From Thermodesulfovibrio yellowstonii DSM 11347 (GTDB lineage Bacteria > Nitrospirota > Thermodesulfovibrionia > Thermodesulfovibrionales > Thermodesulfovibrionaceae): a stretch of DNA of 64,000 nt. The notes under the pieces are model-generated. The model searched no databases. It saw nothing but the letters and a program-made list of their open reading frames with translations, and had not been told where the DNA came from. Both the position numbers and the translations under genes were made by a program. The stretch's first letter is position 1; the number at the start of each line of letters is the position of its first letter. Positions 1-64,000 of the stretch are shown in pieces. The stretch spans positions 1,478,001 through 1,542,000 of the forward strand of contig NC_011296.1 in NCBI RefSeq assembly GCF_000020985.1. The letters run 5' to 3'.

Positions 1-157
1 TACAGCAATTACCCTTTGCATGGATAATAATCTTCCTATTATTGTATTTAATATCCGAAAATCAGACAATTTAAAGAAAATAATTTTAGGGCAAAAAATA
101 GGGAGTATTGTTTTAAAAGAGGTGAAAAATGATACAGGAATTCAAGAAGAAAGCTAA
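1..157 (+). CDS. pyrH: UMP kinase PyrH, C-terminal end only
   Basis: The gene runs in from beyond the left edge; the first full codon begins at base 2 and the stop is TAA at 155-157. The visible residues include [16 protein letters not shown] and IGSIVLKEV, which match the end of bacterial UMP kinase, where the last strand reads (V/F)FN followed by a G-x-x-GT(I/L) ending. The enzyme phosphorylates UMP to UDP in pyrimidine nucleotide synthesis. Its last 29 bases overlap frr in another frame. The order pyrH-frr is the usual bacterial arrangement and supports the call. Only about 50 residues are visible, so the catalytic part cannot be examined. The tail is about a dozen residues longer than in typical PyrH. 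Confidence 0.8.
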
Positions 158-686
158 TGAAAAAATGAATCAAGCATTGGAAGTATTTAAAAAAGATTTA
201 TCTACATTTAGAACAGGAAGGGCTTCCTTAGGAATTCTTGACAACATTAAAGTTGAATATTATGGCAGTACAGTACCACTTAATCAGGTTGCAACGCTTG
301 GAATTCCTGAACCAAGAATGATTACAATTCAGCCATGGGAACAAAAAATGATATCTGAGATAGAAAGAGCTATAATGAAATCAGATCTTGGACTTACACC
401 AATTAATGATGGAAAAATGATTAAAATAGTTATTCCGCCCTTAACAGAAGAAAGGAGAAAACAGCTTGTTAAAGTTGTCCGCAAGAGAACTGAAGAAGCC
501 AGAGTAGCTATACGAAATATTCGTAGAGACATAATTGAAGAAATAAAAAAAGCTGAAAAAGAAAAAAAATTGAGTGAGGATGAGTCTCGCAGAATACAGG
601 AAGAGATACAGAAAATAACAAACTCCTTTATTGAAAAGATTGACCATGCTCTTGAACAGAAAGAGAAAGAAATTATGGAGGTTTAA
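129..686 (+). CDS. frr: ribosome recycling factor
   Basis: 185 residues, the normal length of the family. With EF-G it splits post-termination ribosomes in the cytoplasm. The sequence has family hallmarks: the N-terminal helix ([14 protein letters not shown], about residues 19-32), the [12 protein letters not shown] strand of domain II, the MITIQPWE segment, and the basic helix [15 protein letters not shown]. The long charged C-terminal helix ([19 protein letters not shown]) completes domain I. The ATG at 129 follows a GAGGTG ribosome binding site inside the end of pyrH. The stop codon is directly followed by the ATG of the next gene, so translation of the pair is probably coupled. Confidence 0.97.
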
Positions 687-1076
687 ATGAATATAGAACA
701 GGAAAGAAAAAATAGACTTAAAAAGATGCTCAATCAAATGAAAGAACAGATTCTGAAAGAAGCCCGTGAAGAGATAAAAAAATTTCAGACAGGAGAAAAA
801 AGACAAATTGTGGAAGCTGTGATGGATGATGCTGATTTAAGCGTAATTGATCTTTCAGAAGATATAAGTTTAAAACAACTAAGTACGCACAGAGATATTC
901 TTAAAAAAATTGAAGAAGCTTTAAGAAAGCTTGAGGAAGGCACATATGGAATATGCGAGATGTGCGGAGATGAGATTCCCGAAGAAAGGCTGAAAATTCT
1001 TCCCTTTGCAATATATTGTAGGGATTGTCAGGAAAAGATAGAGATGATAGAAAAATTTGAAAGTGAAGAAGGTTAA
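687..1076 (+). CDS. DksA/TraR-family C4 zinc-finger protein
   Basis: 129 residues. A coiled-coil N-terminal region is followed by a four-cysteine zinc finger with C90, C93, C111 and C114 (CEMC...CRDC). This is the DksA/TraR fold, whose members enter the secondary channel of RNA polymerase and alter initiation, often with ppGpp. An acidic DDADLS stretch near residue 47 could serve as the coiled-coil tip, but the exact DxxDxA motif of true DksA is not clearly present. A general DksA-like regulator is therefore safer than an orthology claim. The ATG abuts the frr stop, so it sits in the pyrH-frr operon. Its 3' end overlaps convergent truA by 4 bases. Confidence 0.9.
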   Translation: MNIEQERKNRLKKMLNQMKEQILKEAREEIKKFQTGEKRQIVEAVMDDADLSVIDLSEDISLKQLSTHRDILKKIEEALRKLEEGTYGICEMCGDEIPEERLKILPFAIYCRDCQEKIEMIEKFESEEG

Positions 1077-1837
1077 TAAATTACTTTCTCTAAGAAAAGA
1101 CCATTTGAAGGGGCTGTCTGCATAGTAGATGGCCTCTTTCCTGACTCAAAAGCCTCTTGAATTGATTCAATCCTTAATTTTCCTTTTCCAATTTCAATAA
1201 TACATCCAACTAAGTTTCTTACCATGTATCTTAAAAATCCATCTGCTTCTATGCGAAATTTGATAAAATTACCATTCAGACACATATCCATAAAGCAAAG
1301 CTTGGTAAGTAGTTGCATTGTAAAATCATGCACAGTTCTTATTTTATTTTTAACATCAGTGCTACCTGAAAAAGCTGTGAAATCCTTTGTCCCTGTAAAT
1401 AAACTCAAAGCCTCCTCCATTAAAGACAAATCCAATTTCCAGGGATAATGCCATACATATCTTTGGATAAAACAGGAACATTCTTCATCAAAGCATAAGT
1501 AGTAAATATAAGACTTTCTTTTTACTGAATGCTGAGGATGGAAACTGTCTTCAACGTTCTCAAGTTTTATTATTTTTATATCATTAGGCAACAAAGAATT
1601 TAAAACCTTTTTAAGAATATCCAATGACATTTTAAGCTCAGCTTTAAATGTAGCAACCTGTCCTAAAGCATGAACTCCTGCATCTGTTCTTCCAGCACCG
1701 CGAATTTTAATCTCTCTTTGAAAAATTTTTCTTAAACATTCTTCTATAGTCGCCTGAATAGTCCGACCTTTTCTTTGCCTCTGCCATCCAAAATAGTTAG
1801 TTCCATCATACTGAATGGTCATCTTAATGTTTACCAT
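1073..1837 (-). CDS. truA: tRNA pseudouridine(38-40) synthase TruA
   Basis: 254 residues, full length. It isomerises uridines 38-40 of the tRNA anticodon stem-loop. The catalytic aspartate is D52 in the hallmark GAGRTDAGVHALGQ motif (residues 47-60). Other matches are the opening IQYDGTNYFGWQRQ and the RYMVRNLVG helix near the end. The ATG at 1837 has no Shine-Dalgarno sequence; a TATAAT box ends 8 bases upstream, so the message is probably leaderless. It is convergent with the DksA-like gene and divergent from the DUF763 gene. Confidence 0.95.
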   Translation of the reverse strand: MVNIKMTIQYDGTNYFGWQRQRKGRTIQATIEECLRKIFQREIKIRGAGRTDAGVHALGQVATFKAELKMSLDILKKVLNSLLPNDIKIIKLENVEDSFHPQHSVKRKSYIYYLCFDEECSCFIQRYVWHYPWKLDLSLMEEALSLFTGTKDFTAFSGSTDVKNKIRTVHDFTMQLLTKLCFMDMCLNGNFIKFRIEADGFLRYMVRNLVGCIIEIGKGKLRIESIQEAFESGKRPSTMQTAPSNGLFLEKVIY

Positions 1838-1845
1838 AGTTTAAA

Positions 1846-1851
1846 ATTATA
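1846..1851 (-). promoter_or_regulatory. -10 box of truA, leaderless arrangement
   Basis: On the minus strand a perfect TATAAT lies here, with 8 bases between it and the truA ATG at 1837. Transcription would start at or beside the start codon. No convincing -35 box is seen, and there is no ribosome binding site in the gap. Confidence 0.5.
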
Positions 1852-1904
1852 ACATCAATTTTTAATGCTAATTAAGGCACTCTCAGGTTAAACAGTTTTA
1901 AAAA

Positions 1905-1990
1905 GCTGTTCAATTGCTGACTGTTACTGTCATCTGGAGGTGTTGATGCCATGAAAAATCTGCCCCATAAGAGTCACTCTGAGGCTGTTA
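1905..1990. repeat. possible decayed copy of the GAGRCTGTTCAA repeat element
   Basis: In the truA-DUF763 spacer, GCTGTTCAATTGCTGA at 1905-1920 resembles the end of the two MITE-like elements (GCTGTTCAATTACTGA at the right edge of the 45.4-kb copy, read on the minus strand). A GTCACTCTGAGG stretch follows near 1973-1984. The middle is not alignable by eye, so this may be a remnant or coincidence. Confidence 0.25.
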
Positions 1991-2012
1991 GAGATACAAA
2001 AGTTTAATAAGT

Positions 2013-2018
2013 TATAAT
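2013..2018 (+). promoter_or_regulatory. -10 box of the DUF763 gene, leaderless arrangement
   Basis: A perfect TATAAT ends 6 bases before the ATG at 2025. There is no room for a ribosome binding site, so the message should begin at the start codon. No good -35 hexamer is visible at the usual distance. Confidence 0.55.
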
Positions 2019-2024
2019 TAAATA

Positions 2025-3107
2025 ATGTATAAAACTGGCGTTGCAAATCTTCCCCTTCATAGTGGAAAAGCTCCTCAGTGGCTTTTTAAACGAATGATTG
2101 CACTGTCAAGAGCTATTATGGAATTAATGGTTATTGAACTTGGAAAAGAAGAAGTTTTAAGAAGACTTTCAGACCCTTTCTGGTTTCAGGCTTTTGGATG
2201 TATTTTAGGGTTTGACTGGCATAGTAGCGGAGTTACTACAACTGTAACTGGTGCTATAAAAGAGGGATTGCGCGGCATTGAACACGAATTAGGTTTATTT
2301 GTTGCTGGAGGAAAAGCAAAAAGAGCACTCAACACACCTCATGAGATAATGCAATATGCTGAAAAAATTGGCTTTAATCCTGATAGTTTCATTTATGCAA
2401 GCAGACTCTCTGCAAAAGTAGATAATGTAGCTGTGCAGGATGGATTTAATTTATATCATCATACAATCATCTTCACTCAAGAAGGACACTGGTGTGTTAT
2501 TCAGCAGGGAATGAATGAAAATCTTTCAACAGCAAGAAGATATCACTGGTTAAGTTTTTCTCTTAGAAGTTTTGTTGAAGAGCCTCATGAAGCAGTTTGC
2601 TGTGACATAAAAACTAAAACATTAAACTTTACAGCAAAGGAAGCATCAGAACTTAGAAAAACCTCAGTGATGGTTTCGCAAGAAAATCCTGAAAAAATAA
2701 TAAGAGAAATTAAAAAGTTCAGAGAACTTAAACTCCCGCGAAGACATTCTATAATAATCAATGATGTAAACCCAGAAAATTTCTATAAGATTTTTTTAAG
2801 GACTTATGAAAAACAACCTGCTAATTTTGAAGAACTCCTTGAAATCAAAGGACTTGGAGCAAAGGCTTTGAGAGCAATTGCACTAACATCAGAACTTATA
2901 TATGGAACTCCTATCACCTTTAAAGACCCTGCCAGATACAGTTTTGCTCATGGTGGTAAAGACAAAATTCCATATCCAGTTAACAGAAAACTTTACGACA
3001 AAACAATTGATGTAATGAAAAAAGCTATTGAAGATGCAAAGATTGGCAGAATAGAAAAACTCTCAGCATTGAGAAGAATATCAAAAATTACACCATTCCA
3101 CTCATAA
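2025..3107 (+). CDS. DUF763 family protein with a helix-hairpin-helix
   Basis: 360 residues. The opening TGVANLPLHSGKAPQWLFKRM and the following FGCILGFDWHSSGVTTTVTGAIKEGL are recognisable as DUF763, a family common in archaea and thermophiles with no established function. Around residues 265-295 the stretch FEELLEIKGLGAKALRAIAL reads as a helix-hairpin-helix (hydrophobic-x-GLG-x-K/R pattern), which usually binds DNA non-specifically. A nucleic-acid role is therefore plausible but is inference. The gene stands alone, transcribed away from truA and convergent with the glycosyltransferase downstream, with a 6-base overlap at its 3' end. Confidence 0.85.
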   Translation: MYKTGVANLPLHSGKAPQWLFKRMIALSRAIMELMVIELGKEEVLRRLSDPFWFQAFGCILGFDWHSSGVTTTVTGAIKEGLRGIEHELGLFVAGGKAKRALNTPHEIMQYAEKIGFNPDSFIYASRLSAKVDNVAVQDGFNLYHHTIIFTQEGHWCVIQQGMNENLSTARRYHWLSFSLRSFVEEPHEAVCCDIKTKTLNFTAKEASELRKTSVMVSQENPEKIIREIKKFRELKLPRRHSIIINDVNPENFYKIFLRTYEKQPANFEELLEIKGLGAKALRAIALTSELIYGTPITFKDPARYSFAHGGKDKIPYPVNRKLYDKTIDVMKKAIEDAKIGRIEKLSALRRISKITPFHS

Positions 3108-4325
3108 TTCTATTGTTGATAGTATTTTTATCACTTCTTCAGGTTTTATATCAAAAAGACAGTTGCTTATTTTAGTTCCTTTACAGCCATCCTGTCCACA
3201 TGGAATGCACTGCCAGTCTCTCTGGATAACTATGTTTTTACCAAATTTCTGGATTCCATTTCTTTCTGGGTACGCATCCTTTTCAGCACTATTATCCCAT
3301 GGACCCCAATGAAATGCTCCACTTGGGCCAAAAAGAGCAACTACTGGTTTTCCCAATGCTGCTGCTATATGCATTGGTGCGGTGTCTATCCCAAAATACA
3401 TGTCACAGACAGATGAGACTGCTATTAGTTGTCTTAATGTTAATTTGCCTGCAAGGTTGATTAAAAAAGGAAACTCCTTACTACACTCAAAATGACATAG
3501 GTTATCTTGGGTGTTCACTATTTGAGAGTTATTACAGGAATTGAACTCAGTAGATGTCCTCAAAAAATTAAGTATAGAATTAACTTTATTTATCTCTTTT
3601 TCAGCGTGAGCAGAGGTGATTACCACGTTAAAGCCTTTATCCATAAACCATCTTATAACCTCAGCCATGTATTCATCTTTCCAGCATTTAAAAAGCCATC
3701 GGGATGTGGGATGAATATGAACAACTTTTTTTATATAGGGAGATTTTTCGGTATTAAGTTTGCTTGGAACAGGCTGAATATATGTCTCAGAATGACAAGA
3801 AAAAATCAATTCTCTTGCCCATTTTTTCTCATTTTCTGTAACATTAAGAATAACTTCAGGTCTTGTAGTTTTTATTCCAATCCTTGCAAGTACTTCAAGA
3901 TTCTGTAATACAGTATGTTTACATCCATCTATCTCAAAAAGTTTAGTATAAAAATATTGTTTACCTAAAAACCCTCTGGATTTTATACCGATTCTTATTT
4001 TAGCACCTGATAAATATGATATCACTGCTGCTCTATCCCCTCCTGTAAGGTCTATGCTGGTATCAAATCCCATTTTCCGTATTTTCCTTAAAAATTTTAC
4101 TTCCTCTAAATACCTTTTAAAAGCTGGTAATTCTTTTATGCTTCTATCATAGGTAATAATTTCATCTAAATAAGGATTATTTTCAAGCACATCCTCTGTT
4201 CCTTTGTTTACAAGAGTGGCAACAAATGAATCAGGGAAGTTTTCTTTTAAGGCTTTGAAAACCGGAGTTGTGAGCAAAACATCTCCTATATGACGAAGTT
4301 TTATTACAAGAATCTTTTTATACAC
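3102..4325 (-). CDS. glycosyltransferase family 9 (heptosyltransferase-like) with two repeat-derived insertions
   Basis: 407 residues, against about 340-360 for the family. It probably transfers a heptose or related sugar to the LPS core at the inner membrane face. The N-terminal KILVIKLRHIGDVLLTTPVFKALK and the C-terminal CDMYFGIDTAPMHIAAALGKPVVALFGPS are classic GT9 motifs; HIHPTSRWLFKCW is the donor-site region. Two stretches look inserted. Residues about 175-199 begin CHSETY, and residues about 255-286 contain CHFECSKEF. Both are encoded by copies of the TGTCATTyTGAG palindromic repeat and explain the extra length. The start is GTG at 4325, overlapping the end of the upstream glycosyltransferase gene by 22 bases. 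Acceptor specificity cannot be told. Confidence 0.85.
   Translation of the reverse strand: MYKKILVIKLRHIGDVLLTTPVFKALKENFPDSFVATLVNKGTEDVLENNPYLDEIITYDRSIKELPAFKRYLEEVKFLRKIRKMGFDTSIDLTGGDRAAVISYLSGAKIRIGIKSRGFLGKQYFYTKLFEIDGCKHTVLQNLEVLARIGIKTTRPEVILNVTENEKKWARELIFSCHSETYIQPVPSKLNTEKSPYIKKVVHIHPTSRWLFKCWKDEYMAEVIRWFMDKGFNVVITSAHAEKEINKVNSILNFLRTSTEFNSCNNSQIVNTQDNLCHFECSKEFPFLINLAGKLTLRQLIAVSSVCDMYFGIDTAPMHIAAALGKPVVALFGPSGAFHWGPWDNSAEKDAYPERNGIQKFGKNIVIQRDWQCIPCGQDGCKGTKISNCLFDIKPEEVIKILSTIEL
3466..3500 (-). repeat. palindromic repeat copy inside the GT9 gene (second insertion)
   Basis: On the minus strand this reads TGTCATTTTGAGTGTAGT followed by AAGGAG, the common half of the GTCATTCTGAG repeat seen elsewhere in the window. 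It is in frame and encodes CHFECSKE of the glycosyltransferase. Confidence 0.5.
3781..3800 (-). repeat. short palindromic repeat fragment inside the GT9 gene (first insertion)
   Basis: On the minus strand TGTCATTCTGAGACATAT is the end module of the repeat family. It encodes CHSETY of the glycosyltransferase at residues 177-182. It is a fragment only; the partner half is not evident. Confidence 0.45.
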
Positions 4326-5407
4326 TCCATAAACTCCTCTGTAGCTCTTTCAATTGGAAATTGTTCTGCCTTTTTTCTTGCAAAATCTCCCATTCTTTCA
4401 ATATCCTTTAAAGCGAGATTTATCTTATCTGCAAGTTCTAAATGGTTAAATGGATCTTCCAGACTGAACCCTTCTTTACCTTCTTCAATTAATTCTGAAG
4501 CACCATTATTTTTCGTTGTAATAACAGGAAGTCCTGTTGCCATTGCCTCAAGAGTTGCATTGCTAAAAGGATCATAAATTGTGGGAAGTATGAATAAATC
4601 AGCTAATGCATAAAAGTTTTCAATATCTTTTCTAATACCCAAAAATAACACTTTTTTTTCAATATCAAGATTTTTACACATTTTTAAATATTGTTTTATA
4701 TCACCTTTTCCTATAACAATAAGAAAAATTTCCTGATCTTTCAAAATTGTCAAAGCTTTAAGAAGAGTATCAACTCCTTTTCTTTTAAATCCTGAGCCAA
4801 CAAAAAGTAGAATCCTTGATTTAAGTGGTAAATTAAATTTTTGCTTAAAATAGTCCTGTTTTTTTCTATTTTTTGGTGAAAAATTCTCAACATCAACCCC
4901 ATTATAAATTACTGTAATTTTCTCTGGAGAAACACCATAATAATTAATTATTTCATTTTTTACCATGCTGGAGTTTGCAATAATTATGGGAGTTTTCTCA
5001 AAAATTTCTTTTTCAAGTTTGAGATAGTATCTGTGTAAGGGATTTATCTTCAATGAAATCCGTTTAAACATAGGTTCAATCTTAGAGCGTAATTCAAGCC
5101 ATCTGATATGACAGCCCTCCCCAGCTCTATAAATATGTTGAGATGTTGTTCTTTCAAAACTTATTACACAGTCAAAATCCTTAAAATTAACTTTTTTAAG
5201 ATTATGGTTAAATGTATAAGCCTTTAATAAAGAACCAAATTGTAAAATTGGCACTTTATGAAATACAATCTCCTCATTTTTTATCCACTTATTTGAATAA
5301 ATATGAATTTCGCATTTCTTTTTTTTTAAAGAGTTTATAAGTGTAGCAAGATATCTCTCTGCACCACCATGATATGAAAAGTTTCTTTTTATGAAAGCTA
5401 TTTTCAT
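4304..5407 (-). CDS. glycosyltransferase family 4 (GT-B)
   Basis: 367 residues. This is a retaining GT-B enzyme that uses a nucleotide-sugar donor and probably builds LPS core or a surface polysaccharide. Seen motifs are the N-terminal FSYHGGAERYLATLINSL (acceptor domain), VIYNGVDVENFSP near the domain junction, ILLFVGSGFKRKGVDTLLKAL, and the donor-site signature PFSNATLEAMATGLPVITT with the conserved E-x7-E arrangement. I chose ATG at 5407 over the TTG three bases earlier; this ATG shares a base with the TGA of the deacetylase gene, a typical coupled overlap. It is the middle gene of a deacetylase-GT4-GT9 run on the minus strand. Confidence 0.9.
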   Translation of the reverse strand: MKIAFIKRNFSYHGGAERYLATLINSLKKKKCEIHIYSNKWIKNEEIVFHKVPILQFGSLLKAYTFNHNLKKVNFKDFDCVISFERTTSQHIYRAGEGCHIRWLELRSKIEPMFKRISLKINPLHRYYLKLEKEIFEKTPIIIANSSMVKNEIINYYGVSPEKITVIYNGVDVENFSPKNRKKQDYFKQKFNLPLKSRILLFVGSGFKRKGVDTLLKALTILKDQEIFLIVIGKGDIKQYLKMCKNLDIEKKVLFLGIRKDIENFYALADLFILPTIYDPFSNATLEAMATGLPVITTKNNGASELIEEGKEGFSLEDPFNHLELADKINLALKDIERMGDFARKKAEQFPIERATEEFMECIKRFL

Positions 5408-6195
5408 CAAAATCTTATTTTAGAATATATTTTTGTAAGCAGTGAAGAGTTGTATATCATTAACTTCTTATTGAGCCATCTTCTACCTTTACATTTTACA
5501 GCTAATCTTTTTATATGAAATGTGTCATATACATTAGCTCCTCTCTGAGTTGTATAAAGAGCCTTAAATCCAAGTTTTACTGCAATTCTCATTACTTTAT
5601 CATTATAAACGCCTTTAGGCCATGCAAGATGAAGAGGTTGCTTATTGAGATACTTCATTAAAAACTCTTGCCCCAAAAATAAATCATTTTCAACTGCTGC
5701 ATAATTCGCTTTTTCTATAAAATCAGGAATTTTATGAGTGTGTCCGTGACTCTGTATATCAAAAACTCCTTCAGATTCCATCTCTTTAAGTTCATTCCAT
5801 GTGCACATAACCTCATAGTTTCTTTCTGAAAAAGCAATTTTCCACATTTGTTTGTGAGGCATTGCTATAAAATTTTCTCGTTTAATGTCTAAGTCAGTTA
5901 TAAAATCAGTTGCTATAAAAAGTAGTGCTTTCATTTTATATTTCTTAAGAATTGGATATGCATAAAGATAGTTGTCCACAAACCCATCATCAAATGTTAA
6001 AAGAACGCATTTTTTTCTTGATTCTTTTGGATTTTGCAGGAAATATAAAAACTCTTTACTGTCAAGTGTTTTCCAGCCATTTGTTTTTAATCCACTCAAC
6101 TGTTCTTCAAAAAGCTCTGGAGTAATATTGAGTGAACTTGTAACAGGCATTACGTGATGATACATTAAAACAGGTATAGAGTCGTAGAGAATCAA
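5407..6195 (-). CDS. polysaccharide deacetylase family protein (NodB homology)
   Basis: 262 residues. NodB-type carbohydrate esterases remove N- or O-acetyl groups from sugars using a metal. Visible motifs are PVLMYHHV near the start, LLTFDDGFVDNYLYAYPIL (catalytic and metal Asp pair), the QSHGHTHKIPDF metal-binding His motif, and LAWPKGVYNDKVMRIA. There is no clear signal peptide. The start is TTG at 6195, two bases after the previous gene's stop; an ATG at the MYHHV motif is too late because it would trim the fold. It is co-directional with the two glycosyltransferase genes, so a role in modifying their glycan product is inferred. Confidence 0.87.
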   Translation of the reverse strand: MILYDSIPVLMYHHVMPVTSSLNITPELFEEQLSGLKTNGWKTLDSKEFLYFLQNPKESRKKCVLLTFDDGFVDNYLYAYPILKKYKMKALLFIATDFITDLDIKRENFIAMPHKQMWKIAFSERNYEVMCTWNELKEMESEGVFDIQSHGHTHKIPDFIEKANYAAVENDLFLGQEFLMKYLNKQPLHLAWPKGVYNDKVMRIAVKLGFKALYTTQRGANVYDTFHIKRLAVKCKGRRWLNKKLMIYNSSLLTKIYSKIRF

Positions 6196-6196
6196 T

Positions 6197-7105
6197 TTAT
6201 TTGGTTATATCTTCTATGTTTTTTTCTTCAGTCTCTACGAATTCATCTGAATGGGTATAAATCTCTATTCCAAGCTTTTCTGCCACAGGTTTAGCACGAG
6301 GATCTACCATAGGTGAAATTACTATAACTCTATCAACTTTTCTTTGATGTTTCCTCTCGTAAAACTCCTTTTCCCGCCATAAAGTATACATATCAGATTT
6401 GCTCATAGAAGATTTGATCTCGCATGCAATTACCATTCCGTTTCTTATTATTAAATCAAGCTCTATTTGATCAGGATGACCGAAAACTTCACCCGTATGA
6501 TCATAATCAATGTATCTCATAACTTCTATACGGAAAGACTCCTCAATGATTGCTTTAAGTCCGTTGCGGAAGGACTCTTCTGAGTAAAGTCCCCATCTTG
6601 CACCAAGTGCCCCAATTGTATAGAGATGTCTTCTATCAATTTTTTCCAGTCTCAGTAAAATTTGATTAATTGTTTTTTGGTTCTCTTCCCATTTTCTATT
6701 CCATTCTGCTTGTGTCTCTTCCCATCTCTTCTGACTCTCTTCCCATTTTCTATTCCACTCTGCTTGTGTCTCTTCCCATCTCTTCTGACTCTCTTCCCAT
6801 TTTCTATTCCACTCTGCTTGTGTCTCTTCCCATCTCTTCTGACTCTCTTCCCATTTTCTATTCCACTCTGCTTGTGTCTCTTCCCATCTCTTGCTCCACT
6901 CTTCCCATTTTTTCTCAAATCTTTCTTCAACCTGCAAGATTTGCTGATAAATCTGTTCTATTCTGTCTTCTGTTTTTTTCTTGGGAGGATAATACAGTTT
7001 TGTTACTTGCAGAATATACCTGCGGAAAGAGGGATCACTCTTTAAAATTTTAGGCAACTCATTCTTAATTATTTTTTTGACTTCTTCAATGTTCATCTCA
7101 ACCAT
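6197..7105 (-). CDS. DUF3782-like protein, coiled-coil repeats plus PD-(D/E)XK-like nuclease fold
   Basis: 302 residues. The N-terminus (about 1-55) precedes a highly charged, Trp-rich coil (about 58-145) containing four tandem copies of an 18-residue unit WEETQAEWNRKWEESQKR. The C-terminal half has a YIDYDHTGEVFGHPDQIELDLIIRNGMVIACEIKSS segment. Its D-x(n)-E-x-K pattern (ELDL...ACEIK) is the core of PD-(D/E)XK nucleases. Proteins of this type are frequent in thermophiles and cyanobacteria and have no known role. The 18-residue units are encoded by a nearly perfect 54-bp DNA repeat, so copy number may vary between strains. Long ORFs on the other strand and frame here are shadows of this repeat. 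Confidence 0.75.
   Translation of the reverse strand: MVEMNIEEVKKIIKNELPKILKSDPSFRRYILQVTKLYYPPKKKTEDRIEQIYQQILQVEERFEKKWEEWSKRWEETQAEWNRKWEESQKRWEETQAEWNRKWEESQKRWEETQAEWNRKWEESQKRWEETQAEWNRKWEENQKTINQILLRLEKIDRRHLYTIGALGARWGLYSEESFRNGLKAIIEESFRIEVMRYIDYDHTGEVFGHPDQIELDLIIRNGMVIACEIKSSMSKSDMYTLWREKEFYERKHQRKVDRVIVISPMVDPRAKPVAEKLGIEIYTHSDEFVETEEKNIEDITK
6684..6899 (-). repeat. tandem array, 4 x 54 bp, in frame in the DUF3782-like gene
   Basis: Copies begin at 6684, 6738, 6792 and 6846 and are almost identical; the first differs at one base (CCATTCTGC for CCACTCTGC) and the last diverges at its final bases. A partial fifth unit follows from 6900. Because 54 is a multiple of 3, gain or loss of units keeps the frame. 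Confidence 0.95.
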
Positions 7106-7130
7106 AAACTTATAATATCATACAATTCTG

Positions 7131-9755
7131 TCAGCTTCCAATCTTTTTTGCAAACTCTATCTCTTCTTCCTTTGATAAAAGTCTTCCCTGAAGTTTTTCT
7201 CTTAGTATACTTTCTAAAATTTTTCTATAAACTGGTCCTGGTTGAATTCCAAGTTTTTTTAAATCTTCTCCTGTTATTAAAGGTTTTATGTCTTTAAGTT
7301 TTGTTAAATAATTGAAAATTGCTTTTTTTTGCCACTCCTTCGCATAAATCATCATCAAAATAATTGTTTCTATATTCAAAGGCTTTAAAAGATTATATAT
7401 CTGCACATTAAACTCCTGAGAGTTCTCTGCAGTAAACAATTGCAAAGCTTTCTGAGCAGAACTAATATTTTCAATAAGTTCTCTCTTAATATTAACAGGT
7501 GCGCATATTCTATGAAGGAGTTCTTCTCTTTCAGATAAGTTAAGATTCCAAAGAATAACCATTAGATAAATAAATTCTTTCCTGTATTCTTCTTTTAAGA
7601 AAAGAAGTTCTATGCCTTGTATTGTTTCATAAGCCTTCGCAAGATCATTATAAATTGTTCTTTCTTCAATAGCTGGATGGATTAATTTAAGCAAACCATA
7701 ATCTCCGAGTCTCTTTATTGAATGATGCGGTAAAGTTTCTTTTAATAATAAAATAAGCTCTTCATAAAGTCTTGGTCCTTTAAGCTTTTCAAAAATGTTC
7801 ATTTTAACCGCAAGTTTTATAAGATTTTCAGTATGTTTTGATATTTTAAATCCTAATTTCTCTGAAAATCTTATAGCTCTTATAGCTCTGGTGGGATCTT
7901 CAACAAAACTCAAATTGTGAAGCACTCTTATTTTTTTATCTTTTATGTCTCTCTGCCCTCCAAAAAAATCTATGAGCAATCCAAAATCTTTTGTATTGAG
8001 TTTAACTGCGAGAGCATTTATTGTGAAATCTCTTCTGTATAAATCCTTTTTTATTGATGATGTTTCAACTTTTGGCAAAGCCGCTGGTGATTCATAGTAT
8101 TCTGTTCTTGCAGTTGCAATGTCTATATAAAATCTTTTTATTTCACCATCTTTTTTTATTTCCTTTAAAATTTTTGCTGTAGCAAATCTTGGATGTGGAG
8201 TCACCTTGCCATCTATTTTTTTTGCAAGTTCATGCGCAAAAGCTATTCCATCTCCTTCAACTACAATATCTATATCTGGACTGGGTCTTCTCATAAGGAG
8301 ATCTCTTACTGTTCCACCTACTAAATAAGCTCCAGATCCCATCTCTTCAGCAAGATTTCCAGCAATGCGCAGGATTTCATAAACTTCCTCAGATAAAAAT
8401 TCTTTCATTAAATTCGCCACATTTCTTCTGGATTCTTCAGATTCTTCCTTAGGCTTTGAAATCTTAAATTTTCTTATAAGTTCTTCATATAAATTTCGTA
8501 ATATATCAGTTCTTGTAATCACTCCAACTACTTTTTGTTCTTTTAAAATTGGAACAAATCTCTGATTGAGTTCAACCATATTTTTTTCTATTTCCCACAA
8601 AGGTGTATCCTCTTCCGCTGTATAAGCATCTGTTGTAGCAAAATCTACAACCTTTGAATTTTTAAGTCCATGAAATATAGCTTTTTCAACCACTCCTCTG
8701 GTTATTACTCCAATAAAACTTTCTCCTTTAAGCACAGGTATAGCATTTATCCCGTATTTTGTCATCATTTCTTCAACTTCTTTTATTGTTCTGTTCCATT
8801 GCACAGATATTACAGGAGTTGTCATCAAATCTCTGGCAATGCTCTGAGGTTTTATATATCCCTTTATAAATTTCAAAAGTTCCTCAATCAATAAAGTTAC
8901 AGGCATCTCTTTCAAAGTAGCACTACCAGCAGCCCAATGTCCTCCACCGCCAAACTGACTCAGTATCAGACCAACATCAACCTGAGGGGTATTACTTCTT
9001 CCAATTATTAAGATTTTATCCTGCATCTCAATGATAAGAAAAAGAGCTTCTGTGTCAATAATATCCATTACTTTGTGTGCAATATGAGAAATATCCTGAG
9101 GCTCTTCCTGAACACCATATCCTATATTAATTCTTACTCCATTGATTAGATGCTCCTGTAAAGAGTTGAGTAATTCATTAAGTAAGAATATTTCTTCTCT
9201 TGAAAGTTCTTCTTTAAGAAATTGAGAAACAATATTTAAATTTGCTCCTCTTTTAAGTAAATATGCCACCGCTTCTACATCTCTTGATGTTGTAGACGGG
9301 AAAAGAAGGCAACCTGTCTCCTCATATATTCCAAGACATAAAAGTGTTGCCTCAAGAGGTGTTATTGATATATTTTTTTTCCGAAAAATCTCTGTAAAAA
9401 GTGATGCAAGCGCTCCGATTTGCTCTGTTATTTCAAAGTCTGCTTTTATATCATCCTCACCCCTTGGATGATGGTCATAAAGATGAACCTTTACTCCTTT
9501 TTTTAAAAACTGAGAGAGTTCTCCAATTCTCTGAATACTTCTTGTATCAACAACTATCAGAGTTTTAACTTTATCTGGCTCAATCTCTTTAATTTTTTTT
9601 ATTTCAAAGGGATGGAAACTTTCAAAAAAAAGCTTTACTCTCCTTTCCATTGAACCGGGCAGTACAACAACTGCCTCTGGATAAAGTTTTTTAGCTGACA
9701 TACAGGATGCGATAGCATCAAAGTCTGCATTAAGATGAGTAGTAATTATCTGCAT
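7131..9755 (-). CDS. tRNA nucleotidyltransferase fused to DHH/DHHA1 and CBS domains
   Basis: 874 residues. Domain order: DHH phosphoesterase (NADFDA at 9-14, VVDTR at 68-72, DHH at 94-96), DHHA1 with GGGGHWAAGSA (269-279), two CBS domains (about 303-360 and 367-425), then a class II nucleotidyltransferase head. The head has LVGGTVRD (478-485), the metal pair D494/D496 in DIDIV, RRDFTINALAV (574-584) and DPTRAIRAIRF (620-630). This architecture is known in Aquifex-type and related bacteria, where class II enzymes add C or A to tRNA 3' ends or act as poly(A) polymerase. CC- versus A-adding specificity cannot be read safely. The single tRNA in the window lacks an encoded CCA, so such activity is needed. 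The gene starts right after the NrpR-like stop. Confidence 0.9.
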   Translation of the reverse strand: MQIITTHLNADFDAIASCMSAKKLYPEAVVVLPGSMERRVKLFFESFHPFEIKKIKEIEPDKVKTLIVVDTRSIQRIGELSQFLKKGVKVHLYDHHPRGEDDIKADFEITEQIGALASLFTEIFRKKNISITPLEATLLCLGIYEETGCLLFPSTTSRDVEAVAYLLKRGANLNIVSQFLKEELSREEIFLLNELLNSLQEHLINGVRINIGYGVQEEPQDISHIAHKVMDIIDTEALFLIIEMQDKILIIGRSNTPQVDVGLILSQFGGGGHWAAGSATLKEMPVTLLIEELLKFIKGYIKPQSIARDLMTTPVISVQWNRTIKEVEEMMTKYGINAIPVLKGESFIGVITRGVVEKAIFHGLKNSKVVDFATTDAYTAEEDTPLWEIEKNMVELNQRFVPILKEQKVVGVITRTDILRNLYEELIRKFKISKPKEESEESRRNVANLMKEFLSEEVYEILRIAGNLAEEMGSGAYLVGGTVRDLLMRRPSPDIDIVVEGDGIAFAHELAKKIDGKVTPHPRFATAKILKEIKKDGEIKRFYIDIATARTEYYESPAALPKVETSSIKKDLYRRDFTINALAVKLNTKDFGLLIDFFGGQRDIKDKKIRVLHNLSFVEDPTRAIRAIRFSEKLGFKISKHTENLIKLAVKMNIFEKLKGPRLYEELILLLKETLPHHSIKRLGDYGLLKLIHPAIEERTIYNDLAKAYETIQGIELLFLKEEYRKEFIYLMVILWNLNLSEREELLHRICAPVNIKRELIENISSAQKALQLFTAENSQEFNVQIYNLLKPLNIETIILMMIYAKEWQKKAIFNYLTKLKDIKPLITGEDLKKLGIQPGPVYRKILESILREKLQGRLLSKEEEIEFAKKIGS

Positions 9756-10736
9756 CTATTTAAATTTTTCTAAAACTTCTTCAAAAACAACAAGTTCTCT
9801 ACAATCATAAAGAACTGAAATAGCAGTTGTATATGTCTGAATATTATTCTCTTCAATTGCAGCAATTGGATTAAGTCCTCCAACAACTATAATACCTACT
9901 CTATCCATTCCTACAGGGATATCAAGTAGAGGCTGATTTGGTTCGCCAAACATCATTATTCCCTGAAAGCCTCTTTTTTGCATAATTGAGTAAATCTCTT
10001 TCACTTTATCAAGACATACAATCGGCACCTCTCTGAAACTTGCAAGGACTCGACCAAAACCATTTTTTATAGTTCCTAAAACATCTGTCATCTTACCTCT
10101 TATAAATATTTCAAGAGGGTCTAATGAAGTACCATCATAACTTATAAGTGCTCCGAATCTATATGATTCACCTTCTCTTATTTCAAGTACCCCTCCAAAT
10201 CTTGATATTATAGGAATGCCATGTTTTAATAAAATAGCATTTAAAGTTACACTACAAACAGTACCAATGCATACATGGTCCTCTGGCACAAGTATGTTTT
10301 CGCTGTCTTTCTCAAGAACAAGAATTCTATCACTCATAACATAAGGAGAAGTAAAAACATTCTCCATTGCTTTAAGAGCTTTTCTAAATTTATTTTTATG
10401 TATATATGTGATATTTAAAATAAGACGGCCTTTCATAGCATTTATATCAAAATCTGAAAGATAGCTTAAGGTCTCAATTTTATTTATTATAAAACCAACT
10501 TTTTCAACTGTACTTGCTGTTTCAAGTTCCTTTCTGCCTCTCTCAGTAATTCTTCTTCCTTCTTTTCCATAAACTTTTGTTAGTCCTCTTTCATCAAGAA
10601 TTTTTAAATGATACCTTACTGTCCTTTCTGATAAATTTACCCCATACATTTTAAGTTTTTTGGCAATTTCCTTTGAACCAATAATTTTATTTTCTTTTGA
10701 AAGGATTTTTAAAATAGAAAGCAGTGTACGATTCAT
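9756..10736 (-). CDS. NrpR-like transcriptional regulator (winged helix plus DUF128)
   Basis: 326 residues. Residues 1-70 form a winged-helix domain of the NrpR type (ILSKENKIIGSKEIAKKL, SERTVRYHLKILDERGL, GRRITERGRKEL). A single DUF128/NrpR effector domain follows (about 80-325; CIGTVCSVTLNAILLKHGIPI, RFGGVLEI, DIPVGMDRVGIIVVGGLNP). NrpR represses nitrogen-assimilation genes in methanogens and senses 2-oxoglutarate; bacterial homologues are known in some anaerobes, and their targets here are unknown. The ATG at 10736 has a good GGAGG site. It is directly followed by the DHH-CBS nucleotidyltransferase gene, and the IS110 element sits in its upstream region. Confidence 0.85.
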   Translation of the reverse strand: MNRTLLSILKILSKENKIIGSKEIAKKLKMYGVNLSERTVRYHLKILDERGLTKVYGKEGRRITERGRKELETASTVEKVGFIINKIETLSYLSDFDINAMKGRLILNITYIHKNKFRKALKAMENVFTSPYVMSDRILVLEKDSENILVPEDHVCIGTVCSVTLNAILLKHGIPIISRFGGVLEIREGESYRFGALISYDGTSLDPLEIFIRGKMTDVLGTIKNGFGRVLASFREVPIVCLDKVKEIYSIMQKRGFQGIMMFGEPNQPLLDIPVGMDRVGIIVVGGLNPIAAIEENNIQTYTTAISVLYDCRELVVFEEVLEKFK

Positions 10737-10865
10737 AATTCCTCCCTTTTATACTTATCTAAAATTATAACATGGGTTGATTTTTATTATAAAAAATTGT
10801 TTAAAATATCACGTTTTTTAATTTCTCAAAACTTTTCTGGAGTCAACTATGAAAAATGCACCTCC

Positions 10866-12059
10866 TTACATACATGGTGAAGGCAAATGAGAAACTTTAA
10901 AGGTTGTTTTCTTCTTAAGCATAGCATAGATTACTCTCAAAAGCTTATGAGCAACAGCAAGGATTGCCTTCTTGTAAGGAAGTCCCTGTTGCCTTCTACG
11001 GTTAAAGTACTCCCTGAAGTAACTGTTATACATCACTACAGAGACAGCCATAAGCCAGAGCACTCTTCTGAGATGTCTATTCCCTCTTTTAGAAAGTCTG
11101 CTACTACCTTTGAACTTTCCAGATTCATAAACCGTGGGGTCAACTCCACAGTAGGCAATCAGTTTCTTCGGAGAGCTAAATCTATTGATATTTTCAATTT
11201 CAGCAATAAAATGCATTGCAGTAGTGTCACCTATTCCTTTGATAGATTTAAGAATTTCAATATCCTGACAGAGGGCTGCTTCCTCACAGGAACGTTTAAG
11301 TTGCTCAGTAATTACCTCAAGCTGCTCTTCAAGGAAGAAAAGCTCTTTAATCTTACTCTGAAGAAGTATCTCTCTTACAGGGAAGAACTGAGCAATAGAG
11401 TCTTGAGCCCATTGTTTAATCTGTTGAGCAGTAACACTCAGTGCTCTACCCCTCTTAAAGCAAAGGAGTCTTTCTATATCAGAGGTTTTAGCAGCTTTAA
11501 GTGCCCATGCAGAAGGATATTTTTCAAGAAGCCTCAGGATGCCTTCAGTGTAGATATTTACTCTTCTTTCAAGCTCAGGGAAGAGGACAACCAGAGCTTT
11601 TTCGATATCATTTTTAAGCCTTGCAATCTGCTGAGAGAGTCTTTCTCTTTCACGAGCAAGCTCACGAAACTCATGAGACAGGAAGGACTTCTGAGGAAGG
11701 CTATGTTGAGCAGTATAAAGAGCAAAGGCAATTCTACGGGCATCGGAGCGGTCAGTCTTGGTTTTTCTGATTTCCATACTCTGAACACCTTTAACGATAA
11801 GAGGATTAAGAACAACGCAACTGAAACCTTTGTTACTGAGGTAGACAAAGAGATTCACATAGTAGCAGCCAGAGGATTCTTTACCGATAAGAATAGACTC
11901 CTTAGGGAAAGCACTAAGTTTGCGGATAAAAGCCTTAAATCCGTGGGAGTCCATAGGGAATTTTTCTTCAAAGATGATTTCCTCTGGGGAGTGGATAGCA
12001 CAGGCAGAGAAACTTTCTTTGGAGATATCAATACCGACAAAAACTTTAAAATTGCTCAT
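10866..12059 (-). CDS. IS110-family DEDD transposase
   Basis: 397 residues. The N-terminal RuvC-like DEDD domain starts VFVGIDISKESFSACAI (first Asp D11), continues ESSGCYYVNLFVYL and has the hallmark KTDRSDARRIAFAL near residue 100. A coiled linker follows (about 135-200). The C-terminal Transposase_20 domain has SIKGIGDTTAMHFIAEI and LIAYCGVDPTVYESGKFKGSSRLSKRGNRHLRRVLW with the catalytic serine region. It recombines DNA guided by a bridge RNA in characterised IS110 members. The ATG at 12059 is preceded by GGAGGTG. The reading frame is intact, so the element may be active. An antisense ORF covers it but is a shadow. Confidence 0.95.
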   Translation of the reverse strand: MSNFKVFVGIDISKESFSACAIHSPEEIIFEEKFPMDSHGFKAFIRKLSAFPKESILIGKESSGCYYVNLFVYLSNKGFSCVVLNPLIVKGVQSMEIRKTKTDRSDARRIAFALYTAQHSLPQKSFLSHEFRELARERERLSQQIARLKNDIEKALVVLFPELERRVNIYTEGILRLLEKYPSAWALKAAKTSDIERLLCFKRGRALSVTAQQIKQWAQDSIAQFFPVREILLQSKIKELFFLEEQLEVITEQLKRSCEEAALCQDIEILKSIKGIGDTTAMHFIAEIENINRFSSPKKLIAYCGVDPTVYESGKFKGSSRLSKRGNRHLRRVLWLMAVSVVMYNSYFREYFNRRRQQGLPYKKAILAVAHKLLRVIYAMLKKKTTFKVSHLPSPCM

Positions 12060-12258
12060 ATGGGCACCTCCAATTTAAGTAATAAAGCAGAGAAGGGCAT
12101 CTGCCTACCAATCCTCCATGATGACGAGGGCTACAAAGCCCAACCAACTTATCATGATTTAGGCAGAGAGGCAACAAACTCCCGAAAGGACTTAAAAGTC
12201 CAGGTGAAATGGAGCTGTCCTTCTCTGCCAGCATCTTATCTGGGTAAAACCCATACAT
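10869..12258 (-). mobile_element. IS110-family insertion sequence (about 1.39 kb)
   Basis: The element holds a single DEDD transposase on the minus strand and about 200 bp of non-coding DNA upstream of it. As expected for IS110, there are no terminal inverted repeats. The same heptamer CATACAT occurs at 10869-10875 and 12252-12258, beside the transposase stop and the far end of the non-coding part. I take these as the candidate core repeats marking the ends. The boundaries are inference; the family assignment is firm. The element lies between the NrpR-like gene and the lactate permease and has separated the latter from whatever promoter stood upstream. Confidence 0.7.
12060..12258 (-). ncRNA. 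candidate IS110 bridge RNA region
   Basis: The non-coding DNA 5' of the transposase is where IS110-group elements encode the bridge RNA that pairs with donor and target. The region is rich in pairable segments. GCAGAGAAGG near 12087 can pair with CCTTCTCTGC near 12217, enclosing CTGCCT with AGGCAG. Smaller hairpins are GGACTT/AAGTCC (about 12188-12201) and TGGGT/ACCCA (12241-12253). Length (about 200 nt) and position fit; the guide loops have not been mapped and expression is unproven. Confidence 0.5.
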
Positions 12259-12296
12259 ATAAAGTTTATAACAAAAATTATTCGTAGGAGGTTAAA

Positions 12297-13883
12297 ATGG
12301 ATTTCTTTTTATCGCTTTTCCCGATTCTTGTTGTTCTGATCGGTATGCTTGTTTTTTATCGTTCAGGCAGTTTTGTTTCTGTTATTGGATGGATTCTTGC
12401 TGTAATTGTAGCTGCTTACTACTTTAAAACTCCATGGAATGTTATAATGGGTGCCACACTAACAGGAATTGTTAAAGCATTTGGAATCTCTCTTGCTGTT
12501 GTTTTTACAATGTTTCTTATATTTTTAATGAGAGAAACAGGAGCATTAAAGAAAATTATTGAATACGTAAAAGGAATTGCCCGAAACAAAGAAGAGCAGA
12601 CTCTTTTCATTGGTATGGGATTTGGTTCTTTAAGTACATCATTGGGTATGGTAACTCCTGCAATGTTTCCACCAATTTTTTTATTGCTAGGATTCTCTCC
12701 TATTGCAGCCATTGGTGTAAGCATACTCTGTTATGACCCTCTTACTTCATTTGCTCTTTTTACAATTCCTTTAACATTACCTTCAAAAGTTGCAATGGCA
12801 TTTGGCATTAAACCTCCAGGAATAGAAAATTTAAATGAATTTATTTGGGATTATACTTTTAAAGTAACGGTTCTTTTACCTGTTATATCCATAATATTTG
12901 CTTTTTTAATGTTGAAAGTTGTTGGCGGGAAACAAGCTATAAAGAAAAACTGGAAAGCAGCATTGATTTCAGGGCTTGTGTTATCAGGTTCTGCTTTAGT
13001 AATTGCTGGTTTCAGAATTCTTCCTGTAGAGATAATAGGAATTATATCAGGATTAATCACCATGATTACAGTTTATTTTATTTATCGCAAGCATAATAAT
13101 AGAGCAACAGATACCAATCTTCCTTTTAATAAAGAAATGTTCAAAGCTTGCCTACCATTTATTTTGCTAATAATAATATCTCTCATTGTGAATATCCCTT
13201 CTTTAAAAATGAATCTTGAAAACATTTTAGGTCAGACAGAAGTAATCAGAATCATAGCAGATAAAAAGGAAGACTTGAATATTCTCGGAAATGTATGGTT
13301 CTGGATAATGGTTGTTTCATTTATTTCAATATTTATATTGAAACCAACAGGCAAACAATTAGGCAATGTTTTCAAACTTTGGATAACAAGAATATGGGGA
13401 CCTTTTCTTGCATACTCTCTTTTCTTTGCTGTAGCATTTATTATGGCATGGTCTGCAATGGAGGTGGTTAATGGAAAACTTGTTCCATCACAGTATTTTG
13501 CCCAATATAACATGGATAGAATAATAGGAATAACACTTGCAAATATTTTTGGTCCTGCCTATCCCTTTATAGCTCCGTTTTTGGGATTGTTTGGAGCCTT
13601 TGTTGGTGGAAGTGAGACAGCTTCAAATGTTCTTTTTGCAAAGATTCAATGGGAAGCAACTCTTTCAACAGTTGGAGCAAATGCTTTTATGTGGATTTAT
13701 GCTGCTCATGCAGTAGGTGGAGGTATAGCATCCGCTATAACACCGTCCAAAATAACAAATGCTGCTGCAACAATAGGAGTAGGTGGAAAAGAAGAAGCGC
13801 AGTTTATCAAAGCAGTTTTAGTACCTGTCTTGCTCATGTGTGTTATTACAGGAGCTATGCTTATGGTAATTGTCTATTTATAA
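12297..13883 (+). CDS. L-lactate permease (LctP family)
   Basis: 528 residues with about a dozen hydrophobic segments, in line with the LctP family (about 530-600), which imports lactate (and glycolate) with protons across the inner membrane. Family features include GMGFGSLSTSLGMVTPAMFPPIFLLLGFSP (about 101-130) and the C-terminal GGSETASNVLFAKIQWEA with GGGIASAITPSKITNAAATIGVGGKEE. Lactate would be an electron donor in a sulfate-reducer-like metabolism (inference). The ATG has an AGGAGG site at 12286-12291. The IS110 element ends just upstream, so transcription must start within about 40 bp or inside the IS; which one is not clear from sequence. Confidence 0.9.
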   Translation: MDFFLSLFPILVVLIGMLVFYRSGSFVSVIGWILAVIVAAYYFKTPWNVIMGATLTGIVKAFGISLAVVFTMFLIFLMRETGALKKIIEYVKGIARNKEEQTLFIGMGFGSLSTSLGMVTPAMFPPIFLLLGFSPIAAIGVSILCYDPLTSFALFTIPLTLPSKVAMAFGIKPPGIENLNEFIWDYTFKVTVLLPVISIIFAFLMLKVVGGKQAIKKNWKAALISGLVLSGSALVIAGFRILPVEIIGIISGLITMITVYFIYRKHNNRATDTNLPFNKEMFKACLPFILLIIISLIVNIPSLKMNLENILGQTEVIRIIADKKEDLNILGNVWFWIMVVSFISIFILKPTGKQLGNVFKLWITRIWGPFLAYSLFFAVAFIMAWSAMEVVNGKLVPSQYFAQYNMDRIIGITLANIFGPAYPFIAPFLGLFGAFVGGSETASNVLFAKIQWEATLSTVGANAFMWIYAAHAVGGGIASAITPSKITNAAATIGVGGKEEAQFIKAVLVPVLLMCVITGAMLMVIVYL

Positions 13884-13982
13884 CAGGTATAAAAGAGGCT
13901 CATACATCTTAAAAAAATAGATTGCTCACCTTTTTCAGAGCTTCAGAATAACAAACAGAGGTGGACGATTACTCACGGAATT

Positions 13983-14012
13983 CATTCTGAGCATTTAACC
14001 ATGCTCAGAATG
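13983..14012. repeat. palindromic repeat, perfect 12-bp arms
   Basis: CATTCTGAGCAT at 13983-13994 and ATGCTCAGAATG at 14001-14012 are exact reverse complements around a 6-base loop. The arms carry the CATTCTGAG/CTCAGAATG variant of the dispersed repeat. A poor degenerate copy (CAGAGCTTCAGAATAAC) lies just upstream near 13936. There is no T-run, so a terminator role for the permease gene is uncertain. Confidence 0.85.
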
Positions 14013-14090
14013 ACTATTTATTTAAATGAAAATACTTATGACATCTACTTTTAATTTCAAAGGAGAGAAAACTAAAAGGTTTTCCAAGTT

Positions 14091-14120
14091 TTGTAAAAAG
14101 TAAATAAAATAAATTATCAT
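14091..14120 (+). promoter_or_regulatory. promoter of radA, leaderless arrangement
   Basis: TTGTAA at 14091-14096 and TATCAT at 14115-14120 are separated by 18 bases. The -10 ends 6 bases before the radA ATG, leaving no room for a ribosome binding site. Confidence 0.5.
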
Positions 14121-14126
14121 TAACTC

Positions 14127-15503
14127 ATGAAGCCAAAATTAAAAAGAGTTTTTCAATGCCAAAGTTGCGGATATATTTCACCTAAATGGATAGGCAAATG
14201 CCCTGATTGCGGAGCATGGAACAGTTTTGTTGAAGAAGTTATAGAAGCTGAAAGCATAAGTAAGAAAGCAGAAACAGCGAGATTGAAAACTTTAGAAGAT
14301 ATTCAACCTGTTCCTATTAGTTCAATCAAAATCACTCTCTCAGACAGACTATCAACAGGCATTTCAGAACTTGACAGAGTTCTTGGAGGAGGAGTTGTAA
14401 GAGGTTCTCTTGTTTTAATTGGCGGAGATCCTGGAATTGGAAAATCCACTCTACTGCTACAAGCAACTGATAATCTTGCGAAAAAATATGGTAGGGTTCT
14501 TTATGTATCAGGAGAGGAATCTCTCACACAAATTAAATTAAGGGCTGAAAGACTTGGAGCTATTTCAGAAAATATTCTTCTTCTCAGTGAAACCCTTGTG
14601 GAAAAAATTCTTGATTGGGCTTCAGAAGAAGAATTGAATGCTTTAGTAGTTGATTCAATTCAGACAGTTTATACAGAAGAGGCTATGTCAGCACCGGGTT
14701 CAGTGAGTCAGATAAGGGAGTCTGCTACAAAATTCATAAATTTTGCTAAACAGAAAGGTATTCCTGTTTTTCTTATAGGACATGTAACAAAAGAAGGAGC
14801 AATTGCAGGTCCGAGAGTGCTTGAGCATCTTGTAGATACAGTTCTTTATTTTGAAGGGGACAGAGGATATGCATACAGAATTTTAAGAAGCGTAAAAAAC
14901 AGATTCGGACCAACAAATGAAATAGGTGTATTTGAGATGACAGGAACAGGATTAATTGAGGTGGAAAATCCTTCACTAATTTTTCTTTCCGAGCATTCTC
15001 AAAACAGTGGTTCTGCTATCACAGCAACTATAGAAGGAACAAGAGCAATTCTTACAGAAATACAGGCACTTGTTGCTCCGTCAAACTTTGGTATGCCAAG
15101 AAGAAATTTTATTGGAGTTGATTATCAGAGAGTTAATCTACTTGTAGCTGTTTTAGAAAAAAGGGGCAGAATTAATCTCGCAGGAGCAGACATATTTGTA
15201 AATGTTGTCGGTGGACTTAAAATTACAGAACCGTCTTCTGATTTAGCTGTTATTTCAGCAATTGTTTCTTCTTTCAGAGATATTCCTTTACATGAAGGAA
15301 TGGTTATTTTTGGTGAGGTTGGATTAAGTGGAGAGATTAGAGCAATCTCTCAAACAGAAATGAGACTAAAAGAAGCCTCACGAATAGGAATGAAACATGC
15401 CATAATACCTAAGAGTAATCTTGAAAGACTTAAAGAAAAATTCAATTTAAAAATAAAAGGTGTAGGGTCAATAAATGAACTTATTGAAATTATTGGCAGT
15501 TAG
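14127..15503 (+). CDS. radA: DNA repair protein RadA
   Basis: 458 residues, full length. RadA is a RecA-like ATPase and helicase that helps branch migration in recombination. A C4 zinc finger lies at C11, C14, C25 and C28; Walker A GGDPGIGKST is at 99-108; the RadA-specific KNRFGP motif is near residue 258; a Lon-like C-terminal domain covers about 300-455 (GRINLAGADIFVNVVGGLKI, EPSSDLAV). The ATG lacks a Shine-Dalgarno sequence and sits 6 bases after a -10 box. The 3' end overlaps the lipoprotein gene by 29 bases, so the two are likely co-transcribed with rsmA. Confidence 0.97.
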   Translation: MKPKLKRVFQCQSCGYISPKWIGKCPDCGAWNSFVEEVIEAESISKKAETARLKTLEDIQPVPISSIKITLSDRLSTGISELDRVLGGGVVRGSLVLIGGDPGIGKSTLLLQATDNLAKKYGRVLYVSGEESLTQIKLRAERLGAISENILLLSETLVEKILDWASEEELNALVVDSIQTVYTEEAMSAPGSVSQIRESATKFINFAKQKGIPVFLIGHVTKEGAIAGPRVLEHLVDTVLYFEGDRGYAYRILRSVKNRFGPTNEIGVFEMTGTGLIEVENPSLIFLSEHSQNSGSAITATIEGTRAILTEIQALVAPSNFGMPRRNFIGVDYQRVNLLVAVLEKRGRINLAGADIFVNVVGGLKITEPSSDLAVISAIVSSFRDIPLHEGMVIFGEVGLSGEIRAISQTEMRLKEASRIGMKHAIIPKSNLERLKEKFNLKIKGVGSINELIEIIGS

Positions 15504-16107
15504 CCTGATTATCTTTCTATTTTGGGGCTGTGCTGAAAAAAAGCCTATTACAGTCAAGGAATTTTATGCTGAAAATATTGCAGATTTCATTAAAAAAATG
15601 CAGATTTATGATTCTCTTGAGGGAGTATTAAATCTTCAGTATGAAACAAAAAACAGTGTGTTAAATGGGGATGCCTCATTAAGGATTTCAAAGAATGAGC
15701 TTCTGCTAAGAGTTTACTATATGGGGTTTCCAGCAGGTGAGATTTATGAAGAAAATGGAGAAGTTTCATCAAATCTTCTGATTGAAAAAGACCGATTAAA
15801 GCAACTCGCAATTGGAATCAGAAAAGGCTTTATATGGTGGAATGGTAATTTTACAGTAAGTGAAGACTCTGAAAACTTTTTTTTAAAGGATGGAGAAAGA
15901 ATTATTATTTTAAAAAAAGATGGCTTTATGCCTTTAAAACAAACCCTTACTGTTGATAATCAGACAATATTAATCATCTATAATGAATATAAAAAAATTC
16001 AAACTGAAGATGGCACTACACTTAATATGCCTTCAAGCATATCTGTTTATTACAAAAATAGAACTCTCAAAATAAAAATAGAGAAAATAAAGATCAAAAA
16101 TGCATAA
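15475..16107 (+). CDS. putative lipoprotein, DUF4292/LolB-like
   Basis: 210 residues. The N-terminus MNLLKLLAVSLIIFLFWGCAEKK is a lipoprotein signal with a lipobox ending at Cys 19. The remainder is a beta-rich domain (GVLNLQYETKNSVLNGDASLRI, LLLRVYYMGFPAGEIY) that resembles DUF4292/LolB-type lipid-binding folds, so a role in outer-membrane lipoprotein or lipid handling is possible but not demonstrated. It starts inside the end of radA and its last 8 bases overlap rsmA. I cannot name an exact orthologue. Confidence 0.75.
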   Translation: MNLLKLLAVSLIIFLFWGCAEKKPITVKEFYAENIADFIKKMQIYDSLEGVLNLQYETKNSVLNGDASLRISKNELLLRVYYMGFPAGEIYEENGEVSSNLLIEKDRLKQLAIGIRKGFIWWNGNFTVSEDSENFFLKDGERIIILKKDGFMPLKQTLTVDNQTILIIYNEYKKIQTEDGTTLNMPSSISVYYKNRTLKIKIEKIKIKNA

Positions 16108-16891
16108 AACTATAAGCAAGAAAAAACCAAAACTTGGACAGCATTTTTTAAGAAATGCTGAGATTCTTGAAAAAATAGTAAAAGTTTCAGAAATCAATAG
16201 CAATGACAAAGTTGTTGAAATTGGAGCTGGAATGGGAGATTTAACAGAAATTCTATTAAAAAATGCTAAAGAAGTAATTGCAATAGAAATTGACCCTGTT
16301 CTTTATAAAATTCTTAAAGAGAGATTTTATGGAAAAGAGAATCTTGTGCTTATCAATGAGAATGCTTTAAAATTCCCATACGAAGAAATTGGACAATTTA
16401 AAGTTGTTGCTAACATCCCTTATTACATTACAAAACCTATAATTTTCAAACTTCTAAAACTAAAGAATCTAATATCTATGACTCTTACCATTCAGAAAGA
16501 AGTCGCAGAGAGATTGGCAGCAAAACCATCTACAAAAGCTTACTCTGCTTTAAGCATAATAGCTCAGTATTATACACAGGCTGAGATAAAGTTTTATATT
16601 CCTGCAAGTTTTTTTAATCCTCCTCCTGAGGTTGAATCTGCTGTAATAAAAATGGACAGAAGAGATAAATCACCTGTTGAAGTGATAGATGAAAAACTTT
16701 TTTTCAAAATTATAAAATCAGCTTTTGGGCAAAGAAGAAAAATGATATCCAACTCTTTGAAATCAATTATTGATGAACCTAAGGAGTTTTTAATAAAAAT
16801 TGGAATAAACCCAATAAAAAGACCCGAAGAACTTTCAATTGAGGATTTTGCTTTTATTTCCAATGAGCTTTGCAAAATTTGCAAAAAATAA
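16100..16891 (+). CDS. rsmA: 16S rRNA adenine(1518/1519) dimethyltransferase RsmA (KsgA)
   Basis: 263 residues. It dimethylates two adjacent adenosines in helix 45 of 16S rRNA using SAM, late in small-subunit assembly. Motifs: KKPKLGQHFL at the N-terminus, SAM-binding VVEIGAGMGDLTEIL (about 38-52), the EIDP acidic loop, catalytic NIPYYITKPIIFKLL, and the C-terminal helical domain with FGQRRKMISNSLK. It begins inside the end of the lipoprotein gene. The end of the gene carries two TTTGCAAAA repeats that continue downstream. Confidence 0.96.
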   Translation: MHKTISKKKPKLGQHFLRNAEILEKIVKVSEINSNDKVVEIGAGMGDLTEILLKNAKEVIAIEIDPVLYKILKERFYGKENLVLINENALKFPYEEIGQFKVVANIPYYITKPIIFKLLKLKNLISMTLTIQKEVAERLAAKPSTKAYSALSIIAQYYTQAEIKFYIPASFFNPPPEVESAVIKMDRRDKSPVEVIDEKLFFKIIKSAFGQRRKMISNSLKSIIDEPKEFLIKIGINPIKRPEELSIEDFAFISNELCKICKK

Positions 16892-16926
16892 TGCAATTTT
16901 TGCAAAAATAAAGTCTTCTCTATACT
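16869..16926 (+). promoter_or_regulatory. TTTGCAAAA iterons and promoter before the ZraP-like genes
   Basis: TTTGCAAAA occurs at 16869-16877, 16878-16886 and 16899-16907. The third overlaps a possible -35 (TTTGCA at 16899-16904), 16 bases before TATACT at 16921-16926. A regulator binding these repeats would control the envelope-stress genes that follow. This is inference from spacing; the first two copies also code for the last residues of RsmA. Confidence 0.35.
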
Positions 16927-17023
16927 AATAATTTTAAAAATCCTTTTAAATTCAAAGCATTTCAATTCTGGCATATAAATTGTTATTTAATAAATAAAAA
17001 AAATTCATGAAAGGAGGTGAAGG

Positions 17024-17398
17024 ATGATGAAAAAAACACTTACAATGATAATGGTGGTCGCATTTATAGTTGCACTGATAGGTGGAGCAGCTTACGCATG
17101 GAAAGGTGCTGGGTATAGTGGATATGGTTGTCCTGCTTATACGTCAGTTGATCCTCAAAAAGCTCAAAATTTTTATAATGATACGCTCCCTCTCAGACAG
17201 AAGCAGCTCCAATTAAGAGGAGAGTTGATGCAGCTTTATGCACAGCCAAATCCTGACTGGAATGCTATATCTCAGAAAAAACAGGAAATGGCAAAAGTTA
17301 TGACAGAGTTTCAGAAGAAAGCACAGGAATACGGAATTGGATATGGACCAGGATTTGGTAGAATGCACGGATTTGGAAATTGTGGTAAATGTTGGTAA
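17024..17398 (+). CDS. ZraP/Spy-like periplasmic metal-stress protein, copy 1
   Basis: 124 residues. A signal peptide (MMKKTLTMIMVVAFIVALIG, cut near AYA-WKG) is followed by a short helical domain with the LRQKQLQLRGELMQLYAQP core typical of Spy/CpxP/ZraP-type periplasmic proteins, which bind metals or unfolded proteins as octamer- or dimer-type chaperones. The C-terminus is Gly-rich with CGKCW and a nearby His, a possible metal site. A strong AAGGAGGTGA precedes the ATG. The next gene is a paralogue sharing QLRGEL and AQPNPDWNAI. A hairpin between the two suggests separate control of each. Confidence 0.8.
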   Translation: MMKKTLTMIMVVAFIVALIGGAAYAWKGAGYSGYGCPAYTSVDPQKAQNFYNDTLPLRQKQLQLRGELMQLYAQPNPDWNAISQKKQEMAKVMTEFQKKAQEYGIGYGPGFGRMHGFGNCGKCW

Positions 17399-17402
17399 AA
17401 TA

Positions 17403-17421
17403 AGAGGGGCTTTGCCCCTCT
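17403..17421 (+). terminator. hairpin between the two ZraP-like genes
   Basis: AGAGGGGC, loop TTT, GCCCCTCT: a perfect 8-bp stem 5 bases after the stop codon. The following tract is ATTAAAAATTT, not a clean T-run, so it may be a partial terminator or an RNA-stabilising hairpin. Confidence 0.7.
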
Positions 17422-17446
17422 ATTAAAAATTTAAGGAGGCTTAAAG

Positions 17447-17803
17447 ATGAAAAAGTTTTTAACAGTATTTACACTAATGGCTATATTAACAGTATTTGCA
17501 GTTGGTGTATCCTTTGCTCAGAAAGGAATGATGGGACCTCAGTATCCTCCTGGCATTGACTCTGCTAAAGCACAGCAATATTGCAAGGAAGTTCAACCAC
17601 TTTATCAGAAAGACTTACAACTAAGAGGAGAGCTTTTAACCCTCTGGGCACAGCCAAATCCTGATTGGAATGCTATCAAGCAAAAAGAGCAAGAAAGAGC
17701 AAACTTAAGAGTTGAAATGCACAAAAAGGCTTATGAAATGGGTCTCCCATATGCACCCGGTGGTAAAAAAGGCTTAAATATCAGAAGAATCTGTGGATGG
17801 TAA
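17447..17803 (+). CDS. ZraP/Spy-like periplasmic metal-stress protein, copy 2
   Basis: 118 residues with a signal peptide (MKKFLTVFTLMAILTVFAVG, cut near SFA-QKG). The mature helical part repeats the signature of the preceding gene (QKDLQLRGELLTLWAQP, NPDWNAIKQKEQE), so the two come from a duplication. It lacks the Gly-rich CGKCW tail of copy 1 and ends RRICGW. AGGAGG precedes the ATG. A strong hairpin follows its stop. Confidence 0.8.
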   Translation: MKKFLTVFTLMAILTVFAVGVSFAQKGMMGPQYPPGIDSAKAQQYCKEVQPLYQKDLQLRGELLTLWAQPNPDWNAIKQKEQERANLRVEMHKKAYEMGLPYAPGGKKGLNIRRICGW

Positions 17804-17807
17804 AAAT

Positions 17808-17830
17808 AAAGGGGGCATAAAGCCCCCTTT
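17808..17830 (+). terminator. intrinsic terminator after the second ZraP-like gene
   Basis: AAAGGGGGC, loop ATAAA, GCCCCCTTT(T): a perfect 9-bp stem ending in four T. It would terminate rightward transcription and, being symmetric, may also work leftward. Confidence 0.8.
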
Positions 17831-17842
17831 TAAAGGGCTAAA

Positions 17843-18256
17843 ATGATGAGATGGAGTATATTCATAATGTTTTTCTTAATAACCATAGGAAAATTTGCAA
17901 TGGCTCAGCAATTTGAGGAAAGTTATGATCTAAATACAGAAATAACTATTAAAGGTAAAATTGCTGAAGTTATTCAAAGACAGCATGGACCTATAGTGAT
18001 AGGTATTTTAAAGCAAGATAAAATATATCATGTTTTGACAGCTCCAGGCTGGTATATTGCGCAGGAAAAAATAGAACTTAAACTTGGTGATGAAGTAGTA
18101 GTGCATGGTGCAAAGTTTTTTTCAAAAAATGGAGAACTTTTTCTCATCGCAAGGTCAATTCATAACATATCAAACGGGAAAATATATTCTTTCCGTGACG
18201 AATTTATGAAACCATGCTGGCGAGGCAAAGGAAATAGAAAATTTATCCCTCAATAG
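17843..18256 (+). CDS. periplasmic OB-fold-like protein of unknown function
   Basis: 137 residues with a signal peptide (MMRWSIFIMFFLITIGKFAMA, cut before QQF). The mature part reads EITIKGKIAEVIQRQHGPIV, ILKQDKIYHVLTAPGWY, IELKLGDEVVVHGAKFF, which is the strand pattern of small bacterial OB-fold proteins often found near metal or redox genes. It follows the terminator of the ZraP-like pair with a weak site AAAGGGCT before the ATG, so it may be expressed by readthrough. Its 3' end overlaps convergent cheW by 14 bases. No function is claimed. Confidence 0.65.
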   Translation: MMRWSIFIMFFLITIGKFAMAQQFEESYDLNTEITIKGKIAEVIQRQHGPIVIGILKQDKIYHVLTAPGWYIAQEKIELKLGDEVVVHGAKFFSKNGELFLIARSIHNISNGKIYSFRDEFMKPCWRGKGNRKFIPQ

Positions 18257-18761
18257 CCGCTTTTTCTGTAGCCTCAACCATTCCTTCAGTTTCTTCTTTG
18301 CCAATAAGTTTATCCATATCAAGCAATATGATAAGCCTGTCTTCAAGTTTTGCAATACCCCATATAAATTCTGAACTTACAGAATAAGTCATCGGAGGTG
18401 GTGGCTCAACTATATCAGTTGATATTCTTAAAACTTCAGAAACTGAGTCAACAATAAGTCCGATAGTTATACCCTGAATATCCATTATCATAATTCTCTG
18501 TTTTGAAGTTTCTTCTTCTTCAGGCAATCCAAATTTTTTTCTTAAGCTAATAACAGGAATAACTTTACCTCTAAGATTAATCACTCCTTCAACATAGTAT
18601 GGAGCATTTGGAACTCTTGTTATTTCTTTCATTCTGTTTATTTCCTGAACTTTAAGGATATCAACAGCATATTCTTCACCACCAAGAGTAAAAGTGACAA
18701 GTTGAAGAATTTTTGTATCTCCGCCTGTTTTTTTCTCGCTTACTACTAATGCTGTATCCAT
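18243..18761 (-). CDS. cheW: chemotaxis coupling protein CheW
   Basis: 172 residues. CheW bridges chemoreceptors and CheA kinase at the membrane. Motifs: LVTFTLGGEEYAVDILKVQEI (about 21-41), ITRVPNAPYYVEGVINLRGKVIPVISLRKKFG (hallmark, about 47-78) and GLIVDSVSEVLRI. The ATG at 18761 has GGAGGG upstream. There are no other chemotaxis genes in the window, so it is an isolated copy; the C-terminal acidic tail (KEETEGMVEATEKAAIEG) is unusual but minor. Confidence 0.93.
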   Translation of the reverse strand: MDTALVVSEKKTGGDTKILQLVTFTLGGEEYAVDILKVQEINRMKEITRVPNAPYYVEGVINLRGKVIPVISLRKKFGLPEEEETSKQRIMIMDIQGITIGLIVDSVSEVLRISTDIVEPPPPMTYSVSSEFIWGIAKLEDRLIILLDMDKLIGKEETEGMVEATEKAAIEG

Positions 18762-18836
18762 AATGCCCTCCTTAAAATTTATAAAGCAATTTATAATGAA
18801 GTGTAACCTATTTTTTAATAAGAGTTCAATACTTTC

Positions 18837-18898
18837 TTGACATAATCAATTTTTTTCTGATAAACTGAACATTAGTTCACATGAACAGATGTTCAGTT
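18837..18898 (+). promoter_or_regulatory. efflux operon promoter with overlapping TetR-type operator
   Basis: TTGACA at 18837-18842 and GATAAA at 18859-18864 (16-bp spacing) form a sigma-70-like promoter. Directly over the -10 and start region lies a palindrome spanning 18863-18898, centred between 18880 and 18881. Its outer arms AACTGAACAT and ATGTTCAGTT are perfect and its inner arms GTTCA and TGAAC share the same centre. Palindromes of this size at the start site are typical TetR-family operators, and a TetR gene lies 1.2 kb downstream. A repeat element sits between this promoter and the first gene. Confidence 0.7.
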
Positions 18899-18939
18899 GT
18901 ATGAGTACAAAATGAAGAACTAAAATTTTTGAAATAAAT

Positions 18940-19160
18940 GAGGATGTTCAATTACTAATGATCATTCCGAGCACCCTCAATGGGTGCGAGGAATCTGACC
19001 CTTAGGGTCACCCTGAGCGAAGCGAAGGGTCTCCTCCTTAAATCGGAAAGAGGAGATTCCTCGTCGCTAACGCTCCTCGGAATGACAGATGGAGGTAAAT
19101 GAAAAATATTAAATTCTAATTCCTTGATTTATAAGAAACTGGGAAATTTTGAACAGTCTC
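18940..19160 (+). mobile_element. MITE-like repeat element, copy 1 (221 bp)
   Basis: The ends are GAGGATGTTCAA (18940-18951) and TTGAACAGTCTC (19149-19160), which are inverted repeats with few mismatches. The core (about 18961-19100) is GC-richer than the surroundings and is a series of nested hairpins, such as GACCC/GGGTC and ATTCC...GGAAT modules. It is almost identical to the inverse complement of the copy at 45411-45634, differing by one inserted base in the core, whereas the outer parts have diverged. There is no coding potential. It fills the 5' leader between the efflux promoter and the DUF169 gene. No clear target duplication is seen here. Confidence 0.75.
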
Positions 19161-19183
19161 ATATAAGAAAGGAGGGCTGAAAT

Positions 19184-20002
19184 ATGGAAAGCAAAATAGC
19201 AAAGGCTTTAAAAATGGAATTAAATCCTGTGGCAATCATATGGTCAGATAAAAGACCAGAAAATGCCTTGCAATTTAAAGAAGGTAAATGGGGATGCGTT
19301 ATGTGGTTGTTTGCAAATGCTGTAAAAGGTAAAATAGTTGTTTTTGATAGAAACACGTACGGTTGCTGGGGTGGAGGCGTTGGTCTTGGTTTTGGTAATA
19401 CATATTTAGATATGGTTGGAGGAATAGAATGTTTTTATTATTTCCTTTCATCAGGTAACAAAGAATGGGAGATTGGGAAAAATGTAGCTGAACAAATTAA
19501 ACCCCATGTAACTAAAGAATTCTATGAGGAGTTTCTTGAAGGAGAGAGATATTTAAAAACTCCTGAACATGTTAAAAAATTTGTTGAACAGTTACCTATC
19601 ATTGAGATTCCTACAAAATATGTTATTTTTAAACCTTTAAAGGAAGTAAATTTAGACGAAGAGGAGCCAATAGTTATAGTATTTCCTGTAAATCCTCCTC
19701 AGCTTTCTGCCCTCGTTGTTCTTGCAAGTTATGGAAGAGAAAGTTTTGAGAATGTAATAGTTCCATGGGGTGCAGGCTGTCAAACAATGGGAATATACGC
19801 ATATAGAGAGGCAAAATCAGATTTCCAGAGAGCGGTTATTGGTCTTACAGACCTTTCAGCAAGAACACATGTAAAAAAACAGCTTGGAGATAATCTCCTT
19901 ACTTTTACTGTTCCTTTTAAAATGTTTCTTGAGATGGAAGAAAATGTTGAGGGAAGTTTTTTTGAAAGAAATGTATGGCAATATCTTATAAAAGAAATCT
20001 AA
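19184..20002 (+). CDS. DUF169 family protein
   Basis: 272 residues. DUF169 is a family of unknown function found in anaerobes and archaea. Matches include LNPVAIIWSDKRPENALQF near the start, a cysteine-containing GKWGCVMWLF, CWGGGVGLGFGNT, and WGAGCQTMGIYAYREAKSD with conserved Cys. The conserved cysteines (about residues 46, 68 and 205) could bind a metal or cofactor; that is inference. AAAGGAGGG precedes the ATG. As the first gene of the TetR/RND operon it may take part in sensing or detoxifying the efflux substrate, but nothing in the sequence proves it. Confidence 0.8.
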   Translation: MESKIAKALKMELNPVAIIWSDKRPENALQFKEGKWGCVMWLFANAVKGKIVVFDRNTYGCWGGGVGLGFGNTYLDMVGGIECFYYFLSSGNKEWEIGKNVAEQIKPHVTKEFYEEFLEGERYLKTPEHVKKFVEQLPIIEIPTKYVIFKPLKEVNLDEEEPIVIVFPVNPPQLSALVVLASYGRESFENVIVPWGAGCQTMGIYAYREAKSDFQRAVIGLTDLSARTHVKKQLGDNLLTFTVPFKMFLEMEENVEGSFFERNVWQYLIKEI

Positions 20003-20018
20003 AAAGTAATTTTTAAAA

Positions 20019-20645
20019 TTGGAGGTAGTTAACATAAGCAGGCGTTCAGGATATCAATCAAAGAAAAGAATAATTGATGCAGCCATAAAAGTATTCTCCC
20101 AGTATGGCTACAGTGGTGCTACTATGAGAATGATTGCAAAGGAAGCAGAAATAAGTGTTGGAGGAGTTTACCTTTATTTTAGGAATAAGGAAGAACTTTT
20201 CCTGTTTTTAATGAGAGAAAAAATAAAAGATTTAGAATTAAAGCTCTCTTCTATTTTGAACAGAGTAAGAAGTTCTAAAGAAGCACTTAAAGAGTATGTC
20301 AAAAGTGTTATTGCGCATGCAACAGAAAATAGAGAATTAATACTTATACATACCAGAGAACTGGGTTTTACCTTCGGAATGGAAATTAAAAAGGAGTTTT
20401 TTGAGAAACAAAAAAAATTACTAAAAGGTGTAATTGAGAAAGGTGTTCAGTTAGATGAGTTTAAAGAATATAACTCAGAGGAGGCTGCAAAGCTGATAAT
20501 GCATATCATAAGAGGATATGTATTGTCAGTGGTTGAAGATCCTGAAAATCTCATTGACCCCGATGAATGCGTAAAGATTATTTTCAATGGGTTGCTGAAA
20601 GTAAAAGGGGATTCTTCGCCCTCGCTTTGCTCGCGCTCAGAATGA
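20019..20645 (+). CDS. TetR/AcrR-family transcriptional repressor
   Basis: 208 residues from the TTG at 20019. The N-terminal TetR helix-turn-helix is clear (SKKRIIDAAIKVFSQYGYSGATMRMIAKEAEISVGGVYLYFRNKEELF, about residues 14-62); the remainder is the helical ligand domain. The start is uncertain. The only good Shine-Dalgarno sequence (GGAGG, 20021-20025) lies inside the first codons, and the codon at the right distance is ATA at 20034, not ATG/GTG/TTG. The last residues (about GDSSPSLCSRSE) are encoded by a palindromic repeat at 20610-20646. Probably represses its own operon through the palindrome at 18863-18898. Confidence 0.88.
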   Translation: MEVVNISRRSGYQSKKRIIDAAIKVFSQYGYSGATMRMIAKEAEISVGGVYLYFRNKEELFLFLMREKIKDLELKLSSILNRVRSSKEALKEYVKSVIAHATENRELILIHTRELGFTFGMEIKKEFFEKQKKLLKGVIEKGVQLDEFKEYNSEEAAKLIMHIIRGYVLSVVEDPENLIDPDECVKIIFNGLLKVKGDSSPSLCSRSE

Positions 20646-20646
20646 C
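20610..20646 (+). repeat. palindromic repeat forming the 3' end of the TetR gene
   Basis: GATTCTTCGCCCTCG...GCTCAGAATGAC is a member of the dispersed repeat family. It supplies the last dozen codons and the TGA stop (within AATGAC) of the regulator. A poorer copy (GCTGAGAATGGC) follows at about 20670-20681. Confidence 0.75.
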
Positions 20647-20714
20647 ATGAGGAAAATAAAAAGCTATGCTGAGAATGGCAGAAAAAGTTGAAGCTTAAAT
20701 AAAGAGGTGTTAGA

Positions 20715-21860
20715 ATGCGGATAAAGTTAATGTTAATTTTGTTTCCACTTTTGTTTGCCTTATTTCTTTTAGGATGTGAAAAGAAAAAGCCCATGCCTCA
20801 GATACCTGAAGTATCGGTTATTAAAATAGACACAGAGGAGATTCTTCTTACCACAGAGCTTCCTGGAAGGACGTCTCCCTATAAGATTGCTGAGATTAGG
20901 CCTCAGGTAAGCGGCATAATTCTTAAAAGATACTTTACTGAAGGAAGCAATGTTAAGGCTGGAGAGGTTCTATATCAGATTGACCCTGCTCAATACAAAG
21001 CAGCCTATGACAATGCCAAAGCAGCACTCTCACGGGCAGAGGCAAATCTTCAATCAGTCAAGGCAAAATATGAGCGTTATCAGGAACTCATAAAGGTAAA
21101 TGCCATAAGCAAGCAGGAGTTTGATGATGTTAAAGCTCAGTATGAGCAGACCCTTTCTGAGATTGAGGCATTGAAAGCACAGGTAAGAAACGCTCAGATT
21201 AATCTCGGATATACAAAGATAACTGCTCCTATATCAGGAAGAATCGGCAAATCAAATGTTACAGAAGGTGCTCTTGTCACTGCCTATCAGGCACAGGAAC
21301 TCACGAGGATTCAGCAACTTGACCCAATTTACGTTGACATTCCTCAGTCAACAAAAGAACTAAGAGAGCTTGAGAAAAGGCTTGAGCAAGGAAGGCTTAA
21401 ATATGCTGGCAAAGAGCAGAATAAAGTTAAGCTCATTCTTGAAGATGGAACAGACTATCCTCTTGAAGGAACATTGCAGTTTAAGGATGTAACTGTTGAC
21501 CCGACAACAGGCTCGGTTACTCTGAGGGCAATATTTCCAAATCCAAAGGGTATTTTGCTTCCTGGAATGTTTGTAAGGGCAGTTATACGGGAAGGTATTA
21601 ACAAAAAAGCTATTCTTGTCCCTCAGCAAGTTGTTTTTCGTGATACAAAGGGTAATCCCTTTGTGTATATAGTTGACAAAGAAAACAAGGTTCAGATAAG
21701 GCCAATTCAGGTTGACCGTACTATAGGTGACAGATGGCTTGTCTCAGAGGGACTTGAGGTGGGTGAGCAGGTTGTTATTGAGGGAGTTCAAAGAATAATG
21801 CCTGGTGCACAAGTTAAACCTGTGCCTTATACCGAACAAAAGAAGGAGCAGAGCAGATAA
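20715..21860 (+). CDS. RND efflux periplasmic adaptor (MexA/AcrA type) lipoprotein
   Basis: 381 residues. A lipoprotein signal (MRIKLMLILFPLLFALFLLGC, lipobox Cys 21) anchors it in the inner membrane. The AcrA order is visible: lipoyl half (VSGIILKRYFTEGSNVKAGEVLYQID), alpha hairpin (about 95-165, ALSRAEANLQSVKAKYERYQELI), second lipoyl half (LGYTKITAPISGRIGKSNVTEGALV), then beta-barrel and membrane-proximal domains. It links the RND pump to the outer-membrane channel. GAGGTG precedes the ATG. Its TAA stop shares a base with the pump ATG (TAATG). Confidence 0.95.
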   Translation: MRIKLMLILFPLLFALFLLGCEKKKPMPQIPEVSVIKIDTEEILLTTELPGRTSPYKIAEIRPQVSGIILKRYFTEGSNVKAGEVLYQIDPAQYKAAYDNAKAALSRAEANLQSVKAKYERYQELIKVNAISKQEFDDVKAQYEQTLSEIEALKAQVRNAQINLGYTKITAPISGRIGKSNVTEGALVTAYQAQELTRIQQLDPIYVDIPQSTKELRELEKRLEQGRLKYAGKEQNKVKLILEDGTDYPLEGTLQFKDVTVDPTTGSVTLRAIFPNPKGILLPGMFVRAVIREGINKKAILVPQQVVFRDTKGNPFVYIVDKENKVQIRPIQVDRTIGDRWLVSEGLEVGEQVVIEGVQRIMPGAQVKPVPYTEQKKEQSR

Positions 21861-24800
21861 TGCTATCTAAATTCTTCCTTGAAAGACCAGTCTTTGCATG
21901 GGTTATTGCCATTGCTATTATGGGTGCTGGTTGCCTTGCCATTTACAATCTTCCTATTGCCCAGTATCCATCCTTAGCTCCTCCGTCTATTTATATCCAG
22001 GCAACCTATCCTGGTGCTTCTGCTGAAACAGTTGAAAACAGTGTCACGCAGATTATTGAAGAGAAAATGACAGGACTTGACAGACTCCTCTATATGTCTG
22101 CTGTGAGTGACTCTTCAGGTTCTTGTCGAATAGAGCTTACCTTTGAACCAGGCACAGACCCAGACCTTGCATGGGCAAAAGTTCAGAACAAGCTTCAGCT
22201 TGCTATGCCAAGCCTGCCAGAGGCTGTTCAGAAAACAGGAATAAGTGTAGGTAAGGCAACAAGAAACTATCTTTTGATTGTCTCACTCATTTCAGAGGAT
22301 GGAAGGCTTGATGCCTATGACCTGAGAGACTATCTTAAATCCAATGTAGAAAAAGTTCTTGCAAGAATAGAGGGTGTTGGAGAGGTTGAAACTTTTGGAT
22401 TTCCCTATGCAATGCGAATATGGATAGAGCCTCACAAACTTGTGAGCTATGGGCTTACAATAAGCGATGTAATTTCAGCAATAAAAGCTTACAATGTGGA
22501 GGTTTCAGGCGGACAGCTCGGAGGTGCGCCAGCAAAGGAAGGGCAGAGACTTAATGCTCCTATAATCGTTCAGAGCATGCTTAAAGAGCCCGATGAGTTT
22601 GCATCAATTCCTGTAAGAATTAATCCAGATGGTTCATCAGTAAAGATAAAGGACGTTGCAAGAGTTGAGCTCGGCACAGACTATTACGATATAGAGGCTT
22701 TTTACAATGGTAAACCCGCTGCTGCCTTAGCTGTAAGACCACTTCCAGGAGCAAATGCCCTTGATGTGGCTGATAAAGTAAAGAACAAGATAAATGAATT
22801 AAGCAGAAATTTTCCAGCGGGTGTAAAGGTTGTCTATCCCTATGATACAACGCCTTTCACAAAGGTTGCTATAAATGAAGTTGTAAAGACACTCATAGAA
22901 GCGATAGTTCTTGTTTTTCTCATAATGTGGCTTTTCTTGGGAAGCCTGAGAGCCACCCTCATACCTACAATTACTGTTCCTGTTGTGCTTCTTGGCACTT
23001 TTGCCGTCCTTGGATTAGCGGGCTATTCAATAAATATGCTTACCATGTTTGCCATGGTGCTGGCAATTGGGCTTCTTGTTGATGACGCTATAGTTGTAGT
23101 GGAAAATGTGGAGAGAATAATGCGTGAGGAGAAGCTTCCTGTAAGGCAGGCTGTCATAAAATCAATGGAACAGATTACCAGTGCCTTGATAGGAATAGGT
23201 GTGGTTCTTTCTGCTGTTTTTGCACCAATGGCATTTTTTACAGGTTCAACAGGCATAATTTACAGACAGTTTGCCATAACCATTATCTCTGCTATGTTGC
23301 TTTCTGTTTTTGTTGCTCTTACCCTTGCACCAGTGCTTTGTGTTACCTTTCTTAGACCTCACAGTGAAAAGCAGAGGGAAAGAAAAAATATTTTCTACTA
23401 CTTTAACTTGATTTATGAAAAATTTTATGGCTTCTTCTTCAAATCCCGATTTGTTTATACAAAGGTAGTTGAAAACTCCTTCAGAAAAGTGCCTGTCTAT
23501 ATCTGTGTTTACATTATCATTGTTGTGGCGTTAGGGATTATTCTAATGAAGCTTCCTACTTCCTATTTGCCTGAGGAAGACCAAGGGATGATGCTTGCAC
23601 AGGTCATTCTGCCTTCTGGTTCAACTCTTGAGCAAACAGAAGAGATTTTGTCTGAAGTGAAGGATTATTTTCTACAAAAAGAAAAAGATGCAGTAGATTC
23701 AATAATTACACTCGCTGGTATGAGTTTTTCAGGCAGGGCACAGTCTGCAGGGATGGCATTTATAAAGCTTAAAGACTGGCATTTAAGAGATAGTTCAACT
23801 CTGAGGGTTAAGGCTATTCAGGCAAGGGCAATGATGCATTTTTCACAGAATAAGAAAGCTATGATATTTGTTTTCCCTCCTCCTTCAATTATAGAGCTTG
23901 GTAATGCAACAGGTTTTGACCTTCAACTTATGGATATGGGAGGGCTTGGACATCAGAAACTGATGGAAGCACGAAATCAGTTCTTGTATCTTGCCAATCA
24001 GGACAGAAGACTTAAAAATGTAAGACCCAATGGTATGGATGATATCCCCGAGTATAAGGTTGATATAGACTGGCAGAAGGCTGGAGCACTTGGCGTGCCT
24101 ATTAATTCAATCAATAACACCATATCCGCAGCCTTTGGAAGCAGCTATGTTAACGACTTTATAAAAGGTGGGAGAGTTAAAAGAGTTTATGTGCAGGCAG
24201 ATACTCCTTACAGGATGCTACCAGAAGATATGAACCGCCTTTATGTGCGTAATAACGATGGGAAAATGGTTCCCTTTTCCTCCTTTGCCTCGGGCAAATG
24301 GATCTATGGTTCACCGAGACTTGAAAGATACAACGGCTTTCCCTCTATGAATATATGGGGTGAGCCTGCTACAGGGACAAGTTCAGGAGAGGCAATGAAA
24401 GCAGTGGAAGAGATCGTCTCAAAACTTCCAAAGGGAGTAGGTTATGCATGGACAGGTTCATCCTATCAGGAAAGACTTGCCACAGGACAGGCACCAATTC
24501 TCTATGGTTTCTCAGTTTTTGTCATTTTCCTATGCCTTGCAGCCCTTTATGAGTCATGGACAATTCCTATTACAAACTTAATACTGCTTCCTCTTGGTAT
24601 ATTTGGTTCTGCAGTAGCAACATGGCTTATGGGACTTTATAACGACGTTTATTTTCAGATAGGATTTCTTGTAACAATGGGGCTTTCGTCAAAAAATGCA
24701 ATTCTTATTATTCAGTTTGCAAGAGATAGAATCAAGCAGGGAGAGGAATTTCAGAGAGCAACAGTTGAGGCAGCAACAATAAGATATAGACCGGTAATAA

Positions 24801-24991
24801 TGACCTCCCTTGCACTTTTCTTTGGAATTCTTCCACTTGCCATAGCAAGAGGCGCAGGTTCAGGAGCGATGAATGCAATCGGAGTTGCCATTGAAGGTGG
24901 AGTTCTTGCAGGAACCTTCGTAAGCATAGTGTTTGTTCCCCTTTTCTTCGTGCTTATTTTGAAGCTCTTCAAAGTAAGGACAGTGAAATGA
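21860..24991 (+). CDS. RND multidrug efflux pump (HAE1, AcrB/MexB type)
   Basis: 1043 residues, normal for the hydrophobe/amphiphile efflux-1 family. A proton-driven inner-membrane trimer. The start LSKFFLERPVFAWVIAIAIM is the family hallmark. The proton-relay pair is in GLLVDDAIVVVENVERIM (TM4, about residue 405) and the essential Lys in GLSSKNAILIIQFARD (TM10, about 938). Two large periplasmic loops carry the porter domains. It overlaps the adaptor stop by one base and the outer-membrane factor start by four bases (ATGA), so the three are translationally coupled. The substrate is unknown; codon use and GC look slightly higher than in neighbouring genes. Confidence 0.97.
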   Translation: MLSKFFLERPVFAWVIAIAIMGAGCLAIYNLPIAQYPSLAPPSIYIQATYPGASAETVENSVTQIIEEKMTGLDRLLYMSAVSDSSGSCRIELTFEPGTDPDLAWAKVQNKLQLAMPSLPEAVQKTGISVGKATRNYLLIVSLISEDGRLDAYDLRDYLKSNVEKVLARIEGVGEVETFGFPYAMRIWIEPHKLVSYGLTISDVISAIKAYNVEVSGGQLGGAPAKEGQRLNAPIIVQSMLKEPDEFASIPVRINPDGSSVKIKDVARVELGTDYYDIEAFYNGKPAAALAVRPLPGANALDVADKVKNKINELSRNFPAGVKVVYPYDTTPFTKVAINEVVKTLIEAIVLVFLIMWLFLGSLRATLIPTITVPVVLLGTFAVLGLAGYSINMLTMFAMVLAIGLLVDDAIVVVENVERIMREEKLPVRQAVIKSMEQITSALIGIGVVLSAVFAPMAFFTGSTGIIYRQFAITIISAMLLSVFVALTLAPVLCVTFLRPHSEKQRERKNIFYYFNLIYEKFYGFFFKSRFVYTKVVENSFRKVPVYICVYIIIVVALGIILMKLPTSYLPEEDQGMMLAQVILPSGSTLEQTEEILSEVKDYFLQKEKDAVDSIITLAGMSFSGRAQSAGMAFIKLKDWHLRDSSTLRVKAIQARAMMHFSQNKKAMIFVFPPPSIIELGNATGFDLQLMDMGGLGHQKLMEARNQFLYLANQDRRLKNVRPNGMDDIPEYKVDIDWQKAGALGVPINSINNTISAAFGSSYVNDFIKGGRVKRVYVQADTPYRMLPEDMNRLYVRNNDGKMVPFSSFASGKWIYGSPRLERYNGFPSMNIWGEPATGTSSGEAMKAVEEIVSKLPKGVGYAWTGSSYQERLATGQAPILYGFSVFVIFLCLAALYESWTIPITNLILLPLGIFGSAVATWLMGLYNDVYFQIGFLVTMGLSSKNAILIIQFARDRIKQGEEFQRATVEAATIRYRPVIMTSLALFFGILPLAIARGAGSGAMNAIGVAIEGGVLAGTFVSIVFVPLFFVLILKLFKVRTVK

Positions 24992-26439
24992 AGTTAAGAA
25001 AGATTAAGGAAAAGATTCTTCGACTGCTTTGCAGGCTCAGAATGACAAAACAAGCCTTAATTTTAATGCTATCCCTGTTGCTTCTTTCCTGCACAATGAT
25101 TCCCGAATACAAAAGACCTGATGCACCTGTGCCTAAAGAATGGCCTCAAGGTGATGCTTACAGTTCCATTAATTATGAAAAATCACCAAAAGCAACAGAA
25201 ATTAAATGGAATGAATTTCTCACTGAAACAAAACTTCAGAAAATAATTGAAAAAGCTTTATCTAACAATAGAGACCTTCGACTTTCAGCCCTTAATGTTG
25301 AGAGAGCCGCTGCCTACTATGGTATTCAAAGAGCAGAGCTTCTTCCAGCAGTGGATGCAATAGGCACGGGTTATAGAGAGAGAACCCCTGCAGACCTTTC
25401 ACGGACAGGCAGGGCAGAGACAACTTCTAAATACAGTGTAAGTCTTGGGATTACCTCTTGGGAGATTGATTTATTTGGAAGGCTTCGGAGTCTAAAAGAA
25501 ATGGCACTTGAGCAGTATCTTGCCCAAGAACAAACTCACAGGGCAGCAAGACTCTCTCTTATTTCTGCTGTTGCTACTGCCTATTATACCTATGCAACAG
25601 ATAAAGAGAATCTCAAACTGGCAAAAGAAACCCTTAAAAATCAGCAGGAATACTATGAATTAATGAAAAAACGATATGAAGTTGGAGTAATCTCAGAAAT
25701 AGACCTTCACAGAGTGAGGACACAGGTAGATACAGCCCGTGAAGCTGTAGCACGATATACTCAGGCACTGGCTCAGGATAAAAACACCCTTGACCTTCTT
25801 GCTGGTGAGATACTAACTGAAGAACTTTTGCCAGAAGGACTTGAGGTCTTAACCTCTCCAAAGGATATTTCACCAGGGCTTTCTTCTGATATACTCCTTA
25901 ATCGTCCTGATATTATGGCAGCAGAGCACACACTTAAGGCATACAATGCTCAGATAGGTGCAGCAAGAGCAGCTTTTTTCCCGAGGATTTCACTTACGAC
26001 GCTTTTTGGAACAGCATCAGCTGAGCTTTCAGGATTGTTTGAATCAGGCTCTAAGGCATGGAGTATTCAGCCCCAGGCAATAATGCCAATCTTTGATGCA
26101 AGAGTATGGGCAGCCCATGAAGCTGCAAAGGTCGAAAGACAACTTGCTCTTGTTAATTATGAAAAGACCATTCAGACAGCTTTCAAAGAAGTATCCGATG
26201 CCTTAGCAGTGAAAGGCACAGTAGATGAACAGCTACAGGCAATTGAATCTCTTGTGCACTCTCTAAGGGAGACCTACAGGCTTGCAAAAATAAGATATGA
26301 AAATGGAATTGACAGCTACATGAGTGTTCTTGATGCGCAGAGGTCTTTGTTTCAGGCACAACAGCAGCTTAACAGCCTTAAGCTTCAAAAATATGCAAAT
26401 CTATTAACCTTATATAAAGTTATTGGAGGAGGAGAATAA
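24988..26439 (+). CDS. outer-membrane efflux lipoprotein (OprM/NodT type)
   Basis: 483 residues from ATG at 24988, or 465 from ATG at 25042. An outer-membrane factor that completes the RND tripartite pump; two OEP domains (about 65-260 and 285-475), with SPGLSSDILLNRPDIMAAEHTLKAYNAQIGAARAAFFPRI typical of NodT/OprM proteins. From 25042 the protein opens MTKQALILMLSLLLLSC, a standard lipoprotein signal with lipobox Cys. The 18 residues before it are basic and encoded partly by a palindromic repeat (25013-25047), so the later ATG, part of the repeat's AATGAC, is a real alternative. The upstream ATG overlaps the pump stop and has AAGGA nearby. Confidence 0.93.
   Translation: MKLRKIKEKILRLLCRLRMTKQALILMLSLLLLSCTMIPEYKRPDAPVPKEWPQGDAYSSINYEKSPKATEIKWNEFLTETKLQKIIEKALSNNRDLRLSALNVERAAAYYGIQRAELLPAVDAIGTGYRERTPADLSRTGRAETTSKYSVSLGITSWEIDLFGRLRSLKEMALEQYLAQEQTHRAARLSLISAVATAYYTYATDKENLKLAKETLKNQQEYYELMKKRYEVGVISEIDLHRVRTQVDTAREAVARYTQALAQDKNTLDLLAGEILTEELLPEGLEVLTSPKDISPGLSSDILLNRPDIMAAEHTLKAYNAQIGAARAAFFPRISLTTLFGTASAELSGLFESGSKAWSIQPQAIMPIFDARVWAAHEAAKVERQLALVNYEKTIQTAFKEVSDALAVKGTVDEQLQAIESLVHSLRETYRLAKIRYENGIDSYMSVLDAQRSLFQAQQQLNSLKLQKYANLLTLYKVIGGGE
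25013..25047 (+). repeat. palindromic repeat at the 5' end of the outer-membrane factor gene
   Basis: AAGATTCTTCGACTG...GCTCAGAATGAC is a member of the dispersed family. It encodes KILRLLCRLRMT in the annotated frame, and its AATGAC supplies an alternative start codon directly before the lipoprotein signal peptide. Confidence 0.75.
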
Positions 26440-26441
26440 AA

Positions 26442-27386
26442 ATGAAAAAATGTTTTTTTGAAAAAATTTTACTTCCTGTGGACAGAAGTGAGCATTCAAG
26501 AAGAGCAGTTAATTTTGCTGGATTATTACTTTCAAAAATGGAAAATATTCTCCCTGAAGTAACTCTTTTTCATGTCATTACAGGTCAACATTTAAGTGAA
26601 ATTTTAAAAAGTATACATTTGAAAGAAAAGGATATTAAGGATTATGAATTTTTTAAAAAAAGCAAAGAAAAATATATTAAAGAATTCATTGAGCCTTTTT
26701 TAAATGAATATGCAGAAATATTAAAAGAAGCAGGTTTTAAAGGAGAAATAAAACAAGAAATAGAAGAAGGAGATGCAGGAAACAAAATAATTGAAATTAC
26801 AAAGGAACAAAAATTCTCTGCTATCATGATGTCCCGAAGGGGTATGTCAGAAATAAAAAGTCTTATTCTTGGCGGTGTTTCAAACAAAGTTATCTGCAGT
26901 CTAAAAAATCAAAATATATATATCGTAGGACAAAAAATTTATGAAGAAAATCATTGCCCAGTTCCTTATATCCTTATTCCTGTTGATGGCTCGGAATATT
27001 CTATGAAAGCAGTTGAGCATGGTGCATGTCTTGCAAAATTTGTTAAAGGAATAAAAAAAATTACCATTTTACGAGTAGTCAATATTTCTTTATATCTTGA
27101 AAGAATACGACAGGGTATAGACCCAGAGGAAGAAGCAAAAGATATTCTCATAAAAGCCCAAAATGTTTTTCTTAAAGAAGGTATCTCTCCTGAATTGATT
27201 AAAACTAAAATCCTCGTTGGATTACCTGCTGAAGAAATCGTCAGAGATATACAGGAACATAATTACAATCTTGTAATCATGGGAAGAAAAGGTCGCTCTG
27301 CATTAAAAAGTTTAATTTTTGGCGGCGTAAGTTCAGCAGTGATAAATAGATGTCTTGAGCCGACAGTTGCAATTATAAATATGTAA
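26442..27386 (+). CDS. tandem universal stress protein (two UspA domains)
   Basis: 314 residues with two UspA domains. The first runs from about 5 to 165 (KILLPVDRSEHSRRAVNFAGLLL...SAIMMSRRGMSEIKSLILGGVSNKVI) and the second from about 178 to 313 (YILIPVDGSEYSMKAVEHGACLAK...LVIMGRKGRSALKSLIFGGVSSAVI). The G-x2-G-x9-G(S/V) ATP-binding pattern is present in both. The role in stress is unspecified. It follows the efflux operon by 2 bases with GGAGGAG before its ATG, so it is likely co-expressed with it. Confidence 0.92.
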   Translation: MKKCFFEKILLPVDRSEHSRRAVNFAGLLLSKMENILPEVTLFHVITGQHLSEILKSIHLKEKDIKDYEFFKKSKEKYIKEFIEPFLNEYAEILKEAGFKGEIKQEIEEGDAGNKIIEITKEQKFSAIMMSRRGMSEIKSLILGGVSNKVICSLKNQNIYIVGQKIYEENHCPVPYILIPVDGSEYSMKAVEHGACLAKFVKGIKKITILRVVNISLYLERIRQGIDPEEEAKDILIKAQNVFLKEGISPELIKTKILVGLPAEEIVRDIQEHNYNLVIMGRKGRSALKSLIFGGVSSAVINRCLEPTVAIINM

Positions 27387-27400
27387 ACAATAAGACAGTC

Positions 27401-27481
27401 ATGAACACAATAATTGTAATTGGCTTAATTGGGAAAGAAGGTTCAGGAACAGTTTGCATAAATTTTTTAAATATTTTTTAA
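27401..27481 (+). pseudogene. possible remnant of a P-loop kinase gene
   Basis: A 26-codon frame starting ATG at 27401 encodes TIIVIGLIGKEGSGTV, which resembles the N-terminal P-loop of small nucleotide kinases (IGLTGxxGSGKST). The essential Lys after GSG is replaced by Thr and a stop follows soon. Probably a decayed fragment; it could also be chance. Confidence 0.3.
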
Positions 27482-27483
27482 AT

Positions 27484-27506
27484 CTGGTATGATTATCTCA
27501 TACCAG
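27484..27506 (+). promoter_or_regulatory. operator-like palindrome with -10 before the PIN module
   Basis: CTGGTATGA, loop TTATC, TCATACCAG is a perfect 9-bp inverted repeat. It contains TATGAT, a good -10 box, and precedes GGGAGGTG by a few bases. This is the layout of a self-regulated toxin-antitoxin promoter. Confidence 0.55.
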
Positions 27507-27520
27507 AAGGGAGGTGTTAT

Positions 27521-27594
27521 GTGCCAAAAGTAGTAAAAAAAAACGATTTCTCTTCCATTTGATTTAGCAAAGGAAGTTGAAAAAAAGGTATCTT
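27521..27594 (+). pseudogene. broken antitoxin gene (ribbon-helix-helix type) upstream of a PIN toxin
   Basis: GTG at 27521 follows a strong GGGAGGTG site and opens PKVVKK, but a run of nine A then throws the frame to a TGA. With eight A the frame reads KTISLPFDLAKEVEKK, the usual start of CopG/RHH antitoxins, and then runs straight into the PIN frame. The rest of an antitoxin (about 50 residues) is missing. Both the homopolymer shift and the deletion suggest decay; slippage on the A-run could rescue a short fusion. Confidence 0.5.
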
Positions 27595-27596
27595 TC

Positions 27597-27992
27597 TTGA
27601 GAGTAATTTTTGATGCAAATATTTACATTTCAGCTTTTGTTATTCCAGGCAGTTTAGCAGAAAAAGTTATTTTAAAAATATTAAGAGAAAATTACACACT
27701 TTTTATTTCTAAGGAGATTATTGATGAGATTCTTTCGGTTCTTTCAAAAAAATTTGATTATCATAAAGAAATTTTGAGTAGAACTGCACTTTTTCTTACA
27801 GAGATAGCAGAAATAATTCATTCCAATAAAAAGATTAATATTTTACAAGATGAAGCAGACAATAAAATTATTGAATGTGCTATTTTAGCGAAAGCAAATA
27901 TGATTGTTTCAGGTGATAAAGAATTGTTATCACTTAGAGAATATGAGGGTATCAGAATAATAACTTTAAGAGAATTTTTAGAAAGCACTTAA
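27597..27992 (+). CDS. PIN-domain ribonuclease, probable toxin
   Basis: 131 residues, a complete PIN domain of the COG1569 type. Acidic active-site residues are visible: D6 in VIFDANIYISAF, E in SKEIIDEIL (about 40), D in DEADNKIIECAILAKA (about 86-90), and D in IVSGDKELL (about 108). PIN toxins cleave RNA. The start is TTG at 27597 with only a weak AAAGGT upstream. Its antitoxin gene appears broken, so the protein may be poorly expressed, an orphan, or harmless. It is convergent with the ABC permease genes, with 2 bases between stops. Confidence 0.8.
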   Translation: MRVIFDANIYISAFVIPGSLAEKVILKILRENYTLFISKEIIDEILSVLSKKFDYHKEILSRTALFLTEIAEIIHSNKKINILQDEADNKIIECAILAKANMIVSGDKELLSLREYEGIRIITLREFLEST

Positions 27993-27994
27993 TT

Positions 27995-29119
27995 TTACTT
28001 AGCAAAGGTTTTTCTGAAACGGTAAACGGAAAAACCAAATAGAATAACACCAAGAAATACAATTCCCACTATATCATGCCAAACATATTTTATTCCGTTT
28101 CCCTTAAAAAGCACACTGTAGCCGAAATCAATAAAATATCTCATTGGAGAAACAAGGCTTAAATACTGCATAATAGGCTGCATTGACTCTGGAGGTGTCC
28201 ATGCACCTGAGAGCATAAGCATTGGTGTAAGAATTACAAGCATAAGCATCATTGACTGAGCAAGATTTCTCGCAACAGTTGCAATGGCTATACCTAAGGA
28301 TGACATGGTGAAAACATAAAAAAGCATCACAGGATAAAACAAAAATAAACTACCTCTTATTGGAACTTTAAAAATTCCTTTAATCACGAAAAAAATGCTT
28401 AAAAAAGACAGAACCCCCACTGCAAAGATTGTAGGAGTTATCTTTGCAAAAAATATCTCCCATGTCCTGGCAGGTGTTACAAGAAGCTGCTCAATGGTTC
28501 CGTATTCCTTTTCTCTTACAAGGGCTGCTGCAGTTACAAGAAGGGAAACCATAGTGGTTACATTAAAGAATTCAAGAAGGCTCATAAACCATGCCGTTAA
28601 AATATTTGGGTTAAAATGAACCCTTGTTCTTTCATCTATAAATGGAATTTCATTGAAGAATCTATTAGTTATTCCCATTTTTCTTTCAAAAACCTCTATG
28701 GCATAGTTATATGTTATTGATGATACATAACCAACAGCCATAGTTGCTGACATAGACATAGTTCCATCAATAATTACCTGAATTTTTGCTCCTCCACTGT
28801 CAATCTTTCTTTTAAAATCAGGTGGAATTACAACAGCCATGGAGGCTTTCCCGCTGTCAAGCCAATCAATGATTTCTCTGTCAGTCTGGACAAAGGCAAG
28901 GATTTTAAAATAGGGTTTTTGAAACCTGCTAATCAGTTCTCTACTTTCAGGACTATGGCTCATGTCATAAACAATTGTTGGAAAATTTCTTACTTCCATT
29001 GATACTCCATGCCCCGCAGTATATATCATGCCTGTGAATCCCCATAGAAGAATAAAAAGTAAAACCTTATCACGCATAAGATGGGTCATCTCTTTTTTTA
29101 TAAGTGAAAGAAGTCTCAT
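27995..29119 (-). CDS. ABC-2 type export permease (YbhR-like)
   Basis: 374 residues. The ABC-2 membrane layout is one N-terminal TM (about 20-40), a large periplasmic domain (about 45-165) and five C-terminal TMs. The motif MVSLLVTAAALVREKEYGTIEQLLVTPARTWEIFFAKITP is the conserved ABC-2 signature before TM3. With its paralogue (start shared by ATGA overlap at 29116-29119) it would form the membrane channel for the dual ATPase. In E. coli YbhGFSR, the nearest known layout, substrates are drugs or cations; the substrate here is not known. Confidence 0.9.
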   Translation of the reverse strand: MRLLSLIKKEMTHLMRDKVLLFILLWGFTGMIYTAGHGVSMEVRNFPTIVYDMSHSPESRELISRFQKPYFKILAFVQTDREIIDWLDSGKASMAVVIPPDFKRKIDSGGAKIQVIIDGTMSMSATMAVGYVSSITYNYAIEVFERKMGITNRFFNEIPFIDERTRVHFNPNILTAWFMSLLEFFNVTTMVSLLVTAAALVREKEYGTIEQLLVTPARTWEIFFAKITPTIFAVGVLSFLSIFFVIKGIFKVPIRGSLFLFYPVMLFYVFTMSSLGIAIATVARNLAQSMMLMLVILTPMLMLSGAWTPPESMQPIMQYLSLVSPMRYFIDFGYSVLFKGNGIKYVWHDIVGIVFLGVILFGFSVYRFRKTFAK

Positions 29120-30249
29120 CCTATTCTTTTCCTGAAAAATAGAATTGTTAAAGAATATACAAAAACAGCATAGAGAAAAAGTGACAGAAGATTAGGCAGA
29201 TAGTAACTGAACCCAAGTCCTTTAAGATATACCCCTCTTACAACTCCGATAAAGTATGTTGCAGTAATAAATTTGCTCATTATTTGACCTGTAAGTGGCA
29301 TGCTTGTAACTGGTGAGAAAAATCCTGAATACATAAATGAAGGTGTAATTGTGCCCAAGAATGCAATAAGCATTGCTGAAATCTGAGTCTTTGCTATCAT
29401 TGATATAAATATCCCGATTCCGATTGTGCATGAAAGATAAAGCAGAGTAGCAAGGGTAAGTAAGAAAAAGTTTCCAATAAATTTTGCTTTAAAAAAAACA
29501 ACTGTGATAATGAAAAGTATGATATATGTGAGAAAAGATACAGTTATGTAAGGAATTGCTTTACCAAAGACAACCTCCCATTTTTTTACAGGTGAACAGT
29601 AAAGATTAAAAATACTGCCTGACTCCTTTTCCCTAACAACAACCAATGAGGCAATCAAGACAGGGTAATACATAAGAGTTATGACAAGCATTCCAGGAAG
29701 TATAAAGTTTTTACTTTCAAGTGCTGGATTATACCAGGCTCTCATTTCAGTTTCTATTGGAAAACTTATTGACATTCCCTTCATTGAAGTATAATTTTCA
29801 AGAATTTTTTGATTGAACTGATTGTTAATTGCAGATACATATCCTTTTATTACTTCTGCACGAGATGGGAATGAGCCATCAATGAGAAACTGCACCTGAG
29901 TTTTCTGTCCGCTATAAAGTTTCCTTGAAAAATCAGGAGGTATCACTACAACAACTCTGCATTTACCTGATTGAATTAACTCATAAGCTTCATCATAACT
30001 ATCTATAAGAGCATAAAACCTGAAATACTCCGAGTTTGTAAATGAGTATCTATAATCCCTGCTTAAAGCTGAACGATCAAAATCAAGAAATGTCACAGGA
30101 ATGTTCTTTACATCAAGAATCAATCCATATCCCATCAGTAACATGATTACTACAGGCACAAAAAGAGCCAAACTAAGATAAAGAGGGTCACGAAGTAATT
30201 CCCTGAACTCTTTCTTAAGTATGGCAAGCAGACGTTTGGGCATTTTCAT
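29116..30249 (-). CDS. ABC-2 type export permease (YbhS-like)
   Basis: 377 residues, a paralogue of the downstream permease. It has an N-terminal TM (LSLALFVPVVIMLLMGYGLI), an extracytoplasmic domain with IPVTFLDFDRSALSRDY and CRVVVVIPPDFSRKL, then five TMs containing VLIASLVVVREKESGSIFNLYCSPVKKWEVVFGKAIPY. The ATG is at 30249, with a second in-frame ATG two codons on; no Shine-Dalgarno site is obvious. It is separated from the ATPase by an inverted mntA-hepT cassette, so it probably needs its own promoter in 30250-30394. Confidence 0.9.
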   Translation of the reverse strand: MKMPKRLLAILKKEFRELLRDPLYLSLALFVPVVIMLLMGYGLILDVKNIPVTFLDFDRSALSRDYRYSFTNSEYFRFYALIDSYDEAYELIQSGKCRVVVVIPPDFSRKLYSGQKTQVQFLIDGSFPSRAEVIKGYVSAINNQFNQKILENYTSMKGMSISFPIETEMRAWYNPALESKNFILPGMLVITLMYYPVLIASLVVVREKESGSIFNLYCSPVKKWEVVFGKAIPYITVSFLTYIILFIITVVFFKAKFIGNFFLLTLATLLYLSCTIGIGIFISMIAKTQISAMLIAFLGTITPSFMYSGFFSPVTSMPLTGQIMSKFITATYFIGVVRGVYLKGLGFSYYLPNLLSLFLYAVFVYSLTILFFRKRIG

Positions 30250-30382
30250 AGGTTTTAGAGTAATGAATTTTGATATAATAAATCAATTTAAATACATGAA
30301 ATCCCATACTAAAATAATCATCGGGGACAGTAGAAGGATGTTTGAAATTGAGGACAGCAGTATTGATTTAGTTGGCTTATGA

Positions 30383-30388
30383 TATACT
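30383..30388 (+). promoter_or_regulatory. -10 box of mntA, leaderless arrangement
   Basis: TATACT ends 6 bases before the mntA ATG at 30395. There is no Shine-Dalgarno sequence in the gap and no clear -35 at the usual distance. Confidence 0.4.
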
Positions 30389-30394
30389 TTAAAT

Positions 30395-30790
30395 ATGAAT
30401 GCTTCAGACAGGGAAAAATTTGAGGAACTGGCAAAAAAATTCAGAATCCATTTTATCCTGCTTTTTGGCTCAAAGGCTGAAGGCAAAGATACATCTGAAA
30501 GCGACACTGATATAGCTGTATATGCAGATCATGTGCTTTCTGAGGATGAAAAAATAAATATCATCTTTGAACTTTCCTCTATCCTAAGGACTGAAAACAT
30601 TGATCTTGTTGATTTAAAAACTGCTTCACCATTACTTAAAAAGAAAATTTTTGATAATTATAATGTCCTGTTTGTAAAAGATAGTTTTCTACTATATCAA
30701 GCTGAACTGTCCACTTTACATGAATATGAGGAAAGTAAAATACTCCGTGAAATATTGAATGAAAGACTTAAAGAGTTTGCCCGTGATTGA
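30395..30790 (+). CDS. mntA: MntA-like minimal nucleotidyltransferase antitoxin
   Basis: 131 residues. The MNT signature GSKAEGKDTSESDTDIAVY (G29-S-x10-D-x-D) near residues 29-45 is intact. In characterised HepT/MntA pairs the MNT protein adds AMP groups to a tyrosine of the HEPN toxin and so disarms it. The gene overlaps hepT by up to 32 bases. The cassette runs opposite to the surrounding ABC-export genes, sitting between the ATPase and the permeases. Confidence 0.87.
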   Translation: MNASDREKFEELAKKFRIHFILLFGSKAEGKDTSESDTDIAVYADHVLSEDEKINIIFELSSILRTENIDLVDLKTASPLLKKKIFDNYNVLFVKDSFLLYQAELSTLHEYEESKILREILNERLKEFARD

Positions 30791-31205
30791 TAAGGAGTTC
30801 ATAAAAACAAAACTTTTTCTGATTAAATCATATTACGAGGAGCTTGAACAGATACTTTCCTTCTCTGATTCAGAAATAAAAGAGGATTTTATAAAATTGA
30901 GAGCTATAGAAAGAGTAATTCAGCTCATTGTAGATGAAATTATTGATATTAATAATCATATTGTGAGATATCACCCATTAAAATTACCCAATGACTTTCA
31001 AAGTAGTTTCTTGATTCTTGCCGAAAATAATATTCTTCCAGAGTCTTTCGCAAAAAAAATCGCACCAGTTGTTGGATTGAGAAACAGGCTTGTTCACAGA
31101 TACGAAAAAATTGATCTGGATCTCCTCTTGAATTTAATCAGAAAAAATAAAGACGACTTTATTGAATATGTCAAACATATTCTGGATTTTATTCAAAAAT
31201 CCTAA
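30759..31205 (+). CDS. hepT: HepT-like HEPN-domain toxin RNase
   Basis: 148 residues from ATG 30759, or 140 from GTG 30783 (VIDKEFIKTKL), which is closer to the usual HepT start. A four-helix HEPN domain with the R-x4-H-x-Y catalytic motif RNRLVHRY near residue 112; the tyrosine is the AMPylation site in known pairs. HEPN toxins cleave RNA. Conserved IERVIQLIVDEIIDINNHIV matches the family. Its stop overlaps that of the dual ATPase by 4 bases (convergent). Confidence 0.88.
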   Translation: MKDLKSLPVIDKEFIKTKLFLIKSYYEELEQILSFSDSEIKEDFIKLRAIERVIQLIVDEIIDINNHIVRYHPLKLPNDFQSSFLILAENNILPESFAKKIAPVVGLRNRLVHRYEKIDLDLLLNLIRKNKDDFIEYVKHILDFIQKS

Positions 31206-32956
31206 TCTTTTTCACTCTCCTTTATATAATCAACAAAGGCTTCTTGAAGGGGAACATGACTAAGGGTGGTTTCAAACTGTTTAATCCCTGCATTTTTTAA
31301 TGTCTCATTGATCTTTTGTTGGGTAACCTCAGGTTCAAAGCTTCTTATGAATATTTTACTACCATAGATTGAGATTTCTTTAAAATTTTTCGTGAGTAAA
31401 TCATACACTTCCATAAATCTTTCACTCTTTATCTGAATAAGGCTTCCAGAGATTTTTTCAGAGTTTTTCTTTATTTCTTCAGGGCTTCCTTCTGCTATTA
31501 CTCTTCCCCGATGCATAAGACAGAGGCTATCACAGTTTTCAGCTTCATCCATGTAGTGAGTTGAAACAATCACTGTTACATTTTTGTCTCTTGAAAGCTT
31601 AAAAATAATCTTCCAGAAACTTCTCCTTGCAACTGGGTCAACTCCGCTTGTTGGTTCATCAAGAAATAATACAGGTGGTTCATGTAAAAGTGCACAGGCA
31701 AGAGTAACTCTCTGCCTTATTCCAAGTGGTAGGTCTTTGGTTAGTCTTTCCTCAAATCCTTTCAGTCCAAGCATTTCAATTACTCCGCTGAAGTCATTAT
31801 TTTTTACACTGTAAAGTCCTGCATAAAGCCTCATGTTTTCCTTTACTGTAAGGTCTCTGTAAAGAGAGAATCTCTGAGACATATAGCCGATAATACCCCA
31901 GACTTTGCTTCTGTCCTTTTTTACATCATAGCCAGCAATTTTAATTTCTCCCTCTGTTGGCTCAAGTAGTCCACACATCATCTTTATTAGAGTTGTTTTG
32001 CCTGCACCATTTGGTCCAAGAAGTCCAAGTATCTCTCCCTGCCCTACTTCTAAGTTAACTGAGTCAACCGCCTTAAACTTTCCAAATGTTTTTGTTACTG
32101 AATGGCATGAAATGATAATTTTTCCACCCTCTATGGAGATTCCTCGCAGACCCTTCGCCTGCGGCTCAGGGCTACGCTTCGCTTCGGCTCGGAATGATGA
32201 AGGATAACTAATATTCAGTTCAGCCTTTTGCTTTGCTTCTGCTACTTTCTCTATGAAAACCTTTTCCAGATTACCCAGTTCCTCAGGTCTGTCCTGAAGA
32301 AGTATCCTTCCTTCATGCATTAAAGCAATCCTGTGGCATCTCTCTGCCTCATCCATGTAGGATGTGGAAAGCAAAACAGTCACACCTCTTTGTCTTACAA
32401 GTCCGTGAATAATATTCCAGAAATCCTGCCTTGAAAGGGGGTCAACTCCTGTTGTTGGTTCATCAAGAAGAATTATGTCTGGTAGATGTAGCAGAGTACA
32501 TACAAGGGCAAGCTTTTGTCTCATTCCACCAGAAAGTGCCTTTGCCTGTCTTTGAAGAAATAGAGTTAGCCTTGTTATTTCAAGTAATGTTTTTTTGTTT
32601 TTTTCAAATACCTCATCAGGAATTAGTCTAAGTCCTCTGAAAAACTCAATATTTTCCTCAATTGAAAGGGAGTCATATAGATTAAGTCCCAATCCCTGAG
32701 GCATGTAGCCGATAAGAGCTTTAACTTTCTCAGGATTTTTGGTAACATCTATGTCATTGACAAAGGCTTTGCCACCATCTGCCTTAAGCACCCCCGCTAA
32801 AATCTGTATTATTGAGGTTTTTCCAGCACCATCTGGACCAATAAGACCAAAAACTTCGCCTTTGTTAACAGAAAAAGAAACATTATCAACTGCTTTGATT
32901 TTTTTATAGCTTTTACAGAGATTTTCAACTTTTATGACAAAATTTTTCTCAATCAT
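31202..32956 (-). CDS. dual ATP-binding ABC protein (YbhF-like), repeat-derived linker
   Basis: 584 residues with two ABC ATPase domains. Domain 1 (about 7-230): Walker A GPDGAGKTS (40-48), LSGGM (142-146), Walker B IILLDEP (161-167). Domain 2 (about 280-510): GPNGAGKTT (314-322), degenerate signature LPLGIRQRV, VLFLDEP. Fused ATPases of this type energise YbhS/YbhR-like permeases, and both are nearby. The linker (about 251-274, YPSSFRAEAKRSPEPQAKG) is encoded by a palindromic repeat at 32137-32202. The gene is downstream of the HlyD-like protein in the same direction. The ATG at 32956 lacks a strong ribosome binding site. Confidence 0.93.
   Translation of the reverse strand: MIEKNFVIKVENLCKSYKKIKAVDNVSFSVNKGEVFGLIGPDGAGKTSIIQILAGVLKADGGKAFVNDIDVTKNPEKVKALIGYMPQGLGLNLYDSLSIEENIEFFRGLRLIPDEVFEKNKKTLLEITRLTLFLQRQAKALSGGMRQKLALVCTLLHLPDIILLDEPTTGVDPLSRQDFWNIIHGLVRQRGVTVLLSTSYMDEAERCHRIALMHEGRILLQDRPEELGNLEKVFIEKVAEAKQKAELNISYPSSFRAEAKRSPEPQAKGLRGISIEGGKIIISCHSVTKTFGKFKAVDSVNLEVGQGEILGLLGPNGAGKTTLIKMMCGLLEPTEGEIKIAGYDVKKDRSKVWGIIGYMSQRFSLYRDLTVKENMRLYAGLYSVKNNDFSGVIEMLGLKGFEERLTKDLPLGIRQRVTLACALLHEPPVLFLDEPTSGVDPVARRSFWKIIFKLSRDKNVTVIVSTHYMDEAENCDSLCLMHRGRVIAEGSPEEIKKNSEKISGSLIQIKSERFMEVYDLLTKNFKEISIYGSKIFIRSFEPEVTQQKINETLKNAGIKQFETTLSHVPLQEAFVDYIKESEKD
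32137..32202 (-). repeat. palindromic repeat encoding the linker of the dual ABC ATPase
   Basis: GATTCCTCGCAGACCC...GGCTCGGAATGATGA on the plus strand: the same ATTCCTCG/CTCGGAAT frame as the MITE core, with internal GCTTCGCTTC-like repeats. It is in frame and translated on the minus strand as an Arg/Ser/Pro/Ala-rich stretch of about 22 residues between the two ATPase domains. Confidence 0.8.
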
Positions 32957-33018
32957 GTGCCACTTTTTTATTATTCTTATGGCATGAAAAACTTAAAGGA
33001 TGCTCTTTTTTTGTTAGA

Positions 33019-33051
33019 GATTCCTCGGGACATTTAGTCCCTCGGAATGAC
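33019..33051. repeat. palindromic repeat between the hlyD-like and ATPase genes
   Basis: GATTCCTCGGGAC, loop ATTTA, GTCCCTCGGAATGAC: the simplest copy of the repeat, a single hairpin with the ATTCC...GGAAT outer arms and a perfect GGGAC/GTCCC inner stem. It would lie in the spacer of the hlyD-ATPase transcript. Confidence 0.8.
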
Positions 33052-33085
33052 AAAAAAGGATGTGGACATTTGCTTTTGATAAATA

Positions 33086-34036
33086 TTATCGTGGCTTTAT
33101 CCAAGGTGCGTCATCTTTCCACTTTATTACAACATCAGCAGGCATTCCTGGCTTAAGCAATCCTTCAGGATTTTCAACTGAAACTTCAACTCCAAAAACA
33201 AGTTTCACTCGCTCTTCTTTTGTTTCAACATTTTTCGGAGTAAACTCTGCTTGCTCATAAATTTTTGTGATTTTGCCATTGAAATATTTGTCAGGATAGG
33301 CATCTATATACACTCTTGCTGGTAGCCCTATCTTTAGCTTTCCTATTTCTGGTTCAGGAATATAAACCTTGACATAAAGCTTGTTTAGGTCAACCATTAC
33401 ATAAAGCACAGTCCCTGGATTTACAACCTCGCCAACCTCTACAGGTCTACTTAAAATCACTCCTCCAGCTGGTGAGTAAATCTTTGTCTCATTCAAATCA
33501 GCCTGAGCTTCCTTTATTCTTTGTTCAGCTGCTCTGTAGCTTGACTCTGCTTGAGTTATAGCTTTAACTGCTGCCTCAACTTCAGCCTGTGCTGATTCAT
33601 ACTGCATTTTAACTCTATCAAAATCGCTTTTTGAAACAAGTTCCTCTTTAAGAAGGCTACTGTAACGGTCATAATCCTTCTTTGCCTTCTCATAAGAAGC
33701 CTGAGCCTTTATAAGATTTGCTCGAGCCTGAGCAATTGAAGAATAATAAGCCTGAGCCGTCTCAACCGCATTTCTATATCTTGCTGTAAGTTGTTCGGAG
33801 TCAATCTCGCAAAGAAGTTCTTCCTGTCTGGCAGTATCTCCTTCATCTTTGTAAAGTTTAGTAATTCTACCCTGAATTTTTGGGGATATATTTGTTTCTC
33901 TGCCTTCTATTCGTCCACTTAGGATAATAAGTCCTTCTGGAAATTTGGTTGTTTTTGTTATGACTATGTAAACTAAAGAAAAAATAAAAATCAAAATAAC
34001 AAAAACTATTAAGAGTTTTTTGAGATTAATTTTCAC
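33086..34036 (-). CDS. HlyD/YbhG-type membrane fusion protein
   Basis: 316 residues. It has one N-terminal TM (LLIVFVILIFIFSLVYIVI, about 8-26), then a lipoyl half (GRIEGRETNISPKIQGRITKLYKDEGD), a coiled-coil hairpin (about 75-180) and the second lipoyl half plus beta-barrel (KIYSPAGGVILSRPVEVGEVV). It bridges the ABC exporter to the outer envelope, as YbhG does. The start is GTG at 34036, 7 bases after a TATAAT, so it is leaderless. First gene of the exporter cluster. Confidence 0.92.
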   Translation of the reverse strand: MKINLKKLLIVFVILIFIFSLVYIVITKTTKFPEGLIILSGRIEGRETNISPKIQGRITKLYKDEGDTARQEELLCEIDSEQLTARYRNAVETAQAYYSSIAQARANLIKAQASYEKAKKDYDRYSSLLKEELVSKSDFDRVKMQYESAQAEVEAAVKAITQAESSYRAAEQRIKEAQADLNETKIYSPAGGVILSRPVEVGEVVNPGTVLYVMVDLNKLYVKVYIPEPEIGKLKIGLPARVYIDAYPDKYFNGKITKIYEQAEFTPKNVETKEERVKLVFGVEVSVENPEGLLKPGMPADVVIKWKDDAPWIKPR

Positions 34037-34043
34037 TGTTTTT

Positions 34044-34073
34044 ATTATATAGATTGTTTTTTCGGAAATTCAA
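34044..34073 (-). promoter_or_regulatory. promoter of the exporter cluster, leaderless arrangement
   Basis: Minus-strand TTGAAT (34073-34068) and TATAAT (34049-34044) are spaced by 18 bases. The -10 ends 7 bases before the GTG start at 34036. It is divergent from, and close to, the DUF1992 promoter. Confidence 0.55.
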
Positions 34074-34079
34074 TCTGAT

Positions 34080-34110
34080 TTGACATTTATAGAGTTTTTT
34101 CTGGCATCAT
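34080..34110 (+). promoter_or_regulatory. promoter of the DUF1992 gene
   Basis: A consensus TTGACA at 34080-34085 is followed 19 bases later by CATCAT (34105-34110). The -10 ends 5 bases before ATG 34116 and 8 before ATG 34119, so the message is short-leadered or leaderless. Confidence 0.45.
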
Positions 34111-34115
34111 AAAAT

Positions 34116-34487
34116 ATGATGAATATATTTGAAAAAATTGCTGAAGAAAAAATTCGTGAAGCAATGGAACAGGGGCTATTTGATGACCTTCCAAATAAAG
34201 GAAAGCCCCTGAAATTTGAAGACATGAGCTTTGTTCCTGAAGACTTAAGACTCGCATATAAAATCCTTAAAAATGCAGGATGCATACCTCCTGAGATGGA
34301 GATAAGAAAAGAGATAATAGACTTAAAAGATTTACTCAAAACAATAGATAACGATGAGGAGAGAATTAAAAAAATCAGAGAACTCAATTTTAAACTACTC
34401 AAATTCAATATAGGCAGAAAGCGTCCCTTTTATCTTGAGGATTTTCCAGAATACGAAGACAAAATACTTCAAAAATTTATCGGATAA
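34116..34487 (+). CDS. DUF1992 / DnaJ-C28-like conserved protein
   Basis: 123 residues. The DUF1992 core is clear: FEKIAEEKIREAMEQGLFDDLPNKGKPLKFED (about 4-35) followed by LRLAYKILKNAGCIPPEMEIRKEI. The family is named after eukaryotic DNAJC28, but there is no J domain here, and the function is unknown. Two ATGs stand in tandem (34116, 34119); the second fits a leaderless start slightly better. The stop codon is directly next to the 3' end of the tRNA-Ser gene on the other strand. Confidence 0.85.
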   Translation: MMNIFEKIAEEKIREAMEQGLFDDLPNKGKPLKFEDMSFVPEDLRLAYKILKNAGCIPPEMEIRKEIIDLKDLLKTIDNDEERIKKIRELNFKLLKFNIGRKRPFYLEDFPEYEDKILQKFIG

Positions 34488-34574
34488 CGGAGAGGGAGGG
34501 ATTCGAACCCTCGGTGAGGTTACCCCCACAGCGGTTTTCGAGACCGCCCCAATCGTCCACTCTGGCACCTCTCC
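34488..34574 (-). tRNA. tRNA-Ser (anticodon CGA)
   Basis: 87 nt on the minus strand. The acceptor stem GGAGAGG pairs with CCTCTCC, with discriminator G. The anticodon stem GCGGT/ACCGC encloses the loop CTCGAAA, so the anticodon is CGA (reads UCG). A long variable arm and the T-loop GGTTCGAATCC mark a class II serine tRNA. The 3' CCA is not encoded (the genome continues TTA), so CCA must be added by a nucleotidyltransferase such as the one at 7131-9755. Confidence 0.96.
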
Positions 34575-34613
34575 AGAAAGTTTATAATAAATTATATCAC
34601 CAAAAGCTGACTT

Positions 34614-35642
34614 ATGGAAAAAGTTCTATTAGCAATGAGTGGAGGCATTGATTCATCCGTAGCAGCCTATTTACTGAGAGAAAAGGGAATGGCTGTGGAG
34701 GGAGTTTTTTTTATTCTCTTTGATGAACCTGCAAATATTGAACTCGCAAAGCAGACAGCTAATTTCCTCAATATAAAGCTTCATATAGAGGATTTAAGAG
34801 AAAAGTTTAAAGCTGATGTAATTACACCTTTTTTTGAAGGCTATAAAAAAGGAATTACACCAAATCCCTGTGTGATATGCAATAAAAAGATAAAATTTCC
34901 CCTGCTGAAATTCTTAGCAGAAAAAGTTAAGGCGAATTACATAGCAACAGGTCATTATGCAAGAATTGTAAGAATAAACAATATTCCCCTTTTAATGAAG
35001 GGAATTGACCCCAAAAAAGACCAGTCCTATTTTCTCTATGGAATTGAAAGGACTTTGTTATCTCATATTATCTTTCCTTTGGGAGAATACACGAAATATA
35101 AGATAAGAGAAATAGCAGAAAAAGTGGGGATTCCATCAAAGGTAGCAGAAGAAAGCACAGAGGTATGCTTCCTTAGAGATAAAAGGTACTACGAAAGTAT
35201 CAGACCTACAAAAGGAGGCCCAATAATTGAAATGTCTACGGGAAAAATCATAGGGCAACACAGGGGAATTCATCTCTATACTATTGGGCAAAGAAAAAGA
35301 TTAGGTATTGCCTCACCCCATCCTCTTTACGTTGTCAAGATAGAGCCTTCTGAAAATGCCGTTTATGTGGATTCTAAGGAAAAGGCTTTTATGAGAGAGT
35401 TTGTTGTAAATGAGCTTAACTGGCTTTGTGATATAGAAAAAGAAGAATTTAGCTGCCAAGTAAAAATTCGCTATGCAATGAATCCAGAAAAAGCTACAGT
35501 TACCCTAATTAATAAAGACAGAGCCAATGTTGTTTTTGAAAAACCTCAATTTGCACCTACCCCTGGTCAGAGTGCAGTTTTTTATAATGGGGATATTGTT
35601 TTAGGGGGAGGAGTAATTAAGGAGATAATGCAAGGTTTTTAA
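34614..35642 (+). CDS. mnmA: tRNA-specific 2-thiouridylase MnmA
   Basis: 342 residues. It thiolates U34 of Lys, Glu and Gln tRNAs. The PP-loop ATPase motif SGGIDSS is at 9-15, the catalytic cysteine pair is C86 (TPNPCVIC) and C185 (STEVCFLRD), and GHYARI is at 114-119. TIGQRKRLGI marks the C-terminal half. It is a little shorter than the usual 355-370, through small loop losses. A TATAAT at 34583-34588 lies about 25 bases upstream. Its 3' end overlaps convergent argC by 26 bases. Confidence 0.95.
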   Translation: MEKVLLAMSGGIDSSVAAYLLREKGMAVEGVFFILFDEPANIELAKQTANFLNIKLHIEDLREKFKADVITPFFEGYKKGITPNPCVICNKKIKFPLLKFLAEKVKANYIATGHYARIVRINNIPLLMKGIDPKKDQSYFLYGIERTLLSHIIFPLGEYTKYKIREIAEKVGIPSKVAEESTEVCFLRDKRYYESIRPTKGGPIIEMSTGKIIGQHRGIHLYTIGQRKRLGIASPHPLYVVKIEPSENAVYVDSKEKAFMREFVVNELNWLCDIEKEEFSCQVKIRYAMNPEKATVTLINKDRANVVFEKPQFAPTPGQSAVFYNGDIVLGGGVIKEIMQGF

Positions 35643-36657
35643 GGGCTTTTGTCTCATCAATTCCGAACATGATATTCATGTTTTGAACTGCCTGCCCTGA
35701 AGCCCCTTTTACAAGGTTATCTATCGCAGAGATAAGAATTATTCTTCCTGTTCTTTGATTAACAACAACGCCTATGTAGCAGTAATTCGTGCCTTTTACA
35801 TATTTTATAGCAGGAACCTGTCCCTCTGGCATAATTTTAATAAAGGGCTCATTTTGATAGGCTTCTTCCAATACTTCTATGGCTTCTTTGGTTGTGATAT
35901 TTTTGTTTAATTTTCCGTAGATAGTTGATAAAATTCCTCTGTTTAATGGTAAAAGATGGGTGGTAAAATCTATTGTTATGTCTTTGCCAGAGGCAAAGCT
36001 TAACTCTTGTTCAATTTCAGGAGTGTGTCTGTGTTTTGCCACATTGTAAGCTCTAAAATCCTCATTTACTTCGCAGTAGCTTAAAGTTACCTCCGTTTTT
36101 CTCCCAGCCCCAGAAGTTCCAGATTTTGAATCCACCACTATTGTATCTAAGTTAATCAGCTCTTTTTTCAAAAAAGGATAAAGGGGTAAAATTGCGCTTG
36201 TAGGATAACAGCCAGGATTGGCAATAAGTCTCGCTTTTTTTATTTTATCCCTGTATATTTCTGGTAATCCATACACTGCTTCTTTAAGGAGTTCAGAATA
36301 GGAATGGGAAGTTTTATACCATTGTTCATAAACCTTTGAATCTTTTATCCTAAAGTCAGCAGAAAGGTCTATGACTCTTTTGTTAGCCTCTACAAGTAAT
36401 GCTCCTACTTCCTGAGATTTTCCATGAGGAAGAGCAAGAAAGTAAACGTCAGCTCTATCTTTTATTTTTTCAATATGAAGGTTTTCAAATTTAAGGTTCT
36501 TATAGATAAAAAAAGCAGGGAAAAGCTCTGAAACGCTTAACCCTGCTGATTTTTCACTTGTAACACCTACTATTTCAACTTCATCATGTCCTGCAAGAAT
36601 TCTCAGGAGTTCACTTCCTGTATAACCACTTCCACCACATATGAAAGCTTTAAGCAT
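35617..36657 (-). CDS. argC: N-acetyl-gamma-glutamyl-phosphate reductase
   Basis: 346 residues. It makes N-acetylglutamate semialdehyde in arginine synthesis with NADPH. The nucleotide fold starts ICGGSGYTGSELLRIL, and the catalytic Cys is C150 in ANPGCYPT. KSGTSGAGRKTE and HRHTPEIEQEL are family motifs. It begins 2 bases downstream of the rpsI stop, so it may be transcribed from the rplM-rpsI promoter. argB, the preceding pathway step, is 23 kb away in this window. Confidence 0.96.
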   Translation of the reverse strand: MLKAFICGGSGYTGSELLRILAGHDEVEIVGVTSEKSAGLSVSELFPAFFIYKNLKFENLHIEKIKDRADVYFLALPHGKSQEVGALLVEANKRVIDLSADFRIKDSKVYEQWYKTSHSYSELLKEAVYGLPEIYRDKIKKARLIANPGCYPTSAILPLYPFLKKELINLDTIVVDSKSGTSGAGRKTEVTLSYCEVNEDFRAYNVAKHRHTPEIEQELSFASGKDITIDFTTHLLPLNRGILSTIYGKLNKNITTKEAIEVLEEAYQNEPFIKIMPEGQVPAIKYVKGTNYCYIGVVVNQRTGRIILISAIDNLVKGASGQAVQNMNIMFGIDETKALKNLALSP

Positions 36658-36658
36658 T

Positions 36659-37054
36659 TTATCTCTTGGAGAACTGGAATCTCTTTCTTGCCTTTGGTTG
36701 ACCGTATTTCTTTCTCTCTACCTCTCTTGGGTCTCTTGTAAGAAGTCCTTCCTTTTTAAGTTTTGGCTTGAGGTCTGGATTAAGATTAACAAGAGCTCTT
36801 GCAATGCCATGCCTTATAGCACCTGCTTGCCCACTCAAACCACCACCACTTACATTAACCACTACATCATATTTACCTGTTACACCAGCTACATGAAATG
36901 GTTGATAAAGAAGCATTCTTAATGTTTCTCTTGAAAAATACTCTTCAATTGGCTTGTTATTTACTGTAATTTTACCTGAGCCTGGTAATAAAATAACTCT
37001 GGCAACTGACCTTTTTCTTCTTCCTGTGGCTAAATTCTCAGACATTCCTATCAC
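36659..37054 (-). CDS. rpsI: 30S ribosomal protein S9
   Basis: 131 residues. Hallmarks: [23 protein letters not shown] at the start, the [19 protein letters not shown] block (about 68-86), and the basic C-terminal tail [17 protein letters not shown] that reaches the P-site tRNA. It follows rplM by 8 bases, the standard operon order. Confidence 0.98.
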
Positions 37055-37062
37055 CTCAAACT

Positions 37063-37494
37063 TTAACTTAATTTAAGAGGTTCAGGTTTTTGAGCAATAT
37101 GAGGATGTTCCGAACCTCTGTAAACTTTTAGTTTTTTTATCATTTTTCTACCCAATCTTGTTTTAGGAAGCATACCCCAGACAGCATCAACTATAACTTC
37201 TTCAGGTTCTTTTTCAAGTCTTTCCTTTAGAGTTTCTGCTTTCAAATTACCCATGTAACCGGTATGATGATAATAAATCTTATCGGTAAGTTTTTTCCCT
37301 GTTACTTTAATTTTTTCTGCATTGATAACCACTACAAAATCACCATTGTCTACATTTGGAGTGTAGGTTGGCTTATTTTTACCCATTAAAACCTTTGCAA
37401 TTCTTGAGGCAAATCTTCCCAGCGTTTGCCCATTAGCATCAAAAATAAACCAACGTCTGTTTACTTCTTCCTTTTTTACAAAAACTGTCTTCAT
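37063..37494 (-). CDS. rplM: 50S ribosomal protein L13
   Basis: 143 residues. Typical sequence: [63 protein letters not shown] and [21 protein letters not shown]. It has a sigma-70-like promoter in the spacer upstream and a GAGAGGG site near the ATG, the first gene of rplM-rpsI. Confidence 0.98.
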
Positions 37495-37541
37495 ATTTAT
37501 CCCTCTCTTCAGAAAAATTATTAACCAAGACTTAAAATTAT

Positions 37542-37571
37542 AAATTACCTTAAAAAATATTTATTTGTCAA
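37542..37571 (-). promoter_or_regulatory. promoter of rplM-rpsI
   Basis: On the minus strand a consensus TTGACA (37571-37566) is followed after 18 bases by TAATTT (37547-37542). A TATAAT a few bases further on is 23 bases away, too far for the same -35. The leader is about 40 bases. Confidence 0.45.
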
Positions 37572-37641
37572 ATTTAGAACTCTTTTGTCCTTGTTTCAAG
37601 GAAAATAGCTATCTATTTGTCTAAGCCGCAGACATATTCAA

Positions 37642-38382
37642 TTATGGAATTGTTTCAATAAAAGCATATTTTGGTTCATGAAGAGGGATTAATATATCCG
37701 CCAGTTCCTTAGTTTTCAATAAGATATCATAGGCTTCATAGGAATTCACCAGAGTTCCAGGAGGTATTACCTCCATACCCATCCCGAGTATTTTAGGTGG
37801 TGGATTAAGATTTTCCTCAATTACACAAAATCCTGTTATTAATGCCTTACCTTTTTCAGTATCTATAAGAATGGACATTCCACCTGGAGTATGGGCGGGT
37901 GCTTGAATCATTTTTATTCCAGGAAGAATCTCTGCATCTTCTTTTAAAGCAATAATCTGCTCATTGTTTTCAACTTCTGATATAAAGTCTTCGTTATATC
38001 TAAAATCAAGAGCATGAGGATTATGAATTTGTTCTAATTCTTTTTCGTGAACATAAAATCTGGCATTAATGCACTTTGAGTCATTCTCACAATGGTCATT
38101 ATGTAGATGGGTATGAAGCACAATGTCAATATCTTCAGGCTTTAAGCCATATTTTGCAAGCCCTTCTTCAAAGGTGTAAACTTTGCCAATAGCTTTTTCA
38201 ATTTCAGTAGAACTTCTGGGCGCGAACTCTCCTGTATCAATCAAAATATTTTTATCGCCACCCTCTATATACCATGAAAATATAGGTATTACAAAAGGTT
38301 TTCCATAATCATGCTGATAAGTCATCATACCCTTATCAAATATCTTTGCACCCATAACAATTGGATGTATTTTATAAATCAT
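37642..38382 (-). CDS. metallo-beta-lactamase-fold hydrolase, lactonase-like
   Basis: 246 residues. The metal motif HTHLHNDHCEND (HxHxDH type, about residues 90-101), then PAHTPGGMSIL and the C-terminal His (LHEPKY), give the AHL-lactonase-like/glyoxalase II class. The substrate cannot be inferred; quorum quenching should not be assumed. Single gene with its own promoter and probably no leader. Confidence 0.85.
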   Translation of the reverse strand: MIYKIHPIVMGAKIFDKGMMTYQHDYGKPFVIPIFSWYIEGGDKNILIDTGEFAPRSSTEIEKAIGKVYTFEEGLAKYGLKPEDIDIVLHTHLHNDHCENDSKCINARFYVHEKELEQIHNPHALDFRYNEDFISEVENNEQIIALKEDAEILPGIKMIQAPAHTPGGMSILIDTEKGKALITGFCVIEENLNPPPKILGMGMEVIPPGTLVNSYEAYDILLKTKELADILIPLHEPKYAFIETIP

Positions 38383-38390
38383 GTTTTTAT

Positions 38391-38419
38391 ACTAAATAGT
38401 TTTGATAGAATTATGTCAA
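38391..38419 (-). promoter_or_regulatory. promoter of the metallo-hydrolase gene, leaderless arrangement
   Basis: Minus-strand TTGACA (38419-38414) and TTTAGT (38396-38391) are spaced by 17 bases. The -10 ends 8 bases before the ATG at 38382. There is no Shine-Dalgarno sequence. Confidence 0.5.
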
Positions 38420-38540
38420 GCTATTTTATACCTCAAACGACCATTGAGCTTGTTAATCTGAATTGAGTTATTTTTAAAGTTTATTTTGTCTTTTATAAAA
38501 GTTTGAAACATAGCTTAACTTTTATATCGGTAATTTTAAA

Positions 38541-38570
38541 TTGAAAGCTATCTGATTTGTGAGGTATAAT
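38541..38570 (+). promoter_or_regulatory. promoter of the etfB-etfA-fabD-mdh-ndk run
   Basis: TTGAAA (38541-38546) and TATAAT (38565-38570) are 18 bases apart. The leader of about 45 bases carries a GCAGA/TCTGC mini-hairpin (38588-38603) and a GGAGG site. Confidence 0.6.
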
Positions 38571-38622
38571 TTTAATTTAAACTTCTGTGCAGAGCTTTAT
38601 CTGCCAAAAATTGGAGGTGCTA

Positions 38623-39405
38623 ATGAGGATTATCGTATGTATTAAACAAGTTCCAGATGTTACGGAAGTAAAAATTGATCCAAAAACAAATACCCTTATA
38701 AGAGAAGGCGTTCCAAGTATTATGAATCCCTATGATTTGCATGCTATTGAAGCCGCATTAGAGCTTAAAGAAGCCACAGCTGGTAAAGTCACAGCAATAA
38801 CAATGGGACCTCCTCAGGCTGAAGAGGTGCTGAGAGAAGCAATATCTATGGGTGTTGATGATGCTATTTTACTTACAGATAGAAGATTTGCGGGAGCAGA
38901 TACATGGGCAACTGCTTATACCCTTTCAATGGCAGCACGAAAAATTGGTTTTGATTTAATAATATGTGGCAAACAGGCAATTGACGGTGATACTGCTCAA
39001 GTAGGACCTGAAATGGCTGAATTTCTCAATATCCCTCATGTCTCTTATGTAAGAAAGATTCATAACGTCTCCTCTCAAGAAATGATCATTGAAAGACTTA
39101 TGGATGACTGTTACGAAAAAATACAGGTCTGTTTACCAGCATTGATAACAGTAGTAAAAGAATTAAACAATCCCCGCCCACCCTCAATAAGAGGTAAAAT
39201 GGCAGCTAAAAAAGCTGTAATCCCAAGATGGAATGCTGATGACATTAATGCAGAGGAAGAAAAAATCGGACTTAAAGGCTCTCCCACAATGGTTAAAAAT
39301 ATCTTTGCTCCACCACCGAGAGGTGAGAGAAGAATTTTAGAAGGTTCTCCTGAAGAACAAGTTGATATACTTCTCAAAGAACTAAGGAGGTTAGGATGCT
39401 TATAA
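38623..39405 (+). CDS. etfB: electron transfer flavoprotein, beta subunit
   Basis: 260 residues from ATG 38623, chosen because GGAGG lies 5 bases upstream and the protein then starts MRIIVCIKQVPDVTEVKID, as EtfB does; a longer GTG frame from 38587 lacks support. It binds AMP or FAD with the alpha subunit. Conserved: GVPSIMNPYDLHAIEAALELKE, AISMGVDDAILLTD, ICGKQAIDGDTAQVGPEMAEFL. It passes electrons between dehydrogenases and a quinone or ferredoxin. It overlaps etfA by 10 bases. Confidence 0.95.
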   Translation: MRIIVCIKQVPDVTEVKIDPKTNTLIREGVPSIMNPYDLHAIEAALELKEATAGKVTAITMGPPQAEEVLREAISMGVDDAILLTDRRFAGADTWATAYTLSMAARKIGFDLIICGKQAIDGDTAQVGPEMAEFLNIPHVSYVRKIHNVSSQEMIIERLMDDCYEKIQVCLPALITVVKELNNPRPPSIRGKMAAKKAVIPRWNADDINAEEEKIGLKGSPTMVKNIFAPPPRGERRILEGSPEEQVDILLKELRRLGCL

Positions 39406-40577
39406 AAATTAACATAGAAAAATGCACAGGTTGTGCAACATGTGTAAATGTATGTCCTTTCGGAGCAATAATAATTAAAGAAGATAAAGCTTTTATTACA
39501 GAAAGCTGTACACTTTGCGGTGCCTGTGTTGAGTCATGTTCTGAAGGAGCAATTATAGATGCAAGAGATAAAGAAGTTGAAAAGCCTAAGGATTTTAAAG
39601 GTGTCTGGATATTTGCTGAACAATCACAGGGCAAGATTGCATCTGTAGCTTATGAACTTCTTGGAATAGGAAGAAAGCTTGCTGATGAACTAAAATCAGA
39701 ACTCTGTGCCGTGCTTTTCGGTAATTCAGATGAAGTCCAGGAACTTATTAAATGGGGAGCAGATAAAGTTTACTATGTTAACTCTCCAGACTATATATGT
39801 CTTGATGATGAACTTTATTCAAAAACACTTGTAAAACTTGTTAATGATTATAAACCAGAAATAATGCTTGCTGGTGCCACTGCTATAGGTCGTTCATTTA
39901 TTCCAAGAGTTGCAGCAAAACTAAGAGTTGGCTTAACAGCAGACTGCACAGGGCTTGAAATTGACAAAGAAACAGGGAACTTGCTCCAGATTCGTCCTGC
40001 CTTTGGCGGAAATATTATGGCAACAATTGTTTCTCCTAATAGTCGTCCTCAAATAGCAACTGTAAGACCACGAGTCATGAAACGCGGTGAGTATAATCCA
40101 GAGCGTAAAGGAGAAATAATAGAAGTAGAGCCTTTGAAACCTTCTGGAAGGATTAAAATTCTTGAAAGAGTTGAAGACACTTCTTTTTGTAAAGTTAATC
40201 TTCAGGATGCAAAAGTCATTGTCTCAGGTGGTAGAGGTATCGGTGGTCCTGAAGGATTTAAAGCACTATGGGAGCTTGCAAATCTACTTGGTGGAACAGT
40301 TGGAGCATCTCGTGCAGCGGTTGATGAAGGATGGATACCCTATGCTCATCAGGTTGGGCAAACAGGAAAAACTGTCTGTCCAAAGCTTTATATTGCCTGC
40401 GGTATTTCAGGTGCTGTTCAACATCTTGTAGGAATGCAATCCTCTGATATAATCGTAGCAATCAATAAGGACCCAAATGCTCCTATATTCAATATTGCTA
40501 CCTACGGAATAGTTGGTGATGTTAAAATTATCCTGCCACTTTTGATCAAAAAGATTCAGGAAGGAGTGTCACTGTGA
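39396..40577 (+). CDS. etfA: electron transfer flavoprotein, alpha subunit, with N-terminal ferredoxin domain
   Basis: 393 residues. The first 55 residues form a two-[4Fe-4S] ferredoxin: C10, C13, C16, C20 and C38, C41, C44, C48. The EtfA part follows from about residue 66 (GVWIFAEQSQGKI) with the FAD domain at the end (SGGRGIGGPEGF, GASRAAVDEGWIPYAHQVGQTGKTV, ACGISGAVQHLVGM). Such fusions are found in anaerobes, where the cluster pair may exchange electrons with ferredoxin, including bifurcating systems. No acyl-CoA dehydrogenase or FixC/FixX gene adjoins, so the partner is unknown. Confidence 0.95.
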   Translation: MLIKINIEKCTGCATCVNVCPFGAIIIKEDKAFITESCTLCGACVESCSEGAIIDARDKEVEKPKDFKGVWIFAEQSQGKIASVAYELLGIGRKLADELKSELCAVLFGNSDEVQELIKWGADKVYYVNSPDYICLDDELYSKTLVKLVNDYKPEIMLAGATAIGRSFIPRVAAKLRVGLTADCTGLEIDKETGNLLQIRPAFGGNIMATIVSPNSRPQIATVRPRVMKRGEYNPERKGEIIEVEPLKPSGRIKILERVEDTSFCKVNLQDAKVIVSGGRGIGGPEGFKALWELANLLGGTVGASRAAVDEGWIPYAHQVGQTGKTVCPKLYIACGISGAVQHLVGMQSSDIIVAINKDPNAPIFNIATYGIVGDVKIILPLLIKKIQEGVSL

Positions 40578-41491
40578 TAGCTTTTGTTTTTCCTGGACAG
40601 GGTTCACAGTATGTTGGAATGGGGAAGGAACTTATTTCAATAGCAAAAGACTTATTTGATAAAGCAAGTGAGTTTGCTGGATTTGATATTTACAAACTCT
40701 GCAATGAAGGACCGGCTGAAGAGTTACAAAAGACAGAAAATACTCAACCAGCAATTCTTACGGTTTCATATACTTTGTTAAGAGAAACATTAAGATTTGG
40801 TATCAATCCACAGTATGTAGCAGGGCATTCTCTTGGAGAATATACAGCAGCAGTTGCAGCAAATGTTTTAGATTTTGGTGACGCAGTAAAAATTGTAAGG
40901 CAGAGAGGCTTACTGATGGCACAAGCTCAACCTGAAGGCAAAGGAGCAATGGCGGCTGTTTTAGGACTTGACAATAATATTGTTAAAGAAATTTGTAAAA
41001 ATGTTACCGCAGGATATGTTGATGTAGCAAATTTTAACTGTCCAGGACAGGTTGTTATCTCAGGTGAATCAGAAGCGGTTAAAAAGGCTTCTGAGGTAGC
41101 TAAACAAAAGGGTGCAAAGAGAGTAATCATGTTGGGAGTAAGCGTGCCAAGTCATTGTTTACTTATGAAGGAAGCTTCTGAGAAATTGAAAGAGTTTATT
41201 TCCCAATTTAAATTCAATGATGCAAAAATTCCAGTTGTCACCAATGTTGATGCAAAAGAAAAATCCGGTGCTTCAGAAATTGTTGATGCTCTTATAAAAC
41301 AACTTTATAGCCCTGTTTACTGGCAGGACTCTGTAAAATATATGATTTCAAAGGGAGTTAATACCTTTATAGAGATTGGACCAGGAAAAGTTTTGGCAGG
41401 ACTTATAAGAAGAATTGATGAGACTGTTAAAGTTTTCAACGTAGAAAATATGAATGATTTGGAAAAAATCTTGAACAATGTTGAATTATAA
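40574..41491 (+). CDS. fabD: malonyl-CoA:ACP transacylase
   Basis: 305 residues. It loads malonyl groups on acyl carrier protein for fatty-acid synthesis. The oxyanion motif FPGQGSQYVGMGKEL is at the N-terminus, the nucleophilic Ser is in the GHSLGEYTAAVAAN motif (about 93), and the catalytic His is in VPSHCLLM (about 196). The start is GTG at 40574, inside the last codon of etfA, after AGGAG. Confidence 0.96.
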   Translation: MIAFVFPGQGSQYVGMGKELISIAKDLFDKASEFAGFDIYKLCNEGPAEELQKTENTQPAILTVSYTLLRETLRFGINPQYVAGHSLGEYTAAVAANVLDFGDAVKIVRQRGLLMAQAQPEGKGAMAAVLGLDNNIVKEICKNVTAGYVDVANFNCPGQVVISGESEAVKKASEVAKQKGAKRVIMLGVSVPSHCLLMKEASEKLKEFISQFKFNDAKIPVVTNVDAKEKSGASEIVDALIKQLYSPVYWQDSVKYMISKGVNTFIEIGPGKVLAGLIRRIDETVKVFNVENMNDLEKILNNVEL

Positions 41492-41509
41492 TAATGCGGG
41501 AGGACTAAA

Positions 41510-42448
41510 ATGAGAAAAAAATTAGGGATTGTAGGAGCTGGCAATGTTGGTGCAACTCTTGCACTTTTTGCTGTAAATAGCGGATTAGCAGATGTTGTTC
41601 TTTATGACATTGTTGAAGGAATGCCTCAGGGTAAAGCTCTTGATATCCTGCAAAATACTGCTGTAATTGGAATCAAGGCAAATATTTCAGGGACGAACAA
41701 TCTTGATGACCTTGCAGGCTCTGATATTGTTGTAATTACTGCAGGGCTTGCAAGAAAACCCGGGATGAGAAGAAAAGACCTTCTCATGGCAAATGCTGAA
41801 ATTGTTGGGAATATTGTAAATAAACTTGCTCCAATCTGTCCTGATACAAATTACATAGTTGTTACTAATCCGATGGATGTAATGGCTTACGTAACAATGG
41901 TAATATCAGGCACAAAAAGACAAAAAGTTCTTGGAATGGGAGGAATTCTTGATTCATCAAGATTCAAAACATTTATCTCAATGGAATTGGGAGTATCTCC
42001 TAAGGATATAGAAACAACTGTTCTTGGAGGACATGGACTTTACATGGTTCCACTTGTAAGATTTACCACTGTAAAAGGAATTCCTCTCTCAAAATGGCTT
42101 CCACAGGACAAGATTGAATCACTTGTTCAGAGAACCCGTGAAGGAGGTGCTGAAATTGTTTCTCTTCTTAAAACAGGCTCAGCCTATTATGCTCCTGCTC
42201 AGTCCACATTTGAGATGGTCAAGGCTATATTACTTGATGAAAAAAGAATTTTGCCATGCTCAGTCTATCTTGATGGAGAATATGGTGCAAAAGATGTATT
42301 TAACGGAGTTCCTGTTGTGCTTGGCAAACAGGGACTTGAAAAAATAGTTGAGTTAGAGCTTACAGAAGAAGAAAAACAAGCCTTTGAAAACTCTACTGAA
42401 GAAGTGAAAAATATGATAAAAATTCTTAAAGAGGAGGGCAGAATATAA
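41510..42448 (+). CDS. mdh: malate dehydrogenase
   Basis: 312 residues, of the LDH-like MDH class. NAD-binding [13 protein letters not shown] (about 9-21), the substrate loop [10 protein letters not shown] with Arg (malate specific rather than Gln of LDH), [11 protein letters not shown], and the catalytic His in LGGHG. It oxidises malate to oxaloacetate in carbon metabolism. GGGAGG lies upstream; the end overlaps ndk by one base (TAATG). Confidence 0.95.
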
Positions 42449-42861
42449 TGGAAAAAACTCTTGTTATTATCAAACCAGATGCTGTCAAGAAAAATCTTAT
42501 TGGAGAAATAATCTCAAGATTTGAAAAAAACGGATTAAGGGTTGCAGCAGTTAAAAAGATAAAAATGACAAAAGAAGAGGCAAAAGGCTTTTATATTGTT
42601 CATAAAGATAGACCATTTTACGAATCCTTAACTGATTTTATGTCTGAAGGACCGATTGTTGTAATGGTCTTGGAAGGCGAAAATGCCATAACAAAAGTAA
42701 GAAAAATTATGGGAGCAACGAATCCTGCTCAGGCAGAAGAAGGGACAATTAGGAAAGATTTTGCAGAAAACATTGAAAGAAATGCTGTGCATGGTTCTGA
42801 CTCCCAACAGTCAGCAGCCTATGAGATTCCCTATTTCTTTTCTGCCTTAGAAATTCTTTAA
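42448..42861 (+). CDS. ndk: nucleoside diphosphate kinase
   Basis: 137 residues. It equilibrates NTP pools. [20 protein letters not shown] begins the protein and the phospho-His is in NAVHGSDS (about residue 115). It is coupled to mdh. The 3' end overlaps the Nudix gene on the other strand by 15 bases. Confidence 0.97.
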
Positions 42862-43434
42862 AAAATTCGGGTCTCCTGAGAATAAGGGAGACCCTGTCAA
42901 TTCCTTCAACGAATTGCTAAACCAGAAAGGCATGAATCCATAAATTGAAAGATACCTCAAAAATTCATATTTGAAGTTATCACTAAAAAAATCAAAATTC
43001 AACAATTGCTGCATTTTCTCAATGCTCCAGAAGGCAATCTCCTCAATCTCATTTTTATTGAAACTAAAAGGTCCTTCATGAACTGTGCAGTAAGTATAAA
43101 CCAATTCACTTTCGTAATTGTTTGAATGAATATATGTATAAAGAAAATGAAGATTTTCTGAAACAATACCCAATTCTTCAAGCATTTCTCGTTTTGCTGC
43201 AGTGAGAATATCCTCTCCAGGCATTATATGCCCACCAACAGATGTATCCCATTTGCCTGGTGCAACATCTTTATGAGATGCCCTTTTTTGAAGAAGTAAC
43301 TCGCCTTTTGAATTAAATACAAGCACATGAACTACTTTATGAAGCATTGATGGATTACCATGAATAATACTTCTTGGAGCTATAGATATAATTCTGCCGT
43401 CTCTATCAACAACTTCAAGAAATTCTTCCATCAT
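42847..43434 (-). CDS. Nudix hydrolase (IDI-like / YfcD type)
   Basis: 195 residues from ATG 43434 (another ATG at 43431); upstream codons from 43455 contain the AAGGAG site itself, so they are leader. The Nudix box is [24 protein letters not shown] (about 57-80). Flanking [21 protein letters not shown] resembles isopentenyl-diphosphate isomerase-like Nudix proteins, but the substrate is unclear. The last 12 or so codons run through a hairpin plus T-run that looks like a terminator, a peculiar ending that may not be original. Confidence 0.88.
42860..42894 (-). terminator. terminator-like hairpin overlapping the Nudix 3' end
   Basis: On the minus strand GGGTCTCC and GGAGACCC (8-bp perfect stem, 10-base loop) are followed by GAATTTTTT. 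Transcription of the Nudix gene would end about 11 bases before its own stop codon. In the plus direction, after ndk, the hairpin lacks a T-run. Confidence 0.55.
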
Positions 43435-43560
43435 GCTCCTTTTAAGGCATATCAATATTACAACATGCGAATATTTTACATATTGTTTGCATATTTTTCA
43501 ATGTTTATTTTAAAAAATTTGAAATCGGGTGGCTGTTGAATCCACCCAATTTCTCCAACG

Positions 43561-45384
43561 TTATTCTGATAGATATTTTGTAGGCGCATCTTTCATAAAT
43601 GTCTCTTCTGTCTCCTTAATTAATGGAGTTCTACCACTCAGGATACCTATCCATACTCTTACAGAATCTGCAACAATCAATACAACCATTACAATCATCA
43701 CTGCAGAGATTACAGCAAGCAGATAGTTATTCTTCGGAAGATAATTATTTACAATATTTTGATAACCAGCAACAATCGTAGTCACAAGGAGAAATACCAT
43801 AGGTACCATTGTTACCCAAATATATTTTGCTTTGCCCATCCTCAAAAGAAATGTTGTTGCTATTGCTAAAGCCATGCCTCCAAGAAGCTGGTTATTTACA
43901 CCAAAAAGAGGCCAAATTGTGGATATTGTTCCTGTATAAAGGAGATATCCCCAACAAAATGTGAATATTCCACTTGTTGCAATTACTCCGGGCCACCATT
44001 TATAATCTCTAAGTTTTGGATAAAAAGCTCCACCTATTTCCTGCATAAGATATCTCCCAACTCTTGTGCCAGCATCAATAAGAGTAAGAATAAATAAAGC
44101 TTCAAACATGATTGCGAAATGATACCAGTAACTCATTAAATGCCTTAATCCACCAATTCTTGAGAAAATATCAGCCATACCAACTGCCAGAGAAACTGCA
44201 CCACCGGGACGACCTGCAAGTTCTTCACCTACAAGTGCAGAAAGATATGGAAGGTCTTGAACCTGCATACCAAGTTTCTGAAACACAGCAGGCGGACTAT
44301 TAATAGCAAAATAGTCTGCTGTAGGCAACACTGTTGCTGCTATTAATGCCATAAGTGCTACAAAACTTTCTGTAAGCATAGCACCATAGCCAATTGTTCT
44401 TATATCTTTTTCGTTTGATACCATCTTTGGTGTTGTTCCTGATGACACAAGAGAGTGAAAACCTGATATAGCACCACATGCAATTGTAATAAACATAAAT
44501 GGCCAAACCTTACCTGGTATCACAGGACCTCCACCAGAAATAAACTGCGTTGCAGCAGGCATCTGAAGCACAGGATTAACAAGAATTACACCAATAGCAA
44601 GTAAAAACATCGTTCCGAATTTCATATATGAACTAAGATAGTCTCTTGGGACAAGAAGTAACCATACAGGTAAAACAGCTGCAAAAAAGCCATAAACAGG
44701 AATTAATACTGAAAGCTCTTTTTTACTGAATGTAAAATAAGGTGCAAGGGCTGATTCTTTAATGACAGGACCAAGAACAACGGCAAGAATAATAAGTGCT
44801 ACACCAATAATACTACCTTCAACAATTTTACCAGGTCTTAACCATTTAAGATAAGCTCCTATGAAAATCGCTATTGGTATCGTTACACCAACCGTAAAAG
44901 CTCCCCATGGACTGTTAAAAAGTGCATTTACAACAGCAATAGAAGCGCCAGCAAGAACAATAATCAACAAAAACAAAGTTGCTACAAGAACAAGCCAGTA
45001 AGACACAGGTCCTATCTGAGCCTTGGCAACTTCAGCAAGAGATTTACCATTATGTCTTACAGATGCAAATAGAACAACCATATCATGTACAGCACCAGCA
45101 AGAACTCCTCCAATCAAAATCCATAGAAAACCAGGGAGATAACCAAACTGAGCTGCAAGGACAGGTCCTATTAACGGTCCTGCACCGGCTATTGCTGCAA
45201 AATGATGCCCAAAAATAAGCCATTTATTAGTTGGAACATAGTCTCGTCCATCATTAAGTCTCACTGCAGGAGTTGGACGATTAGGATCAAGGGCAAGAAC
45301 TTTTGCAGCAATAAAGGCGCTGTAAAACCTGTAGGCAAGCACAAAAACGCACGCTGCTATGATTACCAGCACCAATGCATGCAT
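43561..45384 (-). CDS. cstA: CstA-family transporter (carbon starvation / pyruvate or peptide)
   Basis: 607 residues with many TMs. Family marks: DGRDYVPTNKWLIFGHHFAAIAGAGPLIGPVLAAQFGYLPG (about 45-85), GGVLAGAVHDMVVLFASVRHNGKSLAEVA, GFHSLVSSGTTPKM, and NNQLLGGMALAIATTFL. In E. coli CstA and BtsT import pyruvate or peptides. A LytTR regulator and LytS-type kinase lie directly upstream, as with BtsSR-BtsT, so pyruvate or another small carboxylate is the likely substrate (inference). AGGAGG precedes the ATG. A MITE-like element fills most of the upstream spacer. Confidence 0.95.
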   Translation of the reverse strand: MHALVLVIIAACVFVLAYRFYSAFIAAKVLALDPNRPTPAVRLNDGRDYVPTNKWLIFGHHFAAIAGAGPLIGPVLAAQFGYLPGFLWILIGGVLAGAVHDMVVLFASVRHNGKSLAEVAKAQIGPVSYWLVLVATLFLLIIVLAGASIAVVNALFNSPWGAFTVGVTIPIAIFIGAYLKWLRPGKIVEGSIIGVALIILAVVLGPVIKESALAPYFTFSKKELSVLIPVYGFFAAVLPVWLLLVPRDYLSSYMKFGTMFLLAIGVILVNPVLQMPAATQFISGGGPVIPGKVWPFMFITIACGAISGFHSLVSSGTTPKMVSNEKDIRTIGYGAMLTESFVALMALIAATVLPTADYFAINSPPAVFQKLGMQVQDLPYLSALVGEELAGRPGGAVSLAVGMADIFSRIGGLRHLMSYWYHFAIMFEALFILTLIDAGTRVGRYLMQEIGGAFYPKLRDYKWWPGVIATSGIFTFCWGYLLYTGTISTIWPLFGVNNQLLGGMALAIATTFLLRMGKAKYIWVTMVPMVFLLVTTIVAGYQNIVNNYLPKNNYLLAVISAVMIVMVVLIVADSVRVWIGILSGRTPLIKETEETFMKDAPTKYLSE

Positions 45385-45410
45385 AAAAATACACCTCCTT
45401 TTTTATTTTT

Positions 45411-45634
45411 GAGACTGTTCAAAAACTTGTAACCTATTGAAATTCAATAAATTACAAGCCCTAAAATTTTTCAATTACCTCCATCTGTCATTCCGAGGAG
45501 CGTTAGCGACGAGGAATCTCCTCTTTCCGATTTAAGGAGGAGACCCTTCGCTTACGCTCAGGGTGACCCTAAGGGTCAGATTCCTCGCACCCATTGAGGG
45601 TGCTCGGAATGACCTTCAGTAATTGAACAGCCTC
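45411..45634 (-). mobile_element. MITE-like repeat element, copy 2 (224 bp)
   Basis: The ends are GAGACTGTTCAA (45411-45422) and TTGAACAGCCTC (45623-45634), inverted repeats differing at one position. TATTTTT stands on both sides (45404-45410 and 45635-45641), a possible 7-bp target duplication, though AT-rich. The core (about 45482-45616) is the inverse complement of the 18.96-19.10-kb core with one extra base, while the arm near 45425-45480 has diverged and holds its own CTTGTAA/TTACAAG inverted repeat. It lies between cstA and its regulator genes. Confidence 0.8.
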
Positions 45635-45740
45635 TATTTTTATGAAATAATTCTATAGGCAAATGAAGCTATCAACAATAAAAAATTGATGAATAGAAAT
45701 AATTTCGGGATGAACTGAATATATTTAGGTTGAATAGAAA

Positions 45741-46514
45741 TTAACTGCTAAATTTTATTCCAAGAACTTCTTTGAGTTCTTTAATAATTGATTTGCTTAC
45801 AGGGAGTTGGATTTTTTTGCCTTCAATCACAAGCCAGTATGTCCCTTTAAACCATGGTAATACTGCCTCAATTCTTTTTAAATTTACAATATAGCTTTTA
45901 TGCACTCTCATAAATCCCTCTTCTTTGAGCCTCATTTCAAGCTCTGAAAGAGTTCCATCAAAATAATACTCATCTTTTAATGTAAAAATTTTTACTCCTC
46001 CTTCGTATGCCTCACAGTAAAGAATGTCCACATAAGGAATGAAACTGATAACACCTGCCTTTTGTTGAACAGGAAGTTTTTTAAAAACTTTTTTCTTTCC
46101 AAGAAACTGAGAAAGCTTATTTACAGCGTTATTCCATTCAGTCTGATTATTTTTAAGATTTTCTATTCTCATAATTGTTTTAGCAATTCTTTTTTCTTCA
46201 AAGGGTTTGAGAATATAATCAATTGCTCCAAGTTCAAAAGCTTCTATGGCATAATCATCATAAGCTGTTGCAAATACAATCAAAGGAGGTTCATTAAAAG
46301 TTGAAAGCATGTTTGCAATTTCAAGTCCTGACATATCAGGCATTTCAATATCAAGAAAAACTACATCTGATTTAACCTTTGAATATAAAAATATACAATC
46401 TTTTGCGCTACCAGCCTCTCCAATTATCTGGCATGTAGGAAAATGGGAAAGAATATATATTAATTCTTCCCTTGCATATGGTTCGTCATCAACTACTATG
46501 GCTGAAAACAACAT
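45741..46514 (-). CDS. LytTR-family response regulator
   Basis: 257 residues. Receiver domain with D9/D10 pocket and phospho-acceptor D55 (VVFLDIEMPDMSG), conserved Thr/Lys (ATAYDDYAIEAFE, YILKPF). A LytTR DNA-binding domain follows (about 155-255; ILYCEAYEGGVKIFTLKDEYYFDGTLSELEMRL, FMRVHKSYIVNLKRIEAV). It is partner to the LytS-type kinase gene that overlaps it by 26 bases and probably activates cstA just downstream. Resembles BtsR/YpdB systems. Confidence 0.94.
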   Translation of the reverse strand: MLFSAIVVDDEPYAREELIYILSHFPTCQIIGEAGSAKDCIFLYSKVKSDVVFLDIEMPDMSGLEIANMLSTFNEPPLIVFATAYDDYAIEAFELGAIDYILKPFEEKRIAKTIMRIENLKNNQTEWNNAVNKLSQFLGKKKVFKKLPVQQKAGVISFIPYVDILYCEAYEGGVKIFTLKDEYYFDGTLSELEMRLKEEGFMRVHKSYIVNLKRIEAVLPWFKGTYWLVIEGKKIQLPVSKSIIKELKEVLGIKFSS

Positions 46515-48195
46515 CTTTTAGAATAGATTTTTTAGGGATTTTAAATGTCACCTTTGTGCCTAAATTGGGATAACTTTCTATATGAAGCATGCTTTCTTCT
46601 CCATAAAACTTTTTAAGTCTCTCATTTACAAGATATAATCCTAATCCAGAATCTTTTTTATCTGGCATTCTATTTGGATGAGTATTTATTCCTATACCAT
46701 TGTCTTCAACTGAAATTACTGTGCTATCCTCATCATCCAGAATATTAATTAAAATCTCACCACCTTCAAGTTTGGGTTTTAATCCATGCTTTATAGCATT
46801 TTCCACAAGGGGTTGAATTGTAAATGGTGGTAAGGTTACATTAAGATCTACTGTGGGTTCTATATAATAATTAACTGTCAATTTATCCCTGTAACGAGCC
46901 TGTTCTATTGCAAGATATGATTCTACGTATGAAAGTTCCTCTCTCAACGGAATTTCTTTTTCTTTTTTTAAACTATATCTTAAAAATGTCGCCAAATTAA
47001 GAAGTAAATCCTTAGCTTTCAGAGAGTCAATTCTTATAAGAGATATAATTGTATTCAAAGCATTAAATATAAAATGTGGATGAATTTGTGCCTGAAGTGA
47101 TTTCAACTCTGCCTCTGTCTTAAGTCTTGCAAGGGTTTCAAGTTCAACTATTTCAAGCTGAGTTGAAAATATATGAGCAAGTCCTCTCGCTACCTCAAGA
47201 TTAACAGTGGTGATACTGTTTTCTCTGTCATGATAAAGTTTTAATGTGCCTATAACTTCGTCCCTTCTTTTCAGAGGAACAATAACAGCGGAGCTTAATT
47301 TACATTTGGAATTTCTACAGCCAATTTCTTCTTTTTTATTTGCAATCTGTATTTCCCCTAAACTAATCGCATTCAATGTTGCTTTAGTAAGTAAAGGAGT
47401 TCCGGCATGATGATGGTCACTACCTATTCCAACATGGGCAAGTATTTTTTTCTTGTCAGTTATTGCCACAGCTACTACACCAAGACTGTCCATTATAATT
47501 GTTGCAATCTTGTTTGCAGAGTATTCATTCAATCCTTGTCTTAAATGTGGTAAGATAAGATTGGTAATATTCAAAGTAGCTCTTGCCTGATTTGCTGCCA
47601 CTCTTTCCTGATGTTCAACAGCGGATTTTATGATTAGCATAAATATTCCCACTCCTATAGAGTTGACTGTAATCATAGGTAAAGCTATAATTTTTACAAG
47701 CTCTAAAGCTTCTGAAAAAGGTTTTGAAAAAGTAAGAATAATAAGCATTTGAACAATTTCACCCACAAAACCTGCTAACCATGCAACATGCCATGGAATC
47801 AAACCTTTTTTCCAGTATCTGTAAACAACTCCTCCTAAAAAACCTTCAACAACCGCTGCTAAACCACAGGAAAAAGCTGTAAATCCTCCTATAAAATATC
47901 TGTGAATACCTGCTATCAATCCAGCTCCAGCACCTACAACAGGACCACCAAGCAGCCCTCCTACCATAACACCAACAACTCTTGAATTAGCAAGTGCTCC
48001 ATGAATCTCCACTGCTCCAAAAGTTCCAAGAATGCCAAGACCGCCACAAACAAATGTAAGAATGAATTTATCTTTAATGGTAGGTTTTCTTGATAAAACT
48101 CTTCCAAATACAGGCATTCTTGAAACAATAAAAGCCACTGTAGCTATAATGCCAAGCCTTTGTGACAAAATTAACGTTAACTCAAGAATATCCAT
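46489..48195 (-). CDS. LytS-type sensor histidine kinase (5TM-GAF-HisK)
   Basis: 568 residues. Five or six TMs form a 5TM-5TMR_LYT sensor (about 8-195), a GAF domain with CRNSKCK cysteines (about 220-345, C293 and C298), then a His_kinase domain with the phospho-acceptor His in QIHPHFIFNALN (H374) and an HATPase (NAIKHGL about 467, DNGIG). Kinases of this group sense extracellular pyruvate or envelope state (BtsS, YpdA). The start follows a TATACT by 7 bases and has no ribosome binding site. Its stop lies inside the response regulator gene. Confidence 0.94.
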   Translation of the reverse strand: MDILELTLILSQRLGIIATVAFIVSRMPVFGRVLSRKPTIKDKFILTFVCGGLGILGTFGAVEIHGALANSRVVGVMVGGLLGGPVVGAGAGLIAGIHRYFIGGFTAFSCGLAAVVEGFLGGVVYRYWKKGLIPWHVAWLAGFVGEIVQMLIILTFSKPFSEALELVKIIALPMITVNSIGVGIFMLIIKSAVEHQERVAANQARATLNITNLILPHLRQGLNEYSANKIATIIMDSLGVVAVAITDKKKILAHVGIGSDHHHAGTPLLTKATLNAISLGEIQIANKKEEIGCRNSKCKLSSAVIVPLKRRDEVIGTLKLYHDRENSITTVNLEVARGLAHIFSTQLEIVELETLARLKTEAELKSLQAQIHPHFIFNALNTIISLIRIDSLKAKDLLLNLATFLRYSLKKEKEIPLREELSYVESYLAIEQARYRDKLTVNYYIEPTVDLNVTLPPFTIQPLVENAIKHGLKPKLEGGEILINILDDEDSTVISVEDNGIGINTHPNRMPDKKDSGLGLYLVNERLKKFYGEESMLHIESYPNLGTKVTFKIPKKSILKDVVFSHSS

Positions 48196-48202
48196 TTTTT
48201 TA

Positions 48203-48208
48203 AGTATA
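48203..48208 (-). promoter_or_regulatory. -10 box of the lytS-type gene, leaderless arrangement
   Basis: Minus-strand TATACT ends 7 bases before the ATG at 48195. No good -35 is found, and no Shine-Dalgarno site is present. Confidence 0.4.
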
Positions 48209-48237
48209 AAATAAATCTGAAATTGACAGCCACTGTT

Positions 48238-48981
48238 TCATTCATTATATTTTTTCATTAAAATTGAACCAATAAGAAAAAAGCAAAAACAGTAAAACAC
48301 TATAACAAACAAGGAAACTATTGCCTCCATATCCAAAAAATTTTTCCTTATTAGAATGTTTGTATGTGTTAAAGGCATTACATAAATAATTGGTTTAAAT
48401 ATCATCGGAATTCTATCAATAGAAAAAAAAGTTCCGCTGAAAAAAGCCATTGGCATTATAAAAAAATTAGAATAGGTAGCAGTATCTTCATGTGATTTTG
48501 TTATCATTCCTGTTATCACACCAAGACTGGCAAACATAAAACAGTTTAAAAGTAAAGTTATGACAAAAATCAGAGTTATTGCAAAACTTGATGGAACTAC
48601 GAAACCTACAGCAATTATAAGCAAAGATGCAAAAAGTCCCTTTACCATACCAGCCATAACCTCTCCTATCATTATTGAAGAAGGTTTTATCGGTGACTGA
48701 ATATAAACCTGAAATGTCTTAAAATAGAGCCTGCTAAGATTGAGCGAGCTTGCAACCCAAGAATATGAATTATTCATTGAACTCATAGCAACAAGCCCTG
48801 GCAGAAGAAATGTTAAATAATCAATCCCTTCACTCAATCTTACTGTTCTTCCTAAACCAAGTCCGAATGTAACAAGATAAATAATCGGTGACATCATTGC
48901 TGAGAAAATATATCCTAATCTCAGCAGTTTTCGTTTAAACTGAAGCATCTCTTTGAGGAAAACAGGATACCAGTTTATCAT
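48238..48981 (-). CDS. ABC-2 type permease (DrrB/NodJ-like)
   Basis: 247 residues with six TMs. The middle SLNLSRLYFKTFQVYIQSPIKPSSIMIGEVMAGMVKG is the ABC-2 signature. It exports a drug or lipid/polysaccharide with the ATPase encoded just upstream (4-base overlap at 48978-48981). The substrate is unknown. No ribosome binding site is needed if coupled. Third gene behind nrdJ on the same strand. Confidence 0.9.
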   Translation of the reverse strand: MINWYPVFLKEMLQFKRKLLRLGYIFSAMMSPIIYLVTFGLGLGRTVRLSEGIDYLTFLLPGLVAMSSMNNSYSWVASSLNLSRLYFKTFQVYIQSPIKPSSIMIGEVMAGMVKGLFASLLIIAVGFVVPSSFAITLIFVITLLLNCFMFASLGVITGMITKSHEDTATYSNFFIMPMAFFSGTFFSIDRIPMIFKPIIYVMPLTHTNILIRKNFLDMEAIVSLFVIVFYCFCFFLIGSILMKKYNE

Positions 48982-49829
48982 TGTTCTTCCTTAATCTCCT
49001 TAATCCTTTCTCCTGTTAGCTTCACAAACACATCTTCAAGATTGGATTTTCTAATCATCACTCCATCACTTCTCTGTCTTGCAATCTCATATGCCTGTTC
49101 TCTACTATGACATATTTCACTAATTAGCCTTCCTTCTTTATCAATAAACTCTACAACATATTCGCCAACATCTTTTTTAAGTTCTGCAGGGGTCCCGAGA
49201 GCAATTAATTTTCCGTGCGACAGAATCCCTACTCTATCGCACAGTGCTTCTGCTTCTTCAATGTAGTGTGTTGTAAGAAGCACTGTTCTGCCTTCAGTTT
49301 TTATTTTTCTTATGATCTGCCAGAGTTCCCTTCTTATATGAGGGTCAAGTCCTATAGATGGCTCATCAAGAAACAATACCTTTGGTTCAGGCAATAAAGC
49401 TCTTGCAAGAAGAGTTCTTCTTTGAAGTCCTCCTGAAAGAGTTGATACCACAGAGTACTTTTTCTCTGTAAGTTCCATAATCTTAAGTATTTCATCTATT
49501 TTCCTTTTCAAATCCCTGACTTTGTGAAGCATTCCGTAAATTAAAAGATTTTCATAGACCGTAAGTTCCCTTTCAAGATTGTTTTCCTGTGGCACAACCC
49601 CTATGATTTTTTTTATCTCAAAAGGGTTATTGATAACATCTACCTCATCAATAAAGCATGTTCCTTTATCAGGCTTTGTAAGAGTGGTGAGAATTTTTAC
49701 AGTAGTAGTCTTACCTGCACCATTGGGTCCGAGAAGTCCAAATATTTCACCTCTTTTTATATCAAAACTCAGTAAATCCAGTGCCTTTACTTTTCCATAA
49801 CTTTTTGAGATACTGTCAATCTTTATCAT
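48978..49829 (-). CDS. ABC transporter ATP-binding protein (DrrA-like)
   Basis: 283 residues. Walker A GPNGAGKTT (about 35-43), Q-loop PQENN, signature LSGGLQRR (about 135), Walker B VLFLDEPSIGLDPH, switch His TTHY. The C-terminal DUF4162-like tail (SNLEDVFVKLTGE) matches drug-export ATPases of the DrrA/CcmA type. The start overlaps the nrdJ stop by 4 bases (ATGA), so it is co-transcribed with ribonucleotide reductase, an odd pairing. Confidence 0.93.
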   Translation of the reverse strand: MIKIDSISKSYGKVKALDLLSFDIKRGEIFGLLGPNGAGKTTTVKILTTLTKPDKGTCFIDEVDVINNPFEIKKIIGVVPQENNLERELTVYENLLIYGMLHKVRDLKRKIDEILKIMELTEKKYSVVSTLSGGLQRRTLLARALLPEPKVLFLDEPSIGLDPHIRRELWQIIRKIKTEGRTVLLTTHYIEEAEALCDRVGILSHGKLIALGTPAELKKDVGEYVVEFIDKEGRLISEICHSREQAYEIARQRSDGVMIRKSNLEDVFVKLTGERIKEIKEEQ

Positions 49830-51580
49830 ACTGCATCATGAAGTTTTGTTATTCTTGGTGCTCTTCCTTTAACTTCGCAGCATTCTGCAAGATGAGCATC
49901 GCTTATTTTAAGAAGTGTTCCCCTTTTTGAGCCATATCTGAATATCGTAATTCCTTTAAGCCCCTTTTTATAGGCAAGAATAAATATTCTTGCGACATCT
50001 TCTTTTCTTGTTCTTTGAGAAAGATTGATTGTTTTTGATACGGCATTATCTGTATATTTCTGAAATGATGCTTGCATCTGAATATGCTCTTCAGGAGTGA
50101 TTTCAAGGGCTGTTTTAAAAAGTCTTTTTATTCTTAAAGGAACTTCTTTCATACCTCTAAGAGTTCCTTTTTGTCTGAGTTGATTTATAAAATCTTCACT
50201 GTAAAAGCCTTGTTTTTGTGCAATCTCTATAAGATATTTATTTATTATCTCAAACTCTGTATCAAGTATTCTCTGTTTGTAAGCAAGTAAAAAATATGGT
50301 TCTATTCCGCTTGAACAGTCTGCAATTATTGATATTGTTCCTGTTGGAGCAATCGTTGTTGTGGTAGCATTTCTCATTGGGATACCTTTTTTCTCCCATA
50401 CAGAACCCTTAAAATTAGGAAAAACACCTCTTTCTTGAGCAAGTTCCTGAGATGCTTTGTGAGACTTTTCACTGATAAATTGCATTACTTGTTCAGCTAA
50501 GGCAAGGGCTTTTTTATGATTATATGGGATTCCAAGCTCAACAAGGCAATCTGCCCAACCCATTATTCCAAGCCCTATTTTTCTGTTTCCTTTGTGCATT
50601 TTTTCAACTTCAGGTACAGGATAATGAGTAACATCAATTGCGTCATCAAGAAATCTCGTAGCTGTTTTTACATCATGCTCAAGCCTTTCAAAATCAATCT
50701 TACCTTCTTTAACATACTTTGATAAATTAAGTGAACCAAGAATGCATGCCTCATAGGGAAGTAGAGGCTGCTCTCCACAAGGATTTGTGCTATCTATCTG
50801 ACCAATATGCGGAGTTGGATTAGACCTGTTTATGGTATCTATAAAAATAACTCCTGGGTCCCCTGTTTCCCATGCAGACTCAACAATTTCATCAAAAATA
50901 TCTTTTGCTTTCACCTTTCTTACAACTTCTTTAGTTCGTGGATTTATCAACGGAAAATAATCATTTTTAAACAAAGCTTCCATAAATGAATCTGTAACAG
51001 CAACAGATATATTAAAGTTGCTAAGACTTTCTATCCTTTTAATTCTTATAAATTCAAAAATATCAGGGTGGTCAACTCTTAAAACTCCCATATTTGCTCC
51101 TCTTCTTGCTCCACCCTGCTTTATTATGTCTGAAGCCTTATCAAATATCTTCATAAATGAAACAGGACCGCTTGCAACTCCACCTGTGGAACGAACAACA
51201 TCACCCTTAGGCCTTAAACTGGAAAAATTAAATCCTGTTCCACCACCGCTTTGAAGAATTAATGCAGCATCCTTAAGTGTCTTAAAAATGGACTCTATTG
51301 AATCTTCTATGGGAAGGACAAAGCATGCAGCAAGCTGAGCTTTTGGTTTGCCTGCATTCATTAATGCAGGAGAATTAGGCAAAAATCTCAAGGAACTTAT
51401 AAGTTCATGAAACTTTTCTTCCCACTCAAAAGAATTTTTTTTATAAATCTTTTCTGCCTGAGCAATATAACTTGAGACTCTCTGAAAAAGTTGTTCAGGA
51501 TTTTCAATAGGTTCTCCTTTTTCATTTTTTAAGAGATACCTGATTTCAAGAACTGTTTTTGCTCTATCTGTAAAAATCAT
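49826..51580 (-). CDS. nrdJ: class II (B12-dependent) ribonucleotide reductase
   Basis: 584 residues. It makes deoxyribonucleotides with adenosylcobalamin and needs no oxygen. Key cysteines: the redox Cys in AACFVLPIEDS (about 91), the thiyl-radical Cys in STNPCGEQ (about 268) and its partner 11 residues on (YEACILGSLNL). Further motifs: ARRGANMGVL, FNISVAVTDSF, NATTTTIAPTGTISIIADCSSGIEP. The C-terminal CC (AECCEV) could be the shuttle pair. There is no N-terminal ATP cone, so allosteric activity control is absent. It is shorter than many NrdJ proteins but complete. Confidence 0.95.
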   Translation of the reverse strand: MIFTDRAKTVLEIRYLLKNEKGEPIENPEQLFQRVSSYIAQAEKIYKKNSFEWEEKFHELISSLRFLPNSPALMNAGKPKAQLAACFVLPIEDSIESIFKTLKDAALILQSGGGTGFNFSSLRPKGDVVRSTGGVASGPVSFMKIFDKASDIIKQGGARRGANMGVLRVDHPDIFEFIRIKRIESLSNFNISVAVTDSFMEALFKNDYFPLINPRTKEVVRKVKAKDIFDEIVESAWETGDPGVIFIDTINRSNPTPHIGQIDSTNPCGEQPLLPYEACILGSLNLSKYVKEGKIDFERLEHDVKTATRFLDDAIDVTHYPVPEVEKMHKGNRKIGLGIMGWADCLVELGIPYNHKKALALAEQVMQFISEKSHKASQELAQERGVFPNFKGSVWEKKGIPMRNATTTTIAPTGTISIIADCSSGIEPYFLLAYKQRILDTEFEIINKYLIEIAQKQGFYSEDFINQLRQKGTLRGMKEVPLRIKRLFKTALEITPEEHIQMQASFQKYTDNAVSKTINLSQRTRKEDVARIFILAYKKGLKGITIFRYGSKRGTLLKISDAHLAECCEVKGRAPRITKLHDAV

Positions 51581-51582
51581 TT

Positions 51583-51633
51583 ATTATAGTCTATCATATT
51601 AAGTTGCAACTTTAGGATATGAAAAATTAAAAT
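51583..51633. promoter_or_regulatory. compact divergent promoter of nrdJ and yacG
   Basis: The 58-bp gap between the two start codons has a palindrome AGTTGCAACT (51602-51611). Its TTGCAA can serve as -35 on both strands. Rightward it is 18 bases from TAAAAT (51628-51633), which ends 5 bases before the yacG ATG. Leftward it is 15 bases from TATAAT (51588-51583), 2 bases from the nrdJ ATG; a TATGAT at 51598-51593 is an alternative. Neither gene has a ribosome binding site. Confidence 0.45.
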
Positions 51634-51638
51634 TAAAC

Positions 51639-51857
51639 ATGAAAATTAAATGTCCTGTATGTGGAAAAGCTGTAGAATATGAAAACAATCCATGGAGACC
51701 TTTCTGTTCAAAAAATTGTAAAATTATTGACTTATGGAATTGGTTTCATGAGCACTATTCAATAAAAGTTGAGGAAGTTGATGAAAAAATAAATACAGAG
51801 GAGGAAAAAGATGATAAAAATAGCAGTATGTGGCGCAGCAGGAAGAATGGGCAGTAG
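51639..51857 (+). CDS. yacG: YacG-like zinc-finger protein (DNA gyrase inhibitor family)
   Basis: 72 residues. The YacG/DUF329 zinc finger C5-x2-C8-x14-C23-x3-C27 (CPVCG...CSKNC) followed by IIDLWNWFHEHY is the family pattern. E. coli YacG inhibits gyrase. Its tail is in a low-complexity Glu/Lys/Asp stretch and overlaps dapB by 47 bases, so the last residues may be dispensable. Confidence 0.87.
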   Translation: MKIKCPVCGKAVEYENNPWRPFCSKNCKIIDLWNWFHEHYSIKVEEVDEKINTEEEKDDKNSSMWRSRKNGQ

Positions 51858-52614
51858 AATAGTTGCCCTTTCAAGGGATTACCCTGAATTAAAACTCACT
51901 GGAGCTATAGAATCAAAAACAAATCCCAAGATAGGCACAGACGCCGGAATAATAGCTGGAATAGGAGAAATAGGTGTAAAAATAGATGATAGATTAGAAA
52001 AAGCTATTGACAATGCCGATGTAGTTATTAATTTCACATCTCCTGAAGCTACATTAGAGCATCTGGAAATAGTTAAAAAATTCAAAAAATCAATGGTCAT
52101 AGGAACAACTGGTTTTAGCAATGAACAGCTTTCTATTATTCAGAAAGCATCAAAGAAAATTCCTATAGTCTTATCTCCTAATATGAGCATAGGAGTGAAT
52201 CTTTTATTCAAAATCCTAAAAGATGTGGCAAAAGTTCTCGGAGACGACTATGATATTGAAATTGTTGAAGCGCATCACAGAATGAAAAAAGATGCACCAA
52301 GTGGAACTGCTATAAAAATGGCAAAAGTTATTGCTGAAGCATTGAATAGAAATTTTGATGAGGTGGCTGTATATGCAAGGAAAGGAATTATCGGAGAAAG
52401 AACAAAAAAAGAAATTGGAATCCAGACAGTCAGAGCAGGAGATATTGTTGGTGAACATACAGTTATTTTTGGAGGATTAGGAGAAAGAATTGAGATAATT
52501 CATAAAGCATCCAGCAGAGATACTTTCGCAAGAGGTGCTTTAAGAGCCGTTATATGGCTTTATGGAAAACCTGCAGGGTTTTATGACATGGGAGATGTTC
52601 TGGGAATTAAATAA
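51811..52614 (+). CDS. dapB: 4-hydroxy-tetrahydrodipicolinate reductase
   Basis: 267 residues. It reduces the DapA product in lysine and diaminopimelate synthesis. NAD(P)-binding GAAGRMGSRI (about 8-17), VVIGTTGF, and the catalytic motif EAHHRMKKDAPSGTA with His and Lys (about 152-166). GAGGAGG lies upstream of the ATG inside yacG. A terminator follows. Confidence 0.97.
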   Translation: MIKIAVCGAAGRMGSRIVALSRDYPELKLTGAIESKTNPKIGTDAGIIAGIGEIGVKIDDRLEKAIDNADVVINFTSPEATLEHLEIVKKFKKSMVIGTTGFSNEQLSIIQKASKKIPIVLSPNMSIGVNLLFKILKDVAKVLGDDYDIEIVEAHHRMKKDAPSGTAIKMAKVIAEALNRNFDEVAVYARKGIIGERTKKEIGIQTVRAGDIVGEHTVIFGGLGERIEIIHKASSRDTFARGALRAVIWLYGKPAGFYDMGDVLGIK

Positions 52615-52616
52615 AA

Positions 52617-52635
52617 GGGAGGGTTGTCCCCTCCC
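52617..52635. terminator. terminator between dapB and the ferritin-like gene
   Basis: GGGAGGG, loop TTGTC, CCCTCCC: a 7-bp GC stem between two convergent genes, flanked by AAAA upstream and AAATTT downstream. It probably serves both directions. Confidence 0.7.
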
Positions 52636-52639
52636 AAAT

Positions 52640-53125
52640 TTAGCCTTCAACAATTGAAAACTCTTTCCACATGAACCAATTGCCTGTATCCTTAAGGAAA
52701 TTGTAGGTTTCAGAAAAAATCTTGTGATGTTGTTCTTCCTCAAAAATTAATCTTTCAAAAAGCTTTTTTTCTTTTTCCGTATTAACTTCCTTCTGAACTT
52801 TTTTATAAAACTCTATCCCTTCCTTTTCCATCTCCATTGCAATTTTGAATGCTTCAAGGTCATCGCTCTGAGCTTTAATTCTTTCCATCATTTTGTCTTT
52901 CATATCTTCAAATATTGTTTTGACTGTTTTTATTGGATTAGCCTCTTTTATCGTAAGATCAAGTCCTTTAATAACTTCTTCAATCATTTTTATATGATTC
53001 TTCTCATCCTCTGCGATTGTAAGAAACATTTTTTTGCCAACAGGATGGGAAACTTTTTCAGATGCCTCTGTATAAAATTTTACGGCGTCTGTTTCCATCT
53101 TTAAGGCAATTTCAATGGATTTCAT
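52640..53125 (-). CDS. ferritin-like diiron protein (rubrerythrin domain)
   Basis: 161 residues. Two ferritin-like half repeats with diiron ligands are visible: ALKMETDAVKFYTEASE and EDEKNHIKMIEEV (E-x2-H), then AMEMEKEGIEFYKKVQ and FEEEQHHKIF. Rubrerythrin reduces hydrogen peroxide in anaerobes; here the rubredoxin domain is missing, but a separate rubredoxin gene lies directly upstream in the same direction. The pair likely works together. AGGAGG lies before the ATG. Confidence 0.9.
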   Translation of the reverse strand: MKSIEIALKMETDAVKFYTEASEKVSHPVGKKMFLTIAEDEKNHIKMIEEVIKGLDLTIKEANPIKTVKTIFEDMKDKMMERIKAQSDDLEAFKIAMEMEKEGIEFYKKVQKEVNTEKEKKLFERLIFEEEQHHKIFSETYNFLKDTGNWFMWKEFSIVEG

Positions 53126-53139
53126 GATATCCTCCTAAA

Positions 53140-53301
53140 TTATTCCTCTGGCTCAAACATATCTTTGGTAGCTCCACAAACTGGACAACTCCATGTATCT
53201 GGTAAATTTTCAAAAGCTGTTCCCGGAGCCACTCCATTGTCAGGATCACCCTGAGCCGGGTCATAAACATAACCACATACACTACATTTGTACTTTTTCA
53301 T
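53140..53301 (-). CDS. rubredoxin
   Basis: 53 residues, one Fe(Cys)4 domain: C6 and C9 ([10 protein letters not shown]) and C39 and C42 (CPVCGA), with the typical [20 protein letters not shown] between. It carries single electrons in the cytoplasm, probably to the ferritin-like protein encoded 14 bases downstream. GGGAGGATATT precedes the ATG at 53301. Confidence 0.97.
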
Positions 53302-53382
53302 AATATCCTCCCTCTTTAATTAAAATTAAATTAGAATTATTATAAATTATTTCGCATCAATTTATCAAAAACTTCATCATGT

Positions 53383-53388
53383 TATAAT
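53383..53388 (+). promoter_or_regulatory. -10 box of the PBP gene, leaderless arrangement
   Basis: TATAAT ends 7 bases before the ATG at 53396; a second TATAAT overlaps it at 53388-53393. There is no Shine-Dalgarno site. Confidence 0.5.
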
Positions 53389-53395
53389 ATAATTT

Positions 53396-55606
53396 ATGAA
53401 ACTTAAGATAATCATAATTACCGTAATTGTAATGATTGCTTTTCTTGCGGGTGCAGGTTTTGCATTATTCAGAGATATTCCTTCAATAAAAGATTTTGAT
53501 AAAGTAAAAACTCCTCATGGAACAAAGGTTTATGCTGAAGATGGAACTTTAATTGGAGAGTTTAAAATTCAAAAAGGCATTTATATTCCCATAAAACAAA
53601 TACCAAAACATTTAATAGATGCGGTTATAGCAGTAGAAGACTCACGTTTTTGGAAACACAAAGGAATTGACTACATCGGAATAGGCAGAGCTCTAATTAC
53701 TGATGTTCTTCATATGCAACTTAAAGAAGGAGGAAGCACTATTACTCAGCAGCTTGCTAAAATAATGTTCCTCACTCCAGAGAAAACTATTTCAAGGAAA
53801 ATTAAAGAAGCCTATTTAGCAATGAAAATAGAAAAAGAGCTTAGCAAAGAAAAAATACTTGAACTTTATCTTAATAACGTTTATTTTGGGCATGGAGCTT
53901 ACGGAGTTGAAATGGCATCAAGAATTTATTTTGGTAAATCTATAACTCATATAACTCTTCCAGAGGCAGCTTTACTTGCAGGTTTAATAAGAGCTCCTAA
54001 TTCATACTCTCCTTATAATGATTTAGTTAAAGCAAAACAGAGACAGGAAATTGTTCTTGAAAGAATGGAAAAAGAAGAATTAATTACTCCTCAGGAAAGA
54101 AAAAGAGCTTCCTTACAAGCAATTCATTTAAGTTCGTTAAGGATTTCAACTGAAAACTATAACTACTTCCTTGAATATGTAAGAAAACAGCTTGAAGAAA
54201 CCTTTGACATAGAAAAAATTTATAAAGGCAACTTAAGAGTTTACACTACTCTTGATACCCATGCTCAGGTATCTGCACAAAGAGCATTACAGGAAGGGCT
54301 TAGAGATGTTGATAAAAGAAATGGGTGGAGAGGTCCTGTTGGGAAAATATCAATCAAAAATGAAGAAAAAGAAGAAAAAGTATCCTTTACTCCATCACAA
54401 GGAGATATTGCAAAAGGTGTGGTTTTATCGGTAACACCTAATCAAGCAATTATTAAGGCAAGAGGGTTAAAAGGTAAATTAAACTTACAAGATGCTCAAT
54501 GGGCAAATAAGGTAGTTGATTCTTCAGGTAAAATTAAAACATTCAAAAATTTTAAGCTTTCTGATATTCTGTCACCCGGTGATGTAATAATGGTCAGATT
54601 TAAATCTGTTGGTAAAGAAATCTTATTTTCTCTTGAACAGGAGCCCGAAATAGAAGGAGCATTGGTTGCAGTAGATCCTCAAACAGGTTATATAAGAGCA
54701 ATGGTTGGTGGATATAGTTTTCAAAGAGGAGAGTTCAACAGAGCAATTTATGCTAAAAGACAACCCGGAAGTTCTTTTAAACCTTTTGTATATGCCACAG
54801 CCATTGAAAAAGGATTTAAACCAGAGGATACTATAGTTGATGAGCCAATTAGTTATAAAACAGGACTTAAAGAATGGTCACCATCAAACTACGATGGAGA
54901 ATTCTGGGGAGAAATAACTTTAAGAAGAGCATTAGCTTTCTCAAGAAATGTTCCTACTGTAAGATTAGCTGAAATGATAGGAGTTGATTCAATAATAAAT
55001 CTTGCCAAAAGAGCAGGGATAACATCAGAAATGCCAGCAGACCTAACTATAGCGCTTGGTAGTCTAAGTGTATCACCATTGGAACTAACCTCGGCATTTG
55101 CCATATTCGCAAATGGAGGCAAAAAAATAAAACCTATAGCAATAAAATATGTAACTGATGCTTCAGGAAAGATTTTGCTTCAAAATGAACCTGAACTTCA
55201 GGATGTAATTTCACCTGAGGTTTCTTATACAGTCACTGATATGCTTAAAGATGTTATTAGTTACGGTACAGGAGCAAGAGCAAACATCGGAAGACCTGTA
55301 GCGGGAAAAACTGGAACGAGCAATGATTTTAAAGATGCATGGTTTATTGGTTATACTCCTCAACTTGTCGCAGGAGTCTGGGTTGGCTATGATGATATGA
55401 GAAAAAGTCTCGGACATGGAGAAGCAGGGGGAAGAGTATCTGCGCCAATATGGGCACAGTTTATGAAAGAAGCTCTCTCAAACAAAGAACCTCAGAATTT
55501 TACTTTATCGCCAGGCTCTGAAGAACCAAAAAATAATTTAAAAACTCCTGAATCATCTAAAAATCCTTCTAATCAAACGATTAATCCTATTGATAAAAGG
55601 AATTGA
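53396..55606 (+). CDS. class A penicillin-binding protein (PBP1a type)
   Basis: 736 residues. It builds and cross-links peptidoglycan. An N-terminal TM (about 5-24) is followed by a GT51 transglycosylase with the catalytic Glu E81 in AVEDSRFWKHKGID and GGSTITQQLAK (112-122). The transpeptidase has SxxK (GSSFKPF, about 459), SxN (SRN, about 517) and KTGTS (about 634). The Pro/Ser/Asn-rich tail (from about 700) is non-catalytic. Leaderless start. Its stop TGA lies just before panE. Confidence 0.96.
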   Translation: MKLKIIIITVIVMIAFLAGAGFALFRDIPSIKDFDKVKTPHGTKVYAEDGTLIGEFKIQKGIYIPIKQIPKHLIDAVIAVEDSRFWKHKGIDYIGIGRALITDVLHMQLKEGGSTITQQLAKIMFLTPEKTISRKIKEAYLAMKIEKELSKEKILELYLNNVYFGHGAYGVEMASRIYFGKSITHITLPEAALLAGLIRAPNSYSPYNDLVKAKQRQEIVLERMEKEELITPQERKRASLQAIHLSSLRISTENYNYFLEYVRKQLEETFDIEKIYKGNLRVYTTLDTHAQVSAQRALQEGLRDVDKRNGWRGPVGKISIKNEEKEEKVSFTPSQGDIAKGVVLSVTPNQAIIKARGLKGKLNLQDAQWANKVVDSSGKIKTFKNFKLSDILSPGDVIMVRFKSVGKEILFSLEQEPEIEGALVAVDPQTGYIRAMVGGYSFQRGEFNRAIYAKRQPGSSFKPFVYATAIEKGFKPEDTIVDEPISYKTGLKEWSPSNYDGEFWGEITLRRALAFSRNVPTVRLAEMIGVDSIINLAKRAGITSEMPADLTIALGSLSVSPLELTSAFAIFANGGKKIKPIAIKYVTDASGKILLQNEPELQDVISPEVSYTVTDMLKDVISYGTGARANIGRPVAGKTGTSNDFKDAWFIGYTPQLVAGVWVGYDDMRKSLGHGEAGGRVSAPIWAQFMKEALSNKEPQNFTLSPGSEEPKNNLKTPESSKNPSNQTINPIDKRN

Positions 55607-55608
55607 AT

Positions 55609-56547
55609 ATGAAAATACTGATTTTTGGATTGGGTGCATTAGGAACAGTTTTTGCCACTTCACTAAAGGCATCAGGCGAAACTGTTTTTGGAATAACAAA
55701 AGATAAATACATCGGAAAAATTAACAATAAAACATTAGAAATAAAAGGACTCTTCGGAGAAAAAAGAGCACAACTGGATAATATTTTTACAAGCTCTGAA
55801 CAAATTCAAGATAGAGATTTAGACCTCATCATTGTTTCAGTTAAAGCCTACGATACTGAGACTGTTATAAATCAAATTAAACACTTACTTGGGCAAAATA
55901 CTCTTGTTTTACTTGCACAGAATGGGTATGGAAATTATGAAATAGCAAGCTCAGTTATAGGTAAAGAAAGAGTTATACTTTCAAGAATAATATTCGGTGC
56001 AAAAATAGTTGAACCTGCAATAGCTGAAGTAACTGTTTTTGCTGATGATATTGTCATTGGACAACCTGACAATATGATTTCAGAAAAAAAATTAAATGAA
56101 ATTGCTGATATCTTCAATAAAGCAGGACTTCCTACAAGGGTATCTAAGGAGGTTTATGCAATACTTTGGGATAAAATTCTCTATAATTCAGCATTAAATC
56201 CCTTAGGAGCAATTCTTGAATGCAATTATGGTACACTTGCCAAACATGAAGAGACAAGAAAAATAATGAATAAAATAGTTGAAGAAATTTTCAATGTTGC
56301 AAAATTTAAGAAAATAAAACTTAACTGGGCAGATTATAAAGAATATCTTAATTACTTCTATGAGAAACTTGTTCCCCCAACAGCAAAACATTTTCCTTCA
56401 ATGTATTATGATATAAAAAACGGTAAAAAAACAGAGATAGATGCATTCAACGGAGCAATTGTAAAACTTGCAAAACAATGCAATTTATCCGTGCCTGTAA
56501 ATGAAACAATTACAAACCTTGTAAAGGTAAAAGAAAATCTTATATAA
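55609..56547 (+). CDS. panE: 2-dehydropantoate 2-reductase family protein
   Basis: 312 residues from ATG 55609 (AAAGGA upstream). A TTG two codons earlier overlaps the PBP stop and is unlikely. NADP-binding MKILIFGLGALGTVFA at the start, VSVKAYDT, AQNGYGN, and the C-terminal domain with the catalytic Lys (SKEVYAILWDKILYNSALNPLGAI) match ketopantoate reductase, needed for pantothenate and CoA. Paralogous reductases share these motifs, so the substrate is likely but not certain. Confidence 0.87.
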   Translation: MKILIFGLGALGTVFATSLKASGETVFGITKDKYIGKINNKTLEIKGLFGEKRAQLDNIFTSSEQIQDRDLDLIIVSVKAYDTETVINQIKHLLGQNTLVLLAQNGYGNYEIASSVIGKERVILSRIIFGAKIVEPAIAEVTVFADDIVIGQPDNMISEKKLNEIADIFNKAGLPTRVSKEVYAILWDKILYNSALNPLGAILECNYGTLAKHEETRKIMNKIVEEIFNVAKFKKIKLNWADYKEYLNYFYEKLVPPTAKHFPSMYYDIKNGKKTEIDAFNGAIVKLAKQCNLSVPVNETITNLVKVKENLI

Positions 56548-56598
56548 AAATAAATAAATTTTCTTTCCATCAAACCTTTTTTTGTGATAGATTATTAT

Positions 56599-58686
56599 AT
56601 GATTGATTTTATTTTTAATCCATCCTCCATTGCTGTAGTTGGCGCTTCACAAGAAGAAAAAAAAGTGGGCAATGCTGTCCTTAAAAATCTTATTAATGGT
56701 TATACAGGCAAAATATATCCTGTAAATCCTGGAAGAACTGAAATACTTTCTCTACCCTGCTACCCTTCTGTATCAGCAATCCCTGACAGAGTAGACCTCG
56801 CTATAATAGTAATTCCAGCTAAAGCTGTTGCAGACTCTTTAAAAGATTGTGCAAAAGCAGGAGTAAAAGGTGTTGTTGTTATTACAGCAGGTTTCAAAGA
56901 AGTCGGTGGAGACGGAGTTGCAAGAGAAAAAGAAATTGTAGAGATTGTAAGAAGTGCAGGAATAAAAATGGTTGGACCAAACTGTCTTGGTGTTATGAAT
57001 ACAAAAAACAAGATGAATGCTTCTTTTGCTGCTGAGTTACCTCCTGAAGGGAGAGTTGCTTTCTTTTCTCAATCAGGAGCTTTAGGTGTTGCAATCATAG
57101 ACTGGGCAATAGAGAACAACTTTGGTTTTTCAAAATTTGTAAGCTTCGGAAATAAAGCTGACTTAAATGAAACAGATTTCCTTGAATACTTTGCAAAAGA
57201 CCCAGACACTGATGTAATTCTGGGATATATTGAAGATGTTATAGATGGCAAAAGATTTATTGAAATAGCTAAAGAAGTTACAAAAATAAAACCTGTAATA
57301 TTAATCAAATCTGGTGCAACAGAAGCAGGTGCAAGAGCTGCCTCTTCACATACAGGCGCGCTTGCAGGGTCTGATAGAGCTTTTACAGAAGCTTTTAGAA
57401 AAACAGGAATAATCAGAACTTCAGGTATTCAAGAACTATTTGATACAGCAGAAATGTTTATTTCAAGAAAAACCCCAAAGGGCAGAAAACTTCTCATTAT
57501 TACAAATGCTGGTGGTCCTGGAATTATTGCAGCGGATACAGCAGATAGACTCGGGATAAAACTTGATCCAATGACCAGAACATCAATAGATACAATAGCT
57601 GAAAAACTTCCTTCAACTGCTTCTCTTTATAATCCTGTTGATATAATTGGAGATGCTACCTCAGAAAGATATAAAATTGTTCTTGATCAAGCTATAAAAG
57701 ATAATTCTGTAGAAGGAATCTGTGTAATTCTTACTCCTCAGGCAGTAACAGATGTTGATAATATTGCAGATGTTGTAATTTCTTCAGCAAATAATACAGA
57801 TAAACCCGTTTTTGCAACCTTTATTGGTGGTCAGAGAGTAAGAAATGCGATAAACAAACTTAAAGGGTTTAGAATTCCATGTTTTACTGACCCTTCTATT
57901 GCAATTCATGCCTATAGAAAACTTGTTGATTTTGTCCAACTTAAAAGCAAAGAAATATCTGACGAACTTCAGATAAAAATACCTGAACAAAATATTGAAG
58001 AAGTGAAAAAGATTATTCAAAGTTTGCAATCCCAGGGAGTTTCTGAAATTGGTGGAGAAGAGGCAATGCAAATACTCTCTCTTTATGGTTTTTCTTTCCC
58101 AGAAAGAGCATTGGCAAAAACACCAATGGAAGCTGTGGCAATTGCAGAAAGAATTGGCTATCCAGTAGTCATGAAGGTTTCATCACCTCATATTCTTCAT
58201 AAAACAGATGTTGGTGGAGTTAAGCTTAATCTTAACAACGATAAAGCTGTTTACAATGCTTTTGTAGAAATAACAACAAATGTCAAAAGAGTTATGCCAG
58301 ATGCATACATAGAAGGTATAATGATTTATGAAATGGTTACAGGTGGCAAAGAAGTTATTTTTGGAGTAAGTTATGATAGAACATTTGGACACATGATTAT
58401 GTTTGGACTTGGAGGAATTTATGTGGAAGTTCTGAAAGATGTTTCTTTCAGAATAGTTCCTGTATCAGAACAGGAAGCACTTGAAATGATAACTGAAATT
58501 AAAGGTAGCAAAATACTTGATGGAGTAAGAGGTGAAAAACCTTACGATAAAACTGATATAGCTAACTGTATAAGAAAACTTTCCAAGTTGGTTATGGATT
58601 TCCCTATAATTAAAGAGATTGATATTAATCCTTATATGGTATTCAATAATGGTGGGATAGGACTTGATGCAAGAATAATAATTTAG
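56599..58686 (+). CDS. acyl-CoA synthetase, ADP-forming (fused alpha and beta)
   Basis: 695 residues from ATG 56599, which gives MIDFIFNPSSIAVVGASQ, the usual start; a GTG five codons earlier is less likely. CoA-binding domain (about 8-130), ligase-CoA domains (about 140-455) with the phospho-His in SHTGALAG (about 254), and a C-terminal ATP-grasp (about 475-695; VMKVSSPHILHKTDVGGVKLNL). It converts acetyl- or acyl-CoA plus ADP and phosphate to acid plus ATP, a substrate-level energy step in anaerobes. No Shine-Dalgarno site; TAGATT lies at the leaderless position. Confidence 0.94.
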   Translation: MIDFIFNPSSIAVVGASQEEKKVGNAVLKNLINGYTGKIYPVNPGRTEILSLPCYPSVSAIPDRVDLAIIVIPAKAVADSLKDCAKAGVKGVVVITAGFKEVGGDGVAREKEIVEIVRSAGIKMVGPNCLGVMNTKNKMNASFAAELPPEGRVAFFSQSGALGVAIIDWAIENNFGFSKFVSFGNKADLNETDFLEYFAKDPDTDVILGYIEDVIDGKRFIEIAKEVTKIKPVILIKSGATEAGARAASSHTGALAGSDRAFTEAFRKTGIIRTSGIQELFDTAEMFISRKTPKGRKLLIITNAGGPGIIAADTADRLGIKLDPMTRTSIDTIAEKLPSTASLYNPVDIIGDATSERYKIVLDQAIKDNSVEGICVILTPQAVTDVDNIADVVISSANNTDKPVFATFIGGQRVRNAINKLKGFRIPCFTDPSIAIHAYRKLVDFVQLKSKEISDELQIKIPEQNIEEVKKIIQSLQSQGVSEIGGEEAMQILSLYGFSFPERALAKTPMEAVAIAERIGYPVVMKVSSPHILHKTDVGGVKLNLNNDKAVYNAFVEITTNVKRVMPDAYIEGIMIYEMVTGGKEVIFGVSYDRTFGHMIMFGLGGIYVEVLKDVSFRIVPVSEQEALEMITEIKGSKILDGVRGEKPYDKTDIANCIRKLSKLVMDFPIIKEIDINPYMVFNNGGIGLDARIII

Positions 58687-58709
58687 TAGCAAAAACAGGG
58701 AGGACAAAC

Positions 58710-59765
58710 ATGATACCCATTTTTATAATATCAAATCGAGCCTTTACAGGAAAAAACTTTTTTGCTTTAGGACTATCTCTCACTCTTCAAGAACGAGGTT
58801 ATAAAACAGGTTATATAAGACCACTCGGAAGAATTCCTTTAAAAAAAGGTGAAGAAATATTTGATGAAGAAGCTGTTTTTATAAAGGAGTTATTAGGACT
58901 TGAAGAACCATTAAGTGTAATATCTCCTTTCGTTTTTACTTATGAAACACAGTATAAACTTCTTGAAGGCACTGATTTAAAAATAAAAGAAAAAGTTATT
59001 AACTCCTTTTCACAGCAAAGTAATAAAGATTTTGTAATAGTTGTCGGACCTAACAACATATTTGAAGGATTTACACTTGGAATTGATGTTATAAGCTTAC
59101 TACAGGAGACAAATGGAAAGGTTATAGCTATTCAACACTGGGATAGCGAACTTGCAATGGATGACATATTCGGTATAAGACAGTTAAGCAGTGAAAAATT
59201 TATAGGTGCAGTTATAAATAAAGTTCCTCCTGAACAGTTTCATTATGTAAAAGAAAAGGTAGTTCCATTTATTGAAGGAAGGGGAATAAAAGTCTTGGGA
59301 GTTTTCAAAAAAGATAAATTTCTGGAAGCTGTTACAGTAAGAAGGCTTATGGAAGCAGTAAATGGTGGGCTTGTCTGCTGTGAAGACAAACTTGATGAAT
59401 TTGTTGATAATCTATCCATCGGAGCAATGGATCCTGAAACAGCACTTTCCTATTTCTTAAGAATTCCGAACAAAGCGGTTATAACAGGCATTCACAGAAC
59501 AGATATCCAGATAGTTGCAATGGAAACTTCCACAAAGTGTTTAATACTTACTGGCGGAATGCATGTTAATGAAACTGTAACAGGAATTGCTAAAGCAAAA
59601 GGTATTCCAATTATTGTTACTGGTATGGATACATTTACAGCAGTTGATAAAATGGAAAAACTTATGGGCAAGGCTGTCATAAGAGAAAAGGATAAAGCAT
59701 TAAAAGCAAAAGAAGTTGTTAGCACTGCATTTGATATAGAAGAGTTTCTGAGAAGAACTAAATGA
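58710..59765 (+). CDS. BioD-like P-loop plus DRTGG domain protein
   Basis: 351 residues. The N-terminal half is a dethiobiotin-synthetase-like AAA_26 fold (IFIISNRAFTGKNFFALGLSLTLQERGYKTGYIRPLG), with the P-loop altered to NRAFTGKN. The C-terminal part is a DRTGG domain (about 215-325; LSIGAMDPETALSYF, AVITGIHRTDIQIVAME). The arrangement is that of the N-terminal part of some phosphotransacetylases, and it follows the acyl-CoA synthetase gene by 23 bases with GGGAGG, so a regulatory or acetyl-CoA-linked role is guessed. Function unproven. Confidence 0.82.
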   Translation: MIPIFIISNRAFTGKNFFALGLSLTLQERGYKTGYIRPLGRIPLKKGEEIFDEEAVFIKELLGLEEPLSVISPFVFTYETQYKLLEGTDLKIKEKVINSFSQQSNKDFVIVVGPNNIFEGFTLGIDVISLLQETNGKVIAIQHWDSELAMDDIFGIRQLSSEKFIGAVINKVPPEQFHYVKEKVVPFIEGRGIKVLGVFKKDKFLEAVTVRRLMEAVNGGLVCCEDKLDEFVDNLSIGAMDPETALSYFLRIPNKAVITGIHRTDIQIVAMETSTKCLILTGGMHVNETVTGIAKAKGIPIIVTGMDTFTAVDKMEKLMGKAVIREKDKALKAKEVVSTAFDIEEFLRRTK

Positions 59766-60637
59766 ATGAAATAGAACAAACACTTCTTGAAAAGGCAAAT
59801 ATCCTTGTTGAAGCACTTCCGTATATAAGAAAATTCTATGGAAAAACCTTTGTAATAAAGTATGGAGGCGCCGCTCAAAAAGACCCTTCTCTTAAAGATG
59901 CCTTCGCTCAGGATATTGTTTTGCTCAATTTTATAGGCATAAAACCTATTGTTGTACATGGAGGAGGACCAAAAATTACAGAATTTATGAAAAAACTTGA
60001 TAAAGAGCCTCAGTTTATTCATGGGCACAGGGTAACTGATAAAGAAACAATGGAGATTGTTGAGATGGTTCTTGGTGGAGTAATAAACAAAGAAATTGTT
60101 CAACTTATTAATTCTCATGGTGGAAAAGCTGTTGGACTTACAGGAAAAGATGGAAATCTCCTGAAAACAAAAAAGAAATATTTAAAAATCAATAATGAAG
60201 AAACAGATATCGGATTTGTTGGTGAAATAGAAGAAGTCTGTGTAGATGTGTTGGAGAGTTTGCAGGATAAAGGCTTTATTCCTGTTGTTGCACCCATAGG
60301 ATTTGACAAAAAAGGTCAAAGTTATAACATAAATGCTGATACAGTAGCCTCTGCAATTGCTGTAGCAGTAAAAGCTGAAAAACTTATACTTCTTACTGAT
60401 GTTAAAGGAATAACCGATGAAAACAACAATCATATTCCTACTCTTAAAAATGAGGAAGCTTTAAAATTGATAGAACAACAAATTATTAGCGGAGGGATGA
60501 TTCCGAAGGTTTATGCCTGCCTTAATGCACTTAAAGGAGAGGTCAGAAAAACTCACATAATAGATGGAAGGATTCCTCATAGTTTACTTCTTGAAATTTT
60601 CACTCAAAAAGGTATTGGCACTGAACTAATTTTCTAA
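59762..60637 (+). CDS. argB: acetylglutamate kinase
   Basis: 291 residues. It phosphorylates N-acetylglutamate, step two of arginine synthesis. FVIKYGGAAQKD (about 30-41), VVHGGGPKI (about 64-72), GHRVTDKETMEIVEMVLGG and GGMIPKVYACLNAL are family motifs. It overlaps the DRTGG gene by 4 bases (ATGA). A homologue step, argC, lies at 35.6 kb, so the pathway genes are dispersed. Confidence 0.97.
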   Translation: MNEIEQTLLEKANILVEALPYIRKFYGKTFVIKYGGAAQKDPSLKDAFAQDIVLLNFIGIKPIVVHGGGPKITEFMKKLDKEPQFIHGHRVTDKETMEIVEMVLGGVINKEIVQLINSHGGKAVGLTGKDGNLLKTKKKYLKINNEETDIGFVGEIEEVCVDVLESLQDKGFIPVVAPIGFDKKGQSYNINADTVASAIAVAVKAEKLILLTDVKGITDENNNHIPTLKNEEALKLIEQQIISGGMIPKVYACLNALKGEVRKTHIIDGRIPHSLLLEIFTQKGIGTELIF

Positions 60638-61347
60638 TGAGTCAAATAAGACTTTGTGTTCAACACTGTGAATTTTTTCCAGGGAAAATTTTAGAACTTT
60701 CAAATGAAGACAGAAAATATCTTTTCAATGTTTTAAGATGCCATCCAGGAGATACTCTCTCAATTTTTAATGGTAAAGGAAAAAGCTTTCATGCAAAAAT
60801 AATTGACTTAAAAACTATAGAGATTCTTCAGGAAGAAGAACTTCATACAGAAGATGTATTTTCAATAACTTTATGTCAAGCTCTACTTAAAGGTGAAAAA
60901 ATGGATATGATTATACAAAAAGCAACAGAGCTTGGTGTAAAAAAAATTATCCCATTTGTTAGTGACAGATGTATTGTAAGACATACTCGTAAAATTGGAA
61001 GATGGGAAAAGATTGCTAAAGAAGCTTCAGAACAATCACATAGAAGCATCGTTCCTGAGATAAGCAATGTGATTAATTTCTCTGAATTGATTAAAAACAT
61101 AGACAATGGAATTCTTTTCTGGGAAAAGGCTACATCACCTTTAATTCAAACAATATCTGAAGTAAATCATGATAAAAACATATTTTTATTGATAGGACCC
61201 GAAGGAGGATTCAGTCAGGAAGAAGTAAGCCAAGCAGAGAAAATGAATATAAAAACAGCTTCCTTAGGCAAAAGAATTTTAAAAGCTGAAACAGCTTCTA
61301 TAGTCTCAGTTGCATTAGTGAGTTTTTTGCTTCAATGGAAATTGTAA
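60637..61347 (+). CDS. rsmE: 16S rRNA (uracil1498-N3)-methyltransferase
   Basis: 236 residues. A SPOUT-fold methyltransferase with N-terminal PUA-like domain (NEDRKYLFNVLRCHPGDTLSIFNGKG) and the knot with KMDMIIQKATELGV, SEQSHRSIVPEI, LLIGPEGGFSQEE and LGKRILKAETASIVSVAL. It starts at the argB stop (TAATG overlap). Confidence 0.96.
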   Translation: MSQIRLCVQHCEFFPGKILELSNEDRKYLFNVLRCHPGDTLSIFNGKGKSFHAKIIDLKTIEILQEEELHTEDVFSITLCQALLKGEKMDMIIQKATELGVKKIIPFVSDRCIVRHTRKIGRWEKIAKEASEQSHRSIVPEISNVINFSELIKNIDNGILFWEKATSPLIQTISEVNHDKNIFLLIGPEGGFSQEEVSQAEKMNIKTASLGKRILKAETASIVSVALVSFLLQWKL

Positions 61348-61350
61348 TTT

Positions 61351-61377
61351 TTGAAATTCAATAAATTATGATATAAT
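61351..61377 (+). promoter_or_regulatory. promoter of rsfS, leaderless arrangement
   Basis: TTGAAA (61351-61356) and TATAAT (61372-61377) are 15 bases apart, a short spacing. The -10 ends 7 bases before the ATG at 61385 and there is no ribosome binding site. Confidence 0.5.
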
Positions 61378-61384
61378 TAAAACA

Positions 61385-61762
61385 ATGGATTCAAAAGAAA
61401 AGGCTTTAAAAACAGCAGAATTCCTTCATGACAAAAAAGCGCAGGATATAAAAATTCTTGAGCTGAAAGAGCTTACCATAATAACTGATTACTTTGTAAT
61501 CTGTTCTGCTGAAAGCACAACCCAAGTGAAAGCACTGGCAGAATATTTACAAGAAACAATGCAACAGGAAGGGTATAAGCTTTACGGAATAGAAGGTTTT
61601 TCACATGCTCACTGGGTTTTAATGGATTATGGTGATGTGATTGTTCATATATTTCTTGAAGAAACAAGACGTTACTATGACCTTGAAAGATTATGGCTTG
61701 ATGCACCAAGAATTCAAATTGAAAAGATTACCTCAGATAAAAGCCGTGCAGTGTATAGATAA
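61385..61762 (+). CDS. rsfS: ribosomal silencing factor RsfS
   Basis: 125 residues. It binds L14 and stops subunit joining under starvation. Motifs: KKAQDIKILELKELTIITDYFVICSAESTTQVKALAEYL and GFSHAHWVLMDYGDVIVHIFLEETRRYYDLERLW. Its end overlaps the tonB-like gene on the other strand by 35 bases. Confidence 0.96.
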   Translation: MDSKEKALKTAEFLHDKKAQDIKILELKELTIITDYFVICSAESTTQVKALAEYLQETMQQEGYKLYGIEGFSHAHWVLMDYGDVIVHIFLEETRRYYDLERLWLDAPRIQIEKITSDKSRAVYR

Positions 61763-62477
61763 AATGTCCTGTTATTGTAAGAGTATTTTTCTGCCAGTCA
61801 TCAGGTAATGGCCAGAATGGTTCAGCATCTTTCAGTGCTTTAATTGCTGCATCATCAAGCATTCTATAGCCGGATGTTCTCAAAAGTTCTACAGAAACGA
61901 GTTTGCCTTTTTTATCAATTGTAAATCTCAAATAAAGGTCACCATATATACCTCTCTGAGCAGCCTGAGGAGGATACTGCCAGACTCTTTCTATTTTCTC
62001 CTTAAGTCTTTCAAGGTATCCCCAATCATTGAATTCTTTTGCAGAAAAACTTAAACCGCGTGATGTTTCTAACTCTTGCTTCTCCTTTGATTTTCTTGAA
62101 AGTCGGGCAATTACATCTTTATCAAAAATATTAGGAGACTGCTTAGGAGTTAATTCTGTAAAATGTTTCTCTGTTTTTAAATTCCCTGTGGAAGCAGTTT
62201 CTTTCTGTTTATCTTCTTTCTGCCCTTGATTTCCTTTTGGAATAGCACTTAAATATTTTGGTTGTTTTGATTCTCTTATAGGAGGAAGTTTTTCTAATGT
62301 CTTAGGTGGAAGAGCTTTTACAGAAGGTGGCATTTTAGGCATCTGCGGAGCTATAGGTACAATTATAATTGAAACAGGCTCTGAAGGTTGTTGAGACTTA
62401 AAATAATCCTGTAAAAGCAGCATAAAAATAAATAGTAAAATATGGAAAATACAAGAATAAATTAAAGCTTTTTTCAC
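61728..62477 (-). CDS. TonB-like energy transducer
   Basis: 249 residues. One N-terminal TM (about 5-22), a Pro/Lys-rich periplasmic linker (about 30-110) and a C-terminal TonB domain (about 165-245; VWQYPPQAAQRGIYGDLYLRFTIDKKGKLVSVELLRTSGYRMLDDAAIKALKDAEPF, in which YP and the SGY/LD motifs are typical). It would transmit proton-motive energy to an outer-membrane receptor. No ExbB/ExbD genes are nearby. Confidence 0.85.
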   Translation of the reverse strand: MKKALIYSCIFHILLFIFMLLLQDYFKSQQPSEPVSIIIVPIAPQMPKMPPSVKALPPKTLEKLPPIRESKQPKYLSAIPKGNQGQKEDKQKETASTGNLKTEKHFTELTPKQSPNIFDKDVIARLSRKSKEKQELETSRGLSFSAKEFNDWGYLERLKEKIERVWQYPPQAAQRGIYGDLYLRFTIDKKGKLVSVELLRTSGYRMLDDAAIKALKDAEPFWPLPDDWQKNTLTITGHFIYTLHGFYLR

Positions 62478-62481
62478 AATT

Positions 62482-63618
62482 TTATTTTATCTTAAATGTA
62501 GCGATTCTTGAAATAAGACTTCCAAAAGCTTTTAAATAAAGAGGAATAAGTTTACTACCATGTTCTTTCCTCAGCCATAAAGCCATCGCAAGTTCCTGAA
62601 TAGCAGGATTTCTGTGAATATTAAGCCAGTTGTCTATTCTTTCATCATTGCCAAACATGTAATCCTGAAATTTTTTCATTATGCTAAATTGCTTTAGAAA
62701 ATTTTCATCCCATAATTTTTTGTAAAGATTTAAATCTTTTTGCACTATTGCTTCAGAGGCAAATTGAGCAGATTTCATAGAATAATATATCCCTTCAAAT
62801 GAAATAGGCATCACCGTTCCAAGAGTATCACCACAAAAAATAACATTTTCTTTAAAAAAACTTCTTCTTCCCCATTTTGGTATTTTATAAGCTCTTAGCT
62901 TGAAAGAATTAATATTTAACTTACCTGCAAACCTTTTTTCAACAAAGTTATCAATAAGAGTTTTTAGTTTTTTAATATCTTCTGCTCCTGTTCCCACTGA
63001 AAAATAGTCTACACCGGGGAAAACCCATGAATAAAAAAATGAAGCATGAGAATTACCAAACCAGAATTCGCATGTATCTTTTGTATCTATAAAGTTTTCA
63101 AGGACATGTAGACTAACTGTCCAGTAGTATTCAGGTTTTGACCACCCTTTAATAGAGCATACTCTTGAGTTAACTCCATCAGCAGCAATGATATATTTAG
63201 AATAAATTTCCAGAACTTCACCAGTTTTTTTTCTAACTGTTAATTTACTATTTTCTATATTTATTAGTTCTGCCTCAATAATTTTTACTCCACTTTTCTC
63301 AGCTAACTTTCTCATAAATGAATCAAAGCTCTGGCGATTAAAAATCAGTATTTCTCCACCTTGTAGTGAAACCTCTATTGGTTCTGAAAAAGGAGGGAAT
63401 ATTTTCACCTTTGTTACTATGTTAAAAGGTATCTGATTTTGAAGTTTATTTAAAATATTAAATTCTTTCAGCCCCGCAGACGGAATCCCTCCTCCACAGG
63501 GCTTGTTAAATGTAAGGTCTTTTTCAATTAAAACTGTTTCTATTCCCTTTTCTGCAAGTAATCTTGCAGCAGTGCTACCAGCAGGTCCACCACCAACAAC
63601 TAAAACTTCACACTGCAT
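62482..63618 (-). CDS. geranylgeranyl-reductase family FAD-dependent oxidoreductase
   Basis: 378 residues. N-terminal FAD-binding Rossmann fold VLVVGGGPAGSTAARLLAEKGIETVLIEKD (about 5-34), CGGGIP at about 41-46 (the GGR-type CGGG motif), YIIAADGVNSRV, and FCGDTLGTVMPISFEGIYYSMKSA (second FAD motif). Members saturate prenyl chains of quinones or lipids. Alternatively a related flavin hydroxylase. 4 bases upstream of the tonB-like gene and just downstream of a UspA gene, all on the minus strand. Confidence 0.88.
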   Translation of the reverse strand: MQCEVLVVGGGPAGSTAARLLAEKGIETVLIEKDLTFNKPCGGGIPSAGLKEFNILNKLQNQIPFNIVTKVKIFPPFSEPIEVSLQGGEILIFNRQSFDSFMRKLAEKSGVKIIEAELINIENSKLTVRKKTGEVLEIYSKYIIAADGVNSRVCSIKGWSKPEYYWTVSLHVLENFIDTKDTCEFWFGNSHASFFYSWVFPGVDYFSVGTGAEDIKKLKTLIDNFVEKRFAGKLNINSFKLRAYKIPKWGRRSFFKENVIFCGDTLGTVMPISFEGIYYSMKSAQFASEAIVQKDLNLYKKLWDENFLKQFSIMKKFQDYMFGNDERIDNWLNIHRNPAIQELAMALWLRKEHGSKLIPLYLKAFGSLISRIATFKIK

Positions 63619-63623
63619 TCTTA

Positions 63624-64000
63624 CTATTTTTTAGTTACAACAAGAACAGGACAAGGAGCATTTCTTATAACTCTTTGTGTTGTACTTCCAACAAAAAATC
63701 TTTCTACTCCACTTCTTGGAAGTGTTCCAATAATAATCAAATCAATACTATTTTCTTTAGCAAACTTTATAATTTCCTCATAAGGAATTCCTCTTAAAAC
63801 AGCTGTTTCAACATTTTTGAAATCTTCACGAATATCAATACCAAAAGAATCAAGATTTCTTTTGGCATGAGATTCTAAGTCCTTATAAAGTTCGGTTATT
63901 GACGGATGAGGAATATGAAGATTTGATGCTTTTTCAATATCATAGATAACATGAAGAAGATATAATTTTGCATTAAACATTTTCGCAAAATCTACAGCAT
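63624..64000 (-). CDS. universal stress protein, 5' end beyond the window
   Basis: The UspA domain ends SIDLIIIGTLPRSGVERFFVGSTTQRVIRNAPCPVLVV, with the G-x2-G-x9-GS ATP-site pattern partly kept. Upstream of the first visible ATG the frame continues to the right edge (AVDFAK before MFNAKLYLLHV, the typical UspA context), so the true start lies outside. About 125 residues are visible; the N-terminal ILVPTDFS-type strand is missing from the window. Confidence 0.9.
   Translation of the reverse strand, partial: AVDFAKMFNAKLYLLHVIYDIEKASNLHIPHPSITELYKDLESHAKRNLDSFGIDIREDFKNVETAVLRGIPYEEIIKFAKENSIDLIIIGTLPRSGVERFFVGSTTQRVIRNAPCPVLVVTKK

Follow-up and report, generated by a model that had tools for sequence, protein, structure and literature searches.

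The glycosyltransferase gene and its long loops

A GT9 glycosyltransferase gene of Thermodesulfovibrio yellowstonii contains two segments that resemble dispersed repeat DNA, which raises the question of how such DNA came to lie within a gene that still appears intact. We analysed the 64-kb stretch of DNA that holds the gene (the window), part of a genome consisting of one contig of 2,003,803 bases, together with orthologues of the gene. Very probably, the loops of GT9 enzymes tolerate dispersed repeats that enter coding DNA, and two of these loops in T. yellowstonii are filled by old, decaying copies of a hairpin element. The features of the gene are collected in Table 1.

Table 1. The GT9 gene, its three loops and the repeat-derived elements within them (positions in the window)
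Feature	Position	Strand	Description	Evidence
GT9 (heptosyltransferase III-like) gene	3102-4325	-	407 aa, GTG start	Pfam, NCBIfam, Foldseek
Loop S1	3723-3803	-	residues 175-201, FSCHSETYIQPVPSKLNTEKSPYIKKV; 27 aa vs 5-11 aa in insert-free orthologues	
TGTCATTCTGAG core in S1	3786-3797	-	codes C177-E180 (CHSE)	
Loop S2	3462-3560	-	residues 256-288, RTSTEFNSCNNSQIVNTQDNLCHFECSKEFPFL; 33 aa vs 4-8 aa in insert-free orthologues	
Decayed hairpin element in S2	3468-3497	-	TGTCATTTTGAGTGTAGTAAGGAGTTTCCT; colinear with the cleaner copy of orthologue L007	
Loop S3	3234-3296	-	residues 344-364; baseline length in the window protein (21 aa)	

The 407-aa protein matched Pfam Glyco_transf_9 (PF01075) at 1.5e-31 and scored 216.6 bits with NCBIfam TIGR02201 (heptosyltransferase III), above the cutoff of 170.2, which places it in GT9. 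A Foldseek search using the AlphaFold2 model revealed similarity with the GT9 structures 3tov (E 8e-24), 1psw (8e-20) and 6dfe (7e-16), and the predicted fold is by these matches a GT-B fold like that of WaaF/WaaC. PADLOC matched nothing on the protein. Judged from its sequence, the gene is an ordinary and intact heptosyltransferase-like gene of GT9, in agreement with the initial annotation, and the enzyme is probably working with its loop peptides translated. The annotation had also described the protein as about 50 residues longer than its relatives. The 72% identical orthologue of Thermodesulfovibrio sp. N1 (L022, genome G007) has 360 aa, lacks both inserts, and has S1, S2 and S3 loops of 5, 6 and 21 aa, in line with this description. 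The baseline loop lengths are 11 aa for S1, 4-8 aa for S2 and 21-23 or 4 aa for S3, compared with 27, 33 and 21 aa in the window protein.

The two loops (given as residues 175-199 and 255-286) had been said to hold TGTCATTyTGAG modules. The pattern TGTCATTYTGAG is present in the gene at 3486-3497 and 3786-3797, both on the minus strand, and the modules start at residue 177 (CHSE) and residue 277 (CHFE), inside the respective loops. The window contains 8 such places at up to one mismatch, against 1.18 expected, and none of 100 shuffles reached 8. The AlphaFold2 model has a mean pLDDT of 80 and is confident outside the loops, while pLDDT falls below 50 at residues 179-197 and 258-278. The structure prediction suggested by the annotation thus gave the expected picture, with two low-pLDDT segments each lying between a predicted helix and a predicted strand (164-178 and 201-205 around S1, 242-253 and 288-292 around S2). 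Both inserts are predicted to be disordered and to lie outside secondary structure. In the S3 region, residues 334-337 are below 50, and 10-residue blocks over 331-360 have values of 59-66.

A hairpin element dispersed in the genome

A genome-wide search for TGTCATTCTGAG with up to one mismatch revealed 104 places, against 6 for the reversed control, and exact TGTCATTCYGAG occurs 69 times, against once for the reversed pattern. The element has the consensus TGTCATTCY-GAG-variable stem-loop-RGAATCTCC, with about 100 copies, and extended copies read TGTCATTCY-GAG-stem-loop-stem-(C)GRRGAATC. The hairpin measures about 26-38 nt from TGTCATTC to GAATC. Its arms covary: position 4 of TTCY and the nucleotide preceding GAATC combine as C-G in 29 copies, T-A in 11, T-G in 5 and C-A in 1 (Fisher p 3e-6). 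The inner stems also vary in sequence yet pair (GGCAC/GTGCC, CACCC/GGGTG, GGGGTC/GACCCC). About 60% of the inspected copies in T. yellowstonii overlap no ORF of at least 100 aa, although intergenic DNA is a minor fraction of such genomes; this distribution was read from strict pattern searches and short stretches covering few repeat units, and the gene context beyond the named examples consists of ORFs rather than annotation.

In T. yellowstonii the element is inserted in frame in many unrelated genes, namely those for LeuRS, HypF, NuoC (N-terminal), an AcsB/CdhC-like subunit, HsdS, an AmgK-like kinase, CobN and two GT9 proteins. The second GT9 gene of T. yellowstonii, a 359-aa paralogue (L041:1034-2110, minus strand, at about 411.3 kb), has a hairpin at the S1 place in the opposite orientation and in another frame. 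Near-matches inside genes with PPPQNEKT, LSQNDCKK and FSFHSEERL look native and were set aside by eye; we take these genes to be Gmd, Adk and RsmH, respectively. The hairpin also encodes part of two proteins in the window, a TolC-like outer membrane protein (24988-26439, plus strand) at its N-terminus and a TetR-like regulator (20019-20645, plus strand) at its C-terminal tail. In another Thermodesulfovibrio genome (G012), 205 exact TGTCATTCYGAG cores were found, often in tandem at 21-33 nt spacing; its relative G009 has 1.

A resident Y1 (RAYT) transposase was considered as the mover of the hairpin and rejected for T. yellowstonii, whose genome has no match to PF01797 at E<=0.001; the family is present in 37 of the 61 genomes of our set. 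Neither a target-site duplication nor a mobilising enzyme was identified. An Rfam scan of the window returned one tRNA only and no match to the hairpin, so that at gathering scores the element corresponds to none of the RNA families on record.

Considering the covariation of the arms and the position of most T. yellowstonii copies outside ORFs, the repeats could act at the RNA or DNA level, through mRNA folding, ribosome pausing, or a nucleoid or repair signal, with the peptide as a by-product. Heptamer arrays elsewhere have been proposed to be regulatory in excerpts of PMC4679880 and PMC2700814, which would fit such a role. However, the GT9 copies of T. yellowstonii have lost hairpin pairing (TTTTGAG...AAGGAGTTT) and the frame is still kept, so we regard a role at this level as quite improbable.

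The window holds further repeats. A tandem duplication of about 51.2 kb extends from window position 18960 to at least 45553, with genome copies at 1496960, 1548162 and 1599365. The segment 18960-23500 recurs 51.2 kb downstream at 100% identity, and position 1599365 has a further copy of the boundary repeat. The TGTCATTCY-GAG hairpin element is part of the composite in which the boundary falls. A fused ABC transporter ATPase (31202-32956, minus strand) has a repeat-like linker, SYPSSFRAEAKRSPEPQAKGLRG, that joins its two ATPase domains, and 54-nt tandem repeats at 6621-6944, within an ORF at 6197-7105 (minus strand), encode the 18-residue repeat RWEETQAEWNRKWEESQK.

Presence and absence of the inserts in orthologues

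We compared 93 orthologues from Thermodesulfovibrionales and Deltaproteobacteria MAGs, with one genome per species, many of them MAG-derived, and with the loops delimited by alignment. Both inserts are missing from L022 and the first from L012 (G003), and the first loop of L010 and L011 is at baseline. L006-L009 have TGTCATTCYGAG-type inserts in both loops. On the core tree, hairpin inserts are found in L006 with L007 and in L008 with L009, and the first insert is missing from L010-L012 and L022. Because both inserts are common to sister species, they are old rather than recent and predate the split from these species.

In the T. yellowstonii genome the exact repeat match at each GT9 site is only about 12 nt, which could be taken as a chance likeness between the repeat and native loop sequences. 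However, the gene contains two such 12-mers, at orthologous positions at which sister species hold longer and cleaner elements, and residues of this kind are absent from orthologues without the repeat. Chance likeness therefore has a negligible probability of being the explanation. L007, L008 and L009 have longer or cleaner hairpin sequence than T. yellowstonii at one or both places, as in loop 2 of L007 (TGTCATTCTGAGCGAGGCGAAGAATCTCC) and loop 1 of L009 (TGTCATTCCGAGCAAATGCGAGGAATCCCC), and the in-gene elements of T. yellowstonii are recognisable mainly through the longer copies that these orthologues retain at the corresponding positions.

The presence/absence comparison had been proposed in the initial annotation, and the observation named there as decisive against it, the same residues in homologues without the DNA repeat, was not made among the 93 orthologues. 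The presence and absence of the inserts, together with the disorder predicted for the loops, support the claim that surface loops tolerate peptides derived from repeats. The claim that such peptides can be fixed is supported at the species level only, the level reached with one genome per species.

With the inserts the protein is about 13% longer, as might be expected if the gene were decaying and the inserts were an early step of pseudogenisation. However, the reading frame is uninterrupted in all Thermodesulfovibrio orthologues of the comparison and the GT9 motifs are invariant, and both the TIGR02201 score and the confident fold outside the loops argue against decay, which we consider extremely improbable.

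The same three loops are refilled by unrelated repeats

The 93 orthologues have 66 insertions that exceed the median by 7 aa or more, and 59 of them are concentrated at three of the 307 inter-anchor positions. In Thermodesulfovibrio, S1 and S2 hold TGTCATTC hairpins. The S1 loops of L021, L114, L123, L146 and L182 hold CCCCCTTAG..AAGGGGG-type elements (CCCCCTT..AAGGGGG), and GGGGACTGTCCC palindromes were found in S2 of L013-L016, L149 and L182 and in S3 of L015 and L016. Tandem arrays of 7-nt units occupy S2 (CACTCGT, AGCTATC, TCACGCA, TTCACGG) and S3 (TTTCAAA, GTTCCAA, AGAAGAC, GGGGCAA), with at least six distinct arrays across the GT9 loops. The initial annotation had proposed two independent insertions. 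The two inserts stand, but the proposal understated the extent of the process. Across the order, a third loop takes part and the repeats belong to several families unrelated to one another, and other core enzymes show the same.

Heptamer periodicity at p<=0.01 was detected in 18 of 93 S2 loops and 21 of 93 S3 loops, compared with 2 of 279 core windows. A 7-nt periodicity with the same unit at many loci per genome was found in orthologues and not in the window gene. Because the lag-7 signal in S1 is limited to one weak case (L126), S1 appears to take hairpins and palindromes rather than arrays. The lengths of S2 cluster at 4, 6 and 11 aa and extend to 18 aa, as expected for 21-nt steps. L013, L015, L016 and L018 have palindromes within or next to heptamer arrays. 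The idea that palindromes always lie within such arrays was rejected: flanking arrays reached significance around a subset of the copies only (L070, L013, L015, L016 and L069), so the nesting is recurrent and not general.

The loops differ even between close relatives. At 85-89% core identity, one, two or three loops differ within a pair (L014/L114, L014/L016, L013/L116), and all three differ between L014 and L114 at 87%. On a quick core tree, in which 34 of 90 forks have less than 80% support, the minimum numbers of changes of loop state, which are not insertion counts, are 8 for S1, 21 for S2 and 11 for S3. The diversity of the repeats that occupy a given loop among relatives suggests that the GT9 loops are landing pads for repeat DNA.

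The concentration in GT9 also raises the possibility that the inserts are adaptive, in that surface loops of a lipopolysaccharide enzyme tune acceptor choice, partner binding or protease exposure and the repeats are raw material for selection. The GT9 gene is a strong hotspot for the GGGGACTGTCCCAGATTTACGG-type 22-mer, a stretch of the GGGGAC palindrome: 6 of its 16 exact copies in the 61 genomes lie in this gene, including both copies in G057. Furthermore, the only exact TGTCATTCYGAG in the single 1.82-Mb contig of G009 is the copy inside the GT9 gene. However, some of the 6/16 share is accounted for by shared descent, and the repeat family, length and sequence found in a given loop vary among close relatives. 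LeuRS, AlaRS, HemC, UvrA and CarB behave alike, which fits tolerance better than a function specific to GT9. We consider an adaptive origin improbable.

Repeat-filled loops in other enzymes

Repeat-filled loops were also found in LeuRS and about twenty other core enzymes. The LeuRS loop before HxTIKRV (L280 and relatives L281-L299) holds hairpins in G000, G003, G014 and G012 and heptamers in G048, G025, G057 and G028. Hairpins thus occur within Thermodesulfovibrio and heptamers within other families, a replicate independent of GT9. The LeuRS match of G057 (C205), like those of G044 and G032, contains one in-frame TGA; this could be a sequencing error, a frameshift or a repeat-borne stop.

All 16 CACTCGT arrays in the 61 genomes lie in ORFs named by NCBIfam or by alignment: BioA, IspE, LeuRS (two species), FabF (two species), HypF, PyrK, RfaF, CbiD, a P-type ATPase, UvrA, CobQ, HemC, PurL and GT9. 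Most AGCTATC arrays also lie inside core-enzyme ORFs, among them UvrA, LpxK, Ddl, DapF (two species), Dxs, NuoG, CarB and CobQ, and TTTCAAA arrays occur in HemC, AlaRS, CobQ and AroC. In PurL, two species (L209, L216) differ in the array that occupies one and the same loop, and in RfaF of G028, a GT9 paralogue, a heptamer array occupies the S2 place.

Because the arrays are not depleted from genes, they might reach translated DNA through a process that is dedicated or biased towards genes and then serve as targets for palindromes, lengthening the loops of essential enzymes in 7-residue steps; we put this forward tentatively, as a rather unlikely extension. Either preferential insertion into genes or faster loss of arrays elsewhere could account for the abundance of heptamer arrays in genes.

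The reading that we prefer is one of tolerance. Dispersed non-coding repeats of the host would repeatedly enter coding DNA, and only stop-free inserts with a length of 3n nt would survive, in tolerant disordered loops. The GT9 fold would offer three poorly ordered loops that accept extra residues. Since only such inserts survive in such loops, the same loops would be refilled by whatever repeat family is active in a lineage, and a 7-nt unit would help because 21 nt encode one heptapeptide cycle whichever of the three frames is read. The S1 and S2 inserts of T. yellowstonii would then be hairpin copies acquired before the split from its sister species and now decaying. Most likely, the repeats are selfish or born by slippage and persist where a loop tolerates an in-frame, stop-free insert. 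The inserts are probably near-neutral; the long retention of some of them could alternatively reflect selection.

Relation to known repeats and implications

RPE (Ogata et al. 2000, 2002) are described in excerpts of PMC10969869 as short palindromic repeats of several families that are inserted in frame in unrelated Rickettsia genes and whose peptide is compatible with the host protein. The hairpin resembles them as a short palindrome in frame within unrelated genes. However, RPE are about 150 bp long and belong to Rickettsia, whereas the hairpin measures about 26-38 nt and the present hosts are free-living Nitrospirota and Deltaproteobacteria MAGs, in which 7-nt arrays join in and loops are refilled by unrelated families. 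The hairpin system works like RPE but probably does not belong to that family. It is also similar to REP elements and MITEs, which are small multi-copy hairpin repeats without a gene of their own, but T. yellowstonii lacks the Y1 transposase (TnpA_REP) and no target-site duplication was seen.

Dispersed 7-nt tandem arrays with one dominant unit per genome are known from Xanthomonas, Nostoc and Beggiatoaceae, where they are mostly intergenic (68% in Nostoc PCC7120) (PMC4692102, PMC4679880). The arrays of the order studied here are likewise dispersed with a dominant unit per genome, but those sampled lie mostly inside genes. In Geobacter metallireducens, tandem heptanucleotide elements within genes were noted and read as regulatory, according to excerpts of PMC2700814, which give the unit as GGACCGG, in contrast to CACTCGT, AGCTATC, TTTCAAA and others here, and contain no mention of a protein-loop analysis. 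A literature search with partial coverage, including few subscription journals, returned precedents for both kinds of repeat and none for the same loops being refilled by unrelated families.

These results extend coding repeats of the Rickettsia type to free-living bacteria and add 7-nt arrays as a second source. Profile-based annotation and structural work on such lineages should be alert to repeat-derived segments in core enzymes. In dozens of species, unrelated short peptides sit in corresponding loops of the same essential enzymes, which amounts to a natural, replicated insertion-tolerance experiment. Whether the peptides are merely tolerated or used is now a directly testable question. 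The pattern of insertions maps permissive sites directly and would show how selfish or slippage-born DNA turns into protein sequence.

Follow-up and report, generated by a model that had tools for sequence, protein, structure and literature searches.

A REP-like palindromic repeat read in frame within the interdomain linker of a dual ABC ATPase of Thermodesulfovibrio yellowstonii

The window analysed here is a stretch of 64,000 nucleotides corresponding to positions 1478001-1542000 of the single-contig T. yellowstonii genome (2,003,803 bp). Its minus strand carries, at 31202..32956, the gene of a 584-residue dual (tandem) ABC-transporter ATPase, identified from the open reading frame (ORF) list, two PF00005 (ABC_tran) stretches and orthologues. 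Two further minus-strand ORFs flank this gene, an ABC-2 family membrane protein or permease (29116..30249, PF12698) and a HlyD-type membrane-fusion protein (33086..34036, PF16576), both of which, judging from their positions, are probable partners of the ATPase. The predicted model of the ATPase (AlphaFold, 15 sequences) has a mean pLDDT of 84.8, and residues 243-277 fall below 50; as the linker is of low confidence throughout, the model does not single out the segment described below. An Rfam search of the window returned tRNA only. Elsewhere in the window, positions 6621-6944 hold five head-to-tail units of 54 nt, spaced 54 nt apart, a multiple of three, with copies of the 108-nt reference being 61-96% identical.

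The linker between the two ATPase domains contains a long palindromic element with a 60-nt core (32137..32202, minus strand), in which the tag strand, as defined below, is the coding strand. An earlier note on this DNA had described the segment as a palindromic repeat translated in frame between the ATPase domains, and the genome bears this out: the element supplies codons 252-274, and a search of the genome with positions 32130-32210 found 26 places at E ≤ 10, and 14 of them pass E ≤ 1.1e-5. Because the gene is duplicated, two of these 14 long places fall in the same ABC gene (the focal copy at 1510130 and its counterpart in the duplicated region at 1561333), and 12 lie elsewhere, two of them being partial and short (44 and 36 nt). 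Copies outside the ABC gene are up to 95% identical to the query, several intergenic ones being 92-95% identical, and the best match beyond the duplicated gene has E = 1.3e-20. The short form of the repeat, searched for with a strict pattern (ATTCCTCG, 2-31 bases, CGGAATGA), occurs at 50 places in the genome, while the reversed-pattern control gave none. Of the short elements in the window, one is intergenic just upstream of the ABC gene (33020..33050, genome 1511020-1511050, plus, the strand given being that of ATTCCTCG); two are the left and right members of an array bounding a 51-kb tandem duplication (18962..18994, genome 1496962-1496994, minus; 19056..19085, genome 1497056-1497085, plus); and two form a second inverted pair, also intergenic (45488..45517, genome 1523488-1523517, minus; 45580..45612, genome 1523580-1523612, plus). 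The family is mostly intergenic, and genic copies are a minority.

The anatomy of the short element was derived from 45 distinct copies, the 50 places less five in the duplicated region. Their tag-strand consensus is TG-TC-ATTCC-GA...GA-GGAAT-CTCC, in which the search pattern sets TCATTCCG and CGAGGAAT and leaves the flanks free, as well as the A in the first GA (44 of 45). Ahead of the pattern-fixed TC there is a G in 91% and a T in 76% of the copies, which defines a TGTC tag; the focal copy reads CATC at this position. The outer stem consists of 5 bp (ATTCC/GGAAT, its initial AT being pattern-fixed) and is followed by GA opposite GA. The tail is C in 96%, T in 89%, C in 78% and C in 58% of the copies. 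The inner arms pair at a mean of 2.72 of 4 positions compared to 1.83 (sd 0.11) with shuffled partners (39 elements), an excess that is not a strict probability since the elements are related. Neighbours less than 150 bp apart, read by eye, comprise eight distinct pairs with tags outside, three in the same orientation and none with tags inside. A second palindrome type, TGTCACCCTGAGCG...AAGCGAAGGGTCTCC, with a different outer stem (ACCCT/AGGGT) and similar flanks, adjoins many elements genome-wide (L009, L011 and L018, for example), and the focal long element appears to hold a copy of it; both observations were made by eye.

The word "palindromic" suits the focal copy in part. It is a composite in which one hairpin is nested inside the paired outer arms ATTCC/GGAAT, but it folds no better than shuffled sequences do (z = +1.06 for 81 nt of DNA; z = −0.74 and +1.25 for the two strands of 66 nt of RNA). 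The sibling at 33016-33054, taken on the strand opposite to that of 33020..33050, folds significantly (z = −3.90, none of 200 shuffles as good). Two other short intergenic siblings in the window (z = −0.12 and −0.65) and the sibling of the focal element in L015 show no significant fold.

The dual ABC ATPase is found in T. yellowstonii and, among the other 15 genomes of the genus, in 8. The earlier note had anticipated homologues without the segment, as opposed to a similar linker in all of them, and such homologues are the rule: it is absent from all eight congeners that have the gene and from 16 of 16 aligned homologues, the others being six from the same order and two more distant ones (L112 and L113, the two that were aligned out of 80 loci). 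At the nucleotide level, the linker region measures 213 nt in T. yellowstonii and 153-186 nt in six congeners; the linkers of the remaining two, G004 and G011, were judged from protein alignments. Compared to the 156 nt of G003, the closest orthologue, the linker is 57 nt longer. Thus, of the roughly 22 extra residues proposed earlier, codons 252-274 do derive from the repeat, but the net gain is 19 residues. The linker is variable in every species, and neither of the closest orthologues, G003 and G008, has a trace of an earlier element in it. It is too diverged for a target duplication to be readable, and the exact empty site is not kept even in G003.

Different members of the family occupy the same linker in two other species, G012 having TGTCATTCCGAG...GAGGAATCTCC and G014 having TGTCGTTCCGAGCGAAGCGAGGAATCTC there. 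These are read as CHSES and CRSERSEES, respectively, in a frame other than the one that gives SFRAEAK in T. yellowstonii. The G012 element (968526) has a near copy 44 kb away, at 924765-924811. As the G012 and G014 elements share a frame, they may trace to one event. A dual ABC protein of a same-order genome (L050/L040, G026:C1:480825-482732) has a far longer stretch between its ATPases, which aligns with extra sequence also present in G053 and L113.

The copy in the ABC gene differs in length from its relatives. We aligned 11 of the 14 long places, leaving out the duplicate and the two partial matches, and none of the ten other copies has two bases that are present in the genic one. Eight of these ten could be measured; their cores are 58 nt long, and all eight hit a stop in the ABC linker frame. 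Among the 16 genomes of the genus, a 95-base query with the long form matches only T. yellowstonii, G004 and G003. All four aligned G004 copies (of 12 matches) lack both extra bases, while, of the two aligned G003 copies (of four matches), the one located within HypF has both and the other has one. The two long copies residing in conserved genes, those of the T. yellowstonii ABC gene and G003 HypF, thus both show the longer form, whose length is a multiple of three. We considered the two bases as compensating changes acquired after insertion and dropped this idea, since the G003 HypF copy has the same two; the 60-nt form is more simply a pre-existing variant whose length is divisible by three.

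Elements of this family are found in other conserved genes. The 64 places (50 short, 14 long) include nine in conserved genes, or eight distinct elements when the duplicated ABC gene is counted once. These eight lie in six Pfam-assigned genes, HypF (three elements), CobN, LeuS, AcsB, NuoC and the ABC ATPase, and leave the ORFs open. NuoC is the weakest case as its element is close to the N-terminus and the start may be wrongly assigned there, and its insert site was recovered for T. yellowstonii and G004 only. Six other spanning ORFs (421253, 452740, 452864, 1051978, 1154667 and 1408672) were set aside as spurious, a judgement based on their repeat-like or antisense make-up. Across the genus, the elements in frame are used in both orientations and in several frames, giving CHSE-, SFRA-, RRFL- and GMTEE-type peptides.

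The HypF gene with its three in-frame palindromic elements lies at 799123-801615 of the genome (L075, L192), and the first two of them fall in a loop for which the solved HypF structure 3vth has about six residues. Neither 3vth nor 1h3n, the solved chains that best match HypF and LeuRS, respectively, has the extra residues. Tolerance at a domain boundary, where the earlier note had expected an insertion to do least harm, fits the variable, low-confidence ABC linker but does not extend to HypF, whose elements sit in loops inside Pfam domains. The second HypF element, beside a shared first element, has a long form in G003 but a short one in T. yellowstonii and G004. In CobN, the affected region is 144 nt long in T. 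yellowstonii compared to 63 nt in G003, G004, G009 and G012, a clean gain of 81 nt, and G006 has an intermediate segment. The AcsB element takes the place of loop sequence with no net length gain (96 nt compared to 90-141 nt elsewhere), so that exchange or long erosion fits as well as insertion.

The same loops carry elements in congeners. Elements or half-sites occupy the HypF loop of G004, G003 and G007, with single half-sites in G002 and G010; the LeuS loop has them in G003, G014 and, in degenerate form, G012; and the AcsB loop of G003 has an apparently decaying element. With T. yellowstonii left out, 14 half-sites occur in 4,974 nt of affected loops and two in the remaining 95,748 nt of the same 46 ORFs, counts that are partly dependent through shared ancestry and that refer to loops chosen from T. 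yellowstonii. Both half-sites outside the loops are at one CobN place (G012 and G009). These densities omit LeuS of T. yellowstonii, G011, G013 and G002, the HypF fragment G008b, and NuoC.

The family is present in 9 of the 16 Thermodesulfovibrio genomes, T. yellowstonii included, with 1 to 119 copies each; four of the seven genomes without it are only 56-72% complete. In the richest genome, G012 (119 copies), we inspected 40 regions containing 91 places. Eleven are in ORFs of at least 150 residues, and we accept two as lying in real genes, namely the ABC linker and a gene that we take, by recognition, to encode a heptosyltransferase-like protein. A further ORF has two places at its N-terminus, which we regard as doubtful; the remaining ones look spurious. 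With 2 of 91 places in real genes, genic copies are a minority in this genome as well. The heptosyltransferase-like gene (L331, G012:C1:1855461-1857884) has its element in frame.

A search for the Y1 transposase (PF01797) found none in the T. yellowstonii genome, while 5 of 14 control genomes were positive. Within the genus, 2 of 16 genomes have this domain, G001 and G011, which are not element-rich (0 and 8 strict copies). Mobilisation by a RAYT transposase is thus unsupported for T. yellowstonii.

From position 19020 to its end at 64000, the window lies in a direct tandem duplication that is perfect and has a unit length of 51,203 bp. The duplication continues beyond the window (region 1542001-1599500) and places the second copy of the ABC gene at 1560405-1562159. 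Genome positions 1497020-1548301 recur at an offset of 51,203 over 51,282 bases with no mismatch. Palindromic repeats make up all three boundary arrays. The array in the middle is a hybrid between its two neighbours, the product expected of unequal crossing-over; taking a one-base difference as the left limit places the crossover within 1548223-1548301. The perfect recurrence and the hybrid array show that recombination between arrays does happen. The second HypF element, with its short and long versions, suggests that exchange could swap elements inside genes too. The genome paper makes no mention of the 51-kb duplication (PMC4319510).

Among known repeats, the family is closest to the CGTC-type REPs. 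The parts of PMC3733652 (Di Nocera et al. 2013) used here define GTAG and CGTC REPs, report intragenic copies in several species, name flexible linkers and loops as harmless sites, and record CGTC repeats in five phyla, of which Nitrospirota is not one. The Thermodesulfovibrio family resembles the CGTC type, as described there, in (i) a terminal TGTC, a stated variant of CGTC, (ii) an AT first in the stem, which here is pattern-fixed, (iii) neighbouring copies that are mostly inverted, head-to-head, with tags outside, and (iv) the lack of a dedicated transposase, here by the PF01797 search, and the presence of some genic copies. It differs in its outer stem, which has 5 bp rather than 8-9 and leads into a GA/GA mismatch and then a variable inner part, in its CTCC tail instead of a mostly CCA one, and in the 58-60-nt composite form of the focal copy. 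As the tag, dimer orientation and absence of a transposase agree but the stem length and tail do not, we call the family CGTC-like and not a member. GTAG-type REPs with a RAYT are likewise dispersed palindromes that form arrays and have occasional intragenic copies, but they carry a GTAG tag where this family has TGTC, and the T. yellowstonii genome lacks their Y1 transposase. The Neisseria repeat dRS3, which belongs to the CGTC-type REPs and is given as ATTCCC(N8)GGGAAT in the part of PMC3898611 consulted, is close to the ATTCC...GGAAT of this family.

The comparison with Rickettsia made in the earlier note is apt in kind, as RPE-4 and RPE-6 of that genus are filed as CGTC-type REPs, the most similar group, in the same parts of PMC3733652. 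RPE-1-type elements, which occur in frame inside many unrelated genes, are likewise palindromic, in frame in conserved genes and absent in relatives; compared by description, as given in the sections of PMC10969869 used here, they are about 150 bp long with a conserved encoded peptide, unlike the 23-60 nt and several frames seen in Thermodesulfovibrio. REP counts in T. yellowstonii are tabulated in PMC12306157, and the consulted parts of that paper describe no genic copies. Our search of the literature on Thermodesulfovibrio, Nitrospirota and such inserts generally, which most subscription papers lay outside, found no Thermodesulfovibrio report. Intragenic REPs are already described, and the present family adds a further case, with no report for the genus found.

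Considering these findings, a REP-like dispersed palindrome resembling the CGTC type very probably entered the linker-coding region of the ABC gene and was kept since neither its length nor its frame closes the ORF. The main competing account, in which ectopic recombination or gene conversion between repeat copies swapped a member already in the loop and no mobile unit was inserted, is unlikely, although the recombining arrays with their 51,203 offset and hybrid middle array, the alternating second element of HypF and the AcsB replacement are all in its favour. It needs a prior element, of which the G003 and G008 linkers have no trace, and the CobN gain over four congeners is hard to accommodate. 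We infer that the ABC element arrived by insertion rather than by such exchange. Derivation of the segment from an ancestral linker that other species lost would suit the variation in linker length within the genus (153-213 nt in seven species) but calls for independent loss in 16 of 16 aligned homologues and leaves the 92-95% identity to several intergenic repeats aside; we give it next to no weight. A chance resemblance, or a repeat misassembled into the gene, is just as improbable: the genome is a 9x Sanger assembly of repeat-bearing DNA (PMC4319510), but the matches are as strong as E = 1.3e-20 outside the duplicated gene, the ORF stays open and family members sit at the same linker in other genomes.

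Selection for the encoded peptide or for an mRNA hairpin, as opposed to mere tolerance, is improbable to a high degree. The element has kept its repeat sequence, and both long copies in conserved genes are of the longer form, but different frames and both orientations are used, congeners manage without the insert, and the focal copy folds no better than shuffles. A selected peptide was rejected as the main reading on account of the differing frames and orientations. Repeated entry in both orientations and more than one frame points instead to elements that arrived and were then selected for keeping the frame open in a tolerant loop, not to a conserved peptide function. According to the insertion model that we favour, the element would be DNA first, a repeat spread round the genome mostly between genes. 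Elements would arrive as DNA, most genic arrivals would be lost, and the survivors would be frame-keeping elements in flexible loops, carried as passive sequence. In the ABC gene, the element would be translated passively into some 20 disordered residues. The ATPase with the insert is presumably made and working, and the insert is presumably close to neutral.

More tentatively, and with the balance slightly against so broad a statement, small REP-like palindromes may keep supplying conserved enzymes throughout the genus with new loop and linker sequence, by a route without a RAYT transposase. Recurrent landing pads, namely the HypF loop after FYYP, the LeuS segment before the anticodon-binding domain and the ABC linker, would then be places where elements are gained, swapped and eroded across species. 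Rickettsia, an intracellular lineage, provides the best-known protein-coding palindromes; here, a free-living thermophile has them in HypF, LeuRS, acetyl-CoA synthase, CobN and an ABC ATPase. Its many congeners are natural controls for dating arrivals, watching in-frame decay and testing neutrality, and a REP-like family with no visible RAYT offers a case for studying the mode of spread of such repeats.
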